Source: Cyanidium caldarium
Taxonomy: Eukaryota; Rhodophyta; Bangiophyceae; Cyanidiales; Cyanidiaceae
Assembly: GCA_026184775.1 (NCBI GenBank)
Contig: JANCYW010000016.1
Location: forward strand, 242,986-306,985
DNA length: 64,000 nucleotides
Direction: 5' to 3'
A program made the position numbers and the translations under genes. Every line of letters begins with the position of its first letter. The first letter of the stretch is position 1. The notes beneath the pieces were generated by a model. It was not told the DNA's origin, did no database searches, and saw nothing but the letters and a program-made list of their open reading frames with translations. Below are positions 1 to 64,000 of this stretch, piece by piece.

Positions 1-2
1 TC

Positions 3-2384
3 GTGGTCAAGAAAGTGGCCACCGCCGAGGTCAAACTGGCGCTCATCGCCGAACTGGGCGTATTGGAGGTGGTGTTGGCGCGGGCCACTGCGGTATCGGC
101 TCTCTCGTTGCAGTGGACGCAGCTGGTGGGCCAGGTGGTGACGAAGCTGTTGGAGTGCGCCGCCGCGGCCGAATCGGCCTACACCATGGCCGCCTCCGTC
201 CTGGAGCGATGTGTGTTGAGCCCGGCGGTCCGTCGCCAACACTTGAACGCGCGCACGCTGCCAGCCGTGGCCGCCTACGTGGCCTCGACCGCGCCGCATG
301 CCGCTGCGATAGCGTGCCTCGCTCTCGAGGGCGTGGTAGCGGCGCTCGAATGGCGACAGGCGCCGGAGTCGACACCGGCAGACGCTGTCGATGAAGGGGA
401 ATCGGAGGACCGTGACGAGCCCGACGGAGCTGCGGCCTTGTCAGAGCACGACTTGCTGGTGTTCTTCCAGAATACCGCGCGCGCGTACCCCAAACTGGCG
501 TTGGAGGCGCTGCTGCGCACCACGCATCCGCGCGCCACCGCCCTGCTGCTGGTGCACACTGCGAACACCCTCCCCGAGGCGCACCGATCGGCGCTGTGGG
601 AGGCGGCGGCGGCGGCCTTGGCGGCGCCCTTTGTGGACAGGGACTACTTTGAGTTGGTGGTGCGATTTGCCGCTCCGGTGATGCAGGAGCGTCCGTGGCT
701 CTGGGACACTGCCTTGCGCACCTTGATGCTGGCGCTGGCGGCCGACGAGGCCAGCGCGCGGGCCACAGCCGCCACCACGGCGGTGCGCGTCGTGCACGCG
801 TTGCGGCAGACGCTTCTCAGCGGCGCCGCTGCCGCCGCCGCTGCCGCCGAAGAGACTGCGGCGACGCCCGGCAACTCCCCGGTGGATTCCAGCTTGTCAA
901 ACACCGGCGCGCGCCGCCAGCCGTCCCGCGACCCGATCGAGTATCTGCTGGCGCAGCTGCTGCCGCTGATCGGTCTCGGTGTCGAGGACGCCGATCTAGA
1001 GTCGGTGCAGTTGCCCCTCATCGAATGCGTGTCCCTGCTCATCGGTAGCGATGCCATGCCGGCGGACGCTCGTGCTGCCTATCTGGATGCGTTCCTGGGG
1101 CAGCTGGAGTCGGCGGGAATGCTGTCGAGCCGCTTCGGGGCGCAAGCGGTGCTGCGTCTCAGCAAGGGCTTCTCGCCCGCCATGTGTGCGCAGGAGGCGC
1201 CGCTGACGCGCCTGTGGTGTCAGTGCTTGGATGTCGCGTTGCGCGCCGTGGACTGCGCCGCTCCGGATGCCTGCAGCGCGCTGCATCCACTGCTGCATCG
1301 GCTGCTGGAGCTGCTGCCGCTCCCCAGCACCTGTGAGCGCATGGCGCTGTTTGTGGAGGAGCGGCTGCGCGTGGGCACGACGGCGCTGCCCACCGAGCGT
1401 CACCTGGCCGAGGTGGTTTTGCTACTGAATCAGATGTTGACGCGTGTGGGCGCCAAGGCGCGTCTCGCTCAGGAATGCGTGTTTGAGCCGCTGGTCGAGG
1501 CGCTGCTGCTCTGGTTCCCGCTGCTGCCGGCGGCGACCGGCAAGAGCGCGGCCGGTGCCGCTGGAGCTCGTCGCGCGGCGCTGATGTCGGAGGTGGCGCG
1601 CGAGCGCGTCGAGTTGCGCTCGTTGCTGCTCCTGTACCTTTTCAACTTGCTGAGCGGCGATTGTGCGGAGGTGATGGTGGGCGCTGCGGGCTGTGGCTGG
1701 TGGCGGCGCCTCCAGCAACTGGTGGTGTGCGGCAGCGCCGGCGAGCATCTGCAGTGGAGCGGCGAGCGCGACGAGGCCGCCGCCGTTGCGGTGCCACTGG
1801 AGGAGACGTGCCGCGACGGTCTGACCAAGAGTGCCATTTCGGTGCTACTGTTGGCGGCGGAGCAATGGAGCGGTCGCGACGCTGTGCCGGATTGGGACGC
1901 GTCGCTGGTGCAGGGTCTGCCGCGGCTGTTCCGCGTTCCGCCGGCGCTGGCCATCCGCGAGAGTGTGCAGGTGCAGGCGTTGGCGCTAGCCCGCTTGACG
2001 ACGGCGCAAGAGGTGCTGGCGGCGGTTATGGAAGAGGCGTTGCAGGGCGGTTGCGCGGCCGAGGTGTGCAACGAGTACGCACAGTTGCTGCTGCAATTGG
2101 CGGCCGATGAGCGGCTGGAGCCGGATCGCTCCGGAGCGCCACGGGCACAGCCAGACGCCAAAGTCATGCGTCGCGCGCTGCAACTGTTGAAAACGATCGC
2201 CGAGGCGTTGAGGCAAAGAGAGGCGTCGGCAAACTGGACCTCCTCTTCAGCGCTGCAAACGAGCGGCGCGGGCAACGGGGTCGAGGCCGACAACAGCTCG
2301 TCACCGGATTGTGCGTGGTCGGCGTCGTATGGAGCCGGAGCGGGTGATCTGGCGCAAGTGCCGCCGCGGGCGTTTACGCAGTGA
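3..2384 (+). CDS. XPOT: Exportin-T (tRNA nuclear exportin), 5' truncated by window edge
   Basis: The frame is open from the first base, so the true start lies upstream; about 793 C-terminal residues are present. The protein is all-helical and Ala/Leu-rich, as in an importin-beta/exportin HEAT solenoid. By eye it follows exportin-T (Arabidopsis PAUSED, yeast Los1). A segment with LIGSDAMP corresponds to the exportin-T ECxxLLIG helix. It is followed by a LSKGFS motif (near residue 378), and the C-terminal part has LTKSAISVLLLAAEQW before a helix resembling the family end. The family exports mature tRNA from the nucleus with Ran-GTP. The 3' end faces the next gene with 59 bp between stop codons. 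A transportin-3/importin-13 relative is the main alternative. Confidence 0.72.
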   Translation: MVKKVATAEVKLALIAELGVLEVVLARATAVSALSLQWTQLVGQVVTKLLECAAAAESAYTMAASVLERCVLSPAVRRQHLNARTLPAVAAYVASTAPHAAAIACLALEGVVAALEWRQAPESTPADAVDEGESEDRDEPDGAAALSEHDLLVFFQNTARAYPKLALEALLRTTHPRATALLLVHTANTLPEAHRSALWEAAAAALAAPFVDRDYFELVVRFAAPVMQERPWLWDTALRTLMLALAADEASARATAATTAVRVVHALRQTLLSGAAAAAAAAEETAATPGNSPVDSSLSNTGARRQPSRDPIEYLLAQLLPLIGLGVEDADLESVQLPLIECVSLLIGSDAMPADARAAYLDAFLGQLESAGMLSSRFGAQAVLRLSKGFSPAMCAQEAPLTRLWCQCLDVALRAVDCAAPDACSALHPLLHRLLELLPLPSTCERMALFVEERLRVGTTALPTERHLAEVVLLLNQMLTRVGAKARLAQECVFEPLVEALLLWFPLLPAATGKSAAGAAGARRAALMSEVARERVELRSLLLLYLFNLLSGDCAEVMVGAAGCGWWRRLQQLVVCGSAGEHLQWSGERDEAAAVAVPLEETCRDGLTKSAISVLLLAAEQWSGRDAVPDWDASLVQGLPRLFRVPPALAIRESVQVQALALARLTTAQEVLAAVMEEALQGGCAAEVCNEYAQLLLQLAADERLEPDRSGAPRAQPDAKVMRRALQLLKTIAEALRQREASANWTSSSALQTSGAGNGVEADNSSSPDCAWSASYGAGAGDLAQVPPRAFTQ

Positions 2385-2443
2385 CAGGCGCACACGCCAC
2401 CTCTGGGCTTGTTTACCGAGAGCACCACCATCGTCAACACGCG

Positions 2444-3244
2444 CTACTTGCTGTCGGGTGGGGCGTCCAACTTCGTCTTCAGGATGTCCAACGCGATCTG
2501 CGCGCGTTCGGCAACCGAGCGATCCTTGCTCTGCAACAGCGGCTCGAGCAGCGGCAGTGCGCGCGGGTCGCCCAGATCGCCCAACGCGCCGATGGCCGCC
2601 AACTGCACCAGCGGCTCCTCGGCACCGAGCTGCAGCGCCTCCTCCAACAGCGGGAACGCCTCGCGCGCGCCGAGCTCGCCCAACGCCGCAATGACGCTAA
2701 ACCGCACCACCCAGTCTTTGGAGTTGCGAAAAGCGTCCTCCAGATCGGGCAGCACCTCGTGCATGCGCAACGCGCCCAGAGTGTCGCTGGCGCCGGCGCG
2801 CACCGTGGCCTCCTCCTGTTCGTTGCGCAGCACCTGCAGCATCGCCTCCTTGGTTCGCTGCCGATCGTAGCCGCCCACCGTGGCGAACAGGGTGACCGCC
2901 GCATACCGCACTTGCGAGTCTACGTCTTCCAGCATGTTCATAAGCGTGTTGAAGCGGTCTGGATCCTCCAGATATCGCAGCAGGTGCACGCCGCGAGCTC
3001 GCTCGCCTGGCGACTCGGACTGCAAGCGCACGGCGATCTCGTCCGCGCCCGGTATGGGCTCTGACTCAGAGGCTGAGTCGTTCATTGCGATGAGCGGCCC
3101 GAGAGAAGAGGCCGGCCGAGTTCGACGTGCCACGCGGTAAGCCAGCAGCCGCACGGTGCTCCTGCCCTCAGGTGTTCTGAGCGACGGCCGCGCGCGGTCC
3201 CATCGCGCCCACCGCTGCCACCGACAGTATCCGGCAACGAACAT
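2444..3244 (-). CDS. Plastid-targeted HEAT/PBS-lyase-repeat protein (NblB-like)
   Basis: 266 residues from the ATG at 3244; the frame continues upstream only to a GTG. The protein starts MFVAGYCRWQRW, a red-algal plastid transit peptide with Phe at position 2, rich in Arg and lacking acids for about 75 residues. The mature part, from about MNDSASE, is a run of roughly six short HEAT repeats of the phycobilin-lyase type. Repeats carry D(S/P)(R)QVRYAAV, VRAGASDTLGAL, WVVRFSVIAALGELG and LVQLAAIGALGDLGDPRALPLL. This pattern matches cyanobacterial and plastid NblB-like proteins linked to phycobilisome or chlorophyll-protein turnover. Red algae have phycobilisomes, so a bilin-related role is plausible. 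The exact function cannot be read from the sequence. Confidence 0.75.
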   Translation of the reverse strand: MFVAGYCRWQRWARWDRARPSLRTPEGRSTVRLLAYRVARRTRPASSLGPLIAMNDSASESEPIPGADEIAVRLQSESPGERARGVHLLRYLEDPDRFNTLMNMLEDVDSQVRYAAVTLFATVGGYDRQRTKEAMLQVLRNEQEEATVRAGASDTLGALRMHEVLPDLEDAFRNSKDWVVRFSVIAALGELGAREAFPLLEEALQLGAEEPLVQLAAIGALGDLGDPRALPLLEPLLQSKDRSVAERAQIALDILKTKLDAPPDSK

Positions 3245-3600
3245 CGCCACCCGCGAGTCTAGCGTGGGATGGGCTGCAGTTGAGCGTAAAATTTCGGTTT
3301 GCAACGACGAAATGGCGGCCGCGCCGCGGAGCTCCACGGCCGGGCAGCCCTACGAGCGAGCTCGCTCAGGTCGCCCCGGGCCGGAATCGCGTGCCCTCGG
3401 TGGAAAAATAAGGGACGCCTGGTTAGGGAATGATGCCCGAGGGAAACAGCTGCGATGGGTCTGCGAGCCAGTCGCTGAACCGGTCTCGCGGCCTCGCAGG
3501 GTGAAGCGGAGGTGATGGTGTGCCGGGCAGGCGGGTGGTTGAGGACGGCAGGAAAGGAACACGGGAGTCGTTACGGGGAGCTGACATCGCACTGGGGAAT
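3245..3600. promoter_or_regulatory. Divergent intergenic region (HEAT protein / ABCC transporter)
   Basis: 356 bp between two divergent ATG codons. It must hold both promoters. No convincing TATA box, repeat or RNA gene was seen; the ABCC frame stays open back to 3520 but only with a GTG. Confidence 0.4.
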
Positions 3601-6600
3601 ATGAGCGACAGGAATGAGATGTCGGACGGGACACCTTCTTCGGACGAGGAGCGCGTGGAGGTGAGTGACGGGCGGATGCGGGAAGCGGCGGCGGACATTG
3701 GGTCATCACTTCACCCCGAGGCGGAGGAGTTTGCTTTCGGGGCGCGCGACGAGTCGGATTCCCACGAGGTGCAACCGGCGGCGGACATTGCCTCCTCGCC
3801 GCACCCCGAGGCGGAGGAGTTTGCTTTCGGGGCGCGCGACGAGTCGGATTCCCACGAGGTGCAACCGGCGGCGGACAGTGCTTCCTCGCCGCACCCCGAG
3901 GCGGAGGATTCGATTGTCGCGGCGCCAGAGGATTCCGATCCCGACGATATATCTGCGCTACAGAATGGCGCGGCGACGCGCTCCGTCCCCTCCATGGTCA
4001 ACGCTTCCTACTTCACGTACGGTACGTCGGGCGTCGGCCGCACCGACTATCATCGATATCTGCAGACGCGGTGGTCCCAGAACGGCGCTGAAGAGGGAGA
4101 TGCGGCACCGTACACGCGAGCCGAGCTGCCGGAGACGCACGCCAACGTGGTGTCGCGGTGGACGTTCTGGTGGTTCGAGTCGCTGGTGTGGCGCGGCTGG
4201 CGGCGCCCGCTCGAGGACTCGGACCTGTACGATATGATCGCCGACGACAAGGCGGAGCTGCTCTCGCAGCGCTTCCAAAAGGCCTGGCGGGAGTATATGG
4301 CCCGCGAACCGGAGCGCATGGAGAAGCGCCGACGGCGGTTGTTGAAGAAGATGATGCGGCGGCAACGACGACCTCGCCAAGACGGCGACGGCGACGAGCC
4401 ACTGCCCGACATTGACGAGGAACAGTTGCGCTCCCGGTGGCCGATGTTTTGGGTGTTGTTTCGCGTGCATCGGCGCATCATTATCGTGACGGCCATTCTC
4501 AAGTTCTTCGACGTCGGTCTGGGACAGATCTCGCCCATCTTTGTGAACTACTTTCTGACGTGGCTGGAGACGCCAGGCGCGCCCCGCTCGGTGGGCTTTC
4601 TGTGGGCGCTGGCGATCTTCTTGTCGCCGTTCCTCAAGGCGTTCGTGGAGAACCAGTACTACTACCTGGCGTTTCGGTTGGCGGTGCGCGTCCGCGGCGA
4701 GGTGCAGTCGACGGTGTACGACAAGTCGCTGGCGCTGAGTCCGGGGGCACGTGCCCAGACCACCACCGGCGAGGTGGTGAACCACATGCAGCTGGATGCG
4801 CAACGTCTCAGCGATTTCATGCAGTACTCGCAGACGCTGTGGGCGGGGCTGCTGCAGATCGCCGCCTCGTTGACGCTGCTGATCGTGTACCTCGGCTACA
4901 GCGGCCTGATCGGATTCGGGCTGGCGCTGCTTCTCGTGCCGCTGCAGGCGTACCTGGTGAAGCTGCTGTCGGCGTTTCGCAGTTTGACGTTCGGTTTCAC
5001 CGACCGGCGCGTCAAGCTACTCAACGAGATGTTCCAGGGCGTCAAGGCGATGAAGCTGTACGCGTGGGAGGAGCCGCTGTGCGACAAGGTGACCGGCATT
5101 CGGGAGCAGGAACTGGCGGCGTATCGGCGGACGGTGCTGATGCGCACGCTGTTCTACGTAGTGCTGTTCGTGATGCCGACGCTGGTGACCGCGGGCACTT
5201 TTGGCTTTTACGGCGGCGTGTTTCGCAACACGCTGAATCCGGCGAACATCTTCGCGGCGCTGACCGTGCTGAACAATCTGCGCTTCCCGCTGATCATGTA
5301 TCCGTTCGTGATCACGGCGCTTGTGGACGCGCGGCTCGGGGTGATGCGACTACAACGCTTCCTGGCGCTGGAGGAGATTGAGAAACGCCAGCGCACCAGT
5401 GAGGACGGTGTGAAAGGGAGTGTCGATGCTGACGACGGCGATGAAGAGGATGAGGGGGAGCTGGACTTGAAGGGCGATGGCGTGCGCAAACCGGCCAGTA
5501 TGCCGATACTGCCGACCCGCAGCGGCGACGGTGGAGTGGCGGCGTTGCGAGTCAGCCGCGACCTGCTGGCCGATCGGGCGCGAACTGCGGGCGTGATGGC
5601 GGACGAGGGCGACAGAGTGACGCCCTCCGCCTCGGACAGCGCCGGGCGACCTAGCACCAGCAGCACCGACAGCAGTGCGAAGGGCGCGGAGACTGCGAAA
5701 ATCAAGGGCTCGTTGGCGGCGCTGCGCCCGTCATCGGATGACGGCCGGGACGCTATTGTGGTACGCGATGCCACGTTCGAGTGGAGCGTCCAACGCACCG
5801 TGCCGATCGCGCCGGTGGTGCACAACGTTGCCGCGGCCGTGCCCCGGTGGCGGCGCTGTCTGCCGTCGTGGCTACCATGGATCGGACGACCGCGGCCGCC
5901 GAGCGGCCCGCGTGAAAAGCGCCTGGTGGAGCTCACCGTGGCGGTGCCCAAAGTGTCGCTGCGCGTACCGCGCGGTGCCCTGGTGGGCATTGTGGGCCGC
6001 GTCGGCTCCGGCAAGTCGTCGCTGATCTCAGGGCTGCTGGGCGACCTGCGTCGCGCCTCCGGCAGCGTCACCGTGCACGGCTCCATAGCGTATGCCGCCC
6101 AGAACGCCTGGATCTACAACGGCACCGTGCGCGACAACATCCTCTTCGGCTTGCCTTACGACGAGAAGTGGTATCGGCGCGCAGTGTACGTCAGCGCGCT
6201 CAACGCCGATTTGGACATGCTGCCGGCCGGCGACCTGACCGAGATCGGCGAGAAGGGCATCAACCTGAGCGGCGGCCAGAAACAGCGGGTGAGCGTGGCG
6301 CGGCTGGTGTATGCGCGGGCCGACGTGAACGTGCTGGACGACCCGCTGTCGGCGCTGGATGCGCATGTGGGCGCGCACGTGTTCGAAAAGGTGCTGTCCA
6401 GCGAGCGCGGCGTGTTGCGCCACCGGACGCGCGTGCTGGTGACCAACCACCTGCAGGTGGTGTCGCGCTGCGACTGGGTGGTGGTGATGGAGGCGGGCCA
6501 GGTGGTGGCGCAGGGCCCGTGGCACCAACTGATGCACGATTCGTCGGCGTTTCGGGAGATGATGGCGGCGCTGCATGCGTCGGAGAAGCGGGAGGGGGAG

Positions 6601-8616
6601 GAGCAGGAGCGGCAGACGTCGAGCGACGGCGATGAAGCGTTGAAGCTGCACGATGAGCTGGACAAGTTGCGCGATCACACCGAGACCACTTTCGACGACG
6701 CGACCGCCGCCGCCGACGCCGCCCGCCGCCAGGAGCAGATCAAGGACAAGCAGGCCGGCGAGCTGGTGGTCACCGAGGAGATCCAACGCGGCCACGTGCC
6801 GCTGCGGGTGTACTGGCGCTACGCCAAGGACTGCGGCAGCCCGCTGCTGTTTCTGGTGGTGGTGTCGCTGTTCTTCTTCTCGTCGGGCGAGTCGGTGGTG
6901 AATAATTGGTGGCTGAGCTACTGGTCGGAGCATTTCGACCAGCGCTCGCTGGGATTCTTCTTGGGCATCTACTTCGGGCTGGCACTGTTCCACGCGCTGA
7001 TGACGTTCGTGCGCACCTACTGGTTTCTGATCCTGGCGCTAGTGGCCGCCAAGCGCTTGCACGAATACCTGCTGCACTCGGTGCTGTGCGCGCCGATGGC
7101 GTTCTACGACGTCACCCCGGTGGGCCGCATTCTGGTGCGCTTCAGCCGCGACATGATGCAGATCGACTTCCAGCTGTCGCAGGTGTTCAACTCGTTCCTG
7201 CAGCAGTTGGCGTCGATTGTGGGCTCGTACGTGTACATCGCGGTGATCTTTCCGATCTTCGTGGCGGCCCTGGTGCCGGTGCTGATCCTGTACGTGCTGT
7301 TGTGGCGGCTGTACAACCCGGCCAACATCCAATTTCGGCGGCTGGACAGCGTCAGCAAGGCGCCCATTTACGCGCACTTCAGCGAGACGCTCAACGGTCT
7401 GACGACGATACGTGCGTACGATCGCGAGCCGTACATGCGGGCGGTGAACCGCGAGCGCATTGACATCAACCAGCGCGCCTACTTTCACCAAATTGTGGGC
7501 AATCGGTGGCTGGCGCTGCGGCTGGAGGTGCTCGGCTCCATCCTGGTGTTCATCACTGCCATCTTTGGCGTGACCTCCAACGGCAGCACGTACGTGGGCA
7601 ACGTGGGCCTGGCGCTGGCGTACTCGCTGTCGGTGACTTCGGCGCTGAGCATGGCGGTGCGCTCCATCACCGAGGTGGAGCAGCAGATGAACTCGGTGGA
7701 GCGCAACATCTACTACACCGACTCGATCCCGCACGAGCACCTGGACGGCGAGGATGCGCCGCCAGACTGGCCCAGCCGCGGCACCATTCAGTTCGAGGGG
7801 GTGTCGATGCGGTATCGGCCGAATTTGCCGCTGGTGCTGCAGGACGTGTCGATGGTGATCGAGGGCGGCGAGCGGGTGGGCGTGCTGGGGCGCACTGGCT
7901 CGGGCAAGTCGTCGCTCATCGCGGTGCTGTTCCGGCTGGTGGAGCTGTCGGACGGCGGCAGCGGTCGGGTGCTGATCGACGGCGTCGATATTGCCGCGCT
8001 GAAGCTGCGGCAGTTGCGCGCGCGGCTGACTATCATCCCGCAGGATCCGGTGCTCTTCTCTGGCACCGTGCGCACCAACCTCGATCCGTTCGGGCGGTAC
8101 GCGGATCACGACTTGTGGGATGCGCTGCGCAACGCCAACCTGGATACGGCGGTGAGCATCATGTCGCAGGGGCTGGAGTCGCCGGTGTCGGAGTACGGGG
8201 AGAATCTGTCGGCCGGCCAACGGCAGTTGATCTGCCTGGCGCGGGCGCTGTTGCGGCGTCCGCGCATTTTGGTCAGCGACGAGGCCACCTCGTCGGTGGA
8301 CTTGCAGACCGATCAGCTGATCCAGGAGGTGATACGCGACAAGTTCGAGCACGCCACCGTGATTGCCATCGCGCACCGGCTGTTCACGCTGGCCGATTTC
8401 GACACCGCGCTGGTCATGAGCCACGGCCGCGTGGCAGAGCACGACGACCCCGGCGTGTTGCTGCAGCAGCCGCAAGGCCAGTTTACGCACTTTGTGGACT
8501 CGATCGGACCGCAGGGCAGTCGAGTGTTCCGCGGGCTGATCGCGGCGCGCGCCGAGATGCGGCGGCGGCGGCGTCGCGAGCGACAGAATAGAGTCAGGGC
8601 AGAAGAAGTGGACTGA
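3601..8616 (+). CDS. ABC transporter, ABCC/MRP subfamily
   Basis: 1671 residues from the first ATG in frame (MSDRNEMSD); the frame upstream begins with GTG. The N-terminus is acidic and disordered and carries a 30-residue tandem repeat (see separate entry). Then come TMD1 (about residues 280-610), NBD1 with Walker A GRVGSGKSS, signature LSGGQKQR and Walker B VNVLDDPLSALD, an acidic linker, TMD2, and NBD2 with GRTGSGKSS, LSAGQRQL and ILVSDEATSSVD. The order TMD-NBD-TMD-NBD without a hydrophobic TMD0 is that of short MRPs. The family exports glutathione, glucuronide or metal conjugates across plasma or vacuolar membrane. NBD2 keeps the catalytic Glu, whereas NBD1 has Asp (DDPLSALD), the usual ABCC asymmetry. 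The gene is convergent with the PsbQ-like gene, 89 bp apart. Confidence 0.93.
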   Translation: MSDRNEMSDGTPSSDEERVEVSDGRMREAAADIGSSLHPEAEEFAFGARDESDSHEVQPAADIASSPHPEAEEFAFGARDESDSHEVQPAADSASSPHPEAEDSIVAAPEDSDPDDISALQNGAATRSVPSMVNASYFTYGTSGVGRTDYHRYLQTRWSQNGAEEGDAAPYTRAELPETHANVVSRWTFWWFESLVWRGWRRPLEDSDLYDMIADDKAELLSQRFQKAWREYMAREPERMEKRRRRLLKKMMRRQRRPRQDGDGDEPLPDIDEEQLRSRWPMFWVLFRVHRRIIIVTAILKFFDVGLGQISPIFVNYFLTWLETPGAPRSVGFLWALAIFLSPFLKAFVENQYYYLAFRLAVRVRGEVQSTVYDKSLALSPGARAQTTTGEVVNHMQLDAQRLSDFMQYSQTLWAGLLQIAASLTLLIVYLGYSGLIGFGLALLLVPLQAYLVKLLSAFRSLTFGFTDRRVKLLNEMFQGVKAMKLYAWEEPLCDKVTGIREQELAAYRRTVLMRTLFYVVLFVMPTLVTAGTFGFYGGVFRNTLNPANIFAALTVLNNLRFPLIMYPFVITALVDARLGVMRLQRFLALEEIEKRQRTSEDGVKGSVDADDGDEEDEGELDLKGDGVRKPASMPILPTRSGDGGVAALRVSRDLLADRARTAGVMADEGDRVTPSASDSAGRPSTSSTDSSAKGAETAKIKGSLAALRPSSDDGRDAIVVRDATFEWSVQRTVPIAPVVHNVAAAVPRWRRCLPSWLPWIGRPRPPSGPREKRLVELTVAVPKVSLRVPRGALVGIVGRVGSGKSSLISGLLGDLRRASGSVTVHGSIAYAAQNAWIYNGTVRDNILFGLPYDEKWYRRAVYVSALNADLDMLPAGDLTEIGEKGINLSGGQKQRVSVARLVYARADVNVLDDPLSALDAHVGAHVFEKVLSSERGVLRHRTRVLVTNHLQVVSRCDWVVVMEAGQVVAQGPWHQLMHDSSAFREMMAALHASEKREGEEQERQTSSDGDEALKLHDELDKLRDHTETTFDDATAAADAARRQEQIKDKQAGELVVTEEIQRGHVPLRVYWRYAKDCGSPLLFLVVVSLFFFSSGESVVNNWWLSYWSEHFDQRSLGFFLGIYFGLALFHALMTFVRTYWFLILALVAAKRLHEYLLHSVLCAPMAFYDVTPVGRILVRFSRDMMQIDFQLSQVFNSFLQQLASIVGSYVYIAVIFPIFVAALVPVLILYVLLWRLYNPANIQFRRLDSVSKAPIYAHFSETLNGLTTIRAYDREPYMRAVNRERIDINQRAYFHQIVGNRWLALRLEVLGSILVFITAIFGVTSNGSTYVGNVGLALAYSLSVTSALSMAVRSITEVEQQMNSVERNIYYTDSIPHEHLDGEDAPPDWPSRGTIQFEGVSMRYRPNLPLVLQDVSMVIEGGERVGVLGRTGSGKSSLIAVLFRLVELSDGGSGRVLIDGVDIAALKLRQLRARLTIIPQDPVLFSGTVRTNLDPFGRYADHDLWDALRNANLDTAVSIMSQGLESPVSEYGENLSAGQRQLICLARALLRRPRILVSDEATSSVDLQTDQLIQEVIRDKFEHATVIAIAHRLFTLADFDTALVMSHGRVAEHDDPGVLLQQPQGQFTHFVDSIGPQGSRVFRGLIAARAEMRRRRRRERQNRVRAEEVD
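3688..3912 (+). repeat. 90-bp in-frame tandem repeat (2.5 copies) in ABCC N-terminus
   Basis: Units at 3688-3777 and 3778-3867 are almost identical at the nucleotide level (30 codons each), and a half unit follows to about 3912. Each unit encodes AADI(G/A)SS(L/P)HPEAEEF, then FGARDESDSHEV. Near-identity of synonymous positions indicates recent slippage or unequal exchange, so copy number may vary between strains. Confidence 0.9.
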
Positions 8617-8705
8617 ATGTGTAAAGAGTAGGGAAAGCATGTGATGGAAGGGTGCAACAGGCGACCAAAACTGTTCAGCGAGCCCGAGGTTTATACCCGC
8701 TCCCA

Positions 8706-9275
8706 CTACAGACTTAGCTTGGCGTCCTGCAAGTAGGCGTCGTAAGCTTCGCGCGCCTTTTGCAGCTGCTGGCGGCGACCGTCGGCGTCGGGCGAGCCGC
8801 CCGCCCGTTCCAGCGCCCGCTCCATGGCGCTCACCTTGGCGCGTAGCGCCTTGGTCTTTTCGGACTCGAAGTTGTCCGAGTAGACGCCGGCGTATATGCG
8901 CATGGCCCGTGCCAAGTTGGTCACTTGCTTGGTGATCTCGTTATCATATCCCGAGCGGCTCCCGGGATGGTCGTCGGCGTCCCGCGCCAGCCGCTCGAAC
9001 AGGTCGCGTCCCTGTCCGATACGGCTCGAGTATCTGTCAAACGCCCGCTTGGCGCTTGTGGGTGTAAAGTCCGCAGCGGCCGGGGCGACGGACTGCACCC
9101 AGGGTAACGAGCCCGCCACCACCGTGGTGACCAGCGTGCGCAGCAGGAACGCGCGGCGAGACAGGGCGGGTCCGGTTGCGTCCAGGCGAAGGAGAGCTGG
9201 AGCGTGTTTTCGCCCACTACGCCGCACGGCTCTGTGAGTCCCCGAGCAGCGCGGGGTGGCGGCGTTGATGAACAT
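8706..9275 (-). CDS. Thylakoid-lumen PsbQ-like protein with twin-arginine signal
   Basis: 189 residues from ATG at 9275, starting MFINAATPR (Phe at position 2, red-algal plastid transit type). A second signal follows: SRRAFLLRTLVTTVVAG and then APAAA before DFTPTS. This is a twin-arginine thylakoid signal with an Ala-rich cleavage site. The mature part (about 120 residues) is a four-helix, charged, Lys/Arg-rich protein without cysteines. Bipartite targeting plus a small helical bundle fits the PsbQ/PsbQ' extrinsic proteins of photosystem II in red algae, though the mature length is short for classical PsbQ'. It diverges from cpFtsY across 176 bp, so both plastid genes share one promoter region. 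Confidence 0.6.
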   Translation of the reverse strand: MFINAATPRCSGTHRAVRRSGRKHAPALLRLDATGPALSRRAFLLRTLVTTVVAGSLPWVQSVAPAAADFTPTSAKRAFDRYSSRIGQGRDLFERLARDADDHPGSRSGYDNEITKQVTNLARAMRIYAGVYSDNFESEKTKALRAKVSAMERALERAGGSPDADGRRQQLQKAREAYDAYLQDAKLSL

Positions 9276-9451
9276 GAAGGCAGCGCAAGAATATCGTCGG
9301 TCGTCTCGGCGGGGACGTGCGTCCTGCCGAGCGCTCGAACCCGAGCGCGATCCGCCGTCGAGCAGCCGGCGCGTCTCGCCGCGCCCTTCAGCGTCTCGTC
9401 GGGGCGTTCTCTTTCCACGGCAGACGTCGCGAATTGACCACCCCGGGAGGC

Positions 9452-10672
9452 ATGTTCGTGCCAGCTCTGGGGTGTCACAATCGCTGGGGCACTCGTGCCA
9501 TCAACTCCGCCACCCATGCTTGCCCCAGGCGCTTTCCTCATTCCTCCCAGCTCTCTCGCGTTCGATGCATGGCCGGCGCGTTCGACTGGCTGCGGTCGTG
9601 GGGTGAGCGCGCCTCCAAGGAGAGCGCCGCGCTGGGCGATGCGCTGAAACAGGGTCGTTTGGGCGAGTACGTGCGGGACAAGGCCAAGCGGGACGTGGCT
9701 GAGGTGCAGGCGTTCCAGCAGGGGCTGATGAAGAGTCGGGAACGGCTCGGCCGGGAGATCGAGACCATCATGGAGCGCAACGCCGGCAAGTTGGACGAGA
9801 TGGAAGCGACGTTGCGGGAATTGGAAGAGGCGCTTCTGATGGCCGACTTGGGCGTGAGCGTGGTGGATCGGGTGATGGAGGACTTGCGGCGCGAAGCGAC
9901 GGAGCAGCGACTGCGCAGCGCGGCGGATATTCGAGAGGCGTTGGCGGCGTCGTTGGTGCGCATTCTGGTGCAAGTGGAACCGGACACGGGAGACAAGAAA
10001 GCAGTCGGGTCGACCACAGCGCCGGCGGTGGTGTTGTTGGTGGGCAGCAACGGGCACGGGAAGACCACCACCGCGGCCAAACTGGCGCACCGACTGCGCA
10101 CCCAGGCGCAGCAGCGGGTTCTGTTGGCGGCGTGCGACACTTTTCGGGCTGCCGCGGTGGACCAGCTGGAGCTGTGGGCTGAGCGCGCTGGCGTCGACCT
10201 GGTGAAACCGCGGCCAAATCAGAAGAGCGGCACCGCCGTGGCTTTCGATGCCATCGAGCGCGCCAAGAGCGACCGCTACGACGCGGTGGTGATGGACACC
10301 AGCGGCCGCCTGCACACCAACCAGAACCTGATGACAGAGATGCAGAAGCTGAAGCGGGTGGTGGAGCGACAACTGCAAGGCGAAATCGCCGAGTGTCTGT
10401 TGGTGGTAGACGCCTCTACCGGACGCAACGCCATTCCCACTGCGAAGCGCTGGCGCGAGGCCATGAACATCACCGGCGTGGTGGTGACCAAGCTGGACGG
10501 CACCGCACGGGCGGGGTTTGTGGTCGGGCTGGCGTCCGAGCTGGGCATTCCGGTGCGGTTTGTGGGCATCGGGGAGCGGCTGGAGGATTTGCGCGACTTC
10601 GACCCGACCGCATTCGTGTCCGGGCTATTGCTGGGCGAGCGGGCCACCTCGGTGGGCGCGTCGAAAGCCTAG
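9452..10672 (+). CDS. cpFTSY: Chloroplast SRP receptor FtsY
   Basis: 406 residues from the first ATG (MFVPALGCHN, Phe at position 2); upstream the frame opens only with GTG. After a transit peptide of about 35 residues comes the SRP N domain (helical, ending in LLMADLGVSVVDRVM) and a full SRP GTPase G domain. Its motifs are GSNGHGKTTTAAKLA (P loop), CDTFRAAAVDQL, DTSGRLHTN, TKLDGTARAG and the closing GIGERLEDLRDFD. The receptor docks cpSRP54-ribosome or cpSRP54-LHC complexes at the thylakoid membrane. The TARAG variant of the usual TAKGG is mild. The stop codon overlaps that of the convergent OMA1-like gene in a shared CTAG. Confidence 0.95.
   Translation: MFVPALGCHNRWGTRAINSATHACPRRFPHSSQLSRVRCMAGAFDWLRSWGERASKESAALGDALKQGRLGEYVRDKAKRDVAEVQAFQQGLMKSRERLGREIETIMERNAGKLDEMEATLRELEEALLMADLGVSVVDRVMEDLRREATEQRLRSAADIREALAASLVRILVQVEPDTGDKKAVGSTTAPAVVLLVGSNGHGKTTTAAKLAHRLRTQAQQRVLLAACDTFRAAAVDQLELWAERAGVDLVKPRPNQKSGTAVAFDAIERAKSDRYDAVVMDTSGRLHTNQNLMTEMQKLKRVVERQLQGEIAECLLVVDASTGRNAIPTAKRWREAMNITGVVVTKLDGTARAGFVVGLASELGIPVRFVGIGERLEDLRDFDPTAFVSGLLLGERATSVGASKA
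10669..10672. other. Overlapping convergent stop codons (CTAG)
   Basis: The plus-strand cpFtsY stop TAG (10670-10672) and the minus-strand OMA1-like stop TAG (complement of 10669-10671) share the palindrome CTAG. Both mRNAs must therefore extend into each other's coding region. Confidence 0.95.
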
Positions 10673-11844
10673 TCACTCCCTTTACGGGAGCGGATGTTGC
10701 TCTGGGGAAGCTGAACGCTCAATCGATGGACTTGTCGCCGCAGTCGCTCGATCTGTTGCGCTCGCGAGCCGTCGTGGGTGTGCAGCACCGCCTGCTGCAG
10801 GCGCTGCAGCCGCGGTAGATGTGGCGATAGGTGGCGAATGCGCCTGTCCGGAGCGGGAGCGACGCGGGCGGTGCGCCCAAACAGCGGCAAACAGTGACTT
10901 CCGTACCCCTTCGAATCGGGCGCTTCGTGCCGCTCGCTCGCCGCCATACTTTGTTGTAAAGCTTGCCGGACGCCGTCGGGATCGAGTCCGACGCGTGCCA
11001 TGATGGAGGCGCCGATGCGATCCGCCTCGAGTTCGAATTGGTGCAGGCGCGGACGCACCACCAGCAGCGAGAGCACCGGCTCGCACGCCGATACGGTGCC
11101 GAGCACCATGCGTGCCGCTGCCGCCGGGCCGCGTTGCTCCGAGCCGGCATCGGAGCCGGGAGCGCGCAGCATGTGATAGAGGAAGAGCGGCCGAAAGGCG
11201 GCCAGCGGGGCGCCGGCCAGAATCATCGCAGAAAGCGCCTCGGTGGAGTGCAGCGCAATGCCGTGCGCCAGCTGATGCGCCAGCACTGCCGGCAGCGCTA
11301 GCGGGTCGATGCGGGCTGGGAGATGGATGTCCAGGCGCGGCAACTCCGGATCGAGCTCGATGCAGTACGCACCGGGTGGCGGAGTGTCAGTGGCGTTGGT
11401 GCTGAAAGCGTCTACGGGGGATACGTCGTCAGCGTCGAAAAGCAGGTTCACCTGGGCTTGCGGTGGCATGCCCGGCGCCGCCAACAGCAGCCGCAGCAGC
11501 GCGTCCGCATATCGGCGCACCGCATCGGAGGGGTGCGTAGATTTGGTGCGGGAATGAGAGGGCGTCGTCGTCGATGAATCGCCACGCTCGCGGATGCGAA
11601 TGGCGTGCAACAGTCGCCGCCGCCGATTGGTTATCGGGGCGTAGGCGGTGCTGGAGAAGGACTCTTGTCGCAGCACCAAACTGGTCGCCGCGGCCATCAC
11701 GCCGGAGACGCCCAAGTACAGCCCGGCCGCGCGCCCTAGCCAACGTCCCCAGCGGCTCCGGTCGGGCACACGGAATACCAAACCTGCGGACTGGCCTGCA
11801 AAGTGCGATCGACGTTGAGGGAGACGCGGAGGCGTCCTTCCCAT
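10669..11844 (-). CDS. OMA1-like M48 metallopeptidase homologue with HQxxH in place of HExxH
   Basis: 391 residues, ATG at 11844. The N-terminus is Arg-rich (likely mitochondrial presequence) and is followed by one membrane segment, residues about 36-58 (WLGRAAGLYLGVSGVMAAATSLVL). The fold is M48C/OMA1: the metal-binding helix reads AVLAHQLAHGIALHSTEALS, and a downstream FELEADRIGASIMARVGLDP gives the E-x-E-A-D third-ligand motif (E271-D275). OMA1 processes OPA1/stress substrates at the inner membrane. The general-base Glu of HExxH is Gln191 here (codon CAG, 11272-11274). The three zinc ligands look intact, so this may be an inactive or substrate-trapping paralogue. A one-base sequencing error (GAG to CAG) would also explain it. 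Confidence 0.8.
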   Translation of the reverse strand: MGRTPPRLPQRRSHFAGQSAGLVFRVPDRSRWGRWLGRAAGLYLGVSGVMAAATSLVLRQESFSSTAYAPITNRRRRLLHAIRIRERGDSSTTTPSHSRTKSTHPSDAVRRYADALLRLLLAAPGMPPQAQVNLLFDADDVSPVDAFSTNATDTPPPGAYCIELDPELPRLDIHLPARIDPLALPAVLAHQLAHGIALHSTEALSAMILAGAPLAAFRPLFLYHMLRAPGSDAGSEQRGPAAAARMVLGTVSACEPVLSLLVVRPRLHQFELEADRIGASIMARVGLDPDGVRQALQQSMAASERHEAPDSKGYGSHCLPLFGRTARVAPAPDRRIRHLSPHLPRLQRLQQAVLHTHDGSRAQQIERLRRQVHRLSVQLPQSNIRSRKGSD

Positions 11845-12020
11845 GTTCTCTGCGGGCCGTTTTCAAGGCAGCGCCGCAGTTGGAAACGCGCTCGATCGAC
11901 GCCACGGAGCGCGACGGAACGGGTCAGCGTTGCCGCCTCCGCAACAGTTCCGATCGTCGTGGTGCGTCCTCGTCTCATCAAACACGCCTAGACGAAAGGG
12001 CTTCAAATTACGTCAGTCTC

Positions 12021-12626
12021 ATGGATCAGCCGCGCGTGGTGGCGTTCGTGATACAGAACAACGCGGGCAAGCGGCTGTTGGCGCGGTACTACGACGCGCC
12101 GGCGTTTCCCACCGAGTCGTCCCGACAGGAGCTGGAGGAGCAGCTGCACCGCAAAGTCGCTGCCACGACGGCGGGGCGGGGCGGCGCGGCCGTGGCGCCG
12201 TTGAGCGATCTCGGCGCGGGGGCGCCCTGGGGTGCGAGTTGGAACGGCGACGACGTGGAGGTGGTGCTGCTGCCCGGCGGGTACACCGCGCTGGCCAAGC
12301 CGAGCGCCGACGTGTGGCTGGCGGTGGTGGCGCGGTCGGAAGAGAATGAGCTGGTATTTGCACAGGTACTGAACACGGTGTACAGTGCGCTGTCGGCGCT
12401 GGCGGACGAGGTGCGCGAGCTGCGTATTTTACGTCACTACGAAGCCGCGCTGCTGGTGCTGGACGAGGTGTTGGACGACTCGGGCGTCGTTCTGGAGACG
12501 GATCCAGTGGAGGTGCAGGAGCGGCTGGCGCCCGTGATTGCGCGACCGGTCAACTTGGCCGAACAGAGCCTCAGCGAGGCGTTGCAAAATGCCACCGCCA
12601 GCGTGACCCGCTCCCTGCTCAAGTAG
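12021..12626 (+). CDS. COPZ: Coatomer subunit zeta (COPI coat)
   Basis: 201 residues from ATG at 12021. It begins MDQPRVVAFVIQNNAGKRLLARYY, the longin-fold start of zeta/sigma adaptor subunits. It continues with ADVWLAVVARSEENELVFAQVLNTVYSAL and ends in a helix after IARPVNLAEQSLSEAL. The zeta subunit pairs with gamma-COP in the F-subcomplex of coatomer for Golgi retrograde traffic. A glycine/alanine insert near residues 50-75 is longer than in animal or plant zeta. The 3' end overlaps the convergent PRA1 gene by 8 bp. An ArfGAP gene, which acts on the same coat cycle, lies 36 kb away in this window. Confidence 0.9.
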   Translation: MDQPRVVAFVIQNNAGKRLLARYYDAPAFPTESSRQELEEQLHRKVAATTAGRGGAAVAPLSDLGAGAPWGASWNGDDVEVVLLPGGYTALAKPSADVWLAVVARSEENELVFAQVLNTVYSALSALADEVRELRILRHYEAALLVLDEVLDDSGVVLETDPVEVQERLAPVIARPVNLAEQSLSEALQNATASVTRSLLK

Positions 12627-13353
12627 GGAGCGGGGCGGAAGCGGTTGCAGCGCCGTTGGGGCGAGCCGACCGGGGCGGGGCACTCTTCAGGTGCAGTTCG
12701 GCCAGGTCTGTCAGCGTCGGACGCAGGCCCATGGCCCGGCGGGTGCTGGCGTGTACCAGGCACGCAAGCAGGAACCACAGCGCCGTGAAACTGAGCAGGC
12801 GACCCGTGGAGGTGCCCAAGCAAAACGCCAGAGTGCACAGCAGGGTGAACACTATGCGCCGACGGCGGGATAAACGCCGTGCCAGCTGACTTGAGGCCAG
12901 CGAAGAGCCGGCCGGCAACCATCGCACTGGCCACGCGAAGAGCACCCACAGCGCGCACAACGCCACCCACTCCAGTAAGAGACTAGGCCGGCGTGCACTT
13001 GTCAGGATGACGCTGACGCCCATTATCACCAGGTAGTTGGAAAAGTACGACTCGACGTTGCAGCGCAGTCGGCGGTACGACGGTGGCCACGAGTAACGAC
13101 GGAAGAGTGAAGAGAGGGCTGATGACCATTGTTGCCAGAGAGAGTTTCCCAGAGAGGGCAAGCCGGTGCCAGTTGGAGTGGCGGTGGCGGCCATGGCCGC
13201 GGTGGAGAGACCCAGAAACTCCTGCAGCCACGGGCGCGGTGGTTGGGCAGCTACGCGAGACCAGTACGTGGTGGATGCAAGCGACCAGTCACTTTGCGCT
13301 TCCATCCAGGTGTAACGCAGCCGGGCCCGGATGCGTCTGGTGAGGGAAGTCAT
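12619..13353 (-). CDS. PRA1 family protein (prenylated Rab acceptor)
   Basis: 244 residues from ATG at 13353 (MTSLTRRIR); upstream the frame is open only to non-ATG codons. Central segment RLRCNVESYFSNYLVIMGVSVIL is the PRA1 signature (conserved R-x-N-x-x-x-F-x-x-NY). Two hydrophobic hairpins follow (residues about 118-160 and 172-205), giving four short membrane segments. The family sits in ER/Golgi membranes and acts on prenylated Rab GTPases. It overlaps coatomer zeta tail to tail by 8 bp (12619-12626), so two secretory-pathway genes are interlocked. Confidence 0.8.
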   Translation of the reverse strand: MTSLTRRIRARLRYTWMEAQSDWSLASTTYWSRVAAQPPRPWLQEFLGLSTAAMAATATPTGTGLPSLGNSLWQQWSSALSSLFRRYSWPPSYRRLRCNVESYFSNYLVIMGVSVILTSARRPSLLLEWVALCALWVLFAWPVRWLPAGSSLASSQLARRLSRRRRIVFTLLCTLAFCLGTSTGRLLSFTALWFLLACLVHASTRRAMGLRPTLTDLAELHLKSAPPRSARPNGAATASAPLPT

Positions 13354-13610
13354 GGGAGACGGAATGCCGCCATGTGCGGTGCGGGCGGAGGGTGACCAGT
13401 TGGCCGAGAGAGTGTGCGAAGCGGTGGTGCCGTTGGAAAAAACCCGTTGGTCGCGGCAACGGTGGGTCGTCGGAGGTGTGCGCGGGAGACCAGTGGACGG
13501 GACGATAGGGGAGGGATGGGTGTAGCGAGAAGGTGGATGGCATCCCGGCGATGCGTCCGAGACCCAAGGCGCGGTAACGTGCAAACTTAGGTCATCAGGG
13601 CGTGCCTCAG

Positions 13611-13763
13611 ATGCCGCCTGTATCGTTGCGAGAACCGCCGCCGTTGCCGACCCTCTTTCAGAGGTATAGCAAGCACGTGGCGGGCTCTCTGCGCAGATTC
13701 CATGCGGGTTCCCGCTGGGGTGCCGCGAATTTTGTCTCGCGAGACGCGTTCACCGTCCGTTGA
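13611..13763 (+). CDS. Small ORF, 50 residues; possible mitochondrial ATP synthase F1 epsilon
   Basis: Runs from ATG at 13611 to TGA at 13763, in an otherwise empty 716-bp space. The protein starts MPPVSLREPPPLPTLF, continues FQRYSKHVAGSLRRFHAG and ends AANFVSRDAFTVR. Length (about 50) and the pattern Y-S-x3-A-x2-(V/L)R followed by basic residues and an A-A-x-x-x-SR(D/E) segment recall the tiny F1 epsilon subunit of mitochondrial ATP synthase. The similarity is weak and judged by eye only. It may also be chance; the basic, amphipathic composition would suit a mitochondrial protein. Confidence 0.35.
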   Translation: MPPVSLREPPPLPTLFQRYSKHVAGSLRRFHAGSRWGAANFVSRDAFTVR

Positions 13764-14069
13764 GCGTTCGCGACATCGGCATGCAATCCAGCAGGGCACG
13801 GAGATTCGGCGCGTTCACACGTATGCGTTCCACGTAAGAGTTTGTGCGATACTGCAGATCAAGAGGGGACACGGCGCGGCACATGCGCAGCGGACGTCGC
13901 GCCCGCATCCACGTCAGCGACGCGGCGCACTGCGCCCGGCGTGTGTGCCGGCGGTCGTGCACGCGCGACTGGTTCTCCGGTTCTCCGGTTCGCTCGGTTC
14001 TCTACACGCGTTCTTGGTGAGCGTTCACAACGCTGCCTCGTGCGAGCCCGTTTGCTTTTCAGACACACC
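13764..14069. promoter_or_regulatory. Region upstream of the Hog gene
   Basis: 306 bp before the Hog ATG. The Hog frame stays open back to 13842 but has no upstream ATG. A CT/TTCTCCGG direct repeat occurs at about 13974-13990. Nothing else recognisable was seen. Confidence 0.3.
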
Positions 14070-15350
14070 ATGAACAACCGCGTCGTCCTGTTTTCGCTGT
14101 TTGTCCTGTGCCTGCTGCAGGCGTGGGTCGCACCGGCGGCCGCCGGCAACACCTGCATCTACTCGTGCGTGTCGCCCACCGCCCCGCCGACAATCATAAG
14201 CGTCTCTACTTGCAGCGATGGCTGCACCAAGACGGCGCTGTGTCCCGACTCTACGAGCTTCAGCTCTGTGTGCACCTCGGAGTCGCTGCCCTCCGGCACT
14301 GTGACCGGCAGCCTGCAGAGCCAGTACTCGTACAACGCTTCTCACTGCCCGAGCACGCTCACCGTGAAGGACGTCAAGCTGCCGTACATCAACGCATCGA
14401 CGCTATGCGGCTATTCCTGCTGTAACGAGACCTTCTACCTCAACACCGGAACGAGCCGGACCTTTAGTTTCTCGAACTATTCCTTCGTTTTCACCGGGCT
14501 GGCGGGCAACGTGCCACTCTCCTGCGTGGAGCCGGAGGGCCCCACGCCATCCTTCTACCTGTCGGCGAGCGCCGTGCCAACCTTCTTCGTGCCGGAGGCG
14601 GTCTTTGGGGTGGCTTTCTTCTCAAGCTTCAACAACCAGCCGATCTTCTCGCAACAGTTGGTATACGGCATCAGTTCGAACGAGACGGTATGCGTGTACT
14701 CGATCAGCAGTAGCAGTGGAGGGGGAAGCAGCAATTGCTTCCCGCCCGATGCGGGGATTGCTACGTCGGTGGATGGTACGCAGTCGGTTCCGCTGAGTGC
14801 GATCGATGTCGGCGATGCTGTCGTGGGCGTGCGTGACGATGGCAAGCTCGTGCCTGACACCGTCATCGGGTGGATGCACCGCGAGCCGGACGCCGTGGCC
14901 GAGTTTATCGAGTTGCAACTCGACGACGCGCGTACGCTCCGTGCCACTGGAGAGCACCTGGTGTATGCGGCCACCGGTGCGGATGGCGCCTTCAGTGCCT
15001 ACCGCGCCGTGTATGCCAAGCACGTCGCCGTCGGCCAGCACCTCTACGACGCTCGTCGTCAGACTGCCGCGCGCGTCGTTCACAAACACATCAGCACGCG
15101 TCGTGGCCTTTACGCGCCGCTCACCCGCACTGGACGTATGATGGTGGACGGCGTCGTGGTCTCGTGCTATGGCTCGTTCCCGTCACACACCGTCGCGCAC
15201 TGGTCTTTGGCACCGGCTCGTGTGACGGTAATGCGTCGCCTCTTCCGCGGCGCGTTCGGACCGAGCGGCAGTCACGGTATCATGGGCTATGCCAAGGCGC
15301 TGTATCACGTGTGGCAGGCACTTCCGTGGATGACCGCCAGCCACGCGTGA
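14070..15350 (+). CDS. Secreted Hog protein: novel Cys-rich N-domain plus Hedgehog-type Hint autoprocessing domain
   Basis: 426 residues from ATG at 14070. A clear signal peptide (VVLFSLFVLCLLQAWVAPAAA) precedes a domain of about 195 residues with 12 cysteines and several N-glycosylation sequons, which I do not recognise. After a Ser/Gly linker, Cys223 opens a Hint domain: CFPPDAGIATSV, then DVGDAVVGVRDDGK, then TGEHLVYAA with the T-x-x-H pair (Thr293, His296). The second half has VDGVVVSCYGSFPSHTVAHW (Cys366), matching the Hedgehog VLASCYA...H..AH block, and the end (GIMGYAKALYHVWQALPW) resembles the Hedgehog C-terminal sterol-recognition stretch. The residue aligned with the Hedgehog cholesterolysis Asp is His270. 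Hog domains cleave at the Cys and transfer the N-domain to a nucleophile. An intein is unlikely, as no C-extein follows. Confidence 0.85.
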   Translation: MNNRVVLFSLFVLCLLQAWVAPAAAGNTCIYSCVSPTAPPTIISVSTCSDGCTKTALCPDSTSFSSVCTSESLPSGTVTGSLQSQYSYNASHCPSTLTVKDVKLPYINASTLCGYSCCNETFYLNTGTSRTFSFSNYSFVFTGLAGNVPLSCVEPEGPTPSFYLSASAVPTFFVPEAVFGVAFFSSFNNQPIFSQQLVYGISSNETVCVYSISSSSGGGSSNCFPPDAGIATSVDGTQSVPLSAIDVGDAVVGVRDDGKLVPDTVIGWMHREPDAVAEFIELQLDDARTLRATGEHLVYAATGADGAFSAYRAVYAKHVAVGQHLYDARRQTAARVVHKHISTRRGLYAPLTRTGRMMVDGVVVSCYGSFPSHTVAHWSLAPARVTVMRRLFRGAFGPSGSHGIMGYAKALYHVWQALPWMTASHA

Positions 15351-15513
15351 GACGCTCCAGTGATTCGGACAGGGAATAGAAGGCGCGCCGCCATGGATCG
15401 ACTTGCCAACGCACCACATCAGGCACTGCACGGCGGCGCCTTCGTCACGGACCGTATGGGGACGATCATGGGAAAGACATTTGTTGCTTCTGAGACGCTC
15501 CCGCCTTCTCCTC

Positions 15514-17301
15514 TCATCCCCTTCCCGCCGCATTCCACTGCACCATGCCCTTGTCCACCCAGTCGAACCATACGAACGGCTCGTGCAGCTCCCGCATCCG
15601 ATGACGCCGCTCGCTGAAGTACGCCGCGAAAGTGCAGTGCGGCGTCTTGCCGTGCGTGCTGTACAGACCCTGTCGCAGCGCCTCCAGCGCCAGCTCGGCC
15701 ATGGTGAGCGCCCGTCCCTCGGCCCGCTTCAGCGTCACCATAATGCCGGTCACCGCGCCGCTGTTGCCTCGTTCGTACTGTTCATATGCCTCGCGCACCT
15801 CCTCGGTGGCGTCGATCACCGGGCCGGTTCGCGTCTGCACCACCAGCGCCGTGCCGTGCTGCAGCGCCTCCTCGATGCGGAGCACGCCCTCTCGCCGCGC
15901 TGCCGCAAACTGCGCTTGCAGCGCCGCCGAGCCGTGTTTGTTGTGACCGCCGTGAGAGGGGCGTGGCGGTTTCGCCGGTTTGGCACGCGGTGTCTCCGAA
16001 GCGCCATAGAGTTGGGGCGCCACCGCCGTCACTGCCGGGGTGTCGCGATACGGATATGCGGGTGGTCGCAACAGAACCCGACATCGCTCGCAACTGATCT
16101 TGTCCGCCGCCCACCGATAATCTGCGGTTGTGCCGGACGCGCTAGCAGGAGTCGCATGGTAAGCTATCGGGCATGTGCGACACTGCACCGACACCGGGTA
16201 TTCACCGGTGTTCTCGTCGAAATGCCAAGGACAGAGCCACCCGACACGACTCTTTTCCGACGCTGGGACACCTAGCACCGCCACACAGCCTGTGTGATAC
16301 GCTTTGCCGCAGCCGGGTACCTGACAGAACACCAGCGCTTCGTCGGGGAGCGCTCGCGCACCGCATCGGAAACAGAAACGTTCCTCTGCATCCGACAGGT
16401 CGACAGCCGAAAGAGGCAGCACTTCGAGCAGATGCTGTTGTGGGTGTGACTGCTGAGCAAGCCACGCCTCGTGTAACGCCGAGTACAGGATGTAGACGGC
16501 ACGTTGGTATTGAATTACCGTCTCTACGCCTTGGAGCGCCGGTGATGGTGGGCGATCTCGAAAGGCATTCAGGAGCTCCAGCACCTCCTCGCTCAGTTGG
16601 AGCGGCTCCGGTCGTGAGAGGATGCAAGGTCCCTCTGAGGGCAGACGCATCGTCGGGTTGGCGGCGCCGTGTGTGTGCGCATACTGCAGCGTCGACAAGT
16701 CGGTGCTCCATTCCCTGATAGCCTGGACGCAACGCCGTCGGCGGGTTCCGTCCAAGTCCACACTCGATGACGGGAACTCGTCCCTGAGGCGTTTTCGCAG
16801 CCAGCGCTCGCGGCGACAGGCGGGGCACAGCCACGTCCGCACTTGGAGGGGGACGCGCTTGGTCCACCTCGCACCTCGAGAAACCACCGCTGTAGGCAAC
16901 TCCACCTCGGAGAGCACGCGCCCGAAGCACCGCCGACAGCACGAGCGTACGCACCGCCCACAACCTTGGAGTCGCGCCTGGTCTTCGCCGCAGAGCGCAC
17001 AGAAACCGTCGTGGTGCCCTGGTTTCGTCGCGCCGGCCACTCGAGAGAGGGCAGCGGCGCACCCGCCGCACACCCACCAACCCACGTCCGGCAGTCGATT
17101 TCCAAGGATTGGATGCCCTCGGGCGTGCCAGTTGGCCGTCGGGTCCCCCTTAAAGTGCACCAGTAAGGTGCCACAACGCACACAACTTCCCGGTGAGGTT
17201 ACCTCCTCATTCATGGCTGCGACTGCTGTTCGTCGCCCTCGTTCAAACCGCCGGCCGGACGGCCAGCGTTCGCCTTGGCGGTTCGCGCCACCAACACACA
17301 T
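15514..17301 (-). CDS. PHD-finger / HARE-HTH chromatin-associated protein
   Basis: 595 residues from ATG at 17301; a second ATG (MNEEVTSPG, 17214) is a good alternative start. The N-terminal third has repeated CxxC pairs (CVRCGTLL, CGGC, FCALCGED, CGRCVRSCCRRC, CPACRRE), an ADD/PHD-like zinc module. A PHD finger follows about residue 315 (CFRCGA...CQVPGCGKAYHTGC...WLCPWH), then another Cys/His cluster (CRTCPIAYH, CERC). Near the C-terminus, LTMAELALEALRQGLYSTHGKTP fits the HARE-HTH (HB1, ASXL, restriction endonuclease) winged-helix domain. The combination points to histone-tail reading with DNA or chromatin contact. An SH3-like tail (PFVWFDWVDKGMVQW) is unassigned. The gene sits in tandem with the Nudix gene, 50 bp downstream of it. 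Confidence 0.75.
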   Translation of the reverse strand: MCVGGANRQGERWPSGRRFERGRRTAVAAMNEEVTSPGSCVRCGTLLVHFKGDPTANWHARGHPILGNRLPDVGWWVCGGCAAALSRVAGATKPGHHDGFCALCGEDQARLQGCGRCVRSCCRRCFGRVLSEVELPTAVVSRGARWTKRVPLQVRTWLCPACRRERWLRKRLRDEFPSSSVDLDGTRRRRCVQAIREWSTDLSTLQYAHTHGAANPTMRLPSEGPCILSRPEPLQLSEEVLELLNAFRDRPPSPALQGVETVIQYQRAVYILYSALHEAWLAQQSHPQQHLLEVLPLSAVDLSDAEERFCFRCGARALPDEALVFCQVPGCGKAYHTGCVAVLGVPASEKSRVGWLCPWHFDENTGEYPVSVQCRTCPIAYHATPASASGTTADYRWAADKISCERCRVLLRPPAYPYRDTPAVTAVAPQLYGASETPRAKPAKPPRPSHGGHNKHGSAALQAQFAAARREGVLRIEEALQHGTALVVQTRTGPVIDATEEVREAYEQYERGNSGAVTGIMVTLKRAEGRALTMAELALEALRQGLYSTHGKTPHCTFAAYFSERRHRMRELHEPFVWFDWVDKGMVQWNAAGRG

Positions 17302-17351
17302 TCCGGAAGAGCGAGATTCCCTCGAAAGTCGGTGCGGTCAGCAGCTGATCT

Positions 17352-18020
17352 TTACCGAGCGTGTTGGCGATCGAGCCACTCCGCCAGCTGCCCTAGCATG
17401 GCGTGATGGTCAAAAGCCATGCGCTCCTCACCCTCCTTGCCTTGCAACAACGCATCCATAGCGTACCAGCCGGCGCTGGCGGCATCGTCACCGCCGCGCA
17501 CCGACTCGGGTGCGTCCACCAACTCCACATGATAACAGATGGTGCAGGTGTGTTTGCGGGGGTCGCGTCGCGGATTGCCGCGCACCGCCACCAGCCGCGG
17601 GTGGCACGCTCGCACGCCACACTCTTCGTGAAGCTCTCGCAGCACCGCAGCCTCCGGATCTTCGCCGTACTCCACGAACCCGCCCGGGAACGCCAGCTTG
17701 CCGCGGAACGGCTCGTTGCCGCGCCGCACCAGCAGGATCTCCAGCGACTCGCGCGGGCCGCGCAACACCGCCGCGTCCACGGTGAGGGAGGGTACTCGGT
17801 AGCCGTCCGCGTCGTGAGAGGAAGATGAAGGTCGTCCCTGGCGCAGCGAGGTTAGGAGGGAGGAGAGTCGCTCGCGGAGGTGGGTTGCCTCGGGCGGAGG
17901 TGGTAGCTGATCGAGGAGGTACTCCACTTCATCGAGGTTGAGAACGATGGGGCCGCGATTCGTACCGCCGCGAATTCGTTGCATCAGGGAGCGTGATGGG
18001 TGCAGCGCTCGAAAGAACAT
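17352..18020 (-). CDS. Nudix hydrolase
   Basis: 222 residues from the first ATG, 18020 (MFFRALHPSRS); upstream the frame opens with GTG. The Nudix box is complete: GGFVEYGEDPEAAVLRELHEE followed by CGV, matching GX5EX7REUXEEXGU. An upstream AFPGGF and a downstream GNPRRDPRKHTC are typical of ADP-ribose/NADH-type or nucleotide-sugar Nudix enzymes. The substrate cannot be told. The MFF start and Ser/Arg-rich first 20 residues could be a plastid or mitochondrial presequence. The 5' end lies 98 bp from a possible divergent small gene. Confidence 0.88.
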   Translation of the reverse strand: MFFRALHPSRSLMQRIRGGTNRGPIVLNLDEVEYLLDQLPPPPEATHLRERLSSLLTSLRQGRPSSSSHDADGYRVPSLTVDAAVLRGPRESLEILLVRRGNEPFRGKLAFPGGFVEYGEDPEAAVLRELHEECGVRACHPRLVAVRGNPRRDPRKHTCTICYHVELVDAPESVRGGDDAASAGWYAMDALLQGKEGEERMAFDHHAMLGQLAEWLDRQHAR

Positions 18021-18118
18021 TGGGCACCCGCGAGCAGCGAGGACGTGCGAGGCGCGGACGTGCGCCGTGTCCCCGGCGTTTTCATGTTCGGCTCGCGTCC
18101 AGGTCACCGAGGTACTTC

Positions 18119-18361
18119 ATGGACCGAAAGGAAAGACCGCCGACCCTGAGAGTACCGTGGGAAGGGATGGAGCGGGGACGCAGTGGACGAGTGAGCGGCA
18201 GCGGGTCAGCGGAGGAGGAAGCGAGGGCTTGGGATGCGTTGCCGCCGCCATCGCCAGCGGACTCACCGTACGTGCGATTGCCGGCTGCCGATGAACTGCG
18301 TTGGTTGGAGCAGCACGCTGGCGATGTTGATGTGAGGGCGGTTGGGCAGACGGGTTCGTAA
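18119..18361 (+). CDS. Hypothetical 80-residue protein
   Basis: ORF from ATG at 18119, lodged between the Nudix start and the scramblase stop. It begins MDRKERPPTLRVPWEGM and has an acidic, proline-rich end (SPYVRLPAADELRWLEQHAGD). No family is recognised. Its position fits the alternating-strand layout, but high G+C makes chance ORFs of this size common. Confidence 0.3.
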   Translation: MDRKERPPTLRVPWEGMERGRSGRVSGSGSAEEEARAWDALPPPSPADSPYVRLPAADELRWLEQHAGDVDVRAVGQTGS

Positions 18362-18455
18362 ATTCCTTGGAGCGGCGAGTCATAACGGGCGATGCGAGGA
18401 TGGGCAGCTTTACGAGCCCGTGCTCGAGTGGGGCTGGCCAGGCGACCCATCTGTA

Positions 18456-19958
18456 TCAGTCGCTATCGTCGTCGTCGCCGGTGAACGCGCCCCAAAGCGA
18501 TCGAAAAAGACCACCGCCACTGTCCGCGTCATCTCCCGAGCCCCAGTCGCCCTCGCTGTACCCCATTCGATCCGCGTCCTCCGACGGTGAGTCAAACTCG
18601 TCCGGCGTGCCCGGCTCAAAAGTGGCCCACGGGTTCTCGTCGCCTTTGGGTGGCGCACTCGACTCGCCCGTGCCCTGTCGATCCGCACCGCCCATCCACG
18701 GTGGCACGTTTGAGCCGGTGCCTTCACCGACACTCGCTCCTTCGTTGGTTGGAGTGTTTTCACCGACACTCGCTCCCTCGTTACTGGGAGCGTCCTCGGC
18801 GCCGCTACGACCGCCGAAGCCGGGAATCGGAAAGATGAACGGCATGTGGAACAAGCCCGGCCCGCTGCTGTGCAATGAAAAGTAGTCGTAATCGATGCTG
18901 ATAGCCGTCGCCAACACCGTCGCCCGTTTGGCCAGATCCAGCGCGCCGCTCTGCAGTCGCACCTGCGCATCCGCATCGCTGGCCACGCGCTCCTGATACC
19001 ACTGCGCGGGCGTCTCCGATCGCTGCGCCACCTCGGCCGGCGTCTCCAGTTGCCTCTTACTGGCGTCGTCCCTGCTCGGCGCCTCCAACGCGCCCATCTT
19101 CTCCCGTGCCTCCTCCAGCACTGCCTCCGGCGTCGCGCTCGGATCGTACCGCACCACATACTGCCGCGCGTCGGTGAACAGCTCACGCCCCAGACCGGTC
19201 CAGTCCTTGTCCACCGACGCCACCACCGGCGGTGTCGCTTCGGTCGACGGGCTATCGCCGCGCACCGGGAAGGATACGGCCAGCAACGGCGCGTCGACCT
19301 CCCCAAACTGCCTGCCTTGCGCATCGAAAAGGTCGTACCGCCGACGCCACGGATGCCAGTTCATGTGCACCTCGCCCAGCTGGTCGCCCGGCTGGTCGCC
19401 CTCCATGGTGTGCACGTAGATGGAGGAGGAGAAAAGGTAGGCTGGGCGGCGCACCCGCAGCACCGGCGCGCCCGACGAGTCGAAGACGGTGGCGTGGAAG
19501 GCGCGGTGGGTGCGCAGCGCCTGTCGCAACAGCGCCCGCGCTAACGACGACTCCTCGGCGATGAAGCCGACGATACGGCCGTCGGCGAGCCTTATGGCGT
19601 ACTTGTTGGCCTGCTCGTACCCGAAAATCAGGTTGCCATACTCGATCTCGCGCGTCACCACCAGCACCGGATGGTCCAGCACCGACGCCAACGAGCCCAC
19701 CCGCACCACCTCCGAGGCGCTGTGCGACTGCGTCGGTGCGGTGGGAGACGAAGATGTTGGTGGTGATACGGCCGGCTGCGGCTCCGACGAGCTGGTGGAG
19801 AGGGCAGCCACCCCGAGCGGTCGCACACCGTCCACCAGGCGCAGAGAGGAGGTGCGGGCGTGTGTCGGCCATTTTGTGGGGATGGCGCCGGCGTGCCGTG
19901 CGCTCCACACTCGTAGCGCCAGGTGGCAGGTGCGCGGGAGGTGTCGCACGAGCGACAT
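18456..19958 (-). CDS. Phospholipid scramblase family protein (mitochondrial Aim25-like)
   Basis: 500 residues from the first ATG at 19958 (MSLVRHLPRTCHLALRVW); the upstream frame starts at TTG. The first 50 residues are basic and Ser-rich, a plausible mitochondrial presequence. The scramblase domain (about 90-380) shows LVVTREIEYGNLIFGYEQANKY, VGFIAEE, LRTHRAFHATVFDSSGAPVLRV and RRPAYLFSSSIYV, the family core. The C-terminal 120 residues are acidic, Pro/Gly-rich and contain two copies of a TNEGASVGE-type nonapeptide before SGGGLFRSLWGAF. Yeast Aim25 and fungal relatives are mitochondrial; no lipid-flipping activity is implied by sequence alone. Confidence 0.85.
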   Translation of the reverse strand: MSLVRHLPRTCHLALRVWSARHAGAIPTKWPTHARTSSLRLVDGVRPLGVAALSTSSSEPQPAVSPPTSSSPTAPTQSHSASEVVRVGSLASVLDHPVLVVTREIEYGNLIFGYEQANKYAIRLADGRIVGFIAEESSLARALLRQALRTHRAFHATVFDSSGAPVLRVRRPAYLFSSSIYVHTMEGDQPGDQLGEVHMNWHPWRRRYDLFDAQGRQFGEVDAPLLAVSFPVRGDSPSTEATPPVVASVDKDWTGLGRELFTDARQYVVRYDPSATPEAVLEEAREKMGALEAPSRDDASKRQLETPAEVAQRSETPAQWYQERVASDADAQVRLQSGALDLAKRATVLATAISIDYDYFSLHSSGPGLFHMPFIFPIPGFGGRSGAEDAPSNEGASVGENTPTNEGASVGEGTGSNVPPWMGGADRQGTGESSAPPKGDENPWATFEPGTPDEFDSPSEDADRMGYSEGDWGSGDDADSGGGLFRSLWGAFTGDDDDSD

Positions 19959-20254
19959 GGCCGTCCGAAAGGTACACCCGGACGGACAACTCTCAGATAG
20001 AGCACAGCGTTGCTCCCACACCACCTCTCTCCGCTGCAACGATGCAGTTTTTAGCGCTCAACCGTGCACCTCTGCCGACGGTCAACGACCCAACGTGCTC
20101 AACTGGGACGCTGTGGCGGTCGAGCGGAATCCTCTCCCAGGGAATCGAGGGGAACAACCTGGCATCCCTCAGGGCGGCCACGGAGATGACGCGAGCAAAG
20201 TCACAAGCTCACCCTCCCTCTGCCACCCTTTACTCGCTTTCCACTTCCCTCTCC

Positions 20255-21097
20255 TCATTTCATGCCGTCCCCCGCTTGCAGCAGTCCGTCGACGCGCTCG
20301 ATCCACTGCTCACCCGTCCAGGAACTGCTGGCAGCCGCGTCCACAATACCGTTGATCACCACCGTGGGCGTGACGTGCACGCCGCGCATGCGGTGATACC
20401 GACAGGAGAACTTGAGGTCCTGGCCGATGCGGTTGCCGTCGTTGCCGCTGCCGGTCTGCAGCCACTCCATCAACTGTCTCGCGTCTTTCACCACCCCCGC
20501 CGACTGCAGCATCTCCGCCAGCTTCTCGTATACCGCACGCCGCGACAGCTCGTACACTCGTTCGTCCACCAGATCGTCCTGGCGATCGAACAACACCTGG
20601 CTGGCGCGCCAGAACGCCTCATCGCCCCCGATCCGCCGCGCCGCCAGCGCCGCCTCGTGCATATAGCAGCTCTGCGCGTGCCACGGCTGCGGCACGTTGC
20701 AAAACGCAAACTGCACCCGCCCGTCGTCGGCGTACCGTGGTATCACCGATTTGGTCCACACGTCGAACATCCGCTTGCTGTACGGACAGTTGTAGTCTAG
20801 AAACGCCTCCACCAATACTTGCTCCTTCTGAGAGGCGTTGTCAGCATGGTGCGGGCGCGGCACCGCCACCGACCGCCACGGTAGCGGCGGCAACGCGCTC
20901 ATGGTGGTGAACGCCCTGGCGATGCGCGATCCGACGCGGCGACCGCTACTGCCGACCCCTCTGTGGAACACTCCAATAGAACGGGTTCTCCGTGCTGTAG
21001 ACGCAGAGACACTCCTCTCCGAGCAGTACCTCGATGTCCAGGATGGAGCCAGCGTCGCCACAAAACTGCTCACCGCGCGACGACGCACCGAGTACAT
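20255..21097 (-). CDS. DsbA/thioredoxin-fold protein with CPYS motif
   Basis: 280 residues from ATG at 21097 (MYSVRRRAVSS); ATG at 20902 (MSALPPLPW) gives a 215-residue form lacking the Ser/Arg-rich, presequence-like leader. The core has VEAFLDYNCPYSKRMFDVW, a CPxS active site with only one cysteine, then a helical insert and VTPTVVINGIVD, the cis-Pro loop of thioredoxin folds. The architecture is DsbA/2-hydroxychromene isomerase-like. With Ser in place of the second Cys, a monothiol or glutathione-dependent activity is more likely than disulfide exchange. A TATA-like element lies about 130 bp upstream. Confidence 0.75.
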   Translation of the reverse strand: MYSVRRRAVSSFVATLAPSWTSRYCSERSVSASTARRTRSIGVFHRGVGSSGRRVGSRIARAFTTMSALPPLPWRSVAVPRPHHADNASQKEQVLVEAFLDYNCPYSKRMFDVWTKSVIPRYADDGRVQFAFCNVPQPWHAQSCYMHEAALAARRIGGDEAFWRASQVLFDRQDDLVDERVYELSRRAVYEKLAEMLQSAGVVKDARQLMEWLQTGSGNDGNRIGQDLKFSCRYHRMRGVHVTPTVVINGIVDAAASSSWTGEQWIERVDGLLQAGDGMK

Positions 21098-21225
21098 ACT
21101 CCAGATGCCACAACGTGCGCTCCACAGGCCGCGACATCGCGTCCGCGCACAGAGGAGTGCGCGATGCGGCCGCAGCGAACGGCGGGGACACTCTCCCGTG
21201 CAACTCGACGACGCGCGGCGCAACC

Positions 21226-21236
21226 TATATATATAA
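21226..21236 (-). promoter_or_regulatory. TATA-like element
   Basis: TATATATATAA on the plus strand, TTATATATATA on the coding strand of the DsbA-like gene, 129 bp before its ATG (21097). It stands out in a GC-rich setting and lies just past the 3' end of the DRP5B gene. Confidence 0.45.
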
Positions 21237-21319
21237 GAGAGAGTCGATATCCATGCTCCCAGAGAGCGACTGGTTTAGTGCGTTGGTGACCCCCTTCTTT
21301 TTATCGGCAACTCCTCCTC

Positions 21320-24139
21320 TCAATCCCATCCCCCTCTGGCAACGTACATCTCGCCTCGAGGCGGTTCGGGCACGGGCAGGTGCGCCGCGGGCTCCTTGCC
21401 GATGAGCGGGGCGGCGCCCACCGGGAAGCCGGCCAGCTGGGCGTTGATGGCGTGGAATTTGGCCTGCAGTTTCTCGACGCGCTTGCGCTCGCGCATAAGG
21501 TCTTCGCGTTGGCGCTCGAGGGCGGCGCGCGCCTCGGCCACGTCGAACACGTCGTTCAGGTCGCCGGCGTAGAGGCGCTCCAGCTTGTCGCGGCAGTATC
21601 GAGGAAACTCCTCCGCCACCGGCATGAGGAAGAAGCAGTTGAACTTGAGCTCGACCACTTTGGCGAAGTGCATGCGCCACGCGTCGAGGATGTGGTCCAC
21701 CAGCGAGCTGACGATGGCCATGCTGGAGGGCGTCACGACGCGGTTCATCAGCAGGTCCTCCATGAACTGCAGCAGCACCTCTTGCGCGGCCATGCGGCTG
21801 GGCACGATCACCTTGCCCTCCTTGGTGCGCTCGATTTTGCGGCTGGGCGCCTTGGATGCGGGCGCGGCGCCAATCGCGCCACTGCCGCCATGGCTGGGGC
21901 GCTGGCCGGCGCCGGCCTGGCCGTAATAGAAGTCGTCCACGGCCTCCGAGGCGGCCTGCTCCGGACTGACCGGCGAGCCGTAAAGACTCTCCTGAATGGC
22001 CGCCGGGGAGCCCAGCTCCTCCGCCACCGGCTGCAGGAAGCGCCGCAACGCCGCCTTGCTCGGCTGATTCAGGTTCCAGGTGACGAAGCGTGTCATGCTC
22101 TCCAGGTCATCGTGGCAGAGCCGCTGCACGCGCGCCACCACCGTCTCCAGATACTCGCAGTAGATCTGCTCCATGATCATGCGGAACGGCTTGTCGGCCA
22201 CCTCGTCCAGCGACACGTTGTCTTTGCGCAGGATGAACTCCACGATCGGGTACATGCGCCGGAAGATGTGCAGGCAGCGGATGGCCAGACGATCCAAGAG
22301 CGGGTCGAACGCGTCCTTGGCCTTTTCCACGGCGATGACGCAGGCGGCGCGCATGTAATTCACCCCGTCGTGCGCGTCGTCGATGCCGGCGGCGTTGGCG
22401 ATCTCCTCGTGGCTGACCGGAGGCCGCTCCATCTCGGCCACGATCGCTTTGAATTCGCGCAGCGCGCGGTAATACTGCGCACCGCCAAAGAGGCGCGCAT
22501 CCTGATTGTCCACGTGCGGCTCGCCATGCGACGAGATCATCAGCTTGGGGATGCCGCCCACCTGGGCGCTCTTCACGTTGGTGCCCGACGAGCCGAGGTC
22601 GTGATACGAGCCGCCGCGCAGCCGCTCATCGCTGAGCGACTCGCCCCACAGGGCGGGCGGCGCGCGGATGGTGCCCTTGATGACCGCGGCGAGCTTGCGC
22701 AGGAACTCCTCGGCGTAGACGCGCCCCTTGTCTTTCAGGTGGCTCAGGCTGAGGCTGTCGAGCTCGCTCACGGTGCGCCGCAGCGCCTGGTCCACGTTGC
22801 GAAATTCGCTCTGCAGTAGCGGCACGATGGCCGGCACGCTCTGCATGTAGCGCGTCTGTAGTAGATCTTCCAGAAAGCCGCGCAGCTTGCTGACGCCGAT
22901 GCGGTCGCGTAGCGCCCGCGGCAGCGGTTTGCCGATCTTGCGCTCGATGTAGGCGCGGTCTTCGGCCTCGCGGCGGGCGATCGCCTGTCGGAAGCGCTCG
23001 TTGCTCTCGTAGAGGTGCTCGCGGGTGTTGCCGACGCGACCGGCCGGCACCGCCGTGTAGAACGGACCGCCGAGCAGTTCAGGATGCGCGTTCAGCACCG
23101 GCCGCGCCATCAGGTACTGCTCCAGATCGCCGCCAAGGGCGAACTGCGGCAGCTTGGCGTCCAGCTTGGTGCTGACTAGCACGGTGCGCGCCAGCTCCGG
23201 ATCCACTTGCATCACCAGGCGCCGCGAGGTGGCCGAGTGCCAGTCGACGGTGTCTTCGATGCACAGGATGATGTATTCGGGGCGCGAGATCTTGGCCAAC
23301 ACCAGGTCCTCCACCTCGCGGCTGGCTCGCAGCGCCTGCTGCTGCTGCGGATTGGTGCGGCGCCCGGGCGGCGGCGGTGAGATGAGTCCGGGCGTGTCGA
23401 TCAGCGTCAGGTTGGGGCAGTACTTGTACTCGATGCGCAACACGACCTCCTCGGGGTCGAACGAGCGGAACGGGTCGGCCTCGAGTTTGGCGTTCTCCGC
23501 CTCGATGTACATCTGGATCTCGGTGAGGGTGCGGTGCTCTTCGCCCTGGTCGGTCTTGAGGAAGCACACTGGCTGCAAGCAGCGCGGATTGTACTGCATG
23601 TGCAGCGTCACCGGGCGGCGCGTCTTGGTGCCGCCGCCGACGTGCGAGAACTGGAAACCGACCAGCGCCTCGATCAGAGCCGACTTGCCGTCGGTCTGGT
23701 GGCCGACGATCACGATGGCTGGCGCATCGAACGGCTTACTGAAATCTTGCGCCAGCGCGTGCAGCATATTGTAAGCCGAGTACAACTCTTCGTGCGATGA
23801 CGCGGTCAAGAGGGTGGGATCGGAGGCATCGGCCGCCGCCGACGAAGACGTCGCGGCAGTGCGGTGTAGCGGCACCGTCGCGCCGTTTTCCTCCGCGAGT
23901 GGCGTGCGCGAGCCGTAGCCCGCCCAGCTCGCTCCCGATCCGGAGACGGCGCGCCGTCCCGCGCCCATGGCACCACCACCACCACCACCACCACCACCAC
24001 CGTATAGAGGCATTTCGGCGGGCATGGCGCCGGCAGCGCTGGCGTTGGTTGCGTGCGCTGCCGAGGAGGCCAACGACGCGTCCCACAGCGGATCGCCGTT
24101 CTCGTCGGAACCGGTGAGATTCAGACGCCTCGCAGTCAT
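21320..24139 (-). CDS. DRP5B: Dynamin-related protein DRP5B (chloroplast division; CmDnm2/ARC5 type)
   Basis: 939 residues from ATG at 24139; the codon before is GTG. After a low-complexity N-terminus with a run of ten Gly (24-ish GGT codons at about 23965-24000) comes the GTPase domain. Motifs are GHQTDGKSALIEALVGFQF (G1), KTRRPVT (G2), LIDTPGL (G3) and STKLDAK (G4). It continues in close step with plant DRP5B through the stalk (ELLGGPFYTAVPAGRVGN; GISKLRGFLEDLL; LYGGAQYHR-like LFGGAQYYRALREF; ACVIAVEKAKDAF; CRHDLES..TRFVTWNL; KFNCFFLMP). It forms the cytosolic constricting ring at the plastid division site. It is divergent from beta-tubulin; in C. merolae these two genes are, to my memory, also neighbours (CMN262C/CMN263C). 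Confidence 0.95.
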   Translation of the reverse strand: MTARRLNLTGSDENGDPLWDASLASSAAHATNASAAGAMPAEMPLYGGGGGGGGGGAMGAGRRAVSGSGASWAGYGSRTPLAEENGATVPLHRTAATSSSAAADASDPTLLTASSHEELYSAYNMLHALAQDFSKPFDAPAIVIVGHQTDGKSALIEALVGFQFSHVGGGTKTRRPVTLHMQYNPRCLQPVCFLKTDQGEEHRTLTEIQMYIEAENAKLEADPFRSFDPEEVVLRIEYKYCPNLTLIDTPGLISPPPPGRRTNPQQQQALRASREVEDLVLAKISRPEYIILCIEDTVDWHSATSRRLVMQVDPELARTVLVSTKLDAKLPQFALGGDLEQYLMARPVLNAHPELLGGPFYTAVPAGRVGNTREHLYESNERFRQAIARREAEDRAYIERKIGKPLPRALRDRIGVSKLRGFLEDLLQTRYMQSVPAIVPLLQSEFRNVDQALRRTVSELDSLSLSHLKDKGRVYAEEFLRKLAAVIKGTIRAPPALWGESLSDERLRGGSYHDLGSSGTNVKSAQVGGIPKLMISSHGEPHVDNQDARLFGGAQYYRALREFKAIVAEMERPPVSHEEIANAAGIDDAHDGVNYMRAACVIAVEKAKDAFDPLLDRLAIRCLHIFRRMYPIVEFILRKDNVSLDEVADKPFRMIMEQIYCEYLETVVARVQRLCHDDLESMTRFVTWNLNQPSKAALRRFLQPVAEELGSPAAIQESLYGSPVSPEQAASEAVDDFYYGQAGAGQRPSHGGSGAIGAAPASKAPSRKIERTKEGKVIVPSRMAAQEVLLQFMEDLLMNRVVTPSSMAIVSSLVDHILDAWRMHFAKVVELKFNCFFLMPVAEEFPRYCRDKLERLYAGDLNDVFDVAEARAALERQREDLMRERKRVEKLQAKFHAINAQLAGFPVGAAPLIGKEPAAHLPVPEPPRGEMYVARGGWD

Positions 24140-24804
24140 CACCCAAGCGCCTCACTATGTGTGTTGCGTATCACGAACGGGACAACGAAGGCGTTTCCGT
24201 TAAATGGTGGTGGCGACGGGAATTGCCAGCGTGGCCGCGCAGCGCAAGCCCAACCGGCAGCCGCGGGGGACGCCAGCGCGCGCCATTGCGGAGGTGCGCG
24301 CCGCTGCGGTTTGAAATTTCGAAAACGCGCGCGAAATCCCTCCGCGGACCCCGCTTCGTTAAGGGAATCGGCGAAAACGGGCCTGCTGGCGCTAACACCC
24401 AGATGAGGGACGCGCGCGTCCCGATCGCGCTGCCCGGATCCCACGGAGTGGAATGCGCGAAATCGGGCCCTGCTGCCCCAGCCGCGGGGATCGGACGTAA
24501 GGGATTCGCAAGTGACGCGGCCACGCACGGCCTTCGGTGCGGATGGCGGGAAAGGCCGTCGCGGCACCCGCCGACCGTTACGCGATTCCGGCATCATCGC
24601 GCGCCGCCCCCGCGCGGGAGTGCGCCCTTGCACGGAAGCGTCGTGTCCGCGGTGCAGCGCAGGGCGGGATTTTCAAACCGCGCCCGGGCGCCTACGAAGC
24701 GGTCGTTGCCGCTGCCAAAGCCGCCGCTGTGGGGTGTGCGCACTGACGCGGTGCCGAGCGAGTGACCAAGAGGGCCGGTGCGTCTCCACGACATCGACAG
24801 CAAG
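24140..24804. promoter_or_regulatory. Divergent cell-division promoter (DRP5B / beta-tubulin) with three E2F-type sites
   Basis: 665 bp between the two ATGs. Exact matches to GCGSSAAA, the reverse form of the E2F consensus TTTSSCGC, lie at 24329-24336 (GCGCGAAA), 24455-24462 (GCGCGAAA) and 24546-24553 (GCGGGAAA), all in the same orientation. Short ORFs across this region carry no recognisable domain. Both flanking genes act at S/M phase, so common E2F/DP control is a natural inference. Confidence 0.6.
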
Positions 24805-26193
24805 ATGCGCGAGATTCTCCACATCCAGGCGGGCCAGTGCGGCAACCAGATCGGTAGCAAGTTTTGGCAGGTGATTTCCGAGGAGCACGGCGTGGACGCA
24901 CAGGGCTACTACCGCGGCGACGATGAGCAGCAGCTGGAGCGCATCAACGTCTACTACAACGAGGCGAGCAACGGGCGGTACGTGCCTCGGGCGGTGTTGG
25001 TGGACTTGGAGCCGGGCACGATGGATGCGGTGCGCGCGTCGACGTACGGGGCGCTGTTCCGCCCGGACAACTTTGTGTACGGGCAGTCGGGCGCGGGCAA
25101 CAACTGGGCCAAGGGGCACTACACGGAGGGTGCCGAGCTGGTGGATCAGGTGATGGACGTGGTGCGCAAGGAGTGTGAGGGCTGCGATTGTCTGCAGGGC
25201 TTCCAGGTGTCGCACTCGCTGGGCGGCGGCACCGGCTCGGGCATGGGCACGCTGCTGATCAGCAAGATCCGCGAAGAGTACCCGGACCGCATGATGTGTA
25301 CCTACTCGGTGATGCCGTCGCCCAAGGTGAGCGACACGGTGGTGGAGCCGTACAACGCCACGCTGTCGATCCACCAGCTGGTGGAGAACGCCGACGAGGT
25401 GTTCTGCATCGACAACGAGGCGCTATACGACATCTGTGTGCGCACTTTGAAGCTGAGCAACCCGTCCTACGCCGACCTGAACAAGCTGGTGTCCGGGGTG
25501 ATGAGCGGCATCACCTGCTCGCTGCGCTTCCCAGGTCAGCTGAACTCGGACTTACGCAAGCTGGCGGTGAATCTGATCCCGTTCCCGCGGCTGCACTTTT
25601 TCTCGGTGTCGCTGGCGCCGCTCACCGCCACGGCGAGCACCGCGTATCGGCACGTATCCATTGCCGACCTGACGCAGCAGATGTTCGACGCCAAGAATCA
25701 GTTTGCGGCGTGCGACCCGCGGCAAGGACGCTACCTGACCGCGGCGGCCTACTTCCGCGGCGCCACCATCTCCACCAAGGATGTCGACGAGCAGATGAGC
25801 CAGGTGCAAAGCAAGAACTCGGCGTATTTTGTCGAGTGGATCCCGCACAATATCAAGAGCTCCGTGTGCGGTGTGCCGCCCAAGGGCCAGCAGCTGTCGT
25901 GCGCCTTTGTGGGCAACACCACGGCGGTGCAGGAGATCTTCAAGCGCGTCGGCGAGCAGTTCTCCGCCATGTTCCGCCGCAAAGCATTCCTGCACTGGTA
26001 CACTGGCGAGGGCATGGATCCGATGGAGTTCACCGAGGCCGAGAGCAACATGAACGACCTGGTCAGCGAATATCAACAGTACGAACAGGCAGTGGCCGAG
26101 GAAGAGGACGACGACGCCGAGATGGATGGGGTGTACGCGGGGGCGGCCGGCGGCGGCTATGCAGCTACCGAACCCGACGCCGCCTACGCGTAG
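24805..26193 (+). CDS. TUBB: Beta-tubulin
   Basis: 462 residues from ATG at 24805, giving the canonical [17 protein letters not shown] start; the frame opens 27 bp upstream only with GTG. The GTP loop [10 protein letters not shown] and the rest of the body are clear beta-tubulin. Divergence is concentrated in the M-loop/taxane-site region (residues about 260-300: [21 protein letters not shown]) and the 300-370 segment. The C-terminal tail is atypical: after [12 protein letters not shown] it continues with Gly/Ala/Tyr ([12 protein letters not shown]) and ends AAYA instead of a purely acidic tail. It is convergent with PurM (110 bp). Confidence 0.98.
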
Positions 26194-26303
26194 AAGTGGT
26201 GACGGTGACGTTGACGGTGGTAGTGGCGGCGGCAGACCGGCGGGTCGCCCTGAGAAAAAAAGTCGACGGAACATAAATGGATCAGCGATATCTGCTTGAT
26301 GAA

Positions 26304-27470
26304 TTAAGCGTAGCGGTCGTATTGCACGCCGGCGGGCAAGTGGCGCACCACTCCACTGTCGGTGACGCGCCCGACGATTTGGACGCCCGGCAGGCGCGCC
26401 CGCAGCCACGCACATATCGCCGCCGCCGCCGCCGCCTCCACTACCAACACCATACCCATGCCCATATTGAACACTCGGTACATCTCGTGCTGGGGGATGG
26501 GACCGGCGGCCTGCTGCAGCCAGGCGAATTCCGGCAGCACCGGCAGCGGCTCCTCGATGTCGTAGCCGCGGCCGGGCGCCAGCCGCAACAAATTGCTCAG
26601 ACCGCCGCCCGTGATATGCGCGATGCCGTGGATGGCGTGCGCGTCACCGGGCGCATCCGGCGCACCCGAACGACACGCCAACACGCAGTCCACCACCGGA
26701 TCCACATAGATATAGGTCGGGTACAGCAGCACGTCTGCCAGGCTGTGTAACAGCAGGGCGTCGTCCGGCCATCCGTCGGGTCGGAGGCGCGCCCGCGTGG
26801 GCACAGCGTCGAGAGCGAACGGCGCCGGCGCCGTCAGCGCCTCCATCGCGCCGCTCCGCTGCAGCACCCGCCGCACCAGCGAATAGCCATTGCTGTGAAT
26901 ACCGGACGACGGCAGGCCGATCAGCACATCGCCCGGTAGCACGCGCGTGCCATCCAGTTGCGCGCCGCGCGGCAGCCACCCTAGGGCGGTGCCGCTCATG
27001 TCCAATTCGCGCACCAGGTCGGGCAGCGAGGCGGTCTCGCCGCCGCTCAGGGTCACGCGCGCCATTCGGCACGCCGCCCCGAGGCCGCGTCCGAGCGCCG
27101 CCCAGGTGGGTGCATCCGGTCGCGGCGCCGCGATGTAGTCCACAAACGCCAGCGGCTCCGCACCCACACATATCAGGTCGTTCACGTTCATGGCCACACA
27201 GTCGAAGGGAACGGTGTGCACGCGCTGACACTGCGACGCCAGGGCGATCTTGGAGCCGACGCCGTCGGTGCACAACGCCAGCAGCACGGAGCCGAATTCG
27301 ATGAGCCCCGAAAAGCCGCCCGCGTGCTCCACCGCCGCGCCCCGAGTGCCCGGCGTGCGCGCCGCCGCACCCAAGTGCGCGATGAGCTGTTTCACCGCCG
27401 CTCCCTCGGTGTCGATATCGACACCCGAGGATGCGTAGGAGAGGTCCCGGGCGGAGGAGGAGGTGTGCAT
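26304..27470 (-). CDS. PURM: Phosphoribosylformylglycinamidine cyclo-ligase (AIR synthetase)
   Basis: 388 residues from ATG at 27470 (MHTSSSARDLSYASSGVD). Motifs: GVDIDTEG, CTDGVGSKIAL, FDCVAMNVNDLICVGAEPL, LSGGETASLPDLV, GLPSSGIHSNGYSLVRRV, HITGGGLSNLL and VFNMGMGMVLVV, all typical of AIR synthetase (step 5 of purine synthesis). An in-frame ATG at 27728 would add an 86-residue Arg-rich leader that could be a plastid presequence, as in plants. That leader would overlap the 5' region of the divergent hydrolase, so I prefer the short form but cannot exclude the long one. Confidence 0.92.
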   Translation of the reverse strand: MHTSSSARDLSYASSGVDIDTEGAAVKQLIAHLGAAARTPGTRGAAVEHAGGFSGLIEFGSVLLALCTDGVGSKIALASQCQRVHTVPFDCVAMNVNDLICVGAEPLAFVDYIAAPRPDAPTWAALGRGLGAACRMARVTLSGGETASLPDLVRELDMSGTALGWLPRGAQLDGTRVLPGDVLIGLPSSGIHSNGYSLVRRVLQRSGAMEALTAPAPFALDAVPTRARLRPDGWPDDALLLHSLADVLLYPTYIYVDPVVDCVLACRSGAPDAPGDAHAIHGIAHITGGGLSNLLRLAPGRGYDIEEPLPVLPEFAWLQQAAGPIPQHEMYRVFNMGMGMVLVVEAAAAAAICAWLRARLPGVQIVGRVTDSGVVRHLPAGVQYDRYA

Positions 27471-27939
27471 GGTCACAGCGTGGGAGGAGGGTGAGATCCA
27501 GCGACGACGACGACGACAACGAGGAGCAGGGACGAGGAATCGAGGTCGCGCGGTGAAACAGGTTGTCGTTGCGACGGCCTTTCCCGGTCGATGCGACGCG
27601 CAGCGTCGGGCGTGGCGGGTCGCGCGCGCCCCACCGGGCAGCTGCCACGCCAACAACGTCAAGCGCCTCCGAACGTGTGCGTCTCCTCCAGGAGCGAGAG
27701 ACACGCGGTGCCTACCCGCACTCGACATGATCCCCACTGTGCCTGCCCCGGGACTCCCGTTGTACTCTTCAAACACTCGATCCACACCGCACGGCACACC
27801 GACCGGGGGCGAGACCACGTGCTGCGCGACGGCCTGCCGCAGACGCGCCCGTCGCATCTCGACGAGCGTTCCGGGTGCGCGACGCTCGTCGAGCACCCCG
27901 GATTTCCTGTTCCCATCTCCAGTCTTCGTCGGTAGTTGC

Positions 27940-29019
27940 ATGCGGAATGGTGGTTGGCATGCCGTGCAGCGACTCGTGTTCTCTTCGGCGCGCTCGTTGG
28001 CTGGTCGAGTGGGCGAATCTGCCGCGTCGGCTGTGTCCCGTGGCCTGCCGGCGGTGGCCGGCTCGCCCTCACCCGTGATCGTGTGTGTGCACGGCTTTGG
28101 CGGCTTTCGGTGGCAGATGGCACCGATGGCGGCAGCACTGAAATCGGCCGGGTTTGTGGTGTACAACTACGCGTACGCGGCGCGCAAGCACACGCTGGAG
28201 GAGCACGGGGTGCACTTTGCGGAGTTTCTGGCCTCGGTGGCCAGCACCCCGCTGAACACTTCCGGCAGTGCCTCGTCCGCCTCTCCATGTACCTCGACAG
28301 CAGCAGCGCTTACCACGGAACGTGTACCGTCGTCCATATCCTTTGTGACGCACTCGTTTGGTGGCGTGTTGTTGCGCGAGGCGCTGATGGGCGCGGCGTG
28401 GCAGGCGCTGCGGGCGACGCCGGTGGCTGCGCGGCGCGGTCGGGCGGTGTGTCTCGGACCGCCTTTCGGGGGCGTGTGCATGGCGCGCGGCCTCCGATAT
28501 CGCGGCGATAGCGACAGCGACGGCCGGTTGCCGTATCGCATTCTGGAGCGGTTGGTGCGCATGGCGCTCGGGCCGGGCGCTGGACGCCAACTGTTGGAGA
28601 TGTCCCGCGAGTGGTTTATGGCGCGCGGCGGTATGCCGCCGCACATGCCGGTGCTGGTCATTGCCGGAGATATCGGTCGAGTGAATCCGCTCATCACCGA
28701 ACCGATGGCCGCGACTGCCGACGCGCAGGTGGCGTCGATGCGGCTGCAGCGGCGCGTCCTGCCCAGCGACGGGGTGGTCGGTGTTCACGAGACGTATCTG
28801 CCGTCGCGGCATATGCGCCTGACGCTGCGCGTGCCGCACAACATGCTGTTGTATGCGCCGGCGGCCATTCAGGCGACCACGCGGTTTTTATTGGCGCAAG
28901 GCGATGACGATGTGGCCGGTCTGGCGTGGGCGGCTGCGACCACGGAACCGGGCGTGGTGGGGATGGTGGATGAACGCGAGGCGGAGACGTTGTCTCCGCG
29001 ACTGACTGGCGCCCGATGA
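27940..29019 (+). CDS. Alpha/beta hydrolase (lipase-like)
   Basis: 359 residues from ATG at 27940 (MRNGGWHAVQRLVFSSARS), a likely organellar presequence; earlier in-frame ATGs (27727) exist. Core signatures: VIVCVHGFGGFRWQM (oxyanion loop HGFGG), then FVTHSFGGVLLREAL with the nucleophile Ser139 in THSFGG, a variant of GxSxG, then VLVIAGDIGRVNP and VPHNMLLYAPAAIQATTRFL with the probable catalytic His. The substrate is unknown. Related bacterial and algal proteins are annotated as lipases or esterases. It ends 28 bp from the convergent Yju2 stop. Confidence 0.8.
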   Translation: MRNGGWHAVQRLVFSSARSLAGRVGESAASAVSRGLPAVAGSPSPVIVCVHGFGGFRWQMAPMAAALKSAGFVVYNYAYAARKHTLEEHGVHFAEFLASVASTPLNTSGSASSASPCTSTAAALTTERVPSSISFVTHSFGGVLLREALMGAAWQALRATPVAARRGRAVCLGPPFGGVCMARGLRYRGDSDSDGRLPYRILERLVRMALGPGAGRQLLEMSREWFMARGGMPPHMPVLVIAGDIGRVNPLITEPMAATADAQVASMRLQRRVLPSDGVVGVHETYLPSRHMRLTLRVPHNMLLYAPAAIQATTRFLLAQGDDDVAGLAWAAATTEPGVVGMVDEREAETLSPRLTGAR

Positions 29020-29047
29020 TGAGGAGTGGGGAATGGAAGGCGAGGCT

Positions 29048-29740
29048 TTACAGTTCACGGTAGGCGTCGGCGAGCAGGGCCAGCGCCGATGCGGTGGGAT
29101 ATCGTCGCCGCGCCAGTTGTTCCGCGTCGAAGGTGACTCGCGTCGCCCGCGTGCCCAGCGGTGCAGGTCGGGTGGTGAAGTAGGCCGCGTAGGTCTGCAG
29201 GGCGTCCGAGCGACCTTGCACACGTTCCAACAGCGTCGCGGCCTCGGCTTCAAGAGTCGAGACCGGGTCGAGTGGCGCGGCATTCTGGTCTGCGCCCCCT
29301 GTGTCCGGAAGCCCGTCCTTTGTACCAGAGCGTTGACCGTCTTCGGCGTCCACGATGCGCACCCGCGTCCTCCGCTCCGGGTCCTCGTCGGCATACGCGA
29401 TGTCCACCCGGTACGGCCCCCTGGATGACGCCGAACGCAGCGCGAAGCTGGTGTGGCACCCGGAGCACTTCAAGCGACACCGCCAGTGCGATATCGTCGA
29501 TGGCAACGGATGCGCCCCTCGACGTCGCCGCCGTTCGGCATCCTTCACGCGCTCTTTCTGGGCGTTGCGCTTGCTCCCACGGTGCAGCATCGTGCCACAG
29601 CGCTCGCACTGCACCGTAAACGGCAGCACGAACCGCACGGGGACCGCCGCCTCGCCGGACGTCCCCCATCGCCGCGGGCGCCGCTCAGCACCCAGGCCCT
29701 CCTCTCCCAGGTACTTGTTGATGGCCTTGCGTTCCGCCAT
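29048..29740 (-). CDS. YJU2: Splicing factor Yju2/CCDC94 (CWC16) family
   Basis: 230 residues from ATG at 29740, starting MAERKAINKYLG as CWC16 proteins do (MAERKxLNKYxP). Two zinc-binding pairs follow: VQCERCGTMLHRGSKRNAQKE and RLKCSGCHTSFALRS. The protein then becomes charged and less conserved. Yju2 is a Prp19-associated step-1 factor of the spliceosome. Its retention is notable in a genome where genes in this window show no introns. Its ATG lies only 29 bp from an in-frame ATG of the divergent primase gene. Confidence 0.88.
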   Translation of the reverse strand: MAERKAINKYLGEEGLGAERRPRRWGTSGEAAVPVRFVLPFTVQCERCGTMLHRGSKRNAQKERVKDAERRRRRGAHPLPSTISHWRCRLKCSGCHTSFALRSASSRGPYRVDIAYADEDPERRTRVRIVDAEDGQRSGTKDGLPDTGGADQNAAPLDPVSTLEAEAATLLERVQGRSDALQTYAAYFTTRPAPLGTRATRVTFDAEQLARRRYPTASALALLADAYREL

Positions 29741-29991
29741 CACGGTAGGGGTGTGGGCGCCGGGAGGAGATGATGTTGCGTCTGCACCATTCCACCACGA
29801 CCCTTTTTGGGGTCTTCCGTGGCCCTCCCCCGCCCTCGTGTATACCGCAACCGGCGTGCGCAGCGAGTGCTGCGCCCGGCGCGATTTCGTTTGCGCGGGA
29901 ACGTCTCGGCGCCGCTGCCTCGGGAGGCGCCCGGGTCGCTTTCACGAGGGCCTCGACGTCCTCCCCGAGGGCACTCCCCGTGGAGGGCGCT

Positions 29992-31644
29992 ATGGAAGTG
30001 GTATCGATACGCCCGAGTGCAACACGTCGGGAATCACTTCACCGCGAGGGGGAGACATCCACCGAGAACGCCTTTGGCGGCCCCACGGAAGCCATCGACC
30101 TCTACCTCGCGTGCCCCGACGGGGAGTGCGAGTTGGAGGCGTGGGTGGCGGCGGCCGCCGGTCGGCTGGACACGCTGGTGGCACTGGATGCGGTGCGCGA
30201 GCAGTATTGGGGGACGGAGGACTTGTTACATAGGATGCAGGAGGTGTTAGAGTGGGGAGCGGACGGCAAGGCGCGGCCGTACGAGAATGGCGGTTTGGTC
30301 GGTATCACTGCGGATGCGCGTCGGTTGGACGCCTGGGGGCACTATGCTCTGCGTCTGGCACTGGGTGCGGAGTCGGAGAGCCGTCGGTGGCTGGCGCGGA
30401 ACGAGGCACAGCTGTTTCGGGCGCGGGTGCGGGGCGCGGCGCGCGGCGACGCCCTGGCGGCCCTGCTGCGCTCTCTGCTATCGACCACCGCCGCCGCCGC
30501 CACCACCCACCGAGATACCGTGGAGCGCGTGCCGTTGGAGCAAGTGCCTCCCGGCCTGTACCGCACGCTACGCAGCGACGGCTACGCGTTGATCCGTGCC
30601 GCGCTGCATGACCAGGGCGAGGTGGGCACCGGCAACCTGGAGTCGGGCATCATCCCCGCGTACCGATTGCCGTTTGAACGGGCGCTGCGATTCTTGGCCC
30701 CGTCGCGCACCGCGTATCTGCAGGATGGGTATGCGTACTTGCCGGAGCCGGCACTGTGCGCCCTGTTGGAAGAGGCGATGGAGCGGCACGTGGCGACGGC
30801 CACCGAGCGACTGCACCGACAGCTGTCCGGGGATGATCTGGCCGCAGATGCGCAACTGGCCCCGCTGGTCACCTATTTGCAACAGCAACTGGCGGATGCA
30901 TTCCGCCAACGCCAACGCCGCGAGAACATCGTCGGCAGCGGCAGTCGTGGTCGGCGGCATCCGGGCGCCGCCGGTGACCCGCTGCACCTCGACCAGCTGG
31001 ACGAGGCGTTGCCGTGCATGCCGCTATGCATGCAGCAGTTGCTGCGACAGCTGCGCCAGACCGGACATTTGCGCCACGGCGCCCGGCTGCAGCTGGGCCT
31101 GTTTCTGAAAGGCGCCGGGTTTACCCTGGAGGAGTCGCTCGAGTTTTGGCGCCGCGCGCTGCAGGTGAACAGCAACGGCATGCGCATCGCCCCGGGCGCC
31201 TTCGAGCGGGAGTACGCGTACGGCATCCGCTACAATTACGGGCTCGAGGGCAAGCGCAAGGACTTTCCGCCCTTTTCGTGCGCCAAGATCCTGGAGATGC
31301 GACCAGGGCACGGCGAGGTGCACGGATGTCCGTATCGCGAGCTGTCCGCCGACGCCTTGCGACAGGAGCTACTGGCGAACGGTGGCGCGTTGACGGCGGC
31401 GGCAGCGGCGGCGGATGTGGAGGATATCGTGCAGACGGCTACGGCCGCCGGCCAGCCGCAGCACGCCTGCGGCAAATGCTTCCAGGCGATCACCCGCACC
31501 GCAGGTCCCGAATCCACCTCTGTAGCGTCCGCCACCGATGCGGACGCTGCAACTCGCACGTTCGTCACGCAGCACCCCAACGATTACCTGTTGCAGGCGC
31601 GCGCCGCCCTCCTCCCCTCTCCTCCGAGCGACGCCTCCCCGTAA
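29992..31644 (+). CDS. PRIM2: DNA primase large subunit
   Basis: 550 residues from ATG at 29992 (MEVVSIRPSATRRE). The frame is open with an ATG back to 29770 (74 further residues without family likeness). The C-terminal iron-sulphur domain is textbook: MPLCMQQLLRQLRQTGHLRHGARLQ, LGLFLKGAGFTLEESLEFWRR, then YAYGIRYNYGLEGKRKDFPPFSC, HGCPYREL and HACGKCFQ. These supply the four [4Fe-4S] cysteines. With the small subunit it makes RNA primers for DNA polymerase alpha. The stop codons of this gene and eIF3b are separated by 11 bp. Confidence 0.95.
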   Translation: MEVVSIRPSATRRESLHREGETSTENAFGGPTEAIDLYLACPDGECELEAWVAAAAGRLDTLVALDAVREQYWGTEDLLHRMQEVLEWGADGKARPYENGGLVGITADARRLDAWGHYALRLALGAESESRRWLARNEAQLFRARVRGAARGDALAALLRSLLSTTAAAATTHRDTVERVPLEQVPPGLYRTLRSDGYALIRAALHDQGEVGTGNLESGIIPAYRLPFERALRFLAPSRTAYLQDGYAYLPEPALCALLEEAMERHVATATERLHRQLSGDDLAADAQLAPLVTYLQQQLADAFRQRQRRENIVGSGSRGRRHPGAAGDPLHLDQLDEALPCMPLCMQQLLRQLRQTGHLRHGARLQLGLFLKGAGFTLEESLEFWRRALQVNSNGMRIAPGAFEREYAYGIRYNYGLEGKRKDFPPFSCAKILEMRPGHGEVHGCPYRELSADALRQELLANGGALTAAAAAADVEDIVQTATAAGQPQHACGKCFQAITRTAGPESTSVASATDADAATRTFVTQHPNDYLLQARAALLPSPPSDASP

Positions 31645-31655
31645 CACCCACTCCC

Positions 31656-33884
31656 TCAATCCCGCTCATCCTCTTCACTGAGCCATTTCTGCAACACCTC
31701 CTCCTTCTCCTCGAGCACCTCCTCCACCACGTCCTCGATCTCCTCCTCTTCCTCGGCGGCCGCTGCGGGCGCGGCGCGCACCGCTTCTCGCGCTCCGGGC
31801 ACGCCAGCCCACAGCCGCGCCCGCGCCTCGGCCTCCGCGGCATACCGCGCCCGCGCCCGCTCCACCAACGCCTGCCACTCCGCCAACGCCTCTCGCCGCG
31901 CCACCCGCGCGCCGCTGCGCTGCTGCTCCCGCAACGCCACATCCTCCGCCTCGTATCGCACCCGGTACTGTTTCAGCTCCCGACGCACCTGCCGCTCCTC
32001 GTCCGCGCTCAGTAACCAGCGCCGTGGCCGCGGCCGCCACGCCAGCTCGAACAGATTCTCCACCGCCACCGCGCCGCCCACCTTGCGCCCGTAAAACGTC
32101 CACATCTGATACCCGTGCTCGATGCGCGACGCGGTGGCGCTCACCCAGGTGGTGACGAAACGGCCGCTGGGATCCCATTCGATGTCGGTGCAGGCAAAGT
32201 GCTCGTTCATGCCCATCAGCTCCTGCTCGGGCACGTTCCACCACTCCAACACACCGCCCATACTGCCCAAACCGGCCAGCAGAATGTGCCCGGCGCCTGA
32301 CGGTGACCAGTGCAGGCGATTGCACTGTTTGCGTTCCAGCGAGAAGAGCGACCGCAGCGCATCGCGTTGCACCTCGTAAAAGGTGACCACCGGTCGCAAC
32401 GCCGCCGTCGCCGTGGTGGCAGCGGCAGCGGCACCCGCCGGCACCGCCGCCGGCACCTCCTGATGCAACACCGCAAAGCGATCGCCCTTCGGCTCCCAGG
32501 CGAACGCGCTCACCCGATCCCGCTCGGAAAACTCCAACACCTCCACCGGCACGTCGCGCTCGTTGACGCGGAATATCTCAAAAGTGGTGAAGCGGCCTTT
32601 GCGGCTGCGGGTCAGCCGGTCTACCCGACACGCCAGATACTTGCCCTGTGGGTGCCAGAGGAGTTCAATCTGCGCCACCGAGTAGAGCGCCTTCTGGCGC
32701 AGCTCGCGGCGCGACGGCATCTCCAGCAGCAGCACCCGCGCCGGCGACTGACCCTCCTCGGGCGACCACAGCGCCAGGATGTTGGCGGCCGGCGACCACT
32801 CCATGCCGCTGACGCCATGCGCGGGCACCGGCCGCCGGTCCACCAAACCCACCTGCTCCGGCAGCGGTCCGTACACGTGCACACAGTCGTCGCCCAGCTG
32901 CGCCATCAGCGTCTCGTCGGCGGAGAATTGGATGAGCGGCCACGGGAACCGCCCGATGCCCACCGGCGGCGTGCCGCTGGCGCGTGCCGCCTCCAACCGT
33001 CGCGTCTCCGTGGCCTGCATCTGCGCCAGCATCGGATTGGCGGCCTCGGCCTTGGCGCGCTCCTCAAACACCTGATTCCACAGCGCATCCAGCAGGCGCT
33101 GCGGCAGCCGCAGCGGGCCGGGGAAAGCGCGCAGCTTGCGGCCGGTGTCCGCCTCCCACACGATCAGCGGCTCGGGCGCGTCGGGCGCGTTGTAGCTCAC
33201 CAAATACGACTCGTTGCGGGAAAAGTGGATGAGGCGCGGGTGATCGTGGGCGAAGCGCACGATCTTCTCAAACTCGCCGCCGCCCCACAACGCCACACCC
33301 TGTCGATGAAACGTGGCCAGATACGAGCCCAGCGGCGACCAACGCACACCCGACTCGGTCCAGTTGCTGCGCTCGTACGCCAGCTCCGGCGGCAGCACCG
33401 GGTCGAACCAGTACACCGCCGTGTCGGCGCCGGCGCACAACACGAACTGGTCGCGGCCGCGCGGGTCGGCCAGATGCGACCACAAGTTCGGACGCGCCGA
33501 CACCAACTGCACCACCTCGTCGCTCAACTCGGCGGCCAGTTCGGACGGTGGCTCCCACGGGTGTTGCACGTCCAGCTCGCGCAGCCGCTCCACCTCGCCC
33601 AGCAGCTGCACCCGCAGCACGTGCGACTTGTCCAGCTTGTAGCCGTCGGTGCGTTGCAGCGCCCGACGCGCCTCTGCCGCACTGGCATACTCGACGACCG
33701 CGTAGCCGCCGGTCACCGGCATATCCAGCGCCCGGACCGTGCCCAGCTGCGAGAAGATCTTGCTCACCACCGCGTGCAGCTTGGCGTGCTTGTCCTCCGG
33801 TATCGCCGGCAGATTGCTCACCACCAGCGCACACCGCAGCTCTTCCAGCGCAAAAGCCTCCGGATCGTCTTTGGTGACCGTCAT
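31656..33884 (-). CDS. EIF3B: Translation initiation factor eIF3 subunit B
   Basis: 742 residues from ATG at 33884 (MTVTKDDPEAFALEE). An RRM (about residues 20-95; ALVVSNLPAI, GYAVVEYASAAEARRAL) is followed by a WD40-type propeller with eIF3b hallmarks: GVRWSPLGSYLATFHRQGVALWGG, LIHFSRNESYLVSY, GMEWSPAANILALWSPE and TDIEWDPSGRFVTTW. A helical C-terminus follows, ending in an acidic stretch (AAEEEEEIEDVVEEVLEEKEE). It scaffolds eIF3 on the 40S subunit. It is divergent from the KEA antiporter over about 530 bp. Confidence 0.96.
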   Translation of the reverse strand: MTVTKDDPEAFALEELRCALVVSNLPAIPEDKHAKLHAVVSKIFSQLGTVRALDMPVTGGYAVVEYASAAEARRALQRTDGYKLDKSHVLRVQLLGEVERLRELDVQHPWEPPSELAAELSDEVVQLVSARPNLWSHLADPRGRDQFVLCAGADTAVYWFDPVLPPELAYERSNWTESGVRWSPLGSYLATFHRQGVALWGGGEFEKIVRFAHDHPRLIHFSRNESYLVSYNAPDAPEPLIVWEADTGRKLRAFPGPLRLPQRLLDALWNQVFEERAKAEAANPMLAQMQATETRRLEAARASGTPPVGIGRFPWPLIQFSADETLMAQLGDDCVHVYGPLPEQVGLVDRRPVPAHGVSGMEWSPAANILALWSPEEGQSPARVLLLEMPSRRELRQKALYSVAQIELLWHPQGKYLACRVDRLTRSRKGRFTTFEIFRVNERDVPVEVLEFSERDRVSAFAWEPKGDRFAVLHQEVPAAVPAGAAAAATTATAALRPVVTFYEVQRDALRSLFSLERKQCNRLHWSPSGAGHILLAGLGSMGGVLEWWNVPEQELMGMNEHFACTDIEWDPSGRFVTTWVSATASRIEHGYQMWTFYGRKVGGAVAVENLFELAWRPRPRRWLLSADEERQVRRELKQYRVRYEAEDVALREQQRSGARVARREALAEWQALVERARARYAAEAEARARLWAGVPGAREAVRAAPAAAAEEEEEIEDVVEEVLEEKEEVLQKWLSEEDERD

Positions 33885-34415
33885 GGCAGAGGCGATGGGG
33901 GGAGGGGGCGCGAGATGCCTCGAATTCACCGAGAGCGCCCGTCACAGACGGCCAGTCCACGGACGCCACCGCCTCCCTCGCGTCGCGTCGCTTGCCTCCT
34001 GACTCGCGATCCCGCCACAACGACAACCGCCGCTCGACCCGACCGATGAGCACCACCTCGAGTGCCCCTCTCCCTGATCGATTCGAGCCTGACCTCTAAC
34101 CCTCACACACACACACACACACACACCTCTGCGAGTCTACTACCTCACGCGCGACGTACGCAGGCCGCCGCCGTGTTCCGTCCGACGAACGCGCCCTCCC
34201 GCCCCCCGTCGGTGTGTGTGTTGCCCGCAGCATCGCCTCAGCATCGCCGCATCACCGCGCGCGCTGGCGAATGTCCCGAAGCGCCGCATGCGTTTCGCCG
34301 GTGCGGCCGTGGGGACCGACGGTGCGACCCCTCGCCCGAGGACGTCGTGATGCAGTGAGGTGGTTGGATGGAGGTGTGTGTGTGTGTGTGTGGCGAAGAG
34401 TGTTGCCGTTGAAGA
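33885..34415. promoter_or_regulatory. eIF3B / KEA divergent region with complementary (CA)n and (GT)n tracts
   Basis: About 530 bp between the ATGs. A (CA)12 tract lies at 34104-34127 and a (GT)9 tract at 34374-34392 on the same strand, so they are complementary and could pair. No coding content was recognised. Confidence 0.5.
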
Positions 34416-36953
34416 ATGCGAGGGTGCAGTGGTGTGGGGTTCGTTGCGGTGGCAGCGGGAGGTGGTGGGCGGTCGCGGCGGCTCTCGGCGGGCGGGCGGG
34501 CCGGTGTGAACCGAGCGCTGCGCCCGAATGGGTCACTGGGATGGTCGTCCAGCCCATCAGCGCGGAGCGTGCAGTGTGATAGGGGTCGGTGTGCGTCCGG
34601 TGCGGCGGGGTGCCCCGTGACGTTGCGGTGGGCGTGTGGGGGTCGATCGGCGTTTTTGGGAGGTGTTCCGCGGGCGGCTTCCATTCACCTTCGCCGGCCG
34701 GCCCGGAGGCGAAAAGCGCCCTGCGGCACATCCGTCACTCGTTTTCGTTGGCGTGCCTCGTTTGACGACCCCGGGGCGGCGTTTGCGCTGCGAGACGCGT
34801 TGGCGCTGTTGGCGGCGACCGTGGTCACCATCCCGATATTTAAGAAAATGCGCTTGTCGCCCATCTTGGGCTTTCTGTTGGCGGGCGTGGTGCTCGGTCC
34901 GCACGGTCTGCGGCTGGTGCGCGACGTGGAGGATATCACCACGTTGGCCGATCTGGGCGTGCTGTTCCTGCTGTTTCAGATGGGACTGGAGCTGTCGCTG
35001 GAGCGGCTGTGGAAGTTGCGCAAACTGGTGTTCGGTTACGGGACGTTGCAGATGGGCCTGACCACGGTGGTGCTCGGCCTGGGCGCGTACTTTGTGGGCG
35101 GTCGAGCGGTGACCTGGCAGGAGGCCACGGTGATCGGCGGCGCGCTGTCGTTGTCGTCGTCGGCGTTTGTGTTGCGACTGCTGCAGGAGCGCGACGAGCA
35201 GAACACGCGCGTCGGGCTGGCCACGTTTGGGGTGTTGCTGTTTCAGGATTTGGCGGTGGTGCCGCTGCTGGTGCTGCTGCCGCTGCTGGCGGATATCAGT
35301 GCGGCGGCGGCGCACGCGACGGGCACCGCCGGCATCATGCAGGAGGTGGTTCAGCTGAGCGAGCAACTCGGTTGGACGCTGCTGAAAGCGCTGGGCGCCC
35401 TGGCCGGCATCGCTTTCGTCGGCGGCACGCTGTTGCGTTTCGTGTTCGATCTGGTGAACGAGGCCAAGTCGTCGGAGGCGTTCACCGCCATGGTGTTGTT
35501 GACGGTGCTGGGCACGGCGTTTGTCACCGACCGCCTCGGCCTCTCGATGACGCTGGGCGCGTTCATCTCCGGGGTGCTGCTGTCGGAGAGCAGCTACCGC
35601 AGCGAGATATCCGTGGATGTGGAGCCGTTTCGCGGCATGCTGTTGGGGCTCTTCTTTATCACCACCGGCATGTCGGCCGACTTGAGCGTAGTGAGCGAGC
35701 AGCCGGCGCTGGTGCTGGGCCTGATCGCCACGCTGATCGGCACCAAGGCGCTCATCGCCACGGCGGTCGGGCGACCGTTCATGGCGTCGTGGCCGGAGGC
35801 GGCTCGCGTGGGTCTGCTGCTGGGGCAGGGCGGTGAGTTTGCGTTTGTGGCGTTTGCGCTGGCCAAGCGACTCGGCTTTCTGCCCGAATCGGTGAACACG
35901 CTGCTGATCGATGTGGTGGTGGCGTCGATGGCGCTGACGCCGGCGCTGGCCGCCCTGGGCGCGACGCTGTTCCGAGTGCCGCCGACCGCGTCAGCGGCCG
36001 TGAAAGCGGTGGCGGCGGCGGCGGCGGCGGCGGACGCCAGTACGAGCATGGGGGGTAAGGGCGCCGCAATCGACGCCACGACCGCGACAGCGACGAATCC
36101 TGCCGCGGGCAACGGCACTCTGTCGACGAGCGCCACAACACCCGCACCCGCACCTCCGCCACCCGAAGCGATGCCACCGGCCACGACGACACGATACCAC
36201 AACGGCGAATGGACCGCCACTGAATCCGAGCGCGCCCCGCTGGCGCCCGAACCGCCCCCCAGCGCCACTGCCATCGCCGACCTGGAGCGTCTGGTGATCG
36301 GCGGCTCGCTGCACAACGACTTGGTGGTGATCTGCGGCTTCGGGTTGGTCGGGCGCGTGATCGCCCGCATGCTCTCCGCCAAACTCATCCCCTTCGTCGC
36401 CGTGGACCGCGATCCCGTCGTGGCGCAGTACGCGACGGCGGCGGGCCTGCCGTGCCTGTGCGGCGACGCCACCGACCTGTGCACGTTTCTGGACGCGGGC
36501 ATCGACTCGCCGACGGCATTCGTGATCACGCTGAATGTGGACCAGGAGGGCAACGCGCAAGTGCAGCGCCGCATGATCGACACACTGCGACACGAGTTTA
36601 CCGACCGCCCGATATTCGCTCGCGCGCGCACGTTGCCAGAACAGCGCGAGCTGCGCAGCCTGGGCGTGACCGCCACCTATCCGGAACACTTTGAGAGCAG
36701 TCTGCAGCTAGGACGCGAGCTCATGCGCGGGCTGTCCATACGCGACGCCGAGGTGGAGGCGATGGTGCGGGAGATGCATCGCAACGAGGAGCTCGGCAAA
36801 CTGTTCCGCGAGTGGGAGACGCAGAGGAGGAAAGGCGGTGACGGGGAGGAGCGGGACAATGGCGCACCGGCGACGAGGGGAGAGCGGGACGCGTCAGCAC
36901 CTCAACGACCACAACAGGGCGAGCAGGCCGGTTCGAGCCGGTCGACCGAATAA
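34416..36953 (+). CDS. KEA: K+/H+ antiporter of the KEA/Kef family (probably plastid envelope)
   Basis: 845 residues from ATG at 34416. A Gly/Arg/Ser-rich leader of about 125 residues lacks acids, consistent with a transit peptide. The CPA2 exchanger domain (about 130-520) has some 12 membrane segments with LSPILGFLLAGVVLGPHG, FLLFQMGLELS, LSLSSSAFVLRLLQER and FQDLAVVPLLVLLPLL. A variable Ala/Thr/Pro linker leads to an RCK/TrkA-N domain: LVVICGFGLVGRVIARML, VAVDRDPVVAQYA, CGDATD. This domain binds NAD(H). Plant KEA1/2 of this layout sit in the inner plastid envelope and adjust stromal pH and K+. Confidence 0.9.
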   Translation: MRGCSGVGFVAVAAGGGGRSRRLSAGGRAGVNRALRPNGSLGWSSSPSARSVQCDRGRCASGAAGCPVTLRWACGGRSAFLGGVPRAASIHLRRPARRRKAPCGTSVTRFRWRASFDDPGAAFALRDALALLAATVVTIPIFKKMRLSPILGFLLAGVVLGPHGLRLVRDVEDITTLADLGVLFLLFQMGLELSLERLWKLRKLVFGYGTLQMGLTTVVLGLGAYFVGGRAVTWQEATVIGGALSLSSSAFVLRLLQERDEQNTRVGLATFGVLLFQDLAVVPLLVLLPLLADISAAAAHATGTAGIMQEVVQLSEQLGWTLLKALGALAGIAFVGGTLLRFVFDLVNEAKSSEAFTAMVLLTVLGTAFVTDRLGLSMTLGAFISGVLLSESSYRSEISVDVEPFRGMLLGLFFITTGMSADLSVVSEQPALVLGLIATLIGTKALIATAVGRPFMASWPEAARVGLLLGQGGEFAFVAFALAKRLGFLPESVNTLLIDVVVASMALTPALAALGATLFRVPPTASAAVKAVAAAAAAADASTSMGGKGAAIDATTATATNPAAGNGTLSTSATTPAPAPPPPEAMPPATTTRYHNGEWTATESERAPLAPEPPPSATAIADLERLVIGGSLHNDLVVICGFGLVGRVIARMLSAKLIPFVAVDRDPVVAQYATAAGLPCLCGDATDLCTFLDAGIDSPTAFVITLNVDQEGNAQVQRRMIDTLRHEFTDRPIFARARTLPEQRELRSLGVTATYPEHFESSLQLGRELMRGLSIRDAEVEAMVREMHRNEELGKLFREWETQRRKGGDGEERDNGAPATRGERDASAPQRPQQGEQAGSSRSTE

Positions 36954-37068
36954 GTGGATGGCGAGGCCCTGCGGTTTCGGGGTGGCGGGCCCTACCGACC
37001 GCTGCGTTGCCCGCCGATCACGAGTCGATGTCGCGCACCTGTGCAGTGTTGGTAACACGGATAACTCA

Positions 37069-37110
37069 CATCATCATCATCATCTGCTGCTGCTGCTGCT
37101 GCTGCTGCTG
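37069..37110. repeat. (CAT)5(CTG)9 microsatellite
   Basis: CAT x5 at 37069-37083 is directly followed by CTG x9 at 37084-37110. It lies 7 bp beyond the stop of the proteasome beta2 gene, so its 3' UTR would read CAG and ATG repeats. Confidence 0.9.
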
Positions 37111-37117
37111 CCCCGCT

Positions 37118-37984
37118 TCACAAATCGGACACCACCTTGCGCACCTGCACGTACTTGCGAAAGTCCTCCGCCAACACCGCAGTGGTGCCCTTGGGAAAGG
37201 CGTAGCCGTCGGGTTTGCGGTACGTGCGCACCTGTTCCTGGGCGTAACCGCGCAGGTACTCCACCGTGCGACCGCCGTCCTTGATCACACACAGGTCGAC
37301 GTTGGAGCCGGACCCGAGGTCGTTCTCGATGCCGGCGGTGATGGCCTCGTACACCAGCTGTCGGGCGTCGGCCTCGCTCAGCTGCTCCCGCCAGCCGGCC
37401 TCGAACACCGCCATGGCCGCCAACGAGCCACTGCCCATACTCACATACGGCAACTGGTCCACGCTGCCGTGTGGGTAAATGGTGTAGAGCGACGGGCCGT
37501 GCCACTCGTCCACCCCGCCCAGTACCAGCGCCGCCGACACGTACCCCTGATACCGGAACAGGTGCCGCTTGAGCATGTTCACCGCGGCGACGACTGGCAC
37601 GCGCGCTCGCCCCACCGCCTGCCGGTGCAGCTCCAGCTGCGAGGCGATCAGCCGGGTGGTGGCCTCGGTGTCGGCCGCGGTGCCCGCCCCGCAGCAGTAC
37701 ATGTTGGAGGCGAGGTAGTGGATCTTCTCGCAGTTCTTGTCGGCCACCACGGTGTCCTCGGTGGCGCGCGTGTCCGCACCCAGCACCACGCCACCCACAT
37801 ACTGCACTCCGGCTATGGTGGTGCCGGTCTTGCGGGCGTGCCGCGCGTAATTGGGCACGGGATCGGTGGTCGAGGCGTCTGCGTTGCCCTGCAGGCACGC
37901 GGTGATCCACTGGTTGCGCAGGTGGTGGTCGAAATTGAACCCGCCGCCGTTGCCTCCCTTCGACGACGACGACGACGACGACAT
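37118..37984 (-). CDS. PSMB7: 20S proteasome beta2 subunit precursor (trypsin-like)
   Basis: 288 residues from ATG at 37984; the start MSSSSSSSK comes from a GTC/GAC repeat. The propeptide ends at KTG, giving mature Thr55: [97 protein letters not shown] and [14 protein letters not shown] are all beta2 specific. Thr1, Asp17 and Lys33 equivalents are present, so it should be active. It lies 3.5 kb from Rpt4 and ubiquitin genes. Confidence 0.97.
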
Positions 37985-38262
37985 GGGGAATGGAGGAACG
38001 GAGACGAGGGAGGTGTACTTAGGGGAGAAGAAGAGGCGCCGACGGGGTTATTCCGGTGTGCGAGCATGGGACATCGCGACGGGCCAGCAGCAGCGGAGGC
38101 GCGCGCGCGCGGTGCCGTTCCGCGACTGTGACGGAAATCGGGCGGCGTCGTGACGTTTGTGATGCGTGCTTGCGCGAGCGCCGCTCGGGAGCGGCGTTGC
38201 TACCACCTTCATCATCAGCTCCTCCTCAGAGCGGGTGTTGCCCGGCGGCACAGTCCGATAGC

Positions 38263-38430
38263 ATGAACAGCGGTCTGGGGAGTAACCGCTTCGCGACGGG
38301 AATGTTTGTGGTGGTGGCGGTGAGCACGCTGGCCGGACTGTTCGTGCTGGCGCCGGTGGTTCAGGAGGACCGCCAGGTGCGGGCAGTGCAGCTGCGGGAG
38401 CAGGCGGCAGCGATAAAGTACTCTCGATAG
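38263..38430 (+). CDS. Small single-pass membrane protein (55 residues)
   Basis: ORF from ATG at 38263 to TAG at 38430 between divergent beta2 and convergent desaturase genes. MNSGLGSNRFATG precedes a hydrophobic stretch (FVVVAVSTLAGLFVLAPVV) and then a charged, helical tail (QEDRQVRAVQLREQAAA). Short N-terminus, one membrane span and charged tail are typical of small mitochondrial inner-membrane assembly or respiratory subunits (for example PET117-like), but no family is firmly recognised. Confidence 0.55.
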   Translation: MNSGLGSNRFATGMFVVVAVSTLAGLFVLAPVVQEDRQVRAVQLREQAAAIKYSR

Positions 38431-38519
38431 GGTGGGCCGAGAGACGGAGAGGGCCACGCGGACCCGCTCGTGTTTTGATCGACACCGCGCCCTCCCTCCA
38501 TCCCGTTTCCCGGTGCGAA

Positions 38520-39908
38520 CTAGACTAGTTTACGTTCGTCGCTACCGACGGTGACCCACCGCTCGCCCGAGGCCGTGTACACCCACAGGTCGCCGACCGG
38601 CGCCACCACTACACAGCGCGAGGCCACGCGCCACAGCGCCCGGTAGATGGGTGTCGGATCGTACAGGTAGTATTCGGGGAAGGCCTTGCGCAGCGCGATG
38701 GTGGCCAGACGCGCGCGGTAATGCGGGATGCGCGAGCAGACGTGATGCGCTACGTGGGTGCTGCCGATGCGGTGGTGCAGCCAGTCGATCAGCGGCGGGT
38801 ACGGCCGGTCCACCGTGAGCAGGGCGCCTTTGGCCCACGTCCAGTGCTCCGAGCCGTAATGCGGCACATCCACATCGGTGTGCTGCAGCCAAGTATACAA
38901 CACCAACCACATATTGGTGACCAGATACGGCCCACCGTACACCAGCAACATTGTGCGCCAGCCGTCGGTCCGCGCCCACGCCACTAACGCGGCGAGCACC
39001 AGCAGCACCCCGACATCCGACAGCAGCACCTTGAGTTTCCAGCGCCGGCCGGGAAACAGACTCATCGGGGCGTTCAGGTGCTCGCCGGTGGATTGGCGCG
39101 CCGCTCGCCCCATCGATAACGGCACAAAGTGGTTGGTGAGGCCGCGCACCGGCCCGCCCGTCGCCCCGTACAACAAATACGCCGGCCAGCCGCTCAGCAA
39201 GTGCGCCAACACGTTCAGCACGCCGAACGCATCGGTGCCCAACATTCGATGCATCCACAAGTTGCTCTGCCCGGCCGCCGCATATGCCGAATGCGGCACG
39301 TGCGTCTCGCCCTCGTCCAGGTGGTTGGTGCGCGAATGGTGCACCGCATGCGACCGCTGCCAGCTGAAATACGGAACCAGCAACAACGAATGCAACACCC
39401 AGCCGATGGTGTCTTGCACCACGACCGACTCGCAAAACGCGCCGTGTCCACACTCGTGAGCGCACACCCACACGCCGGTGGCCACCGTACCCGTCACCGC
39501 CGCATACACCGTCCACATGAGGAGCTGCAGCGGCAGCGACCAGGACGGGAGCGACGCGGGCCATCGCGCCGCCAACACATACCCCAGGCCACCCAGCACC
39601 AACGTCAACACTACAGATACAGACGCATAGCCCAAAGACCGCCACAGGCTACGCACATAACACTCGGACGGCAGCGCCTCCAACAGCTGTCGCGCCGTGG
39701 GGAACGGCCGCCCGGTCACCAGCGCGCGATGCTGTAGCCCGCCCAGCGCCGACACATCGGTGCGCACCGGACACCCCGGCGGGTAGTCCTGACGCAGTGT
39801 CGAAGGGGTGTTTCTGAGGACACCGTTCGTCGCGGCGGGTGTCGGCAACGAGTCGCTGCTGCGCGCTTGCGCCTCCTCCGCCAACGCCCCATCGCCCAGG
39901 TCGGGCAT
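38520..39908 (-). CDS. FAD2: Microsomal-type delta-12 (omega-6) fatty acid desaturase
   Basis: 462 residues from ATG at 39908. The three histidine boxes are HECGH (151-155), HAVHH plus His196 (187-196) and HVAHH near residue 395, with hydrophobic pairs between them. YASVSVV, VWVCAHECGHGAF, LVPYFSWQRSHAVHHSRTNH and STHVAHHVCSRIPHYRA follow the FAD2 pattern. The product would convert oleate to linoleate, consistent with 18:2 as a main polyunsaturated acid in Cyanidiophyceae. A long Ser/Thr/Pro leader (about 65 residues) precedes the usual FAD2 start; plastid FAD6 is a less likely alternative. Confidence 0.9.
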   Translation of the reverse strand: MPDLGDGALAEEAQARSSDSLPTPAATNGVLRNTPSTLRQDYPPGCPVRTDVSALGGLQHRALVTGRPFPTARQLLEALPSECYVRSLWRSLGYASVSVVLTLVLGGLGYVLAARWPASLPSWSLPLQLLMWTVYAAVTGTVATGVWVCAHECGHGAFCESVVVQDTIGWVLHSLLLVPYFSWQRSHAVHHSRTNHLDEGETHVPHSAYAAAGQSNLWMHRMLGTDAFGVLNVLAHLLSGWPAYLLYGATGGPVRGLTNHFVPLSMGRAARQSTGEHLNAPMSLFPGRRWKLKVLLSDVGVLLVLAALVAWARTDGWRTMLLVYGGPYLVTNMWLVLYTWLQHTDVDVPHYGSEHWTWAKGALLTVDRPYPPLIDWLHHRIGSTHVAHHVCSRIPHYRARLATIALRKAFPEYYLYDPTPIYRALWRVASRCVVVAPVGDLWVYTASGERWVTVGSDERKLV

Positions 39909-40306
39909 TTCGTCCGCGCACTACCCGTCACACACCCCGATCGCCCCACAATACACACTTCCCGGCGGTTATCCGACGGATCGTGCCCTGCAGCTGACCG
40001 ATTCACTTCGGGAGGGGCGCAGACGTGCTCGGCTCGTTCAGAGCACCCACGTTCGCGAGCCCGTTCGCGGCCGCGCGCCTCGCATCGGCCCGAGGAGAAA
40101 CGATCGAGCGCGCGCATGGCGAACGCTCCACCGCATCGGTTGGCGGCGGCGGCGGCGGCGGCGGCATGCGTGTCAGGGAACAGCACACACGCCGTGTACT
40201 TTGTGGAAAGGATAAAGTCTACTGCGCAGCGTGCAATATGTTCTTCAGAACGAGTCCTGTCGCCGCACGCCGTACCCTCGACAATCCCGAATCTCCTCTG
40301 TTTAGC
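39909..40306. other. Intergenic region, desaturase start to Rpt4 stop
   Basis: 398 bp. It contains a (GGC)8-like run at about 40142-40164 and no ORF or RNA gene that I can support; it should hold the desaturase promoter and the Rpt4 3' UTR. Confidence 0.3.
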
Positions 40307-41527
40307 TCAGCCTTTCAGTTTGGCGAACGCCGTCCCGTAGTCCATCTTGGACTCGAGTTTCTTGTTCTCGGCCAGTTTGCGCACCGCCTTCATAAAGTCG
40401 TCGGCCACCACGTGGTCGCGCTCCTCTCGGATGGCGCACATGCCCGCCTCGGTGCAGACGTTGCGCAGGTCGGCGCCGTTGAAGCCGTCCGCCAGCCGGC
40501 ACACCGCCTCCAGGTCCACCTCGCCGTGGATGTTCAGGGCGCGGGCGTGGATCTTGAGCACCTCCAGGCGTCCCTGCTCGTTGGGCAGCGGCACCTCGAT
40601 CTTGCGGTCCAGTCGGCCGGGTCGCAGCAGCGCCTCGTCCAGCACGTCCGGTCGGTTGGTGGCCATGATGATCTTCACCGCCGCCAGCTCGTCGAAGCCG
40701 TCCATCTGCGCCAACAGCTCCATCAGCGTGCGCTGGATCTCGCGGTCCGCCGAGGTGCCCTCGCTGAACCGCTTACCGCCGATGGCGTCGATCTCGTCCA
40801 TGAAGATGATGCACGGCTGGTGGTCGCGCGCGTGCGTGAACATCTCGCGGATGATGCGCGCCGACTCGCCGATGTACTTGTCCACAATGGCCGACGACAC
40901 CACTTTGAGGAAGTGCGCGTCGATGTTGGAGGCGATGGCGCGCGCCAGTAACGTCTTGCCGGTGCCGGGCGGTCCGTACAACAGCACGCCCTTGGGCGTC
41001 TTCACGCCGACGCGCGCAAACAGCTCCGGGTTGGTGAGCGGCAGCTCAACCACTTCGCGCAACTCGCGAATCTGATCGGCGAGCCCGCCGATCTCCGAAT
41101 AGTCCACCCGGGTGCGCGCATCGGCCTCGGTGAGCATCCTGTGCACCAGCGGGTCCACCTCGCGCGGCAGGATGCGCATAATGGTCAAAGTGGTCATGTC
41201 CAGCGTCACCCGCGTGCCTTGCTTGAGGCGTTCGCGCGGCAAGCGGGAGCGACAGCCTACCACGTACCGCGGGCCGGACGACGCCTTGACGATGAACGTT
41301 TCCTCGCTGAGCGGTCGCAACACCTCGCCGATAATCTGGCCCACCGACTGCAGCGCCTTGAGGTCCTCCTCGGTCCGATCGTACTTGGCACGAACATCCC
41401 GCAGCGCCTCGCGGGCCCTGCGCACCTGTTGGGACACGTCGCGGTGCTGCCGACTCACTCGCAGGTAGTGCGCCAGTCCCTCGCGTTTCCGCGCCTCCTC
41501 GCCCGTCTCCGCAGCCGTGGAAGCCAT
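40307..41527 (-). CDS. RPT4: 26S proteasome regulatory ATPase Rpt4
   Basis: 406 residues from ATG at 41527 ([11 protein letters not shown]). A coiled coil (about 10-70) leads into the OB domain with [34 protein letters not shown] and [20 protein letters not shown], which separate Rpt4 from other Rpts. AAA motifs are [13 protein letters not shown] (Walker A), [14 protein letters not shown] (Walker B) and [22 protein letters not shown] (sensor and Arg fingers). It ends with [18 protein letters not shown] and a short extra tail. It belongs to the ATPase ring that unfolds ubiquitylated substrates. It is divergent from the ubiquitin gene. Confidence 0.97.
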
Positions 41528-42279
<752 letters not shown>

Positions 42280-42526
42280 CACGGACCGGAGGGTAGCGGC
42301 AGTGACGGTGAACGGGAGGACGCGGACGCAGGCAGCGACCGGCCATCGAAAGGGAGCACGTGCGTGTGTGCGCCTGGAGGGGCAGTCGGCCGTGGTCGCA
42401 CGGAACGTAACGGAGCGTGAGACGTACTCGTCAGAGCGCAGGGGACAACGGCGACGCTGAACGTAAAGCACAGTGGATTTCCAGATGATATTTTCTCTCG
42501 AGGCACCACCTCACACCCTCGTTGAA

Positions 42527-43654
42527 CTAGTTTTGCGCGTCCAGCGAGGCGGGTGGCGAGGCACGCGCCACTTGCGGTTCGAGACGCCGCCGGTAGCCCT
42601 GCAGCTGCGCGTACAACCGCTCCACGTCGCGCATGGAGTAACGTGTATCCGATAGCGGCAGGTGCTTCTTGGCCGGTGCCCGGTCGAAATAGAAACCGCC
42701 ATTGACCAGCTGTTCCCGCGGCGCCGCGGCCAGCCACACCACCGTGTCGGCGCCCTGCTCCGGCGTGCGCAGCATGCTCTGGGTGCGTTGATAAAAACTG
42801 GGCATGGAGGTGCGCAGAATGGGCGTGTCCACCCAGCCCGGATGACACGACAGGAACAACACCTTGTCGGAGGCGTGCGCGGCGTAATGCTCGGCCAGCG
42901 CCACCTGCTGTCGCTTGTTGCGGCTGTACTGCCGCGTGGCGTCGAACGGGGTCGCCTGCGCGTACTCCAGATCGTCCGCCTCGAGGCACTCGGTGAGCAT
43001 GCCGGCGCTGGTCACGAAAATCACGCGCGCATCCCCACCGGGCGCGGTGACCATGCGCGGCAGCAGCAGCTCGGTGAGTGCGAACGGCCCGAGCACGTTG
43101 GTGGCAAAGTTCACCTCGACGCCCTCGGAGGTGAGCGCTCGCGGCTGCTGCATCACGCCGGCGTTGTGCACCAGCACGCTGGGCGCCGGATACCCGCCCG
43201 CCTCGTATTCTCGGGCGAATCGATGAACGCTGTGCAGTTCCGACACGTCCAGCTGGTGCAGGAAGAGGCGTGAGGCGGCGTCGGCCTCGGCGGGCAGCTG
43301 CTGCCGCAGCCGCGTCAGGGCGTCGCGGCCACGCTCCTCACTGCGACACAGCAAGTGCACGCAGGCGCCCAGGCGACTCAAAGACTCTGCAGCGCAGTAG
43401 CCGATGCCGGAGTTGGCCCCGGTGATGAGCACGTGCCGCCCGCTCAAGTCCGCCGACGCCCAGTCGCGCTCGCGAAAGCGCTCCCGGGCGTGTCGCTCAA
43501 AGCCGCCGCGGGTGTACGCCCACGAACCGTGCACCAGAAACTGTGCCGCCTTCAGACCGTACATGACGCGGCCGCGCAGACGCGGAGACACCAACACCGC
43601 CACCGCCGCCGCCGCAACCGCTAGCCGGAGGAGGGTGGTTGGGCCACGCGGCAT
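42527..43654 (-). CDS. Short-chain dehydrogenase/reductase (DHRS12-like)
   Basis: 375 residues from ATG at 43654. A hydrophobic N-terminus (LLRLAVAAAAVAVLVSP) may be a membrane anchor. The Rossmann motif RHVLITGANSGIG, the NAG motif (LVHNAGVMQQ), the serine in VTSAGML and the Tyr/Lys pair in QYSRNKRQQVALAEHYA define an active classical/extended SDR. The later CHPGWVDTPILRTSMP and DTVVWLAA are typical of DHRS12 and retinol-dehydrogenase-like SDRs. The substrate is unknown. It is convergent with ubiquitin and divergent from the GNAT gene. Confidence 0.88.
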   Translation of the reverse strand: MPRGPTTLLRLAVAAAAVAVLVSPRLRGRVMYGLKAAQFLVHGSWAYTRGGFERHARERFRERDWASADLSGRHVLITGANSGIGYCAAESLSRLGACVHLLCRSEERGRDALTRLRQQLPAEADAASRLFLHQLDVSELHSVHRFAREYEAGGYPAPSVLVHNAGVMQQPRALTSEGVEVNFATNVLGPFALTELLLPRMVTAPGGDARVIFVTSAGMLTECLEADDLEYAQATPFDATRQYSRNKRQQVALAEHYAAHASDKVLFLSCHPGWVDTPILRTSMPSFYQRTQSMLRTPEQGADTVVWLAAAPREQLVNGGFYFDRAPAKKHLPLSDTRYSMRDVERLYAQLQGYRRRLEPQVARASPPASLDAQN

Positions 43655-43981
43655 GCGCCGAGGAGCACCTCAGCGTGCTCCTGAGGGTGATCAAGTCGCT
43701 TAGGAGACGCTGGAGGCAGATTGGGATGGAATCGGATCAGGACGTAGCGTGATGCTGTCGATAAGAGGAGGAGGAGGATGAGGAGGAGGAGCGGCGGGGT
43801 GTCGTCGGTAGCGGACAGGTCGACAGGGAGCGTGCGTGCTGCGCAGCGCGAGACGCACAACTTGGTGTTGCGCCTCGGGTCGTCGAGCGTGAACGCTTGG
43901 CAAGTGCTGCTCTGGAGCCGCAGCCGCGGCACGACCGGGGAGCGAAAGTGCAGGGGAGGTCGTCTAGTGTGGGCAGGCAAT

Positions 43982-44794
43982 ATGCTAGTGGGTGCGCTCA
44001 CGGCAGCAATGGGTGTGCGAGACGGGCAACTCCCTGGAGGGTGTGGGCAACGGGCGCGCCGCTTCTTGTTGACGTTTCAGTGCGTTTCATGGAGACCTCG
44101 TCGGGGCGGTTGTGAACGACGTCGTGCCGATGGGACGCAGCGCCGGTCAGCGGCGGTGCCGGTGCTCGCTGCCCGACGTCGACTCTACTCTTGTCGTTGG
44201 CGGATGGCGGAGCTCGATCCGGATGAGACGTCGGCGGGTGATCGGCCGCGCGTGCCCAAGTACCGTTCGCAGCGCGCGCTGGTGACCAGTGGTAGCGGCA
44301 AGTCGGTCAGCGTGACCGAATTCAACGACCTGCTGCGACGGTGTGGCGAGCCGGAGCGCGACCCGCGCAAGCTGGCCACTTCTCTGGAGCACACGTTTTG
44401 GGTGTCGCTGGCGCGGCTGTTGCGCGGCGAGCAGCCGCTGGTGGCGTTGGCGCGCTGCATATCGGACGGTGCGCTGAACGTCACCCTGGTGGATGTGTTG
44501 GTGGATCCGGCACTGCCCGACCCGGACACCATGCGCCGCAACGTCTTGCGACGGCTGCTGGAGGACGTGCGTCGCCGCTTGCCCTCGTGCTCGGTGGCAG
44601 TTGTGGTGCCGGATGAGCAGGTGGCGTTTTACGAGGAGCTGAAATTTGTTGCCGAGCCGTGCGGGATCAAGGCGATGAGTTTCGAGGCAGTGCCTGACGA
44701 TATCGAGCAATACCTCGCGGGGCGGGGCATCCGCATCTACGAGGAGGACCCTGATGGAGGGGAGACGGGAGACGAAGAGGAGAACGCTCGCTAG
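43982..44794 (+). CDS. GNAT-family N-acetyltransferase, probably plastid
   Basis: 270 residues from ATG at 43982; other in-frame ATGs are at 43778 and, just before the domain, 44204. The leader is Arg/Ala-rich and acid-poor. The GNAT fold runs from about residue 100. SVTEFNDLLRRCG, then LVALARCISDGALNVTLVDVLVDP (beta4), LRRLLEDVRRRLP (motif-A helix, although the usual R/Q-x-x-G-x-G/A loop is replaced by DPDTMRRNVL), then AFYEELKFVAEPCGIKAMSFE. The SDGALN and GIKxM signatures match plastid GNATs such as Arabidopsis NSI/GNAT1. The altered acetyl-CoA loop is unusual. Confidence 0.75.
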   Translation: MLVGALTAAMGVRDGQLPGGCGQRARRFLLTFQCVSWRPRRGGCERRRADGTQRRSAAVPVLAARRRLYSCRWRMAELDPDETSAGDRPRVPKYRSQRALVTSGSGKSVSVTEFNDLLRRCGEPERDPRKLATSLEHTFWVSLARLLRGEQPLVALARCISDGALNVTLVDVLVDPALPDPDTMRRNVLRRLLEDVRRRLPSCSVAVVVPDEQVAFYEELKFVAEPCGIKAMSFEAVPDDIEQYLAGRGIRIYEEDPDGGETGDEEENAR

Positions 44795-45156
44795 CGTGCG
44801 TAAACTGCAACGTCAACCTGGTTGAGGCAGAGGAAGTGAACCGGGGCGAGTTATCCCTGGTGTGTGGGGTAGATGATAGGGCGCGCCGGGGAGGGGAGGG
44901 ATCTCGTGCGACGTTCCCGAGCGGTCGCGCTTTTGCAGACGCGTTTTGCGTTGGAGATCCTGCGCGCTCCCTAAGCATACACATTCTGATCCAATACTAC
45001 ACAATATTGTTCTTGGGTCTCCCTGTCCCAAATTCGCTTCAATGAGGACGCTCTGCTCATCGCTCGTCCTCACCGAGCGCGGCGAGCGATCATGGAGCGC
45101 ACCGAAGGAGTCGCCCACTATGGCGCTCATCAGCGGCCATCGCCTGGCACGGAGCG
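44795..45156. promoter_or_regulatory. Upstream region of the secreted glycoprotein gene
   Basis: 362 bp. A locally AT-rich stretch at about 44975-45040 with CCAAT (near 44990) and ACACAATATTG is a likely core promoter. No RNA gene was seen. Confidence 0.35.
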
Positions 45157-47658
45157 ATGGCCGCGGCGAAGAGCGACTGCCTCGGAGCGCAGCGCCTCCT
45201 CTCTTGGCGGACCTCTCGGGCGTGCCGTACTCGCCGGCGTTGCCTCCCCTACGTGCTCTGTCTGGTGGTGCTCTGCTCCATCCAAAACTCCACGGCAGTA
45301 CCGTTGACCGCATCACGAAATATCCATCCATCTCCTATGATTCATTGGACCGCTCCTCTCTCTTCTCTCCTCAACGGGACGGAGTTTGTGTTCCACAAGG
45401 CGGTGCCGCGGCTGTGGAGCACCTTCGATTCATCCTCCAAAGCGTCTGACCTCCTACAACGCGGATACTGGGAGAATGTGCCACAGATGGCCGCCCTGCT
45501 GGCGTTGCGCGGTGAGCCTGCCGACGCTGCCGTGTATCGCGAGCTGTGGTCGGCGTATGCGGCTGCATTCCAGGCGCAACCGAGCGCCCTGAGCAGCAAT
45601 TTCTTCTCCGGCAGCGCCGCGGCCACCGCCGCCTACCACGGTCACCGACGCGGATGGCTTTCGTCGGCCGATCTCAGCGCGGCCGCTGGCCTCTTGCAGG
45701 CGGTATGCGCACCGGATTGGAGCTTGCGCGGTGCCCAGAATCAGGCGTTCGCCCGCGCCGCCGGCACCGCGCTCTACGTGGGTCTGCTGTCCACCGCGCT
45801 ACCGCTCAGTGGCACCGACGCCGCTGAGTTCGCGGCCTACGTCGATGCGGTATGGAGTGACTTTGCCGTCACCGCGCATGGCGACACCACCGAGAACGCC
45901 CCGCAGTACAATGTCATCTTCCTGGCGAACCTGTTCCTGTTGGCGGATGGCAACGCCACGCGCCACCACTTCTTGCAGCAATCCGCTGCTGCGTTCCGCA
46001 TGATGGTGAACTTTGCGCTGCAGGTGTCGCCCTCGGGCGCCCTGCCCAGTTACGGCGACGACGGTCTGGGCACGCCGCTGGTATTTGCCGGCGACTGGGC
46101 GGCGGTACTGGCGCGGGCGGTCTCCCTCTACGAGGGTCAGGTGACCGGCACCAAGACAGCCCAGGATGTGGACGCCATGCGAGCTGCTGCCCAGCGCGTC
46201 TGGCGGTTCAACACCGGCGACCCGCTGACCACCGCCGCGCCGCATCGCGTCGGCGTCTACCTGCATCCGATCCGCTCCACCCAGCCACTGTTTCACATCG
46301 CCATGCTGCAAGCGCCGAGCGCAGCGTTGCTGTCGGCAGCATCACCGGCCGGGCTGTACGCGGGTCTGGCCGGTGCCACCGTACTTACCCGGTATCCACA
46401 GGTGCCCGACAAGGTGTTGCTGCTGCAGGCGCACCACGACAGCGACGTCCGCTCGAGCGCGTTCGTGGTGGGTGATGTGTTCCTGTCGCCGCTGGCGTAC
46501 CACTCGCACGCGCAGCAGATCGGTGCCCTGTCGATGTACTCGGTGGGCGATGCGGTGTTGTTGTACGGGCTCGGCTACAACAACCGCCTGCAGAACCAAT
46601 CCAACACTCTCGTGGTGACGCCGCCGGACCCGCCGTCGATGTCTTCGGTGATGGCCGGCCAATGGCAGACCGCCCGACTGCCCACCAGCCTGCTGGAGCC
46701 GTTGTCGGCCGCGGCCGCCGGTGGCAACGGCAGTGCCGCCGTGAATCCGTGGCGCGCCTTTAACCGCACGGTCACTTTTCGGGTGCAGTATCGCGGCGGA
46801 GGCAGCGGTACCCTCACGGTGCGCAACGTACAACTGCAGAGCGCCTACAGCGGCGGCCACGGACGGGTGTTGCCACTGCCTAGCGCGGTCGACGGCTTCG
46901 GTGCCGTGGACGGCGGCCGCCAGGCGCAATACCACAACTGCGGCGGCGACCGGGTCACCTTCAACACCTACACCCTGGCCAACGGCAGTGTGGTCTTCGA
47001 CTGCCAGCAGTACCCGTATTTGCAGTTCGAGTGGCAGTTTGTGGTGAATGCCAGCGCTGGCTGCGGCGGGGATGCCGGAGGCACGGCTCCGGACAATACG
47101 AACACGTTGTTGATCTTTCGGGCGTCGCCCAATGCCGCCTACGACGTCAACGTGCTCACGGCGCCGATGCCGACCCCGACGCTCACCGAAGCGGTGCCGC
47201 TGCCGGCGACCGCCACATCCACCGGACAGTATGGCGCGCGCTACCGATTCACCGGCTACGGCACGCCCGACACCAACTGGACGCGGGAGCTGTATCTGAA
47301 CGCGGACCGCAGTCTGCTGGTGCGGGACACGGTGGTGGTGGGCGCGCAATGGGTGCGCGACGGGTATGGTCCGGTCGGCCCGATATGGAACCTGCTGGGC
47401 AATGCGTACGAGCAGGACGGTTCGACGGTGACGGTGCGCGGTTTTCCCAACACCGCCAGCGCCGTGGCGCACGACGATGCGTTGCAGGCCACCGTGCATG
47501 TGGGTGGCGGTGACGCCTCCGTGCCCGTGCAGGTGAGCAACCAGAGTGTGTTGTGGGCCAACGTGCAGCCGGTGCGTATTTGGGCGCAACAGTTGCCGCG
47601 TCACGCGGGCCAAGTGCTGCTATTCGAGACGCGCATCGACTGCACGCGGTTGGACTGA
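45157..47658 (+). CDS. Large secreted glycoprotein, candidate polysaccharide lyase (heparinase II/III-like)
   Basis: 833 residues from ATG at 45157. A signal sequence (LPYVLCLVVLCSIQNSTA) and more than ten N-glycosylation sequons show secretion. The first half is alpha-helical with Trp/Tyr-rich repeats. GYWENVPQMAALLALRG and TTENAPQYNVIFLANLFLLADG, followed by GALPSYGDDGLG, suggest an alpha/alpha toroid. The second half is beta-rich (LQAHHDSDVRSSAFVVGD; LGYNNRLQNQSNTLVV), as in polysaccharide lyases of the heparinase/chondroitinase fold. No family is certain. An extracellular enzyme remodelling the alga's own coat or environmental glycans is possible. Confidence 0.7.
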   Translation: MAAAKSDCLGAQRLLSWRTSRACRTRRRCLPYVLCLVVLCSIQNSTAVPLTASRNIHPSPMIHWTAPLSSLLNGTEFVFHKAVPRLWSTFDSSSKASDLLQRGYWENVPQMAALLALRGEPADAAVYRELWSAYAAAFQAQPSALSSNFFSGSAAATAAYHGHRRGWLSSADLSAAAGLLQAVCAPDWSLRGAQNQAFARAAGTALYVGLLSTALPLSGTDAAEFAAYVDAVWSDFAVTAHGDTTENAPQYNVIFLANLFLLADGNATRHHFLQQSAAAFRMMVNFALQVSPSGALPSYGDDGLGTPLVFAGDWAAVLARAVSLYEGQVTGTKTAQDVDAMRAAAQRVWRFNTGDPLTTAAPHRVGVYLHPIRSTQPLFHIAMLQAPSAALLSAASPAGLYAGLAGATVLTRYPQVPDKVLLLQAHHDSDVRSSAFVVGDVFLSPLAYHSHAQQIGALSMYSVGDAVLLYGLGYNNRLQNQSNTLVVTPPDPPSMSSVMAGQWQTARLPTSLLEPLSAAAAGGNGSAAVNPWRAFNRTVTFRVQYRGGGSGTLTVRNVQLQSAYSGGHGRVLPLPSAVDGFGAVDGGRQAQYHNCGGDRVTFNTYTLANGSVVFDCQQYPYLQFEWQFVVNASAGCGGDAGGTAPDNTNTLLIFRASPNAAYDVNVLTAPMPTPTLTEAVPLPATATSTGQYGARYRFTGYGTPDTNWTRELYLNADRSLLVRDTVVVGAQWVRDGYGPVGPIWNLLGNAYEQDGSTVTVRGFPNTASAVAHDDALQATVHVGGGDASVPVQVSNQSVLWANVQPVRIWAQQLPRHAGQVLLFETRIDCTRLD

Positions 47659-47761
47659 GTGTATCGACGAGGAAACGCCGTCGCTGTCCTCGATATCCCT
47701 TCCCTCTACAAGGTGTCCCTTTTCGGTGGCAACGTGCCGGCCAGCTCGTCCTCTCCCACTC

Positions 47762-48313
47762 TCAGTATCCCAGGGTGATCACGGCGTTCACCAGCACCAT
47801 GCGGTCGTCTTCGGGGGCGTCGCCCTGGTCTTGCAGGCAGATGCCGGAGCGGGCGCACAGTCCGCCCGGCACCACCTCCACACGCACTTGCCCGTACGGA
47901 AACACCTGGCGCACTTGATCCGCGTCCACCTTGGTGTGCCACTCGCTCGGCACTCCCAGCAGCACGTGCACCACCATCTGTTGCAGGTCGCGGTGCGGCA
48001 ACCACGACCGCAGGCCCGGGTACGAGTTGCGTTGCATGGCATCCTGGCAGGCGCGCACCGCGGCCACCGTGGCATCCTGTCCATGCAAATCCACCCCCAT
48101 ACCGATCTCCACCGCGAACTTGTTCTGCGGCAACGAGCTGACGGTCTCGGAAGCTTGCATGGAGAACGCCCAGAGAGGAGGTGCGCGCGCAGCGTGCGGA
48201 TGGACAGTCGGCCAGCGGTGCGTTGGCGGCGGCGGTCGGCTCACACCCGACTGCCACTGTGATGGACCGAGTCGCGGTGCACTGCCCAGAAACACAAACG
48301 CCTCGGGAGTCAT
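47762..48313 (-). CDS. Lin0512-family conserved protein
   Basis: 183 residues from ATG at 48313; an ATG at 48160 (MQASETVSSLPQNKF) gives a 132-residue form starting at the conserved domain. The core FAVEIGMGVDLHGQDATVAAVRACQDAM, YPGLRSWLP, VLLGVP, VFPYGQVRVEVVPGGLCARSGI and DDRMVLVNAVITLGY matches the Lin0512 family found in bacteria, fungi and plants. The family folds as a small trimeric alpha/beta protein and has no proven biochemical role. The 51-residue leader, if used, is Pro/Arg-rich and could target an organelle. It is convergent with the glycoprotein gene (103 bp). Confidence 0.85.
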   Translation of the reverse strand: MTPEAFVFLGSAPRLGPSQWQSGVSRPPPPTHRWPTVHPHAARAPPLWAFSMQASETVSSLPQNKFAVEIGMGVDLHGQDATVAAVRACQDAMQRNSYPGLRSWLPHRDLQQMVVHVLLGVPSEWHTKVDADQVRQVFPYGQVRVEVVPGGLCARSGICLQDQGDAPEDDRMVLVNAVITLGY

Positions 48314-48614
48314 AGACGCCCACTTGAGCTTCAGCGATACGGGACGCGTTCACGCATTCTCCTTCGACGCCCTCGGACGGGCGACGCGCCTGCGCACGTG
48401 CGCGGGCGTCCCGGACGAGAGAGCGGGAGCGAGGCACGTTTGTGACAGAACACACCGCCATCCGTCGTGACGATCGTTGTTTCGGCGTGCCGCTTGCCGA
48501 CTGGGCGCGCGCGCTGTGCGGAGCACCGACACGTGCGTTTCGCCTCGCGGACGCCACGGCCACCGCGGGAGGCAAGTGTGGGCTTCTGCGCGCGCGCTCT
48601 CTCTCTCGGCTGCG
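48314..48614. other. Intergenic region, Lin0512 protein / ArfGAP
   Basis: 301 bp between divergent ATGs. G+C-rich, with TGACG near 48470 and nothing else I can support. Confidence 0.3.
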
Positions 48615-49745
48615 ATGGCGGATCTGCAAGCCACGGTGCGGGAGCTGCAGCGACTGCCGGAGAATCGCCGCTGTGCGGACTGCGGCGCGCCGAATCCGCA
48701 GTGGGCCACGGTCACCTACGGGACGTTCATCTGCTTGGAGTGTTCGGGGCGGCACCGCAGCCTCGGGGTGCACGTATCGTTTGTGCGGTCGGTGGGTATG
48801 GACAAGTGGAAGGAGCGGGAGGTGCGTATGATGGAGGTGGGCGGTAACGCGGCGTTTGTGGAGTTTATGCGACGGCACGCGGACGTGGCGCCGGACGGGC
48901 GCGTGGACGTTGCGGTCAAGTACGAGTCGGCGGCTGCGCGGGCGTACGCGGAGCGCATACGGGTCTTGGCGGACGGGAGGGATTGGCGCGAGCCGCCGGC
49001 GGGGTCGTTGATGGCGACCGGGAGGAGCCATGAAGTGGCGCAACGCGAGCCGGTGCTTGAGCGAGGGGTCTCTTCGGCAGCCGCCACCGGTGTCGATTGG
49101 CGCACCCGTATTCAGGGCGTGGGCAGCGGGCCGGCGGGAGTGTCGGCGCCCGCACGGCCCGTGCCCAACTCGTACAGCGGCGACGGTCGTGACACGGATG
49201 GCGAGTGGGATCGGCTGATGCAGTCGACCAGCGCCCAGCTGAGCGAGGTGGCATCGCAGGTGCGCAACTCGGAGTTTGCGCGCAGTGCGTCGGCAGCGCT
49301 GTCGTCGTGGTGGTCGAGTGCCACCGAGCACAAGGATCATGGTGGCGCTCGGCCGTCCGTGGATACCGACGACAGCGGCGCCAGTCTGCTGTCCGGTCTG
49401 TCGCACTTGCCGCGCGGCTCCGGCTTTGAGGGTTTCGGCAGTGCACAACCGGAGCGGGCAGCGCGATCGGATGCAACCAACGCGCCGGCGCGGCAGCCGT
49501 ATGCTGCTGGCGGCGGTGGCAGCTTTCTGGGCTTTCTCACCGGCGACGACGAACGAGGTGGTAACGACGACGACGACGACGACGACGACGAATCCAGTCT
49601 GCGCGCGGCGCTTCAACACGATCTGCAGCATCTGCCGCGCGGCCGGCGACCGCTCGATCATGTGCACAGCACCGACGTGGCCCGAGCCGACGCGCCCAAC
49701 GGACGTCTCGGCTATTCCTCCCATCGCGCCCGGCCGACTACCTAA
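48615..49745 (+). CDS. ArfGAP1-type GTPase-activating protein
   Basis: 376 residues from ATG at 48615 ([20 protein letters not shown]). The zinc finger is CADC-x16-CLEC (Cys20, 23, 40, 43), followed by [22 protein letters not shown] with the catalytic Arg finger (Arg48). The remainder is low in conservation, with Trp motifs ([14 protein letters not shown]) and poly-Asp from a GAC repeat at about 49569-49592, and resembles ArfGAP1 tails. It stimulates GTP hydrolysis on Arf1 and so drives COPI uncoating. A syntaxin gene follows on the same strand. Confidence 0.92.
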
Positions 49746-50029
49746 ATATAAGGCAGCTTGTGTAGGAAAAACTAGACGAGAGGTGAAAGAGGGCGGCACT
49801 CTTGCCTTGTCGTCTGTATTCGCCTTGTTCCACTGCTGTTCGCCTCTCCCGGCGTCCGCCATGGCGGGTCGCGTCGGAAACACGGTGTGTCCGCGGCGGG
49901 GCGCACGCGCGCGCGCGCTCGAATTTTGGCTGCTGCTTGTGCGGGAGGGGGCGTGTCTCGGGGCGTCGCTTGCGGTCCAGCGCGCGCACCCAGAAGTCCC
50001 GGGTGTGTGTCGTTTGGTATTTCAAGAGG

Positions 50030-51172
50030 ATGGACCGGCTGACTGAACTTCGCGGTTCCGGCCGGGATGTCGCCGAGGGCGGGGTCGAGGACGGCGTTGC
50101 CGCCGGTGGCGGTGGTGACATCGAGACTGGGGCGACCGCGTCGGCCGCTCCCGGCGCCGGGGCCGCCAGCGCGGCAGTGGGGCGCTCCGACGACAGCGAG
50201 CGCATGAACATATTTGACAGGTGGGAGGCGGGTCTGGCGTCGCTGCAGGAGGGGGTGGTGCGGCGGCTGCGGGGGCAGCGGCGGCCGCTGCCGACGCCTG
50301 TGGCGGAGGAGGCGGCTGCGGGGGCGCGCGACCCCACGCTGCCGAAACTGTCGCGTTTCTACGAGCACGTGGACGTGATCAAGGCGCAGTTGGCGGACTT
50401 TGTGACGGAGACGGCGGCGATACGCTCGGCGCACCGGGCTATGGTGGAGGACCCGACGCGCAGCCGGCGCCCGCCGGACACCAGTCGGGCGCGTTCGCTG
50501 GCGGTGGGCATCAAACAGAAACTGGACAGTATCAAGTCGGATGAGCAGCGGCTGGCTGCGGCCGACGATGAGCAGGGCTCGCTATCGGCGGAGGTGCGCA
50601 TTTACGCGGGAACGCACGCGGCGTTGTCGCGCCGCTTTATGGGCGCGCTGAAGGAGTTTCAGCAGCTGCAGCGCGAGTGCGATCAGCAGATGCGCGAGCA
50701 GGCGGAGCGCGAACTGCGCATCATCGATCCGAGCATCACGCACGAGCAGACGGAGACGTTGCTGGAGCAGGCGGGTGCCGGTGCGGGCGGCGGCGAGTTT
50801 CTGCGGCAGCAGATGCTGCACGCCACCGATTACGACTACGAGCAGGTGCGTGTGGTGGCGCGGGACATGGAGGAGCGGGCGGCGGCGTTGCGCGAGCTGG
50901 AGGCGGGCATGGAGCAGTTGCGGGACATCTTTCTGGATATGAGCGTGTTGGTGGAGTCGCAGGGCGAGACCATGGACCAGATCGAGAAGAACGTGGCCGC
51001 CGCCAAGCTGTCCACCAAGCGTGGCGTGCGGCAGTTGCGCAGTGCCCGCCGCAAGCAGCGCGGTTACTACCGCCTGATGTTCTGTGCATTTTACTGTGTG
51101 ATCATTCTGTTGGTGGTCATTCTGGTGCCAGTGTTGGTGACCACGCTGCGCACTTCCAATTCGGGAGGGTAA
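50030..51172 (+). CDS. Qa-SNARE (syntaxin)
   Basis: 380 residues from ATG at 50030 (MDRLTELRGSGRD). A Gly/Ala-rich leader precedes an Habc-like helical bundle (FYEHVDVIKAQLADF to about 260). The SNARE motif reads ALRELEAGMEQLRDIFLDMSVL then VESQGETMDQIEKNV, with the zero-layer Gln in SQGE. A basic hinge (RRKQRGYYR) and a C-terminal anchor (FCAFYCVIILLVVILVPVLVTTL) follow. The pattern fits plasma-membrane-type syntaxins (SYP1/Sso). It is convergent with the J-protein gene (63 bp). Confidence 0.93.
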   Translation: MDRLTELRGSGRDVAEGGVEDGVAAGGGGDIETGATASAAPGAGAASAAVGRSDDSERMNIFDRWEAGLASLQEGVVRRLRGQRRPLPTPVAEEAAAGARDPTLPKLSRFYEHVDVIKAQLADFVTETAAIRSAHRAMVEDPTRSRRPPDTSRARSLAVGIKQKLDSIKSDEQRLAAADDEQGSLSAEVRIYAGTHAALSRRFMGALKEFQQLQRECDQQMREQAERELRIIDPSITHEQTETLLEQAGAGAGGGEFLRQQMLHATDYDYEQVRVVARDMEERAAALRELEAGMEQLRDIFLDMSVLVESQGETMDQIEKNVAAAKLSTKRGVRQLRSARRKQRGYYRLMFCAFYCVIILLVVILVPVLVTTLRTSNSGG

Positions 51173-51235
51173 ACACATGCGATGCGAGCGCCGCACGAGA
51201 GGCGCTGGACGACCAGGCGGGAGCGGTGGTGTGGG

Positions 51236-51733
51236 CTATCGCGGTCGTTGGGCGCGCTCTTGCATCATGGCGTCGTACGTGCGGTAGCGGTTGTTCCGGT
51301 GCCAGATCTGCTCCACACCCCAGCCGACCAGATAGGCGCCGGCGAGCAGTGCTGCCAGACCGGCAGCGGGCAGTGCCCACCGTCCGGCGTTGCTGCCAGT
51401 AGCTGCGGTTGCCGCTGTCGCCGACGTCGCCGCAAAGCCGGTCGCTCGGACGTGGTCGACGTGTATGCGGGGGCCGCGGGTTCGGCGGGCGCTGCCCGTC
51501 GACGACGGTGGCGGTGACCGGTACGCTGGCCGCGCCACCGCCTGTTGTTTACACCACTCGTACGCGGCCGCGACGCGTTTAAACTGCGCTTCGGCTTCCG
51601 CCCGCTCGGCTGGCGGGTGACAGTCCGGGTGCCACTTCTTAGCCAGCCGCAAAAATGCCGCCTGCACCTGCTCCACCGACGCGCCCTGCGCCAGCCCCAG
51701 CACTCGGTACGGGTCGGGAGGCGGAGTGGTCAT
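51236..51733 (-). CDS. J-domain protein with C-terminal membrane segment
   Basis: 165 residues from the first ATG at 51733 (MTTPPPDPYRVLGLAQGAS); the frame upstream starts only at GTG. The J domain occupies residues 7-70 with HPD in KKWHPDCHPPAE and the usual RVAAAYEW helix. A low-complexity linker leads to one membrane span (WALPAAGLAALLAGAYLVGW) and a short charged tail. It resembles tail-anchored or inner-membrane DnaJ co-chaperones of Hsp70. The organelle cannot be told. Confidence 0.85.
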   Translation of the reverse strand: MTTPPPDPYRVLGLAQGASVEQVQAAFLRLAKKWHPDCHPPAERAEAEAQFKRVAAAYEWCKQQAVARPAYRSPPPSSTGSARRTRGPRIHVDHVRATGFAATSATAATAATGSNAGRWALPAAGLAALLAGAYLVGWGVEQIWHRNNRYRTYDAMMQERAQRPR

Positions 51734-51899
51734 GGCGGAAACGACGAGGTTACTCGCGGGCGAAAAGCACCTGGTGGTCTCATTCACTCCTCCACGAGTC
51801 GAGTCGGTGTGTCCACTCGAGAACGTCGATGCCCCGGTTCACGGCAACTCGGTTGCGAGTTCAGGCATCCTCGAGCGTGCACATTTTCGCAGGGTCACT

Positions 51900-52697
51900 T
51901 TACTCACTGGAACCCGCTTCTACGACCCGTTTCATGAAGAAGAGGTGGCCGCAGCTGTCGCGCCCGATGCGGTACAGCTCGTCGACGTAGGTGATGTCCA
52001 GGTACCCGGTGGGGTCGAATATCTGGTCGATGAGTTGTCGGCGCTCGTTGCCGAGCAGCTCCACCAGCGACTCCGGCCTAAGCGTGGTGCCGGTGCGCTG
52101 CACCAGCACGCGCGCGCGATCGGCCGGGTCAGGGCTGTAGTCGGCGTCGACGCGGTAGGTGCCGTGGTGTGTGCCCAGCACCACCAGCTCCACAATGTTC
52201 TCTGAGCGGCCGCTGTTCACGGACGAGTCCGTCGGCAGCGGGTGCACCACCTGATACAGTTCGCCGAGCATCGCAAATCCGAAGCGGCTGCTGGGCGACA
52301 AGTTCAGCAGGGCGCGCCGCCGCCCCACGATGGTCAGATTGGTGTACAGCAGACGCCAACGGTCGGCCACCAGTTCGTTGAGGTACAGCAGCGGCTCCCG
52401 GTTGGGGTTCAGCGCCTCCAGCTGCGCCAAGGCCTTTTCCGCAGCCCGCCGATCGTCTCCGTCCATGGCGAAGATGCCCCGATCCACGCCCACCAGCTCC
52501 TCCACTTGACGCGCTAGTGCATCCCGTTGTTGCCGCAGCTCCGGGGACAAGCGCGACCACGGCGCCGGCGCCTGGTGCGTCTCCAAGCGACAGCGCGTCG
52601 CGAACGGCGCCCGCCGCCCTCCCGACCGTGGAGGCGGTGGCCGGTTCGCTGCCCGCACCCGGCCATGTCGAGGGGCGCACGGCACGAGAAACGCCAT
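51900..52697 (-). CDS. Plastid fibrillin (PAP/plastid lipid-associated protein)
   Basis: 265 residues from the first ATG at 52697, MAFLVPCAPRHGRVR: Phe at position 3 and an Arg/Pro-rich transit peptide. The PAP domain has ALEALNPNREPLLYLNELVADRWRLLYTN near its start and ends with TYVDELYRIGRDSCGHLFFMKR, both typical of fibrillins. These lipocalin-like proteins associate with plastoglobules or thylakoids and bind lipids or prenylquinones. It is divergent from the CYP38-like gene across 228 bp. Confidence 0.88.
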   Translation of the reverse strand: MAFLVPCAPRHGRVRAANRPPPPRSGGRRAPFATRCRLETHQAPAPWSRLSPELRQQRDALARQVEELVGVDRGIFAMDGDDRRAAEKALAQLEALNPNREPLLYLNELVADRWRLLYTNLTIVGRRRALLNLSPSSRFGFAMLGELYQVVHPLPTDSSVNSGRSENIVELVVLGTHHGTYRVDADYSPDPADRARVLVQRTGTTLRPESLVELLGNERRQLIDQIFDPTGYLDITYVDELYRIGRDSCGHLFFMKRVVEAGSSE

Positions 52698-52925
52698 GAC
52701 GCGTCCCAACGGTGCGAATGTGAACAGAAAGCAACTGTGAAAGGTTCACAGTGGTCAGTGCCGAAGTGACGGAGCACCCGTTCACACTGACGGGCCGCCG
52801 CGCGCCCGTGCTGCAGGATGATCGAATGGTTGTGCAATCGATCACGGGCGCCGGAGCGCTTCGTTCGCGCAGCGCGCGGCTCAGCCGTCGGGTCGGCTAT
52901 CGAGGACCGGGAAACGTGGCACACC

Positions 52926-54254
52926 ATGCAAGCGTTTGTGGCGACACCGCGGGCGGTGCGGACTGTCGGGGTAGGGCGTGGTGTGCGGCAGCGGTGGCGT
53001 CAGTGGCGTCAGGGCGCGTGGCGGTGTGAAGCGGGAGAGGAGGGCGCGTCAGCGACGCCGCGCCTGTCGGGGGTGCGGCTGTCGCGGCGAGCGCTGCTGC
53101 AAAGTGCGGCTTCGCTGGCGCTGGGTGGTTGGGCAGTGGGCGCACTGGATGGTTCGTCAACGGTAACGGTGCCGGCGGCTGTGGCCAGGTCGGGGCTGTC
53201 GGTGTCGTCGGGCGCGGTGAACAAGGACCCGGAGTCGCTGCTGCGATGGGCGCTGCCGATGAACAACGAGGCGCTGCGGCGGTTGCAGACCGAGTTGGAG
53301 TCGGTGTTCAAGGAGGTGCGGCAGCGGCGCTGGGGCCAGGTGTTGGACGCATTGCGCAAGGCGAATTCGATGATCGAGCGCGACGAGAAGCGGCTAACGG
53401 CGGACATGACCACCGAGGACCGGATCATCGGGCACTCGGCCATTATCGATATGATGTCGAAGATGAAGCGGTTGCTGCAGGCGGCGGAAGCGAAGGAGGC
53501 GGAACCGGTAGAGGAGATGACGCGGGAGATGCTGCGGGTGGTGGGCGCCATGGAGGAGTTGTCGGTGAAGGGATTTCCGTACGAGGTGCCGGATGACTGC
53601 AAGTCGCTCCCGCTGCTGCTGGGGCGTGCGGCGGTGGAGATCGTGTTGCGCAAAGGCGACGAGCCGGGCCGGCCGAAGCAGTTTGATATCGACGGCAATC
53701 TTTATGACCGCGCCCGGATGGTGATGGTGATCGACGGGTACTCGGCGCCGGTGACCGGTGGGAACTTTGTGGACTTGGTGTCGCGCGGCTTCTACGACGG
53801 CCTGAAGATCACTCGCTCGGACGGGTTCGTGGTGCAGACCGGCGATCCGGATCCGGACGGCACGGTGCACGGCTTTGTGGATCCGCAGACGAAGCAGCTG
53901 CGTACGATCCCGCTGGAGGTGTTTGCCAAGGGCGACAAGATGCCGCTGTACCACATGTCGCTAGACGAGGATGGGCGCGGCGGGCAGCCGACGGTGCTGC
54001 CGCTGACAGCGTACGGAACTCTGTGTTTCGCGCGGGAGGAGTTTTCTCCGGACAGCGGTTCCAGTCAGTTTTTCTGGTTTCTGTTCGAGCCCGACCTGAC
54101 GCCGGCCGGGCGCAATTTGGTGGACGGGAGCTTTGCGTCGTTCGGGTATACGGTGGAGGGCGCGTTCTTTTTACGAAATGTGGAGGTGGGGGATGTCATA
54201 GAGTCTTGCAAGGTGATTCGAGGACTAGATTGCCTGCGCCAGCCGACGGCCTAA
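52926..54254 (+). CDS. CYP38: Thylakoid-lumen cyclophilin CYP38/TLP40-like
   Basis: 442 residues from ATG at 52926 (MQAFVATPRAVRTV, Phe at 4); an in-frame ATG at 52818 would add 36 residues. A bipartite signal contains twin Arg (LSRRALLQSAASLALGGW). The helical N-domain (RLQTELESVFKEVRQRRW, ...MLRVVGAMEELSVKGFPYEVP) and C-terminal cyclophilin domain (APVTGGNFVDLVSRGFYDGLKI, RSDGFVVQTGDP, GSSQFFWFL, FASFGYTVEG) follow CYP38. In plants the protein is needed for photosystem II assembly. This is the last recognisable core gene before the subtelomere. Confidence 0.93.
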   Translation: MQAFVATPRAVRTVGVGRGVRQRWRQWRQGAWRCEAGEEGASATPRLSGVRLSRRALLQSAASLALGGWAVGALDGSSTVTVPAAVARSGLSVSSGAVNKDPESLLRWALPMNNEALRRLQTELESVFKEVRQRRWGQVLDALRKANSMIERDEKRLTADMTTEDRIIGHSAIIDMMSKMKRLLQAAEAKEAEPVEEMTREMLRVVGAMEELSVKGFPYEVPDDCKSLPLLLGRAAVEIVLRKGDEPGRPKQFDIDGNLYDRARMVMVIDGYSAPVTGGNFVDLVSRGFYDGLKITRSDGFVVQTGDPDPDGTVHGFVDPQTKQLRTIPLEVFAKGDKMPLYHMSLDEDGRGGQPTVLPLTAYGTLCFAREEFSPDSGSSQFFWFLFEPDLTPAGRNLVDGSFASFGYTVEGAFFLRNVEVGDVIESCKVIRGLDCLRQPTA

Positions 54255-55346
54255 AGCATAGGTGGGAACGTCACATCGTGGTGGCTGTGTTAGCTTGGGA
54301 CGCACCGAGTGGCATGCCGGTTTGGCCCAGCCCTGTTTTCGCACATCCCCCAAAAGGGGTTCCTTCGCGGTGTGACCGGTCGTGTGGGCTCTGCAGCACC
54401 CGGTGATGACAAAGTCAAAAGTGTCAGGCTCTATTGTGCGGTTGTGCCTGTGTGATGAGCGTTGTGCTCGGGCAAGTGCAGAATTCTTCTTCTTCTCACA
54501 ACCACCTCGGCGAGGACGAAGACGAGACAGATAGGTCGGGCATGGAACGCCGTGCAGAACAGCCAACGCGATTCGTGGCAGGTTGAGTGCGACATTGTCG
54601 TCACGGTTGCGTATCCATTCACACTTTATGATCTGACACTGCAGCAGACGCTAGACCGTGCATGCGTTCTCGTCCTCCCCACGGCGTTTCCTCAGGTGAG
54701 ACCGATCACTGCCGGCTGCGCTGTAACCAACACACCGACCAGACGCACTGTGCATGGCCGCGGTTGCGGTGTCGGAATACCAGTTGCCGCCGCACACTAC
54801 ACCGCGACGAGAACGCCACACTCAACCGACTGCTCGTCGTCGGGGGCCCATGTCAACTACGTAGAGCGATGATCCCGTTGGTGTCGTCGTACGTCGAGAA
54901 GAGCAACAACACGAATGATTCGGCGCCATCCACTTCACCGAGTGTCATCGATGACCTAGTGAGTGAATTCTGTCTTTTACGTGCTTTCCAACGACATCCA
55001 AGTTTATTATTCGGTGTTGGTGGCGTTGGTGCTCTCTCAGTACGCATTCGATACTGTCCGCATTCATATCTGTCTCTCCTGAGTGCATTCTGGTCGTCTC
55101 CGTTCCCTGCATGCGATGTGCTGTCCCGCTTCTGCTCCCGCTGCCCCAGCGCCATCGGTCCGTGCACACTCCCCAGTCTCCCTCCCTTCTCCCTCGCTAA
55201 CGTATGGCCACGCACTCTGTATCGTTGACACCCAGCTCGTCGTCGGTGCAACAGCGCACTCTGGTGACCAAATGGTCCGGTGATGTGGTGTAGGTGCCGC
55301 ACTGCTTCGACGGGTCCCGGCACACACGCAGAACGAGGTCGCGGTG

Positions 55347-56755
55347 TCATGGGAGGTGGATGGTGGATGGTGGCGCCGAGTTGCCGCTGGCTCCCGCGGT
55401 GTAGGTGCAGTCCCGGGTGGCGGTGTTGCAGCACTCGGGACCGCACGGTACATACGTAGAGCTAATCGGCCCCAAACCGCTGTCGTCGGTGGCCGCCACT
55501 ATCACTGCTGATTTCGCCGATTGACACACACACACAACCTGCGACACCTTGTGATACCACTCGCCGACGTCGCCGAACAGCAAGCTCGAGTGCTGTCGCT
55601 TCTGAACTCGCCGAGCTGGCGCTGCATCTCCAACAACTCTCCGTACGCGGAGTCGGCATGCTGAAAGGGTGGACTGATCGGCACCCGGAGTGTGATCGCG
55701 GCAAACAAGTGCTTGTGGCACGGCAGACTCGACCGAAAGAGAACAAGGATCGGCGGTCCGAACGAGCACCAGCCTGCTGCAGGGGTTGGGGCTTCGGTCC
55801 CACGACCTCCTTGGTTGCACGCTGGCCAGGCACCTTCCCCACTGCTCTGGGAAGAAAACGCAGCAGCTCTGTGTCCGGTTTCGTCAACGGCGATCGCCAA
55901 GAGGGGTGACGATACAGAGGTGGCGAGCGAGCGCTGGTCGACCTTCTGCACCGTGGCGGCTGATTTTGTCGGTGGCCGCCCTGCTGGAGGTCTCGCTGGA
56001 CCCATCGTCCAGGCGTTGTTTGACACGCTGACCACGGGACATGCACCGAGCTCACAGACAGCGACCGGGGAGGCAGCTCGATTGGCGGAGGGCGAAATCG
56101 CGCGACCAAAGTACCGCGAGTTTTCCGGTGTTTTGCGTCACCGACAGAGAGCGGTGTCCTCTGCTCTCCGAGTTGTGGTCGCCATCGTCGGGGTCACCGC
56201 TGGGATCACCGCGTCCGCAGGAGCGTGCGCGTGCCGATACTGCTGGCGGAGCGCTCGGTCTGCTCGATGCCGCTGAGCAGCGAGAGGCCCGGGATACCGC
56301 TTCGAAGCCAGCACCAGCACGCCGTATTGGCTACGTTTGTCGGGATTGCCGAGATGCTCGGAGCTTTCCGCGTCACCTGCAGAACGAACACGAGGGCGAA
56401 CGTTGCAACCTGGATCGCGATGCCCACATGGTCGTCATCCCCTCGGATGAGGCACTCGCTTTTGTGCCGCCCAACGGGGGGCGGTCAGGGACGTGTTCCC
56501 GATCCCTGCGATGCGTTTCATCTGGTGCCCCGCGAGCAGAGTGCACGTTTCGCAGGACGCGTTCTGCGAGCGAATGGAGCACGCGGAGCCGGTGCACGTA
56601 CACGTGGGCATTCCGCTGTTCAGCATCCGGGGCTTTGCACTGCAGCGAGTTGTGAAGAATGACCCAAATCGGAGACAGAGGCGAAGAGTACCCCACCGGG
56701 ACGACATCAGCTTCGGCCGAGCCGCCGCTGCGAACACCCGTGTTCGTTGCGCCAC
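55347..56755 (-). pseudogene. Candidate decayed gene for a Cys-rich secreted protein
   Basis: Three minus-strand segments look protein-like but lie in different frames. 56755-56435 contains PTCTCTGSACSIRSQNASCETC, rich in Cys with an NAS sequon. 56035-55502 holds SAYGELLEMQRQLGEF, and the frame ending at 55347 contains GDVGEWYHKVSQVVCVC and YVPCGPECCNTATRDC. Together they suggest a once-continuous Cys-rich gene broken by indels. This is judged by eye, and random ORFs in GC-rich DNA remain possible. Confidence 0.25.
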
Positions 56756-57588
56756 AGGATGTGCAAGCCGCCTGGGATCGTCTGCGTCCGATCAGCGGTA
56801 CGCAAGGAACTGCGCCACCGTTGAGTGTGCCCCTTGGACGCGTTCAAGACGCTGATTAGCGGACAGCGTCGCGGAGGATGCGTCAAGGGAGAGGCAGTTT
56901 TCAGGCCGTCGAACACCACTACGGACGATCGCTCCCCTGTGCTGCTTCCGTCGCGGTTGCCCAAAGTGGAAGCAGGTGCACCGACGTCTGGGGCAGTCGA
57001 GAATGCGGCCTCGGAGGTCACTCTCCAGTGGGACACAATTGCGAATTCAGAGCGCTCCCTCTGAGGCAGCAGGCCGCCACGAGGGAGCGAACGCATCAGA
57101 GTCGCGTTTGATGGACCGCGAGCGAGTTTGGCTCCGAGCGCCGTGCGCTGGCAGCGATGAGGCGACGGGAAGATCGACTGCGTTGGTGCATGTGCGTACG
57201 ACTGGGTATGTGGGTGGGTAGGCGACGGGAATAGCGACTGCGTTGGTGCATGTGCGTACGACTGGGTATGTGGGTGGGTAGGCGACGGGAATACCGACTG
57301 CGTTGGTGCATGTGCGTACGACTGGGTATGTGGGTGGGTAGGCAGCTCGGGTTGTGAAGGTGCTCGTGGGACACTCGTGTTGTGTGTCGATACCCTCTGG
57401 CTACAAACCTTCTCGAGTCGCAGAGGCGCTGATGCGCCCCCGAAACAAGCGCTGAACCATCGTGATGGGCTCGCAGACGACGCAGCCAGTCGAATGCGGG
57501 AGCAAGCGCACATCTCGTTTAGGCGCGGCTGGAAATCGATGCAAGCACCGCGGAAGCATGAGGGATACGTTTGGGCATCCGATTCCAT
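56707..57588 (-). CDS. Hypothetical ORF carrying the 60-bp repeat
   Basis: 293 codons from ATG at 57588. The repeat encodes three near-identical 20-residue units, each with SYAHAPTQS and PTHPHTQ. No family is recognised, the rest has atypical composition, and coding status is doubtful. Confidence 0.25.
   Translation of the reverse strand: MESDAQTYPSCFRGACIDFQPRLNEMCACSRIRLAASSASPSRWFSACFGGASAPLRLEKVCSQRVSTHNTSVPRAPSQPELPTHPHTQSYAHAPTQSVFPSPTHPHTQSYAHAPTQSLFPSPTHPHTQSYAHAPTQSIFPSPHRCQRTALGAKLARGPSNATLMRSLPRGGLLPQRERSEFAIVSHWRVTSEAAFSTAPDVGAPASTLGNRDGSSTGERSSVVVFDGLKTASPLTHPPRRCPLISVLNASKGHTQRWRSSLRTADRTQTIPGGLHILWRNEHGCSQRRLGRS
57161..57342. repeat. 60-bp tandem repeat, three copies
   Basis: Units of exactly 60 bp starting at 57161, 57221 and 57281, each GGCGACGGGAA(G/T)A followed by GACTGCGTTGGTGCATG and TGGGTATGTGGGTGGGTA. 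The copies differ at only a few bases. The G/T-rich end points in the same strand direction as the telomere. Confidence 0.92.
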
Positions 57589-57599
57589 GAATGGAATCA

Positions 57600-59886
57600 C
57601 TGACTTGGGCTGCGGCAGAGGAGCTGAGGTCGCGCCCGCGACTGCCCAACGCAGACAGTCAACGTGATGTGCCGGCACAGAGGCTGGAGTTTTTTATCGT
57701 GAGCGCATCGGCGGCCACGCATCCTCCACGGACATGTGCCGACGAGGTGCCCGGCGACGCTGCAAGGCGCTCTGAAGCAACAACTCGTGCGCACCGAAAG
57801 ACGCTGGCACTGAAATGCCTCTCCGTGCCGTGTCTTGCGTGACGACGTTTGTCGTTCACGCAGCGGGCTCTGGCGTCATCGCAGCAGACGTGGATTCTCA
57901 AACGCTCTCGACTCCAGATCGGGCCAGGAGTTGCGCCATGTCGCAGCATTCGACAAACGCAGCACTGGGAGTGCTTTCCACCGGTGGGGTCACAGCCCCG
58001 CCACCCCATCATGCCATGCTGAGCCATTCGGCGACGAAACGCAACCATGACGCACCACGGAGTACCGCCACCGATACGCAGCTGTTACCAAAGCACCCAT
58101 CATGGCAGGCGCGGATCGACACGAAAACGACCGGGACAGGACAGCTGCTTGCGCGGTGCAGCCGTTTTGCGCGACTCACCGTCGGTGACAAAGCCCCTCA
58201 CAGAGGGTTGCAGGAGGCACGGCACCCGCAAACGGTTTCACCGTCCAGCTGTGCATATCAGCGTACACAAGGTGGCCACTGTCGTGCGCCAACGATTTCC
58301 CGTCGCTCGTTTCGACAGAGCCTCCTTCCAAAGCGAGACGCGCCCCAGCAGAACGGGGTTTCAGCTCCTCGTGATGCCGCCGACCTCGATGGAACCACTC
58401 CAGCGCCGCGTATGCGCGCGGCGAGATCGCGCAGATGTCCACGCCACATCCGTGTGCGAGCGCCTCGATCGTAGAACGCCGGACATGAGAGGGTTTCGGC
58501 GTCACATCGCACTGGCCGTAGCATGATGGCGAGGGGTACGGCATTTCGGTCGCCGTATCCGGCCGCTCCCCCGATGCGACCATACCGGATGCGGGTCCGT
58601 CGACCGTCAAGTCGTTGAGAAACGGCGAGGTGAGGGGAGCGCACAGTGGCTGCGGACCATTCCGATCTCGTCCAGGTCCCGGGAGGGCAACACCATGAGC
58701 GCCAGAGGCGACAGGTCGGGATTCTGGCAGCCAGTCGTGGTCAGGACACCCGCCACGCCCATAACCAAATCGCTGCCAACCGCACCCAATGATGGATCCA
58801 TGCGGGTGGCAGCACTCAACGCCGTCGGATCGGTGCGCCTCGGCCCCAGTGCAGGAGAGTCCTCGGCGGAGAGTCGCGAGCGCTGCCACAAGGCATAACG
58901 GCCACTGAGCACACGTCCGTAGCCGACGACGGAGTTGCCAGTGTTGTTGTCACCCGGTGTCCCGTCAAGAGATGTCTGCGAGGAGTGCCGGAGCCCTCGA
59001 CTCACAGACATACCGACACCGAGCGCTGGGAATCCGAGTATAGGTCGAACACAGCCCGTGCTGACCGAGACGCGGCTCGTCCGAGGCACTCTGCGTCGGT
59101 GCCCAGCGAGGGAGGCGGCGGCGCACTGACTGCCAACCCAGCGCTGGTCGTCGTCGTGGCGCTGGTGAGGCCACTACCACAGCCGGTGTTCTGATCGTCG
59201 TTCAGGCCAACCGCGCGCGGTGCCGCCGCCAGAGCGCCACTCGCCAAGCTCGCGCACCGCTGCCGCTGCCGCCCAAAAGACGCACAGCGCCCCGGGGCCG
59301 GCGGACTCCGGCCAAGACCCCCCAAACTCGTCAAGCGCTGGCCACCGGAGCCAGCGCCGCCCGGCATGGACGTAGCCCACAACCCCATTCCACCCCCCGC
59401 GCGCATTTTCCGACTCCGGTCTAGCACCGGACCACAGCACAAACTCGTGTCGAACGACACCCAGCACGCGCTGCCCTGCGCAGCGACAAGACGACCGGCT
59501 CGTCCAAAACCGTCCCCGGTGCTCAGCGCCGCGGCGTCGCGGCCACTCGCTCCTCTTGCCACGCCAACATACAACTCCGAGTCGAGAACCGGTGGTGAAC
59601 GCTCCCGCTGCAACGTCCTCGTCGGGCGCTCTCGACCCGTCTCCGGTGCGAGCCGAATCGAACGGAACCGAGAATCAGGCGAAACGAGTGCCATGGCGCC
59701 GCTGACAGACGGCGATTCGAGGCGGTGGTCCCTGCGCGCACGCCTCCGTTCTTCCCCCGGGCGGGTTGTGTTTCGAGTCCAGTGACCTGCTGCGCGTTCG
59801 CTCACCTGGGCTGAGCACAGCCGCGCTCGGCAAGTTTGTCTGTGGGGCTTGCGTGTGACGCGCGATTCGGAGGGCGCGGGAAGCAT
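57600..59886 (-). pseudogene. Candidate decayed ORF series on the minus strand
   Basis: A 294-codon ORF (ATG 59886 to stop 59002) is followed by overlapping ORFs in the two other frames (59089-58607, then 58889-58176). They look continuous in character, as if one gene had suffered two frameshifts. Example stretches are NSVVGYGRVLSGRYALWQR and CYGQCDVTPKPSHVRRS. No domain is recognised. Frameshifted relic or chance cannot be told apart by eye. Confidence 0.22.
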
Positions 59887-60182
59887 ACAAAGTCGCCCAG
59901 CTCGCTCCAGTGCTGGCCGCGGGGTTTGCTAGACTGTGCGTTTGCCAGGAACGTGGGCTTCCTCGAAGGTGGCGGCAGCGGCGGTCACGTCGGCGACACG
60001 GCGAGGATCTGTGGTGCCGCCACCGACCACAATGGCGAGTGGCAGACGGACAAGTAGAGTGACTGCGGCTCCGAACACGCAGCGGGTCACCTCTGCACGG
60101 AGGCTCGGGCCTGCTTCGGATTGAGAGACGCTCTCGCTCAGCCGCATTTCCCAACACTGGCACCTACACAGGCCACGGTGAG

Positions 60183-60669
60183 GGTGTCGCTCGATGAGGA
60201 GCGGCTGGCGGCATGGGCATCCGGCGGAGCGCATCGGGTGCATCAGCAAGAGGGGGTCGTGACCCGGACCGGGACTGGCCCCGACGGATGGAATAAACGT
60301 GCGCGGTATCTGCGCCGGGGTCCCTCTTACTGAGTGTGTGCGTGGGGGGCGGTGCGACGATCGCGATTGCGACGAGGCCGTCGCTGCGGGATGTGTGGAA
60401 CAGTGGAAAACCGTCACGGAGCGGCAGAGGCGTGACGGTTTTGGGGCGTACGGCTTGCGCGGACGCCCGCTTGTGGCCGCTGCCATGAAAGCGGATGGAG
60501 CTGTGATGACTGGGCCGTGTTGCGAGAAAGATGGGTCATCACGGCCGCTATCGGTTGTGGTCTTGGGCAGCGGTGCGGCGGCTATGGCGGCGGTCATTGC
60601 AGCGACGGAACGCGGCGCGCAGGTGCACGTAGTGGAGCGCGCCACCGTTGGCGGCACCTGCGTGAATGT
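60183..60669 (+). repeat. merA 5' duplication, proximal copy
   Basis: 487 bp identical to 61977-62463 (offset 1794 bp). It spans 302 bp before the merA ATG and the first 185 bp of coding sequence, so promoter and start are both included. Confidence 0.95.
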
Positions 60670-61963
60670 GGGTTGTGTGCCGTCGAAGCATCTCGTTCGG
60701 AGTGCGCAGCTGCAGCACTGGTGTGATGAGCACGTGGAGATCAGCGACGGCTGCCGTTGTGACGGAGTGCCGAACGCGCACAAGCTACACGCGTCTCGTC
60801 AGGCGCTTGTTGAACGGTTGCGTTGGCAGAAGTACGAGAGCGTGCTGGACGAGAACCCTCACGTTACGGTATGGCACGGGGAGGCCAGCTTTGAGGACTC
60901 GCGCACCGTTCGCGTTCGGTCATTGGCAGCGCAAGCGACACAGACCGAGACACTGCTTCACTTTGATCGCTGTCTGATTGCTGTCGGCGCGGAACCGTAC
61001 ATTCCTCCGATTGACGGGCTTGCGAGTGTGCCTTTCTGGACATCGACCGAAGCGCTGGCAAGCGATACGGTGCCGCACCGCCTCGGAGTGGTGGGCTCCT
61101 CTGCGGTGGCGCTGGAGCTGGCTCAGGCGTATGCTCGTCTTGGCAGCCGAGTGACGATCTTTGCTCGCCGCGGCCTGTGCACGCGAACAGACCCTCTCGT
61201 GGGCGAAACGTTGATGCAGGCCCTGCTGGATGATGACCGCATCCGGATCCACTGCGGGGCGCTGGTAGAGAGTGTGCAGTGCGAGGATGGGGTGTTCAAG
61301 GTGACGCTGACGACGTCGCAAGCGGTCTTTATGACGGATGCGCTCCTAGTGGCGAGCGGCCGGAGGCCGAGCACTGCGGCGCTGAACATGGCAGCGGCTG
61401 GAGTGTCCTGGCACGCTGCTTCCGGCCAGATACCGGTGGATACGCACATGCGCACGAATGTGCCACATATTTACGCGGCGGGTGATTGTGCGCAAATGCC
61501 GCAACTGGTGTATGTAGCGGCAGCGGCTGGCACCAGAGCTGCGATCAATATGACGGGTGGGGAGGCATGTTTGGATCTGTCGCTGGTACCGTGGGTGATT
61601 TTCTGCGAGCCGCAGGCGGCTGCTGTCGGCCTGACCGAGGCCGAAGCTCAGGCTCGCGGTCTGCGCACCGAAACTCGGACGCTTCCGATCACGAGCGTAC
61701 CGAGGTGTATTGTGCATGGCGAGAAGTTTGGGTTCCTGAAACTCGTGGCGGAAACACCGAGCATGCGGATCGTTGGTGCGCAAGCCGTGGCTGCTGAGGC
61801 CAGCGATATGATCTCGACGGTGGCTGTGGCGATGCGAGGGCACCTGACAGTGGCGGATCTGTCAGGCATGTTGCTGCCGTACCTCACCGCGAGCGAGGCG
61901 GTGAAACTTGTGGCGCAGTCGTTCACGCGTGACGTGCATCAGCTCTCGTGCTGTGCCGGCTAG
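60485..61963 (+). CDS. merA: Mercuric reductase (bacterial-type MerA core)
   Basis: 492 residues from ATG at 60485; a second ATG ([10 protein letters not shown]) is at 60506. This FAD/NADPH pyridine nucleotide-disulfide oxidoreductase reduces Hg(II) to volatile Hg(0). The FAD motif is [21 protein letters not shown]; the redox pair is GTCVNVGCVPSK (Cys59, Cys64). YVAAAAGTRAAINMTGG and LLPYLTASEAVKLVAQSF follow MerA closely, and the C-terminus ends QLSCCAG with the vicinal Cys489-Cys490 that hand Hg(II) to the active site. The N-terminal HMA domain of many bacterial MerA is absent; a CC pair at residues 12-13 stands there instead. Similarity to proteobacterial MerA implies horizontal transfer, as reported for Cyanidiophyceae in mercury-rich hot springs. 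Confidence 0.97.
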   Translation: MKADGAVMTGPCCEKDGSSRPLSVVVLGSGAAAMAAVIAATERGAQVHVVERATVGGTCVNVGCVPSKHLVRSAQLQHWCDEHVEISDGCRCDGVPNAHKLHASRQALVERLRWQKYESVLDENPHVTVWHGEASFEDSRTVRVRSLAAQATQTETLLHFDRCLIAVGAEPYIPPIDGLASVPFWTSTEALASDTVPHRLGVVGSSAVALELAQAYARLGSRVTIFARRGLCTRTDPLVGETLMQALLDDDRIRIHCGALVESVQCEDGVFKVTLTTSQAVFMTDALLVASGRRPSTAALNMAAAGVSWHAASGQIPVDTHMRTNVPHIYAAGDCAQMPQLVYVAAAAGTRAAINMTGGEACLDLSLVPWVIFCEPQAAAVGLTEAEAQARGLRTETRTLPITSVPRCIVHGEKFGFLKLVAETPSMRIVGAQAVAAEASDMISTVAVAMRGHLTVADLSGMLLPYLTASEAVKLVAQSFTRDVHQLSCCAG

Positions 61964-61976
61964 TGGGATGCAGCAC

Positions 61977-62784
<808 letters not shown>

Positions 62785-63028
62785 GATCGGTAACGGTTAT
62801 GGGAGCGGAGTCGCCTTGTGTGTGTGTGTGCCGATCGGTAGCGGCAACGCGAGAGGGGGCGCCATGACGCAGATCGGTAACGGTTATGGGAGCGGAGTCG
62901 CCTTGTGTGTGTGTGTGCCGATCGGTAGCGGCAACGCGAGAGGGGGCGCCATGACGCGGATCGGTAACGGTTGTGGGAGCGGCGGCGCATTGTGGGTGCG
63001 CGCGCGCCGATCGGCGGCGGCGCGCAGG
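62785..63028. repeat. 87-bp tandem repeat, about 2.8 copies
   Basis: Units start at 62785, 62872 and 62959, each with GATCGGTAACGGTT. Copies one and two are nearly identical; the third diverges after about 40 bp. Each unit contains a (TG) run and a second GATCGGTAGCGG, so a half-period is visible. 87 equals three times the 29-bp period of the distal satellite and is a multiple of three, keeping one frame open. Confidence 0.9.
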
Positions 63029-63600
63029 TGAGGGTGCGCGTTGATTGTGTCGATCGAGAACAGTAGACAAGAGGCGGCGATCGCGGCGATGGCGCGGAGT
63101 GGTGGATGCGGTGTGGGCGCCACCTGGTGGGAAAGCGTCGGTGGTAGTGAGAGAGAGCGATGGTGGTGGTGGGCAGCGCGGCGGCGGTTCCGGTGTCTAT
63201 GTGGGTAGTGTTGTTGCTGTTGCTGGGTGTATGTTACGAGTCCGAGAACGGTGACGATGATGAAGCGTGTGGAAGGTGTATGTGTGGGAGCGGGTGTTGT
63301 GGCTGGGAGTGTGTGTGTGTATGGGAGTGGCGTGACCTGAATGGAATGGATGTGGCATGGCACGCCGCAATTGCGTTTTTTGTGGATGTGTATCGCCGGT
63401 CGGCGCCGTGCCCTGCCCGGGAGTGGCGCGTGTGTGGCTTGTTGGAGCGGTGGGGAACGGGCATGGGGAGTGGGGCGGCGCGTGTCGGGAATGTGTTTTC
63501 GTTATTTGTTTTTTATTGGGGATCGACGTGAGCGCGCGCGATCGTGCGCACGGGAGAGCGTTTGGGGGATTGGGAGTTGTGTCGCGTGTGAATTGGGTGA
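63029..63600. other. G/T-rich subtelomeric sequence
   Basis: No gene recognised. Strong strand asymmetry (G and T on the plus strand) continues toward the telomere. The end (63568-63600) is a degenerate 29-bp satellite unit. Confidence 0.5.
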
Positions 63601-63860
63601 GATCGGGCGACCGGGTGTGAGTTGGGTGGGATCGGGCGACCGGGTGTGAGTTGGGTGGGATCGGGCGACCGGGTGTGAGTTGGGGGGGATCGGGCGAACG
63701 GGGTGTGAGTTGGGTGGGATCGGGCGACCGGGTGTGAGTTGGGTGGGATCGGGCGACCGGGTGTGAATTAGGTGGGATCGGGCGACCGGGTGTGAATTAG
63801 GTGGGATCGGGCGACCGGGTGTGAATTAGGTGGGATCGGGCGACCGGGTGTGAATTAGGG
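63601..63860. repeat. 29-bp subtelomeric satellite, nine copies
   Basis: Units begin with GATCGGGCGACC at 63601, 63630, 63659, 63688, 63718, 63747, 63776, 63805 and 63834 (one unit is 30 bp). Proximal units continue GGGTGTGAGTTGGGTGG. From the sixth copy on they read GGGTGTGAATTAGGTGG, approaching the telomere motif. The last unit runs straight into the telomere through GAATTAGGGGGG. Confidence 0.95.
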
Positions 63861-64000
63861 GGGAATGGGGGGGAATGGGGGGGAATGGGGGGGAATGGGG
63901 GGGAATGGGGGGGAATGGGGGGGAATGGGGGGGAATGGGGGGGAATGGGGGGGAATGGGGGGGAATGGGGGGGAATGGGGGGGGAATGGGGGGAATGGGG
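63858..64000 (+). repeat. Telomere, (AATGGGGGGG)n
   Basis: Fourteen AAT triplets separated by G runs to the last base. Twelve consecutive units have a 10-bp period (AAT plus seven G), then one unit has eight and one six G. The G-rich strand runs 5' to 3' off the window, as expected at a right chromosome end. C. merolae telomeres are published as AAT plus six G. Confidence 0.97.

Follow-up and report, generated by a model that had tools for sequence, protein, structure and literature searches.

A non-Hedgehog Hog protein of the red alga Cyanidium caldarium with histidine in place of aspartate at Hint position 46

Introduction

In Hedgehog proteins the aspartate at Hint position 46 activates cholesterol (PMC13060885), and an engineered fly domain in which this residue is histidine, D303H, keeps its structure and activity and accepts a wider range of sterols (PMC9163320; here and below, papers are cited from the portions of their text that were available). 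A gene of Cyanidium caldarium raises the question of whether this engineered base swap had already been made by evolution. The gene lies in a window of 64,000 nucleotides, the whole stretch of DNA analysed (contig JANCYW010000016.1, positions 242,986 to 306,985, forward strand), and coordinates refer to this window unless another sequence is named.

A preliminary description of the locus had treated a Hog domain outside the animals as unexpected, a view that earlier work overturns. Burglin 2008 reported Hog proteins in mosses, alveolates and others as well as in red algae (five species, from four genera), many of the non-Hedgehog N-parts having conserved cysteines and, where the start was certain, a signal peptide (PMC2362128); the main text of that paper, in the portion available, names no Cyanidium, Cyanidioschyzon or Galdieria. 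Cyanidiophyceae have since been covered as well: Cho 2023 described kelch, trefoil and Hint genes of Cyanidiales (PMC9812998), and a 2026 Plant Cell paper counted three genes of the type 'non-Hh Hog' in Cd. caldarium (PMC13353863). As three published Hogs fit the three Pfam Hog hits that we find in the C. caldarium genome (the window gene and one paralogue each on contigs C1 and C4), this kind of protein, and very probably the window gene itself, has already been counted in print.

Results

The window gene encodes a Hog domain behind an orphan N-domain

The open reading frame starts with an ATG and encodes 426 residues, and the 76 in-frame residues preceding this ATG contain no Met. Its setting is ordinary. 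In an assembly of 20 contigs and 8,787,356 bases, about 49 kb separate the gene from the end of contig C16 (306,985), which is also the window end, and the other Hog genes are likewise distant from contig ends (C1 at about 183 kb of 837 kb, C4 at 77 kb of 551 kb); the mean subtelomere in work on Cyanidiales is 6.7-11.8 kb (PMC9812998). The six surrounding open reading frames that were scanned encode an SRP54-type GTPase, a clathrin-adaptor small chain, PRA1, a PHD finger, a NUDIX protein and a scramblase. The features of the gene are as follows.

14070..15350, + strand: entire coding sequence including the stop, N-domain plus Hog domain, 426 aa (open reading frame; Pfam Hint match)
14070..14147, + strand: likely signal peptide, residues 1-26 (cleavage site by eye; Kyte-Doolittle; model helix)
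14148..14735, + strand: orphan N-domain, residues 27-222, with 12 Cys, five N-glycosylation sequons and a Ser/Gly-rich stretch before Cys223
14736..15173, + strand: Hint fold, residues 223-368
14736..14738, + strand: Cys223, Hint position 1, the nucleophile for the N-S acyl shift by alignment with Hedgehog Cys1
14877..14879, + strand: His270 (CAC), Hint position 46, Asp in animal Hedgehog (D303 in fly)
14946..14957, + strand: T-x-x-H motif, Thr293 and His296
15165..15167, + strand: Cys366 within the SCY motif
15174..15347, + strand: sterol-recognition-type region, residues 369-426, a helix with H377/P382/R384, a short loop and a second helix with the hinge (model; alignment)
15276-15290, + strand: hinge GIMGY, residues 403-407, in the second helix

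Comparison with the Hint profile PF01079 gave a strong match over residues 218-416 (E 3.2e-38; 131.9 bits versus a cut-off of 29.7), and phmmer matched the protein to PDB chain 6TD6_B, 'Protein hedgehog', at E 4.1e-16. The Hog domain of the preliminary description is thus real, and Cys223-Phe-Pro, T293/H296 and Cys366 all lie where they had been placed. A Hint fold is predicted for residues 221-370, with block pLDDT values of 83-96 except for 63 at 301-310. When this model was ranked by fold, 6TYY and wild-type 1AT0 tied on top, above every intein among the 50 best fold matches listed. An intein identity was not supported, as the two Hedgehog Hint chains lead by fold and the PDB sequence matches at E<=0.01 are all Hedgehogs; the intein_Nterm profile scored 14.7 bits on this protein, below its cut-off of 24.5. 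The Hedge signalling domain PF01085 was absent in a Pfam scan to E 1. Judged by its sequence, this is a non-Hedgehog Hog protein, for which the Hog domain call is secure.

The N-terminus suggests that the protein is likely secreted, as first described: residues 5-19 have a Kyte-Doolittle mean of 2.42, a helix is predicted over residues 3-24, and by eye the hydrophobic stretch ends in AAA-G in the manner of a signal peptide. The 12 cysteines of the N-domain fall at residues 29-208, the additional ones being Cys14 in the leader, Cys223 and Cys366. That this domain belongs to no known family also held, since the scan of the entire protein to E 1 returned Hint and, apart from it, no more than a weak match to ABATE over residues 262-339; a trefoil or kelch N-domain was rejected on the same grounds. 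No second match to the N-domain was found in the C. caldarium genome at E<=10, and its structure model has pLDDT values under 50, too low for fold assignment. A Hint and sterol-type region behind a novel, often Cys-bearing N-part with a signal peptide is the arrangement of the non-Hedgehog Hogs described by Burglin 2008 (PMC2362128).

Histidine occupies Hint position 46 and the sterol-type region is altered

The C-terminal domain of animal Hedgehog (fly 1AT0, hSHH) agrees with the window protein in fold, Cys1, T-x-x-H, SCY and the His, Pro and Arg of the sterol region, but has Asp46 and an HWY hinge where the window protein has His46 and GIMGY. The engineered fly D303H chain (PDB 6TYY) has His at the same position and the same fold, although it is man-made and its crystal comprises the Hint part without the sterol region. 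The window protein scored 43.4 bits against this mutant chain versus 39.0 against the wild type, while the C4 paralogue scored 30.6 and 33.3 bits, respectively; part of this shift may come from the one-residue difference in chain length (146 and 145). The primary paper on the engineered variant is reportedly Zhao 2019. In vertebrate domains, D46A led to a faster reaction with DTT and no measurable cholesterol activity (PMC13060885), from which we infer that thioester formation does not require residue 46.

Helices of the sterol-recognition-type region are predicted at residues 373-379, 381-393 and 405-417, at low confidence (block pLDDT values of 43-75). Within it H377, P382 and R384 are invariant in all 13 aligned Hog rows, and Tyr407 of the second helix is conserved in 12 (P0003 has a gap). 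By eye, hSHH W372 corresponds to Val375, the His and Trp of the hinge to Met and Gly, and the helix-1 leucines L382, L386 and L390 to Val, Arg and Arg; the residue before Cys1 is Asn222, versus Gly in Hedgehog. With the hinge His-Trp and the helix-1 leucines replaced, sterol binding could be altered or lost. The missing hinge pair, the more basic helix 1 and the Asn at -1 would fit a Hog domain that only cleaves itself, such that hydrolysis of the thioester frees the N-domain without lipid and the sterol-type region serves as a membrane or folding element, as would the behaviour of the D46A domains; the residues retained throughout the alignment argue against this, as does the continued use of cholesterol by the fly His46 domain (PMC9163320), and we regard self-cleavage alone as unlikely. 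A different outcome would be attack by a non-sterol nucleophile, either another lipid alcohol or the hydroxyl of a glycan or of the wall, leaving a surface protein held by an ester bond. The hinge positions associated with cholesterol handling in hSHH do differ in the window protein, and the adduct of nematode Hog domains is likewise left open in the available text of PMC2362128. Against this, the region retains sterol-type motifs, a helix-loop-helix is predicted for it at low confidence, and haploid C. caldarium cells are wall-less (PMC13353863); we hold such an adduct to be quite improbable.

His46 Hogs group apart from Asp46 Hogs, at reduced support without the trait columns

The alignment comprised 13 Hog domains, three from C. 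caldarium and ten from protein searches, with P0004 left out as a duplicate (CDCA_CDCA01G0096, Cyanidium caldarium, identical to the C1 open reading frame). His46 is found in 10 of these 13 rows (the window protein, P0002, P0003, P0005 to P0010 and P0012, six of them close kelch-Hog relatives), a count that is no census, since scoring in two of the three protein searches was confined to the 7995 and 7997 candidates with most shared words. The remaining three rows, C4, C1 and P0011, have Asp46, and P0011 additionally has the Hedge domain PF01085. At the second sterol helix the Asp46 rows have GLHWY, GLHRY and GVHWY, while a hinge His occurs in none of the nine His46 rows, out of ten, that have letters there. 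In viral and prokaryote collections, a five-row His46 query gave 33 and 41 pattern matches and no relative at E<=1e-3.

In a tree built without the trait columns, the window protein falls on one branch (98/96) together with the Cyanidiococcus and Cyanidioschyzon kelch-Hogs. A single clade of the three C. caldarium Hogs was rejected (p 0.003, in a test picked after the first tree had been seen). Support for the Asp46 grouping was 95/93 with the trait columns and 75/82 without them, the latter on a different alignment as well, and the tree contains several long branches. One change suffices to explain the Asp/His pattern, leaving one independent pair (sign test p 1), so that any coupling of the hinge to residue 46 is a hypothesis without independent support. 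The kelch-Hogs of Cyanidioschyzon merolae and Cyanidiococcus yangmingshanensis ('similar to hedgehog protein') share His46 with the window protein, and their hinge, GIMPY or GMMPY in all six rows, resembles its own; their N-part, in contrast, consists of kelch repeats and a Thr/Pro-rich linker.

Two Asp46 paralogues form tandem pairs with N-domain-only genes

Both Asp46 paralogues reside in the same genome as the window gene and have an N-domain in common (part of a match of 38% over 436-440 columns) that does not match that of the window protein. Neither His46 nor these paralogues figured in the preliminary description. This N-domain of the paralogues has no Pfam match; the best PDB match to a model of it (four sequences, mean pLDDT 55.4) had E 0.035, and none reached E<=0.001. 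Directly upstream of each Hog gene is a gene for the same kind of N-domain alone, secreted-looking.

L016 2190-3128 and 3531-5135, same strand, 402 bases apart: C1 pair, N-domain-only gene of 312 aa, then the Hog gene
L017 1895-2995 and 3356-4831, same strand, 360 bases apart: C4 pair, N-domain-only gene of 366 aa, then the Hog gene

The spacers are too short for a Hog domain, and searching them with the 13 Hogs gave weak short matches only (best E 0.004 in a tiny search space, on the other strand). Genes for the N-domains of Hog proteins alone are known from nematodes (PMC2362128), where warthog and groundhog occur with wart-only and ground-like genes; unlike the nematode case, the C1 and C4 N-domains have no Pfam match and the window gene has no N-domain-only relative in the genome at E<=10. 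Such pairs are unmentioned in the available text of two papers on Cyanidiophyceae (PMC9812998, PMC13353863). The C4 pair is flanked on both sides by secreted-looking proteins that are 46% identical over 169 residues (L017 659-1336, - strand, and 5022-5687, + strand), neither of which has a Pfam match.

A fragment of a Hog C-terminus was found on contig C7 (L008 2052-2243), about 2 kb from the contig end in a repeat-rich region; 41 of its 75 aligned residues are identical to the window protein, and it does not extend to position 46. By its sequence, this piece is a broken relic of a close relative. Another open reading frame on C7 (L008 4510-6072, + strand) has two CxxC pairs near its C-terminal third and may encode a transposase-related zinc-ribbon protein. 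The relic, and the failure to find the kelch-Hint fusions of the sister genera in Cyanidium (PMC9812998), would be expected if the window Hog domain were an inactive leftover of a family being lost in C. caldarium. We consider this very improbable given 426 open codons with Cys1, T-x-x-H and SCY all present and given that two of the three C. caldarium Hog genes, not specified in the available text, are haploid-dominant (PMC13353863).

Discussion

The reading that we favour, and think rather probable, is that the window gene encodes a secreted precursor in which His270-assisted lipid attachment after thioester formation at Cys223 would yield a lipid-anchored surface N-domain. The precursor would enter the secretory pathway, where the Hint domain would convert the bond between Asn222 and Cys223 to a thioester. 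This would then be attacked by a lipid alcohol bound in the C-terminal helix-loop-helix, with His270 in place of Hedgehog Asp46 deprotonating the alcohol; we regard transfer of the lipid, with His acting as base, as likely and put it no higher. The Cys-rich, probably glycosylated N-domain would be freed with a C-terminal lipid ester and kept at the cell surface. A part in mating, one of the suggestions of the preliminary description, may be conceivable, two of the three Hog genes of this species being haploid-dominant, although the available text does not name the window gene as one of them.

The lipid would most likely be one of the alga's own 3-beta-hydroxysterols, of the ergosterol or 24-ethyl type. 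Ergosterol derivatives and 24-ethylsterols have been reported from C. caldarium (PMC8172173), its genome contains a gene of the squalene/oxidosqualene-cyclase type, and a non-cholesterol substrate would agree with the wider range of sterols that the engineered His46 domain accepts. Since the Asp46 paralogues share the cell, however, sterol type alone does not explain His46. A six-frame search of the genome, blind to introns, gave no match to Patched (PF02460) or the sterol-sensing domain (PF12349) at E<=0.001, so a Dispatched-like releaser is not evident.

The new element here is a known module in a naturally occurring His46 form. How much this counts is a matter of whether earlier papers or figures already took notice of it. 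Nematode Hog proteins may have His at position 46; if they do, the novelty shrinks to the spread of His46 in algae. In the literature searched, as far as text was available, no natural His46 Hog was found: mentions of D46H or D303H concern the man-made fly variant (PMC8529194, PMC9599816, PMC9163320), and PMC2362128, whose text does not discuss residue 46, has alignment figures that would show the residue and could show His. Nor did that literature yield an experiment on whether any non-animal Hog protein transfers sterol.

More tentatively, eukaryotes may possess two old classes of Hog domain, the Asp46/GxHxY class of animal Hedgehog and an algal His46 class with His as general base and a re-shaped hinge, in which secreted proteins would be esterified to non-cholesterol sterols. 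C. caldarium would keep both side by side in its small genome, and its His46 protein, encoded in the window, would sit at the cell surface on a phytosterol anchor, perhaps in the haploid cells, which have no wall. A His46 Hog of natural origin, in an alga that is transformable and makes other sterols, with the Asp46 paralogues of the same genome as built-in controls, would provide a clean test of whether this chemistry is older than animals and whether it can use other sterols.
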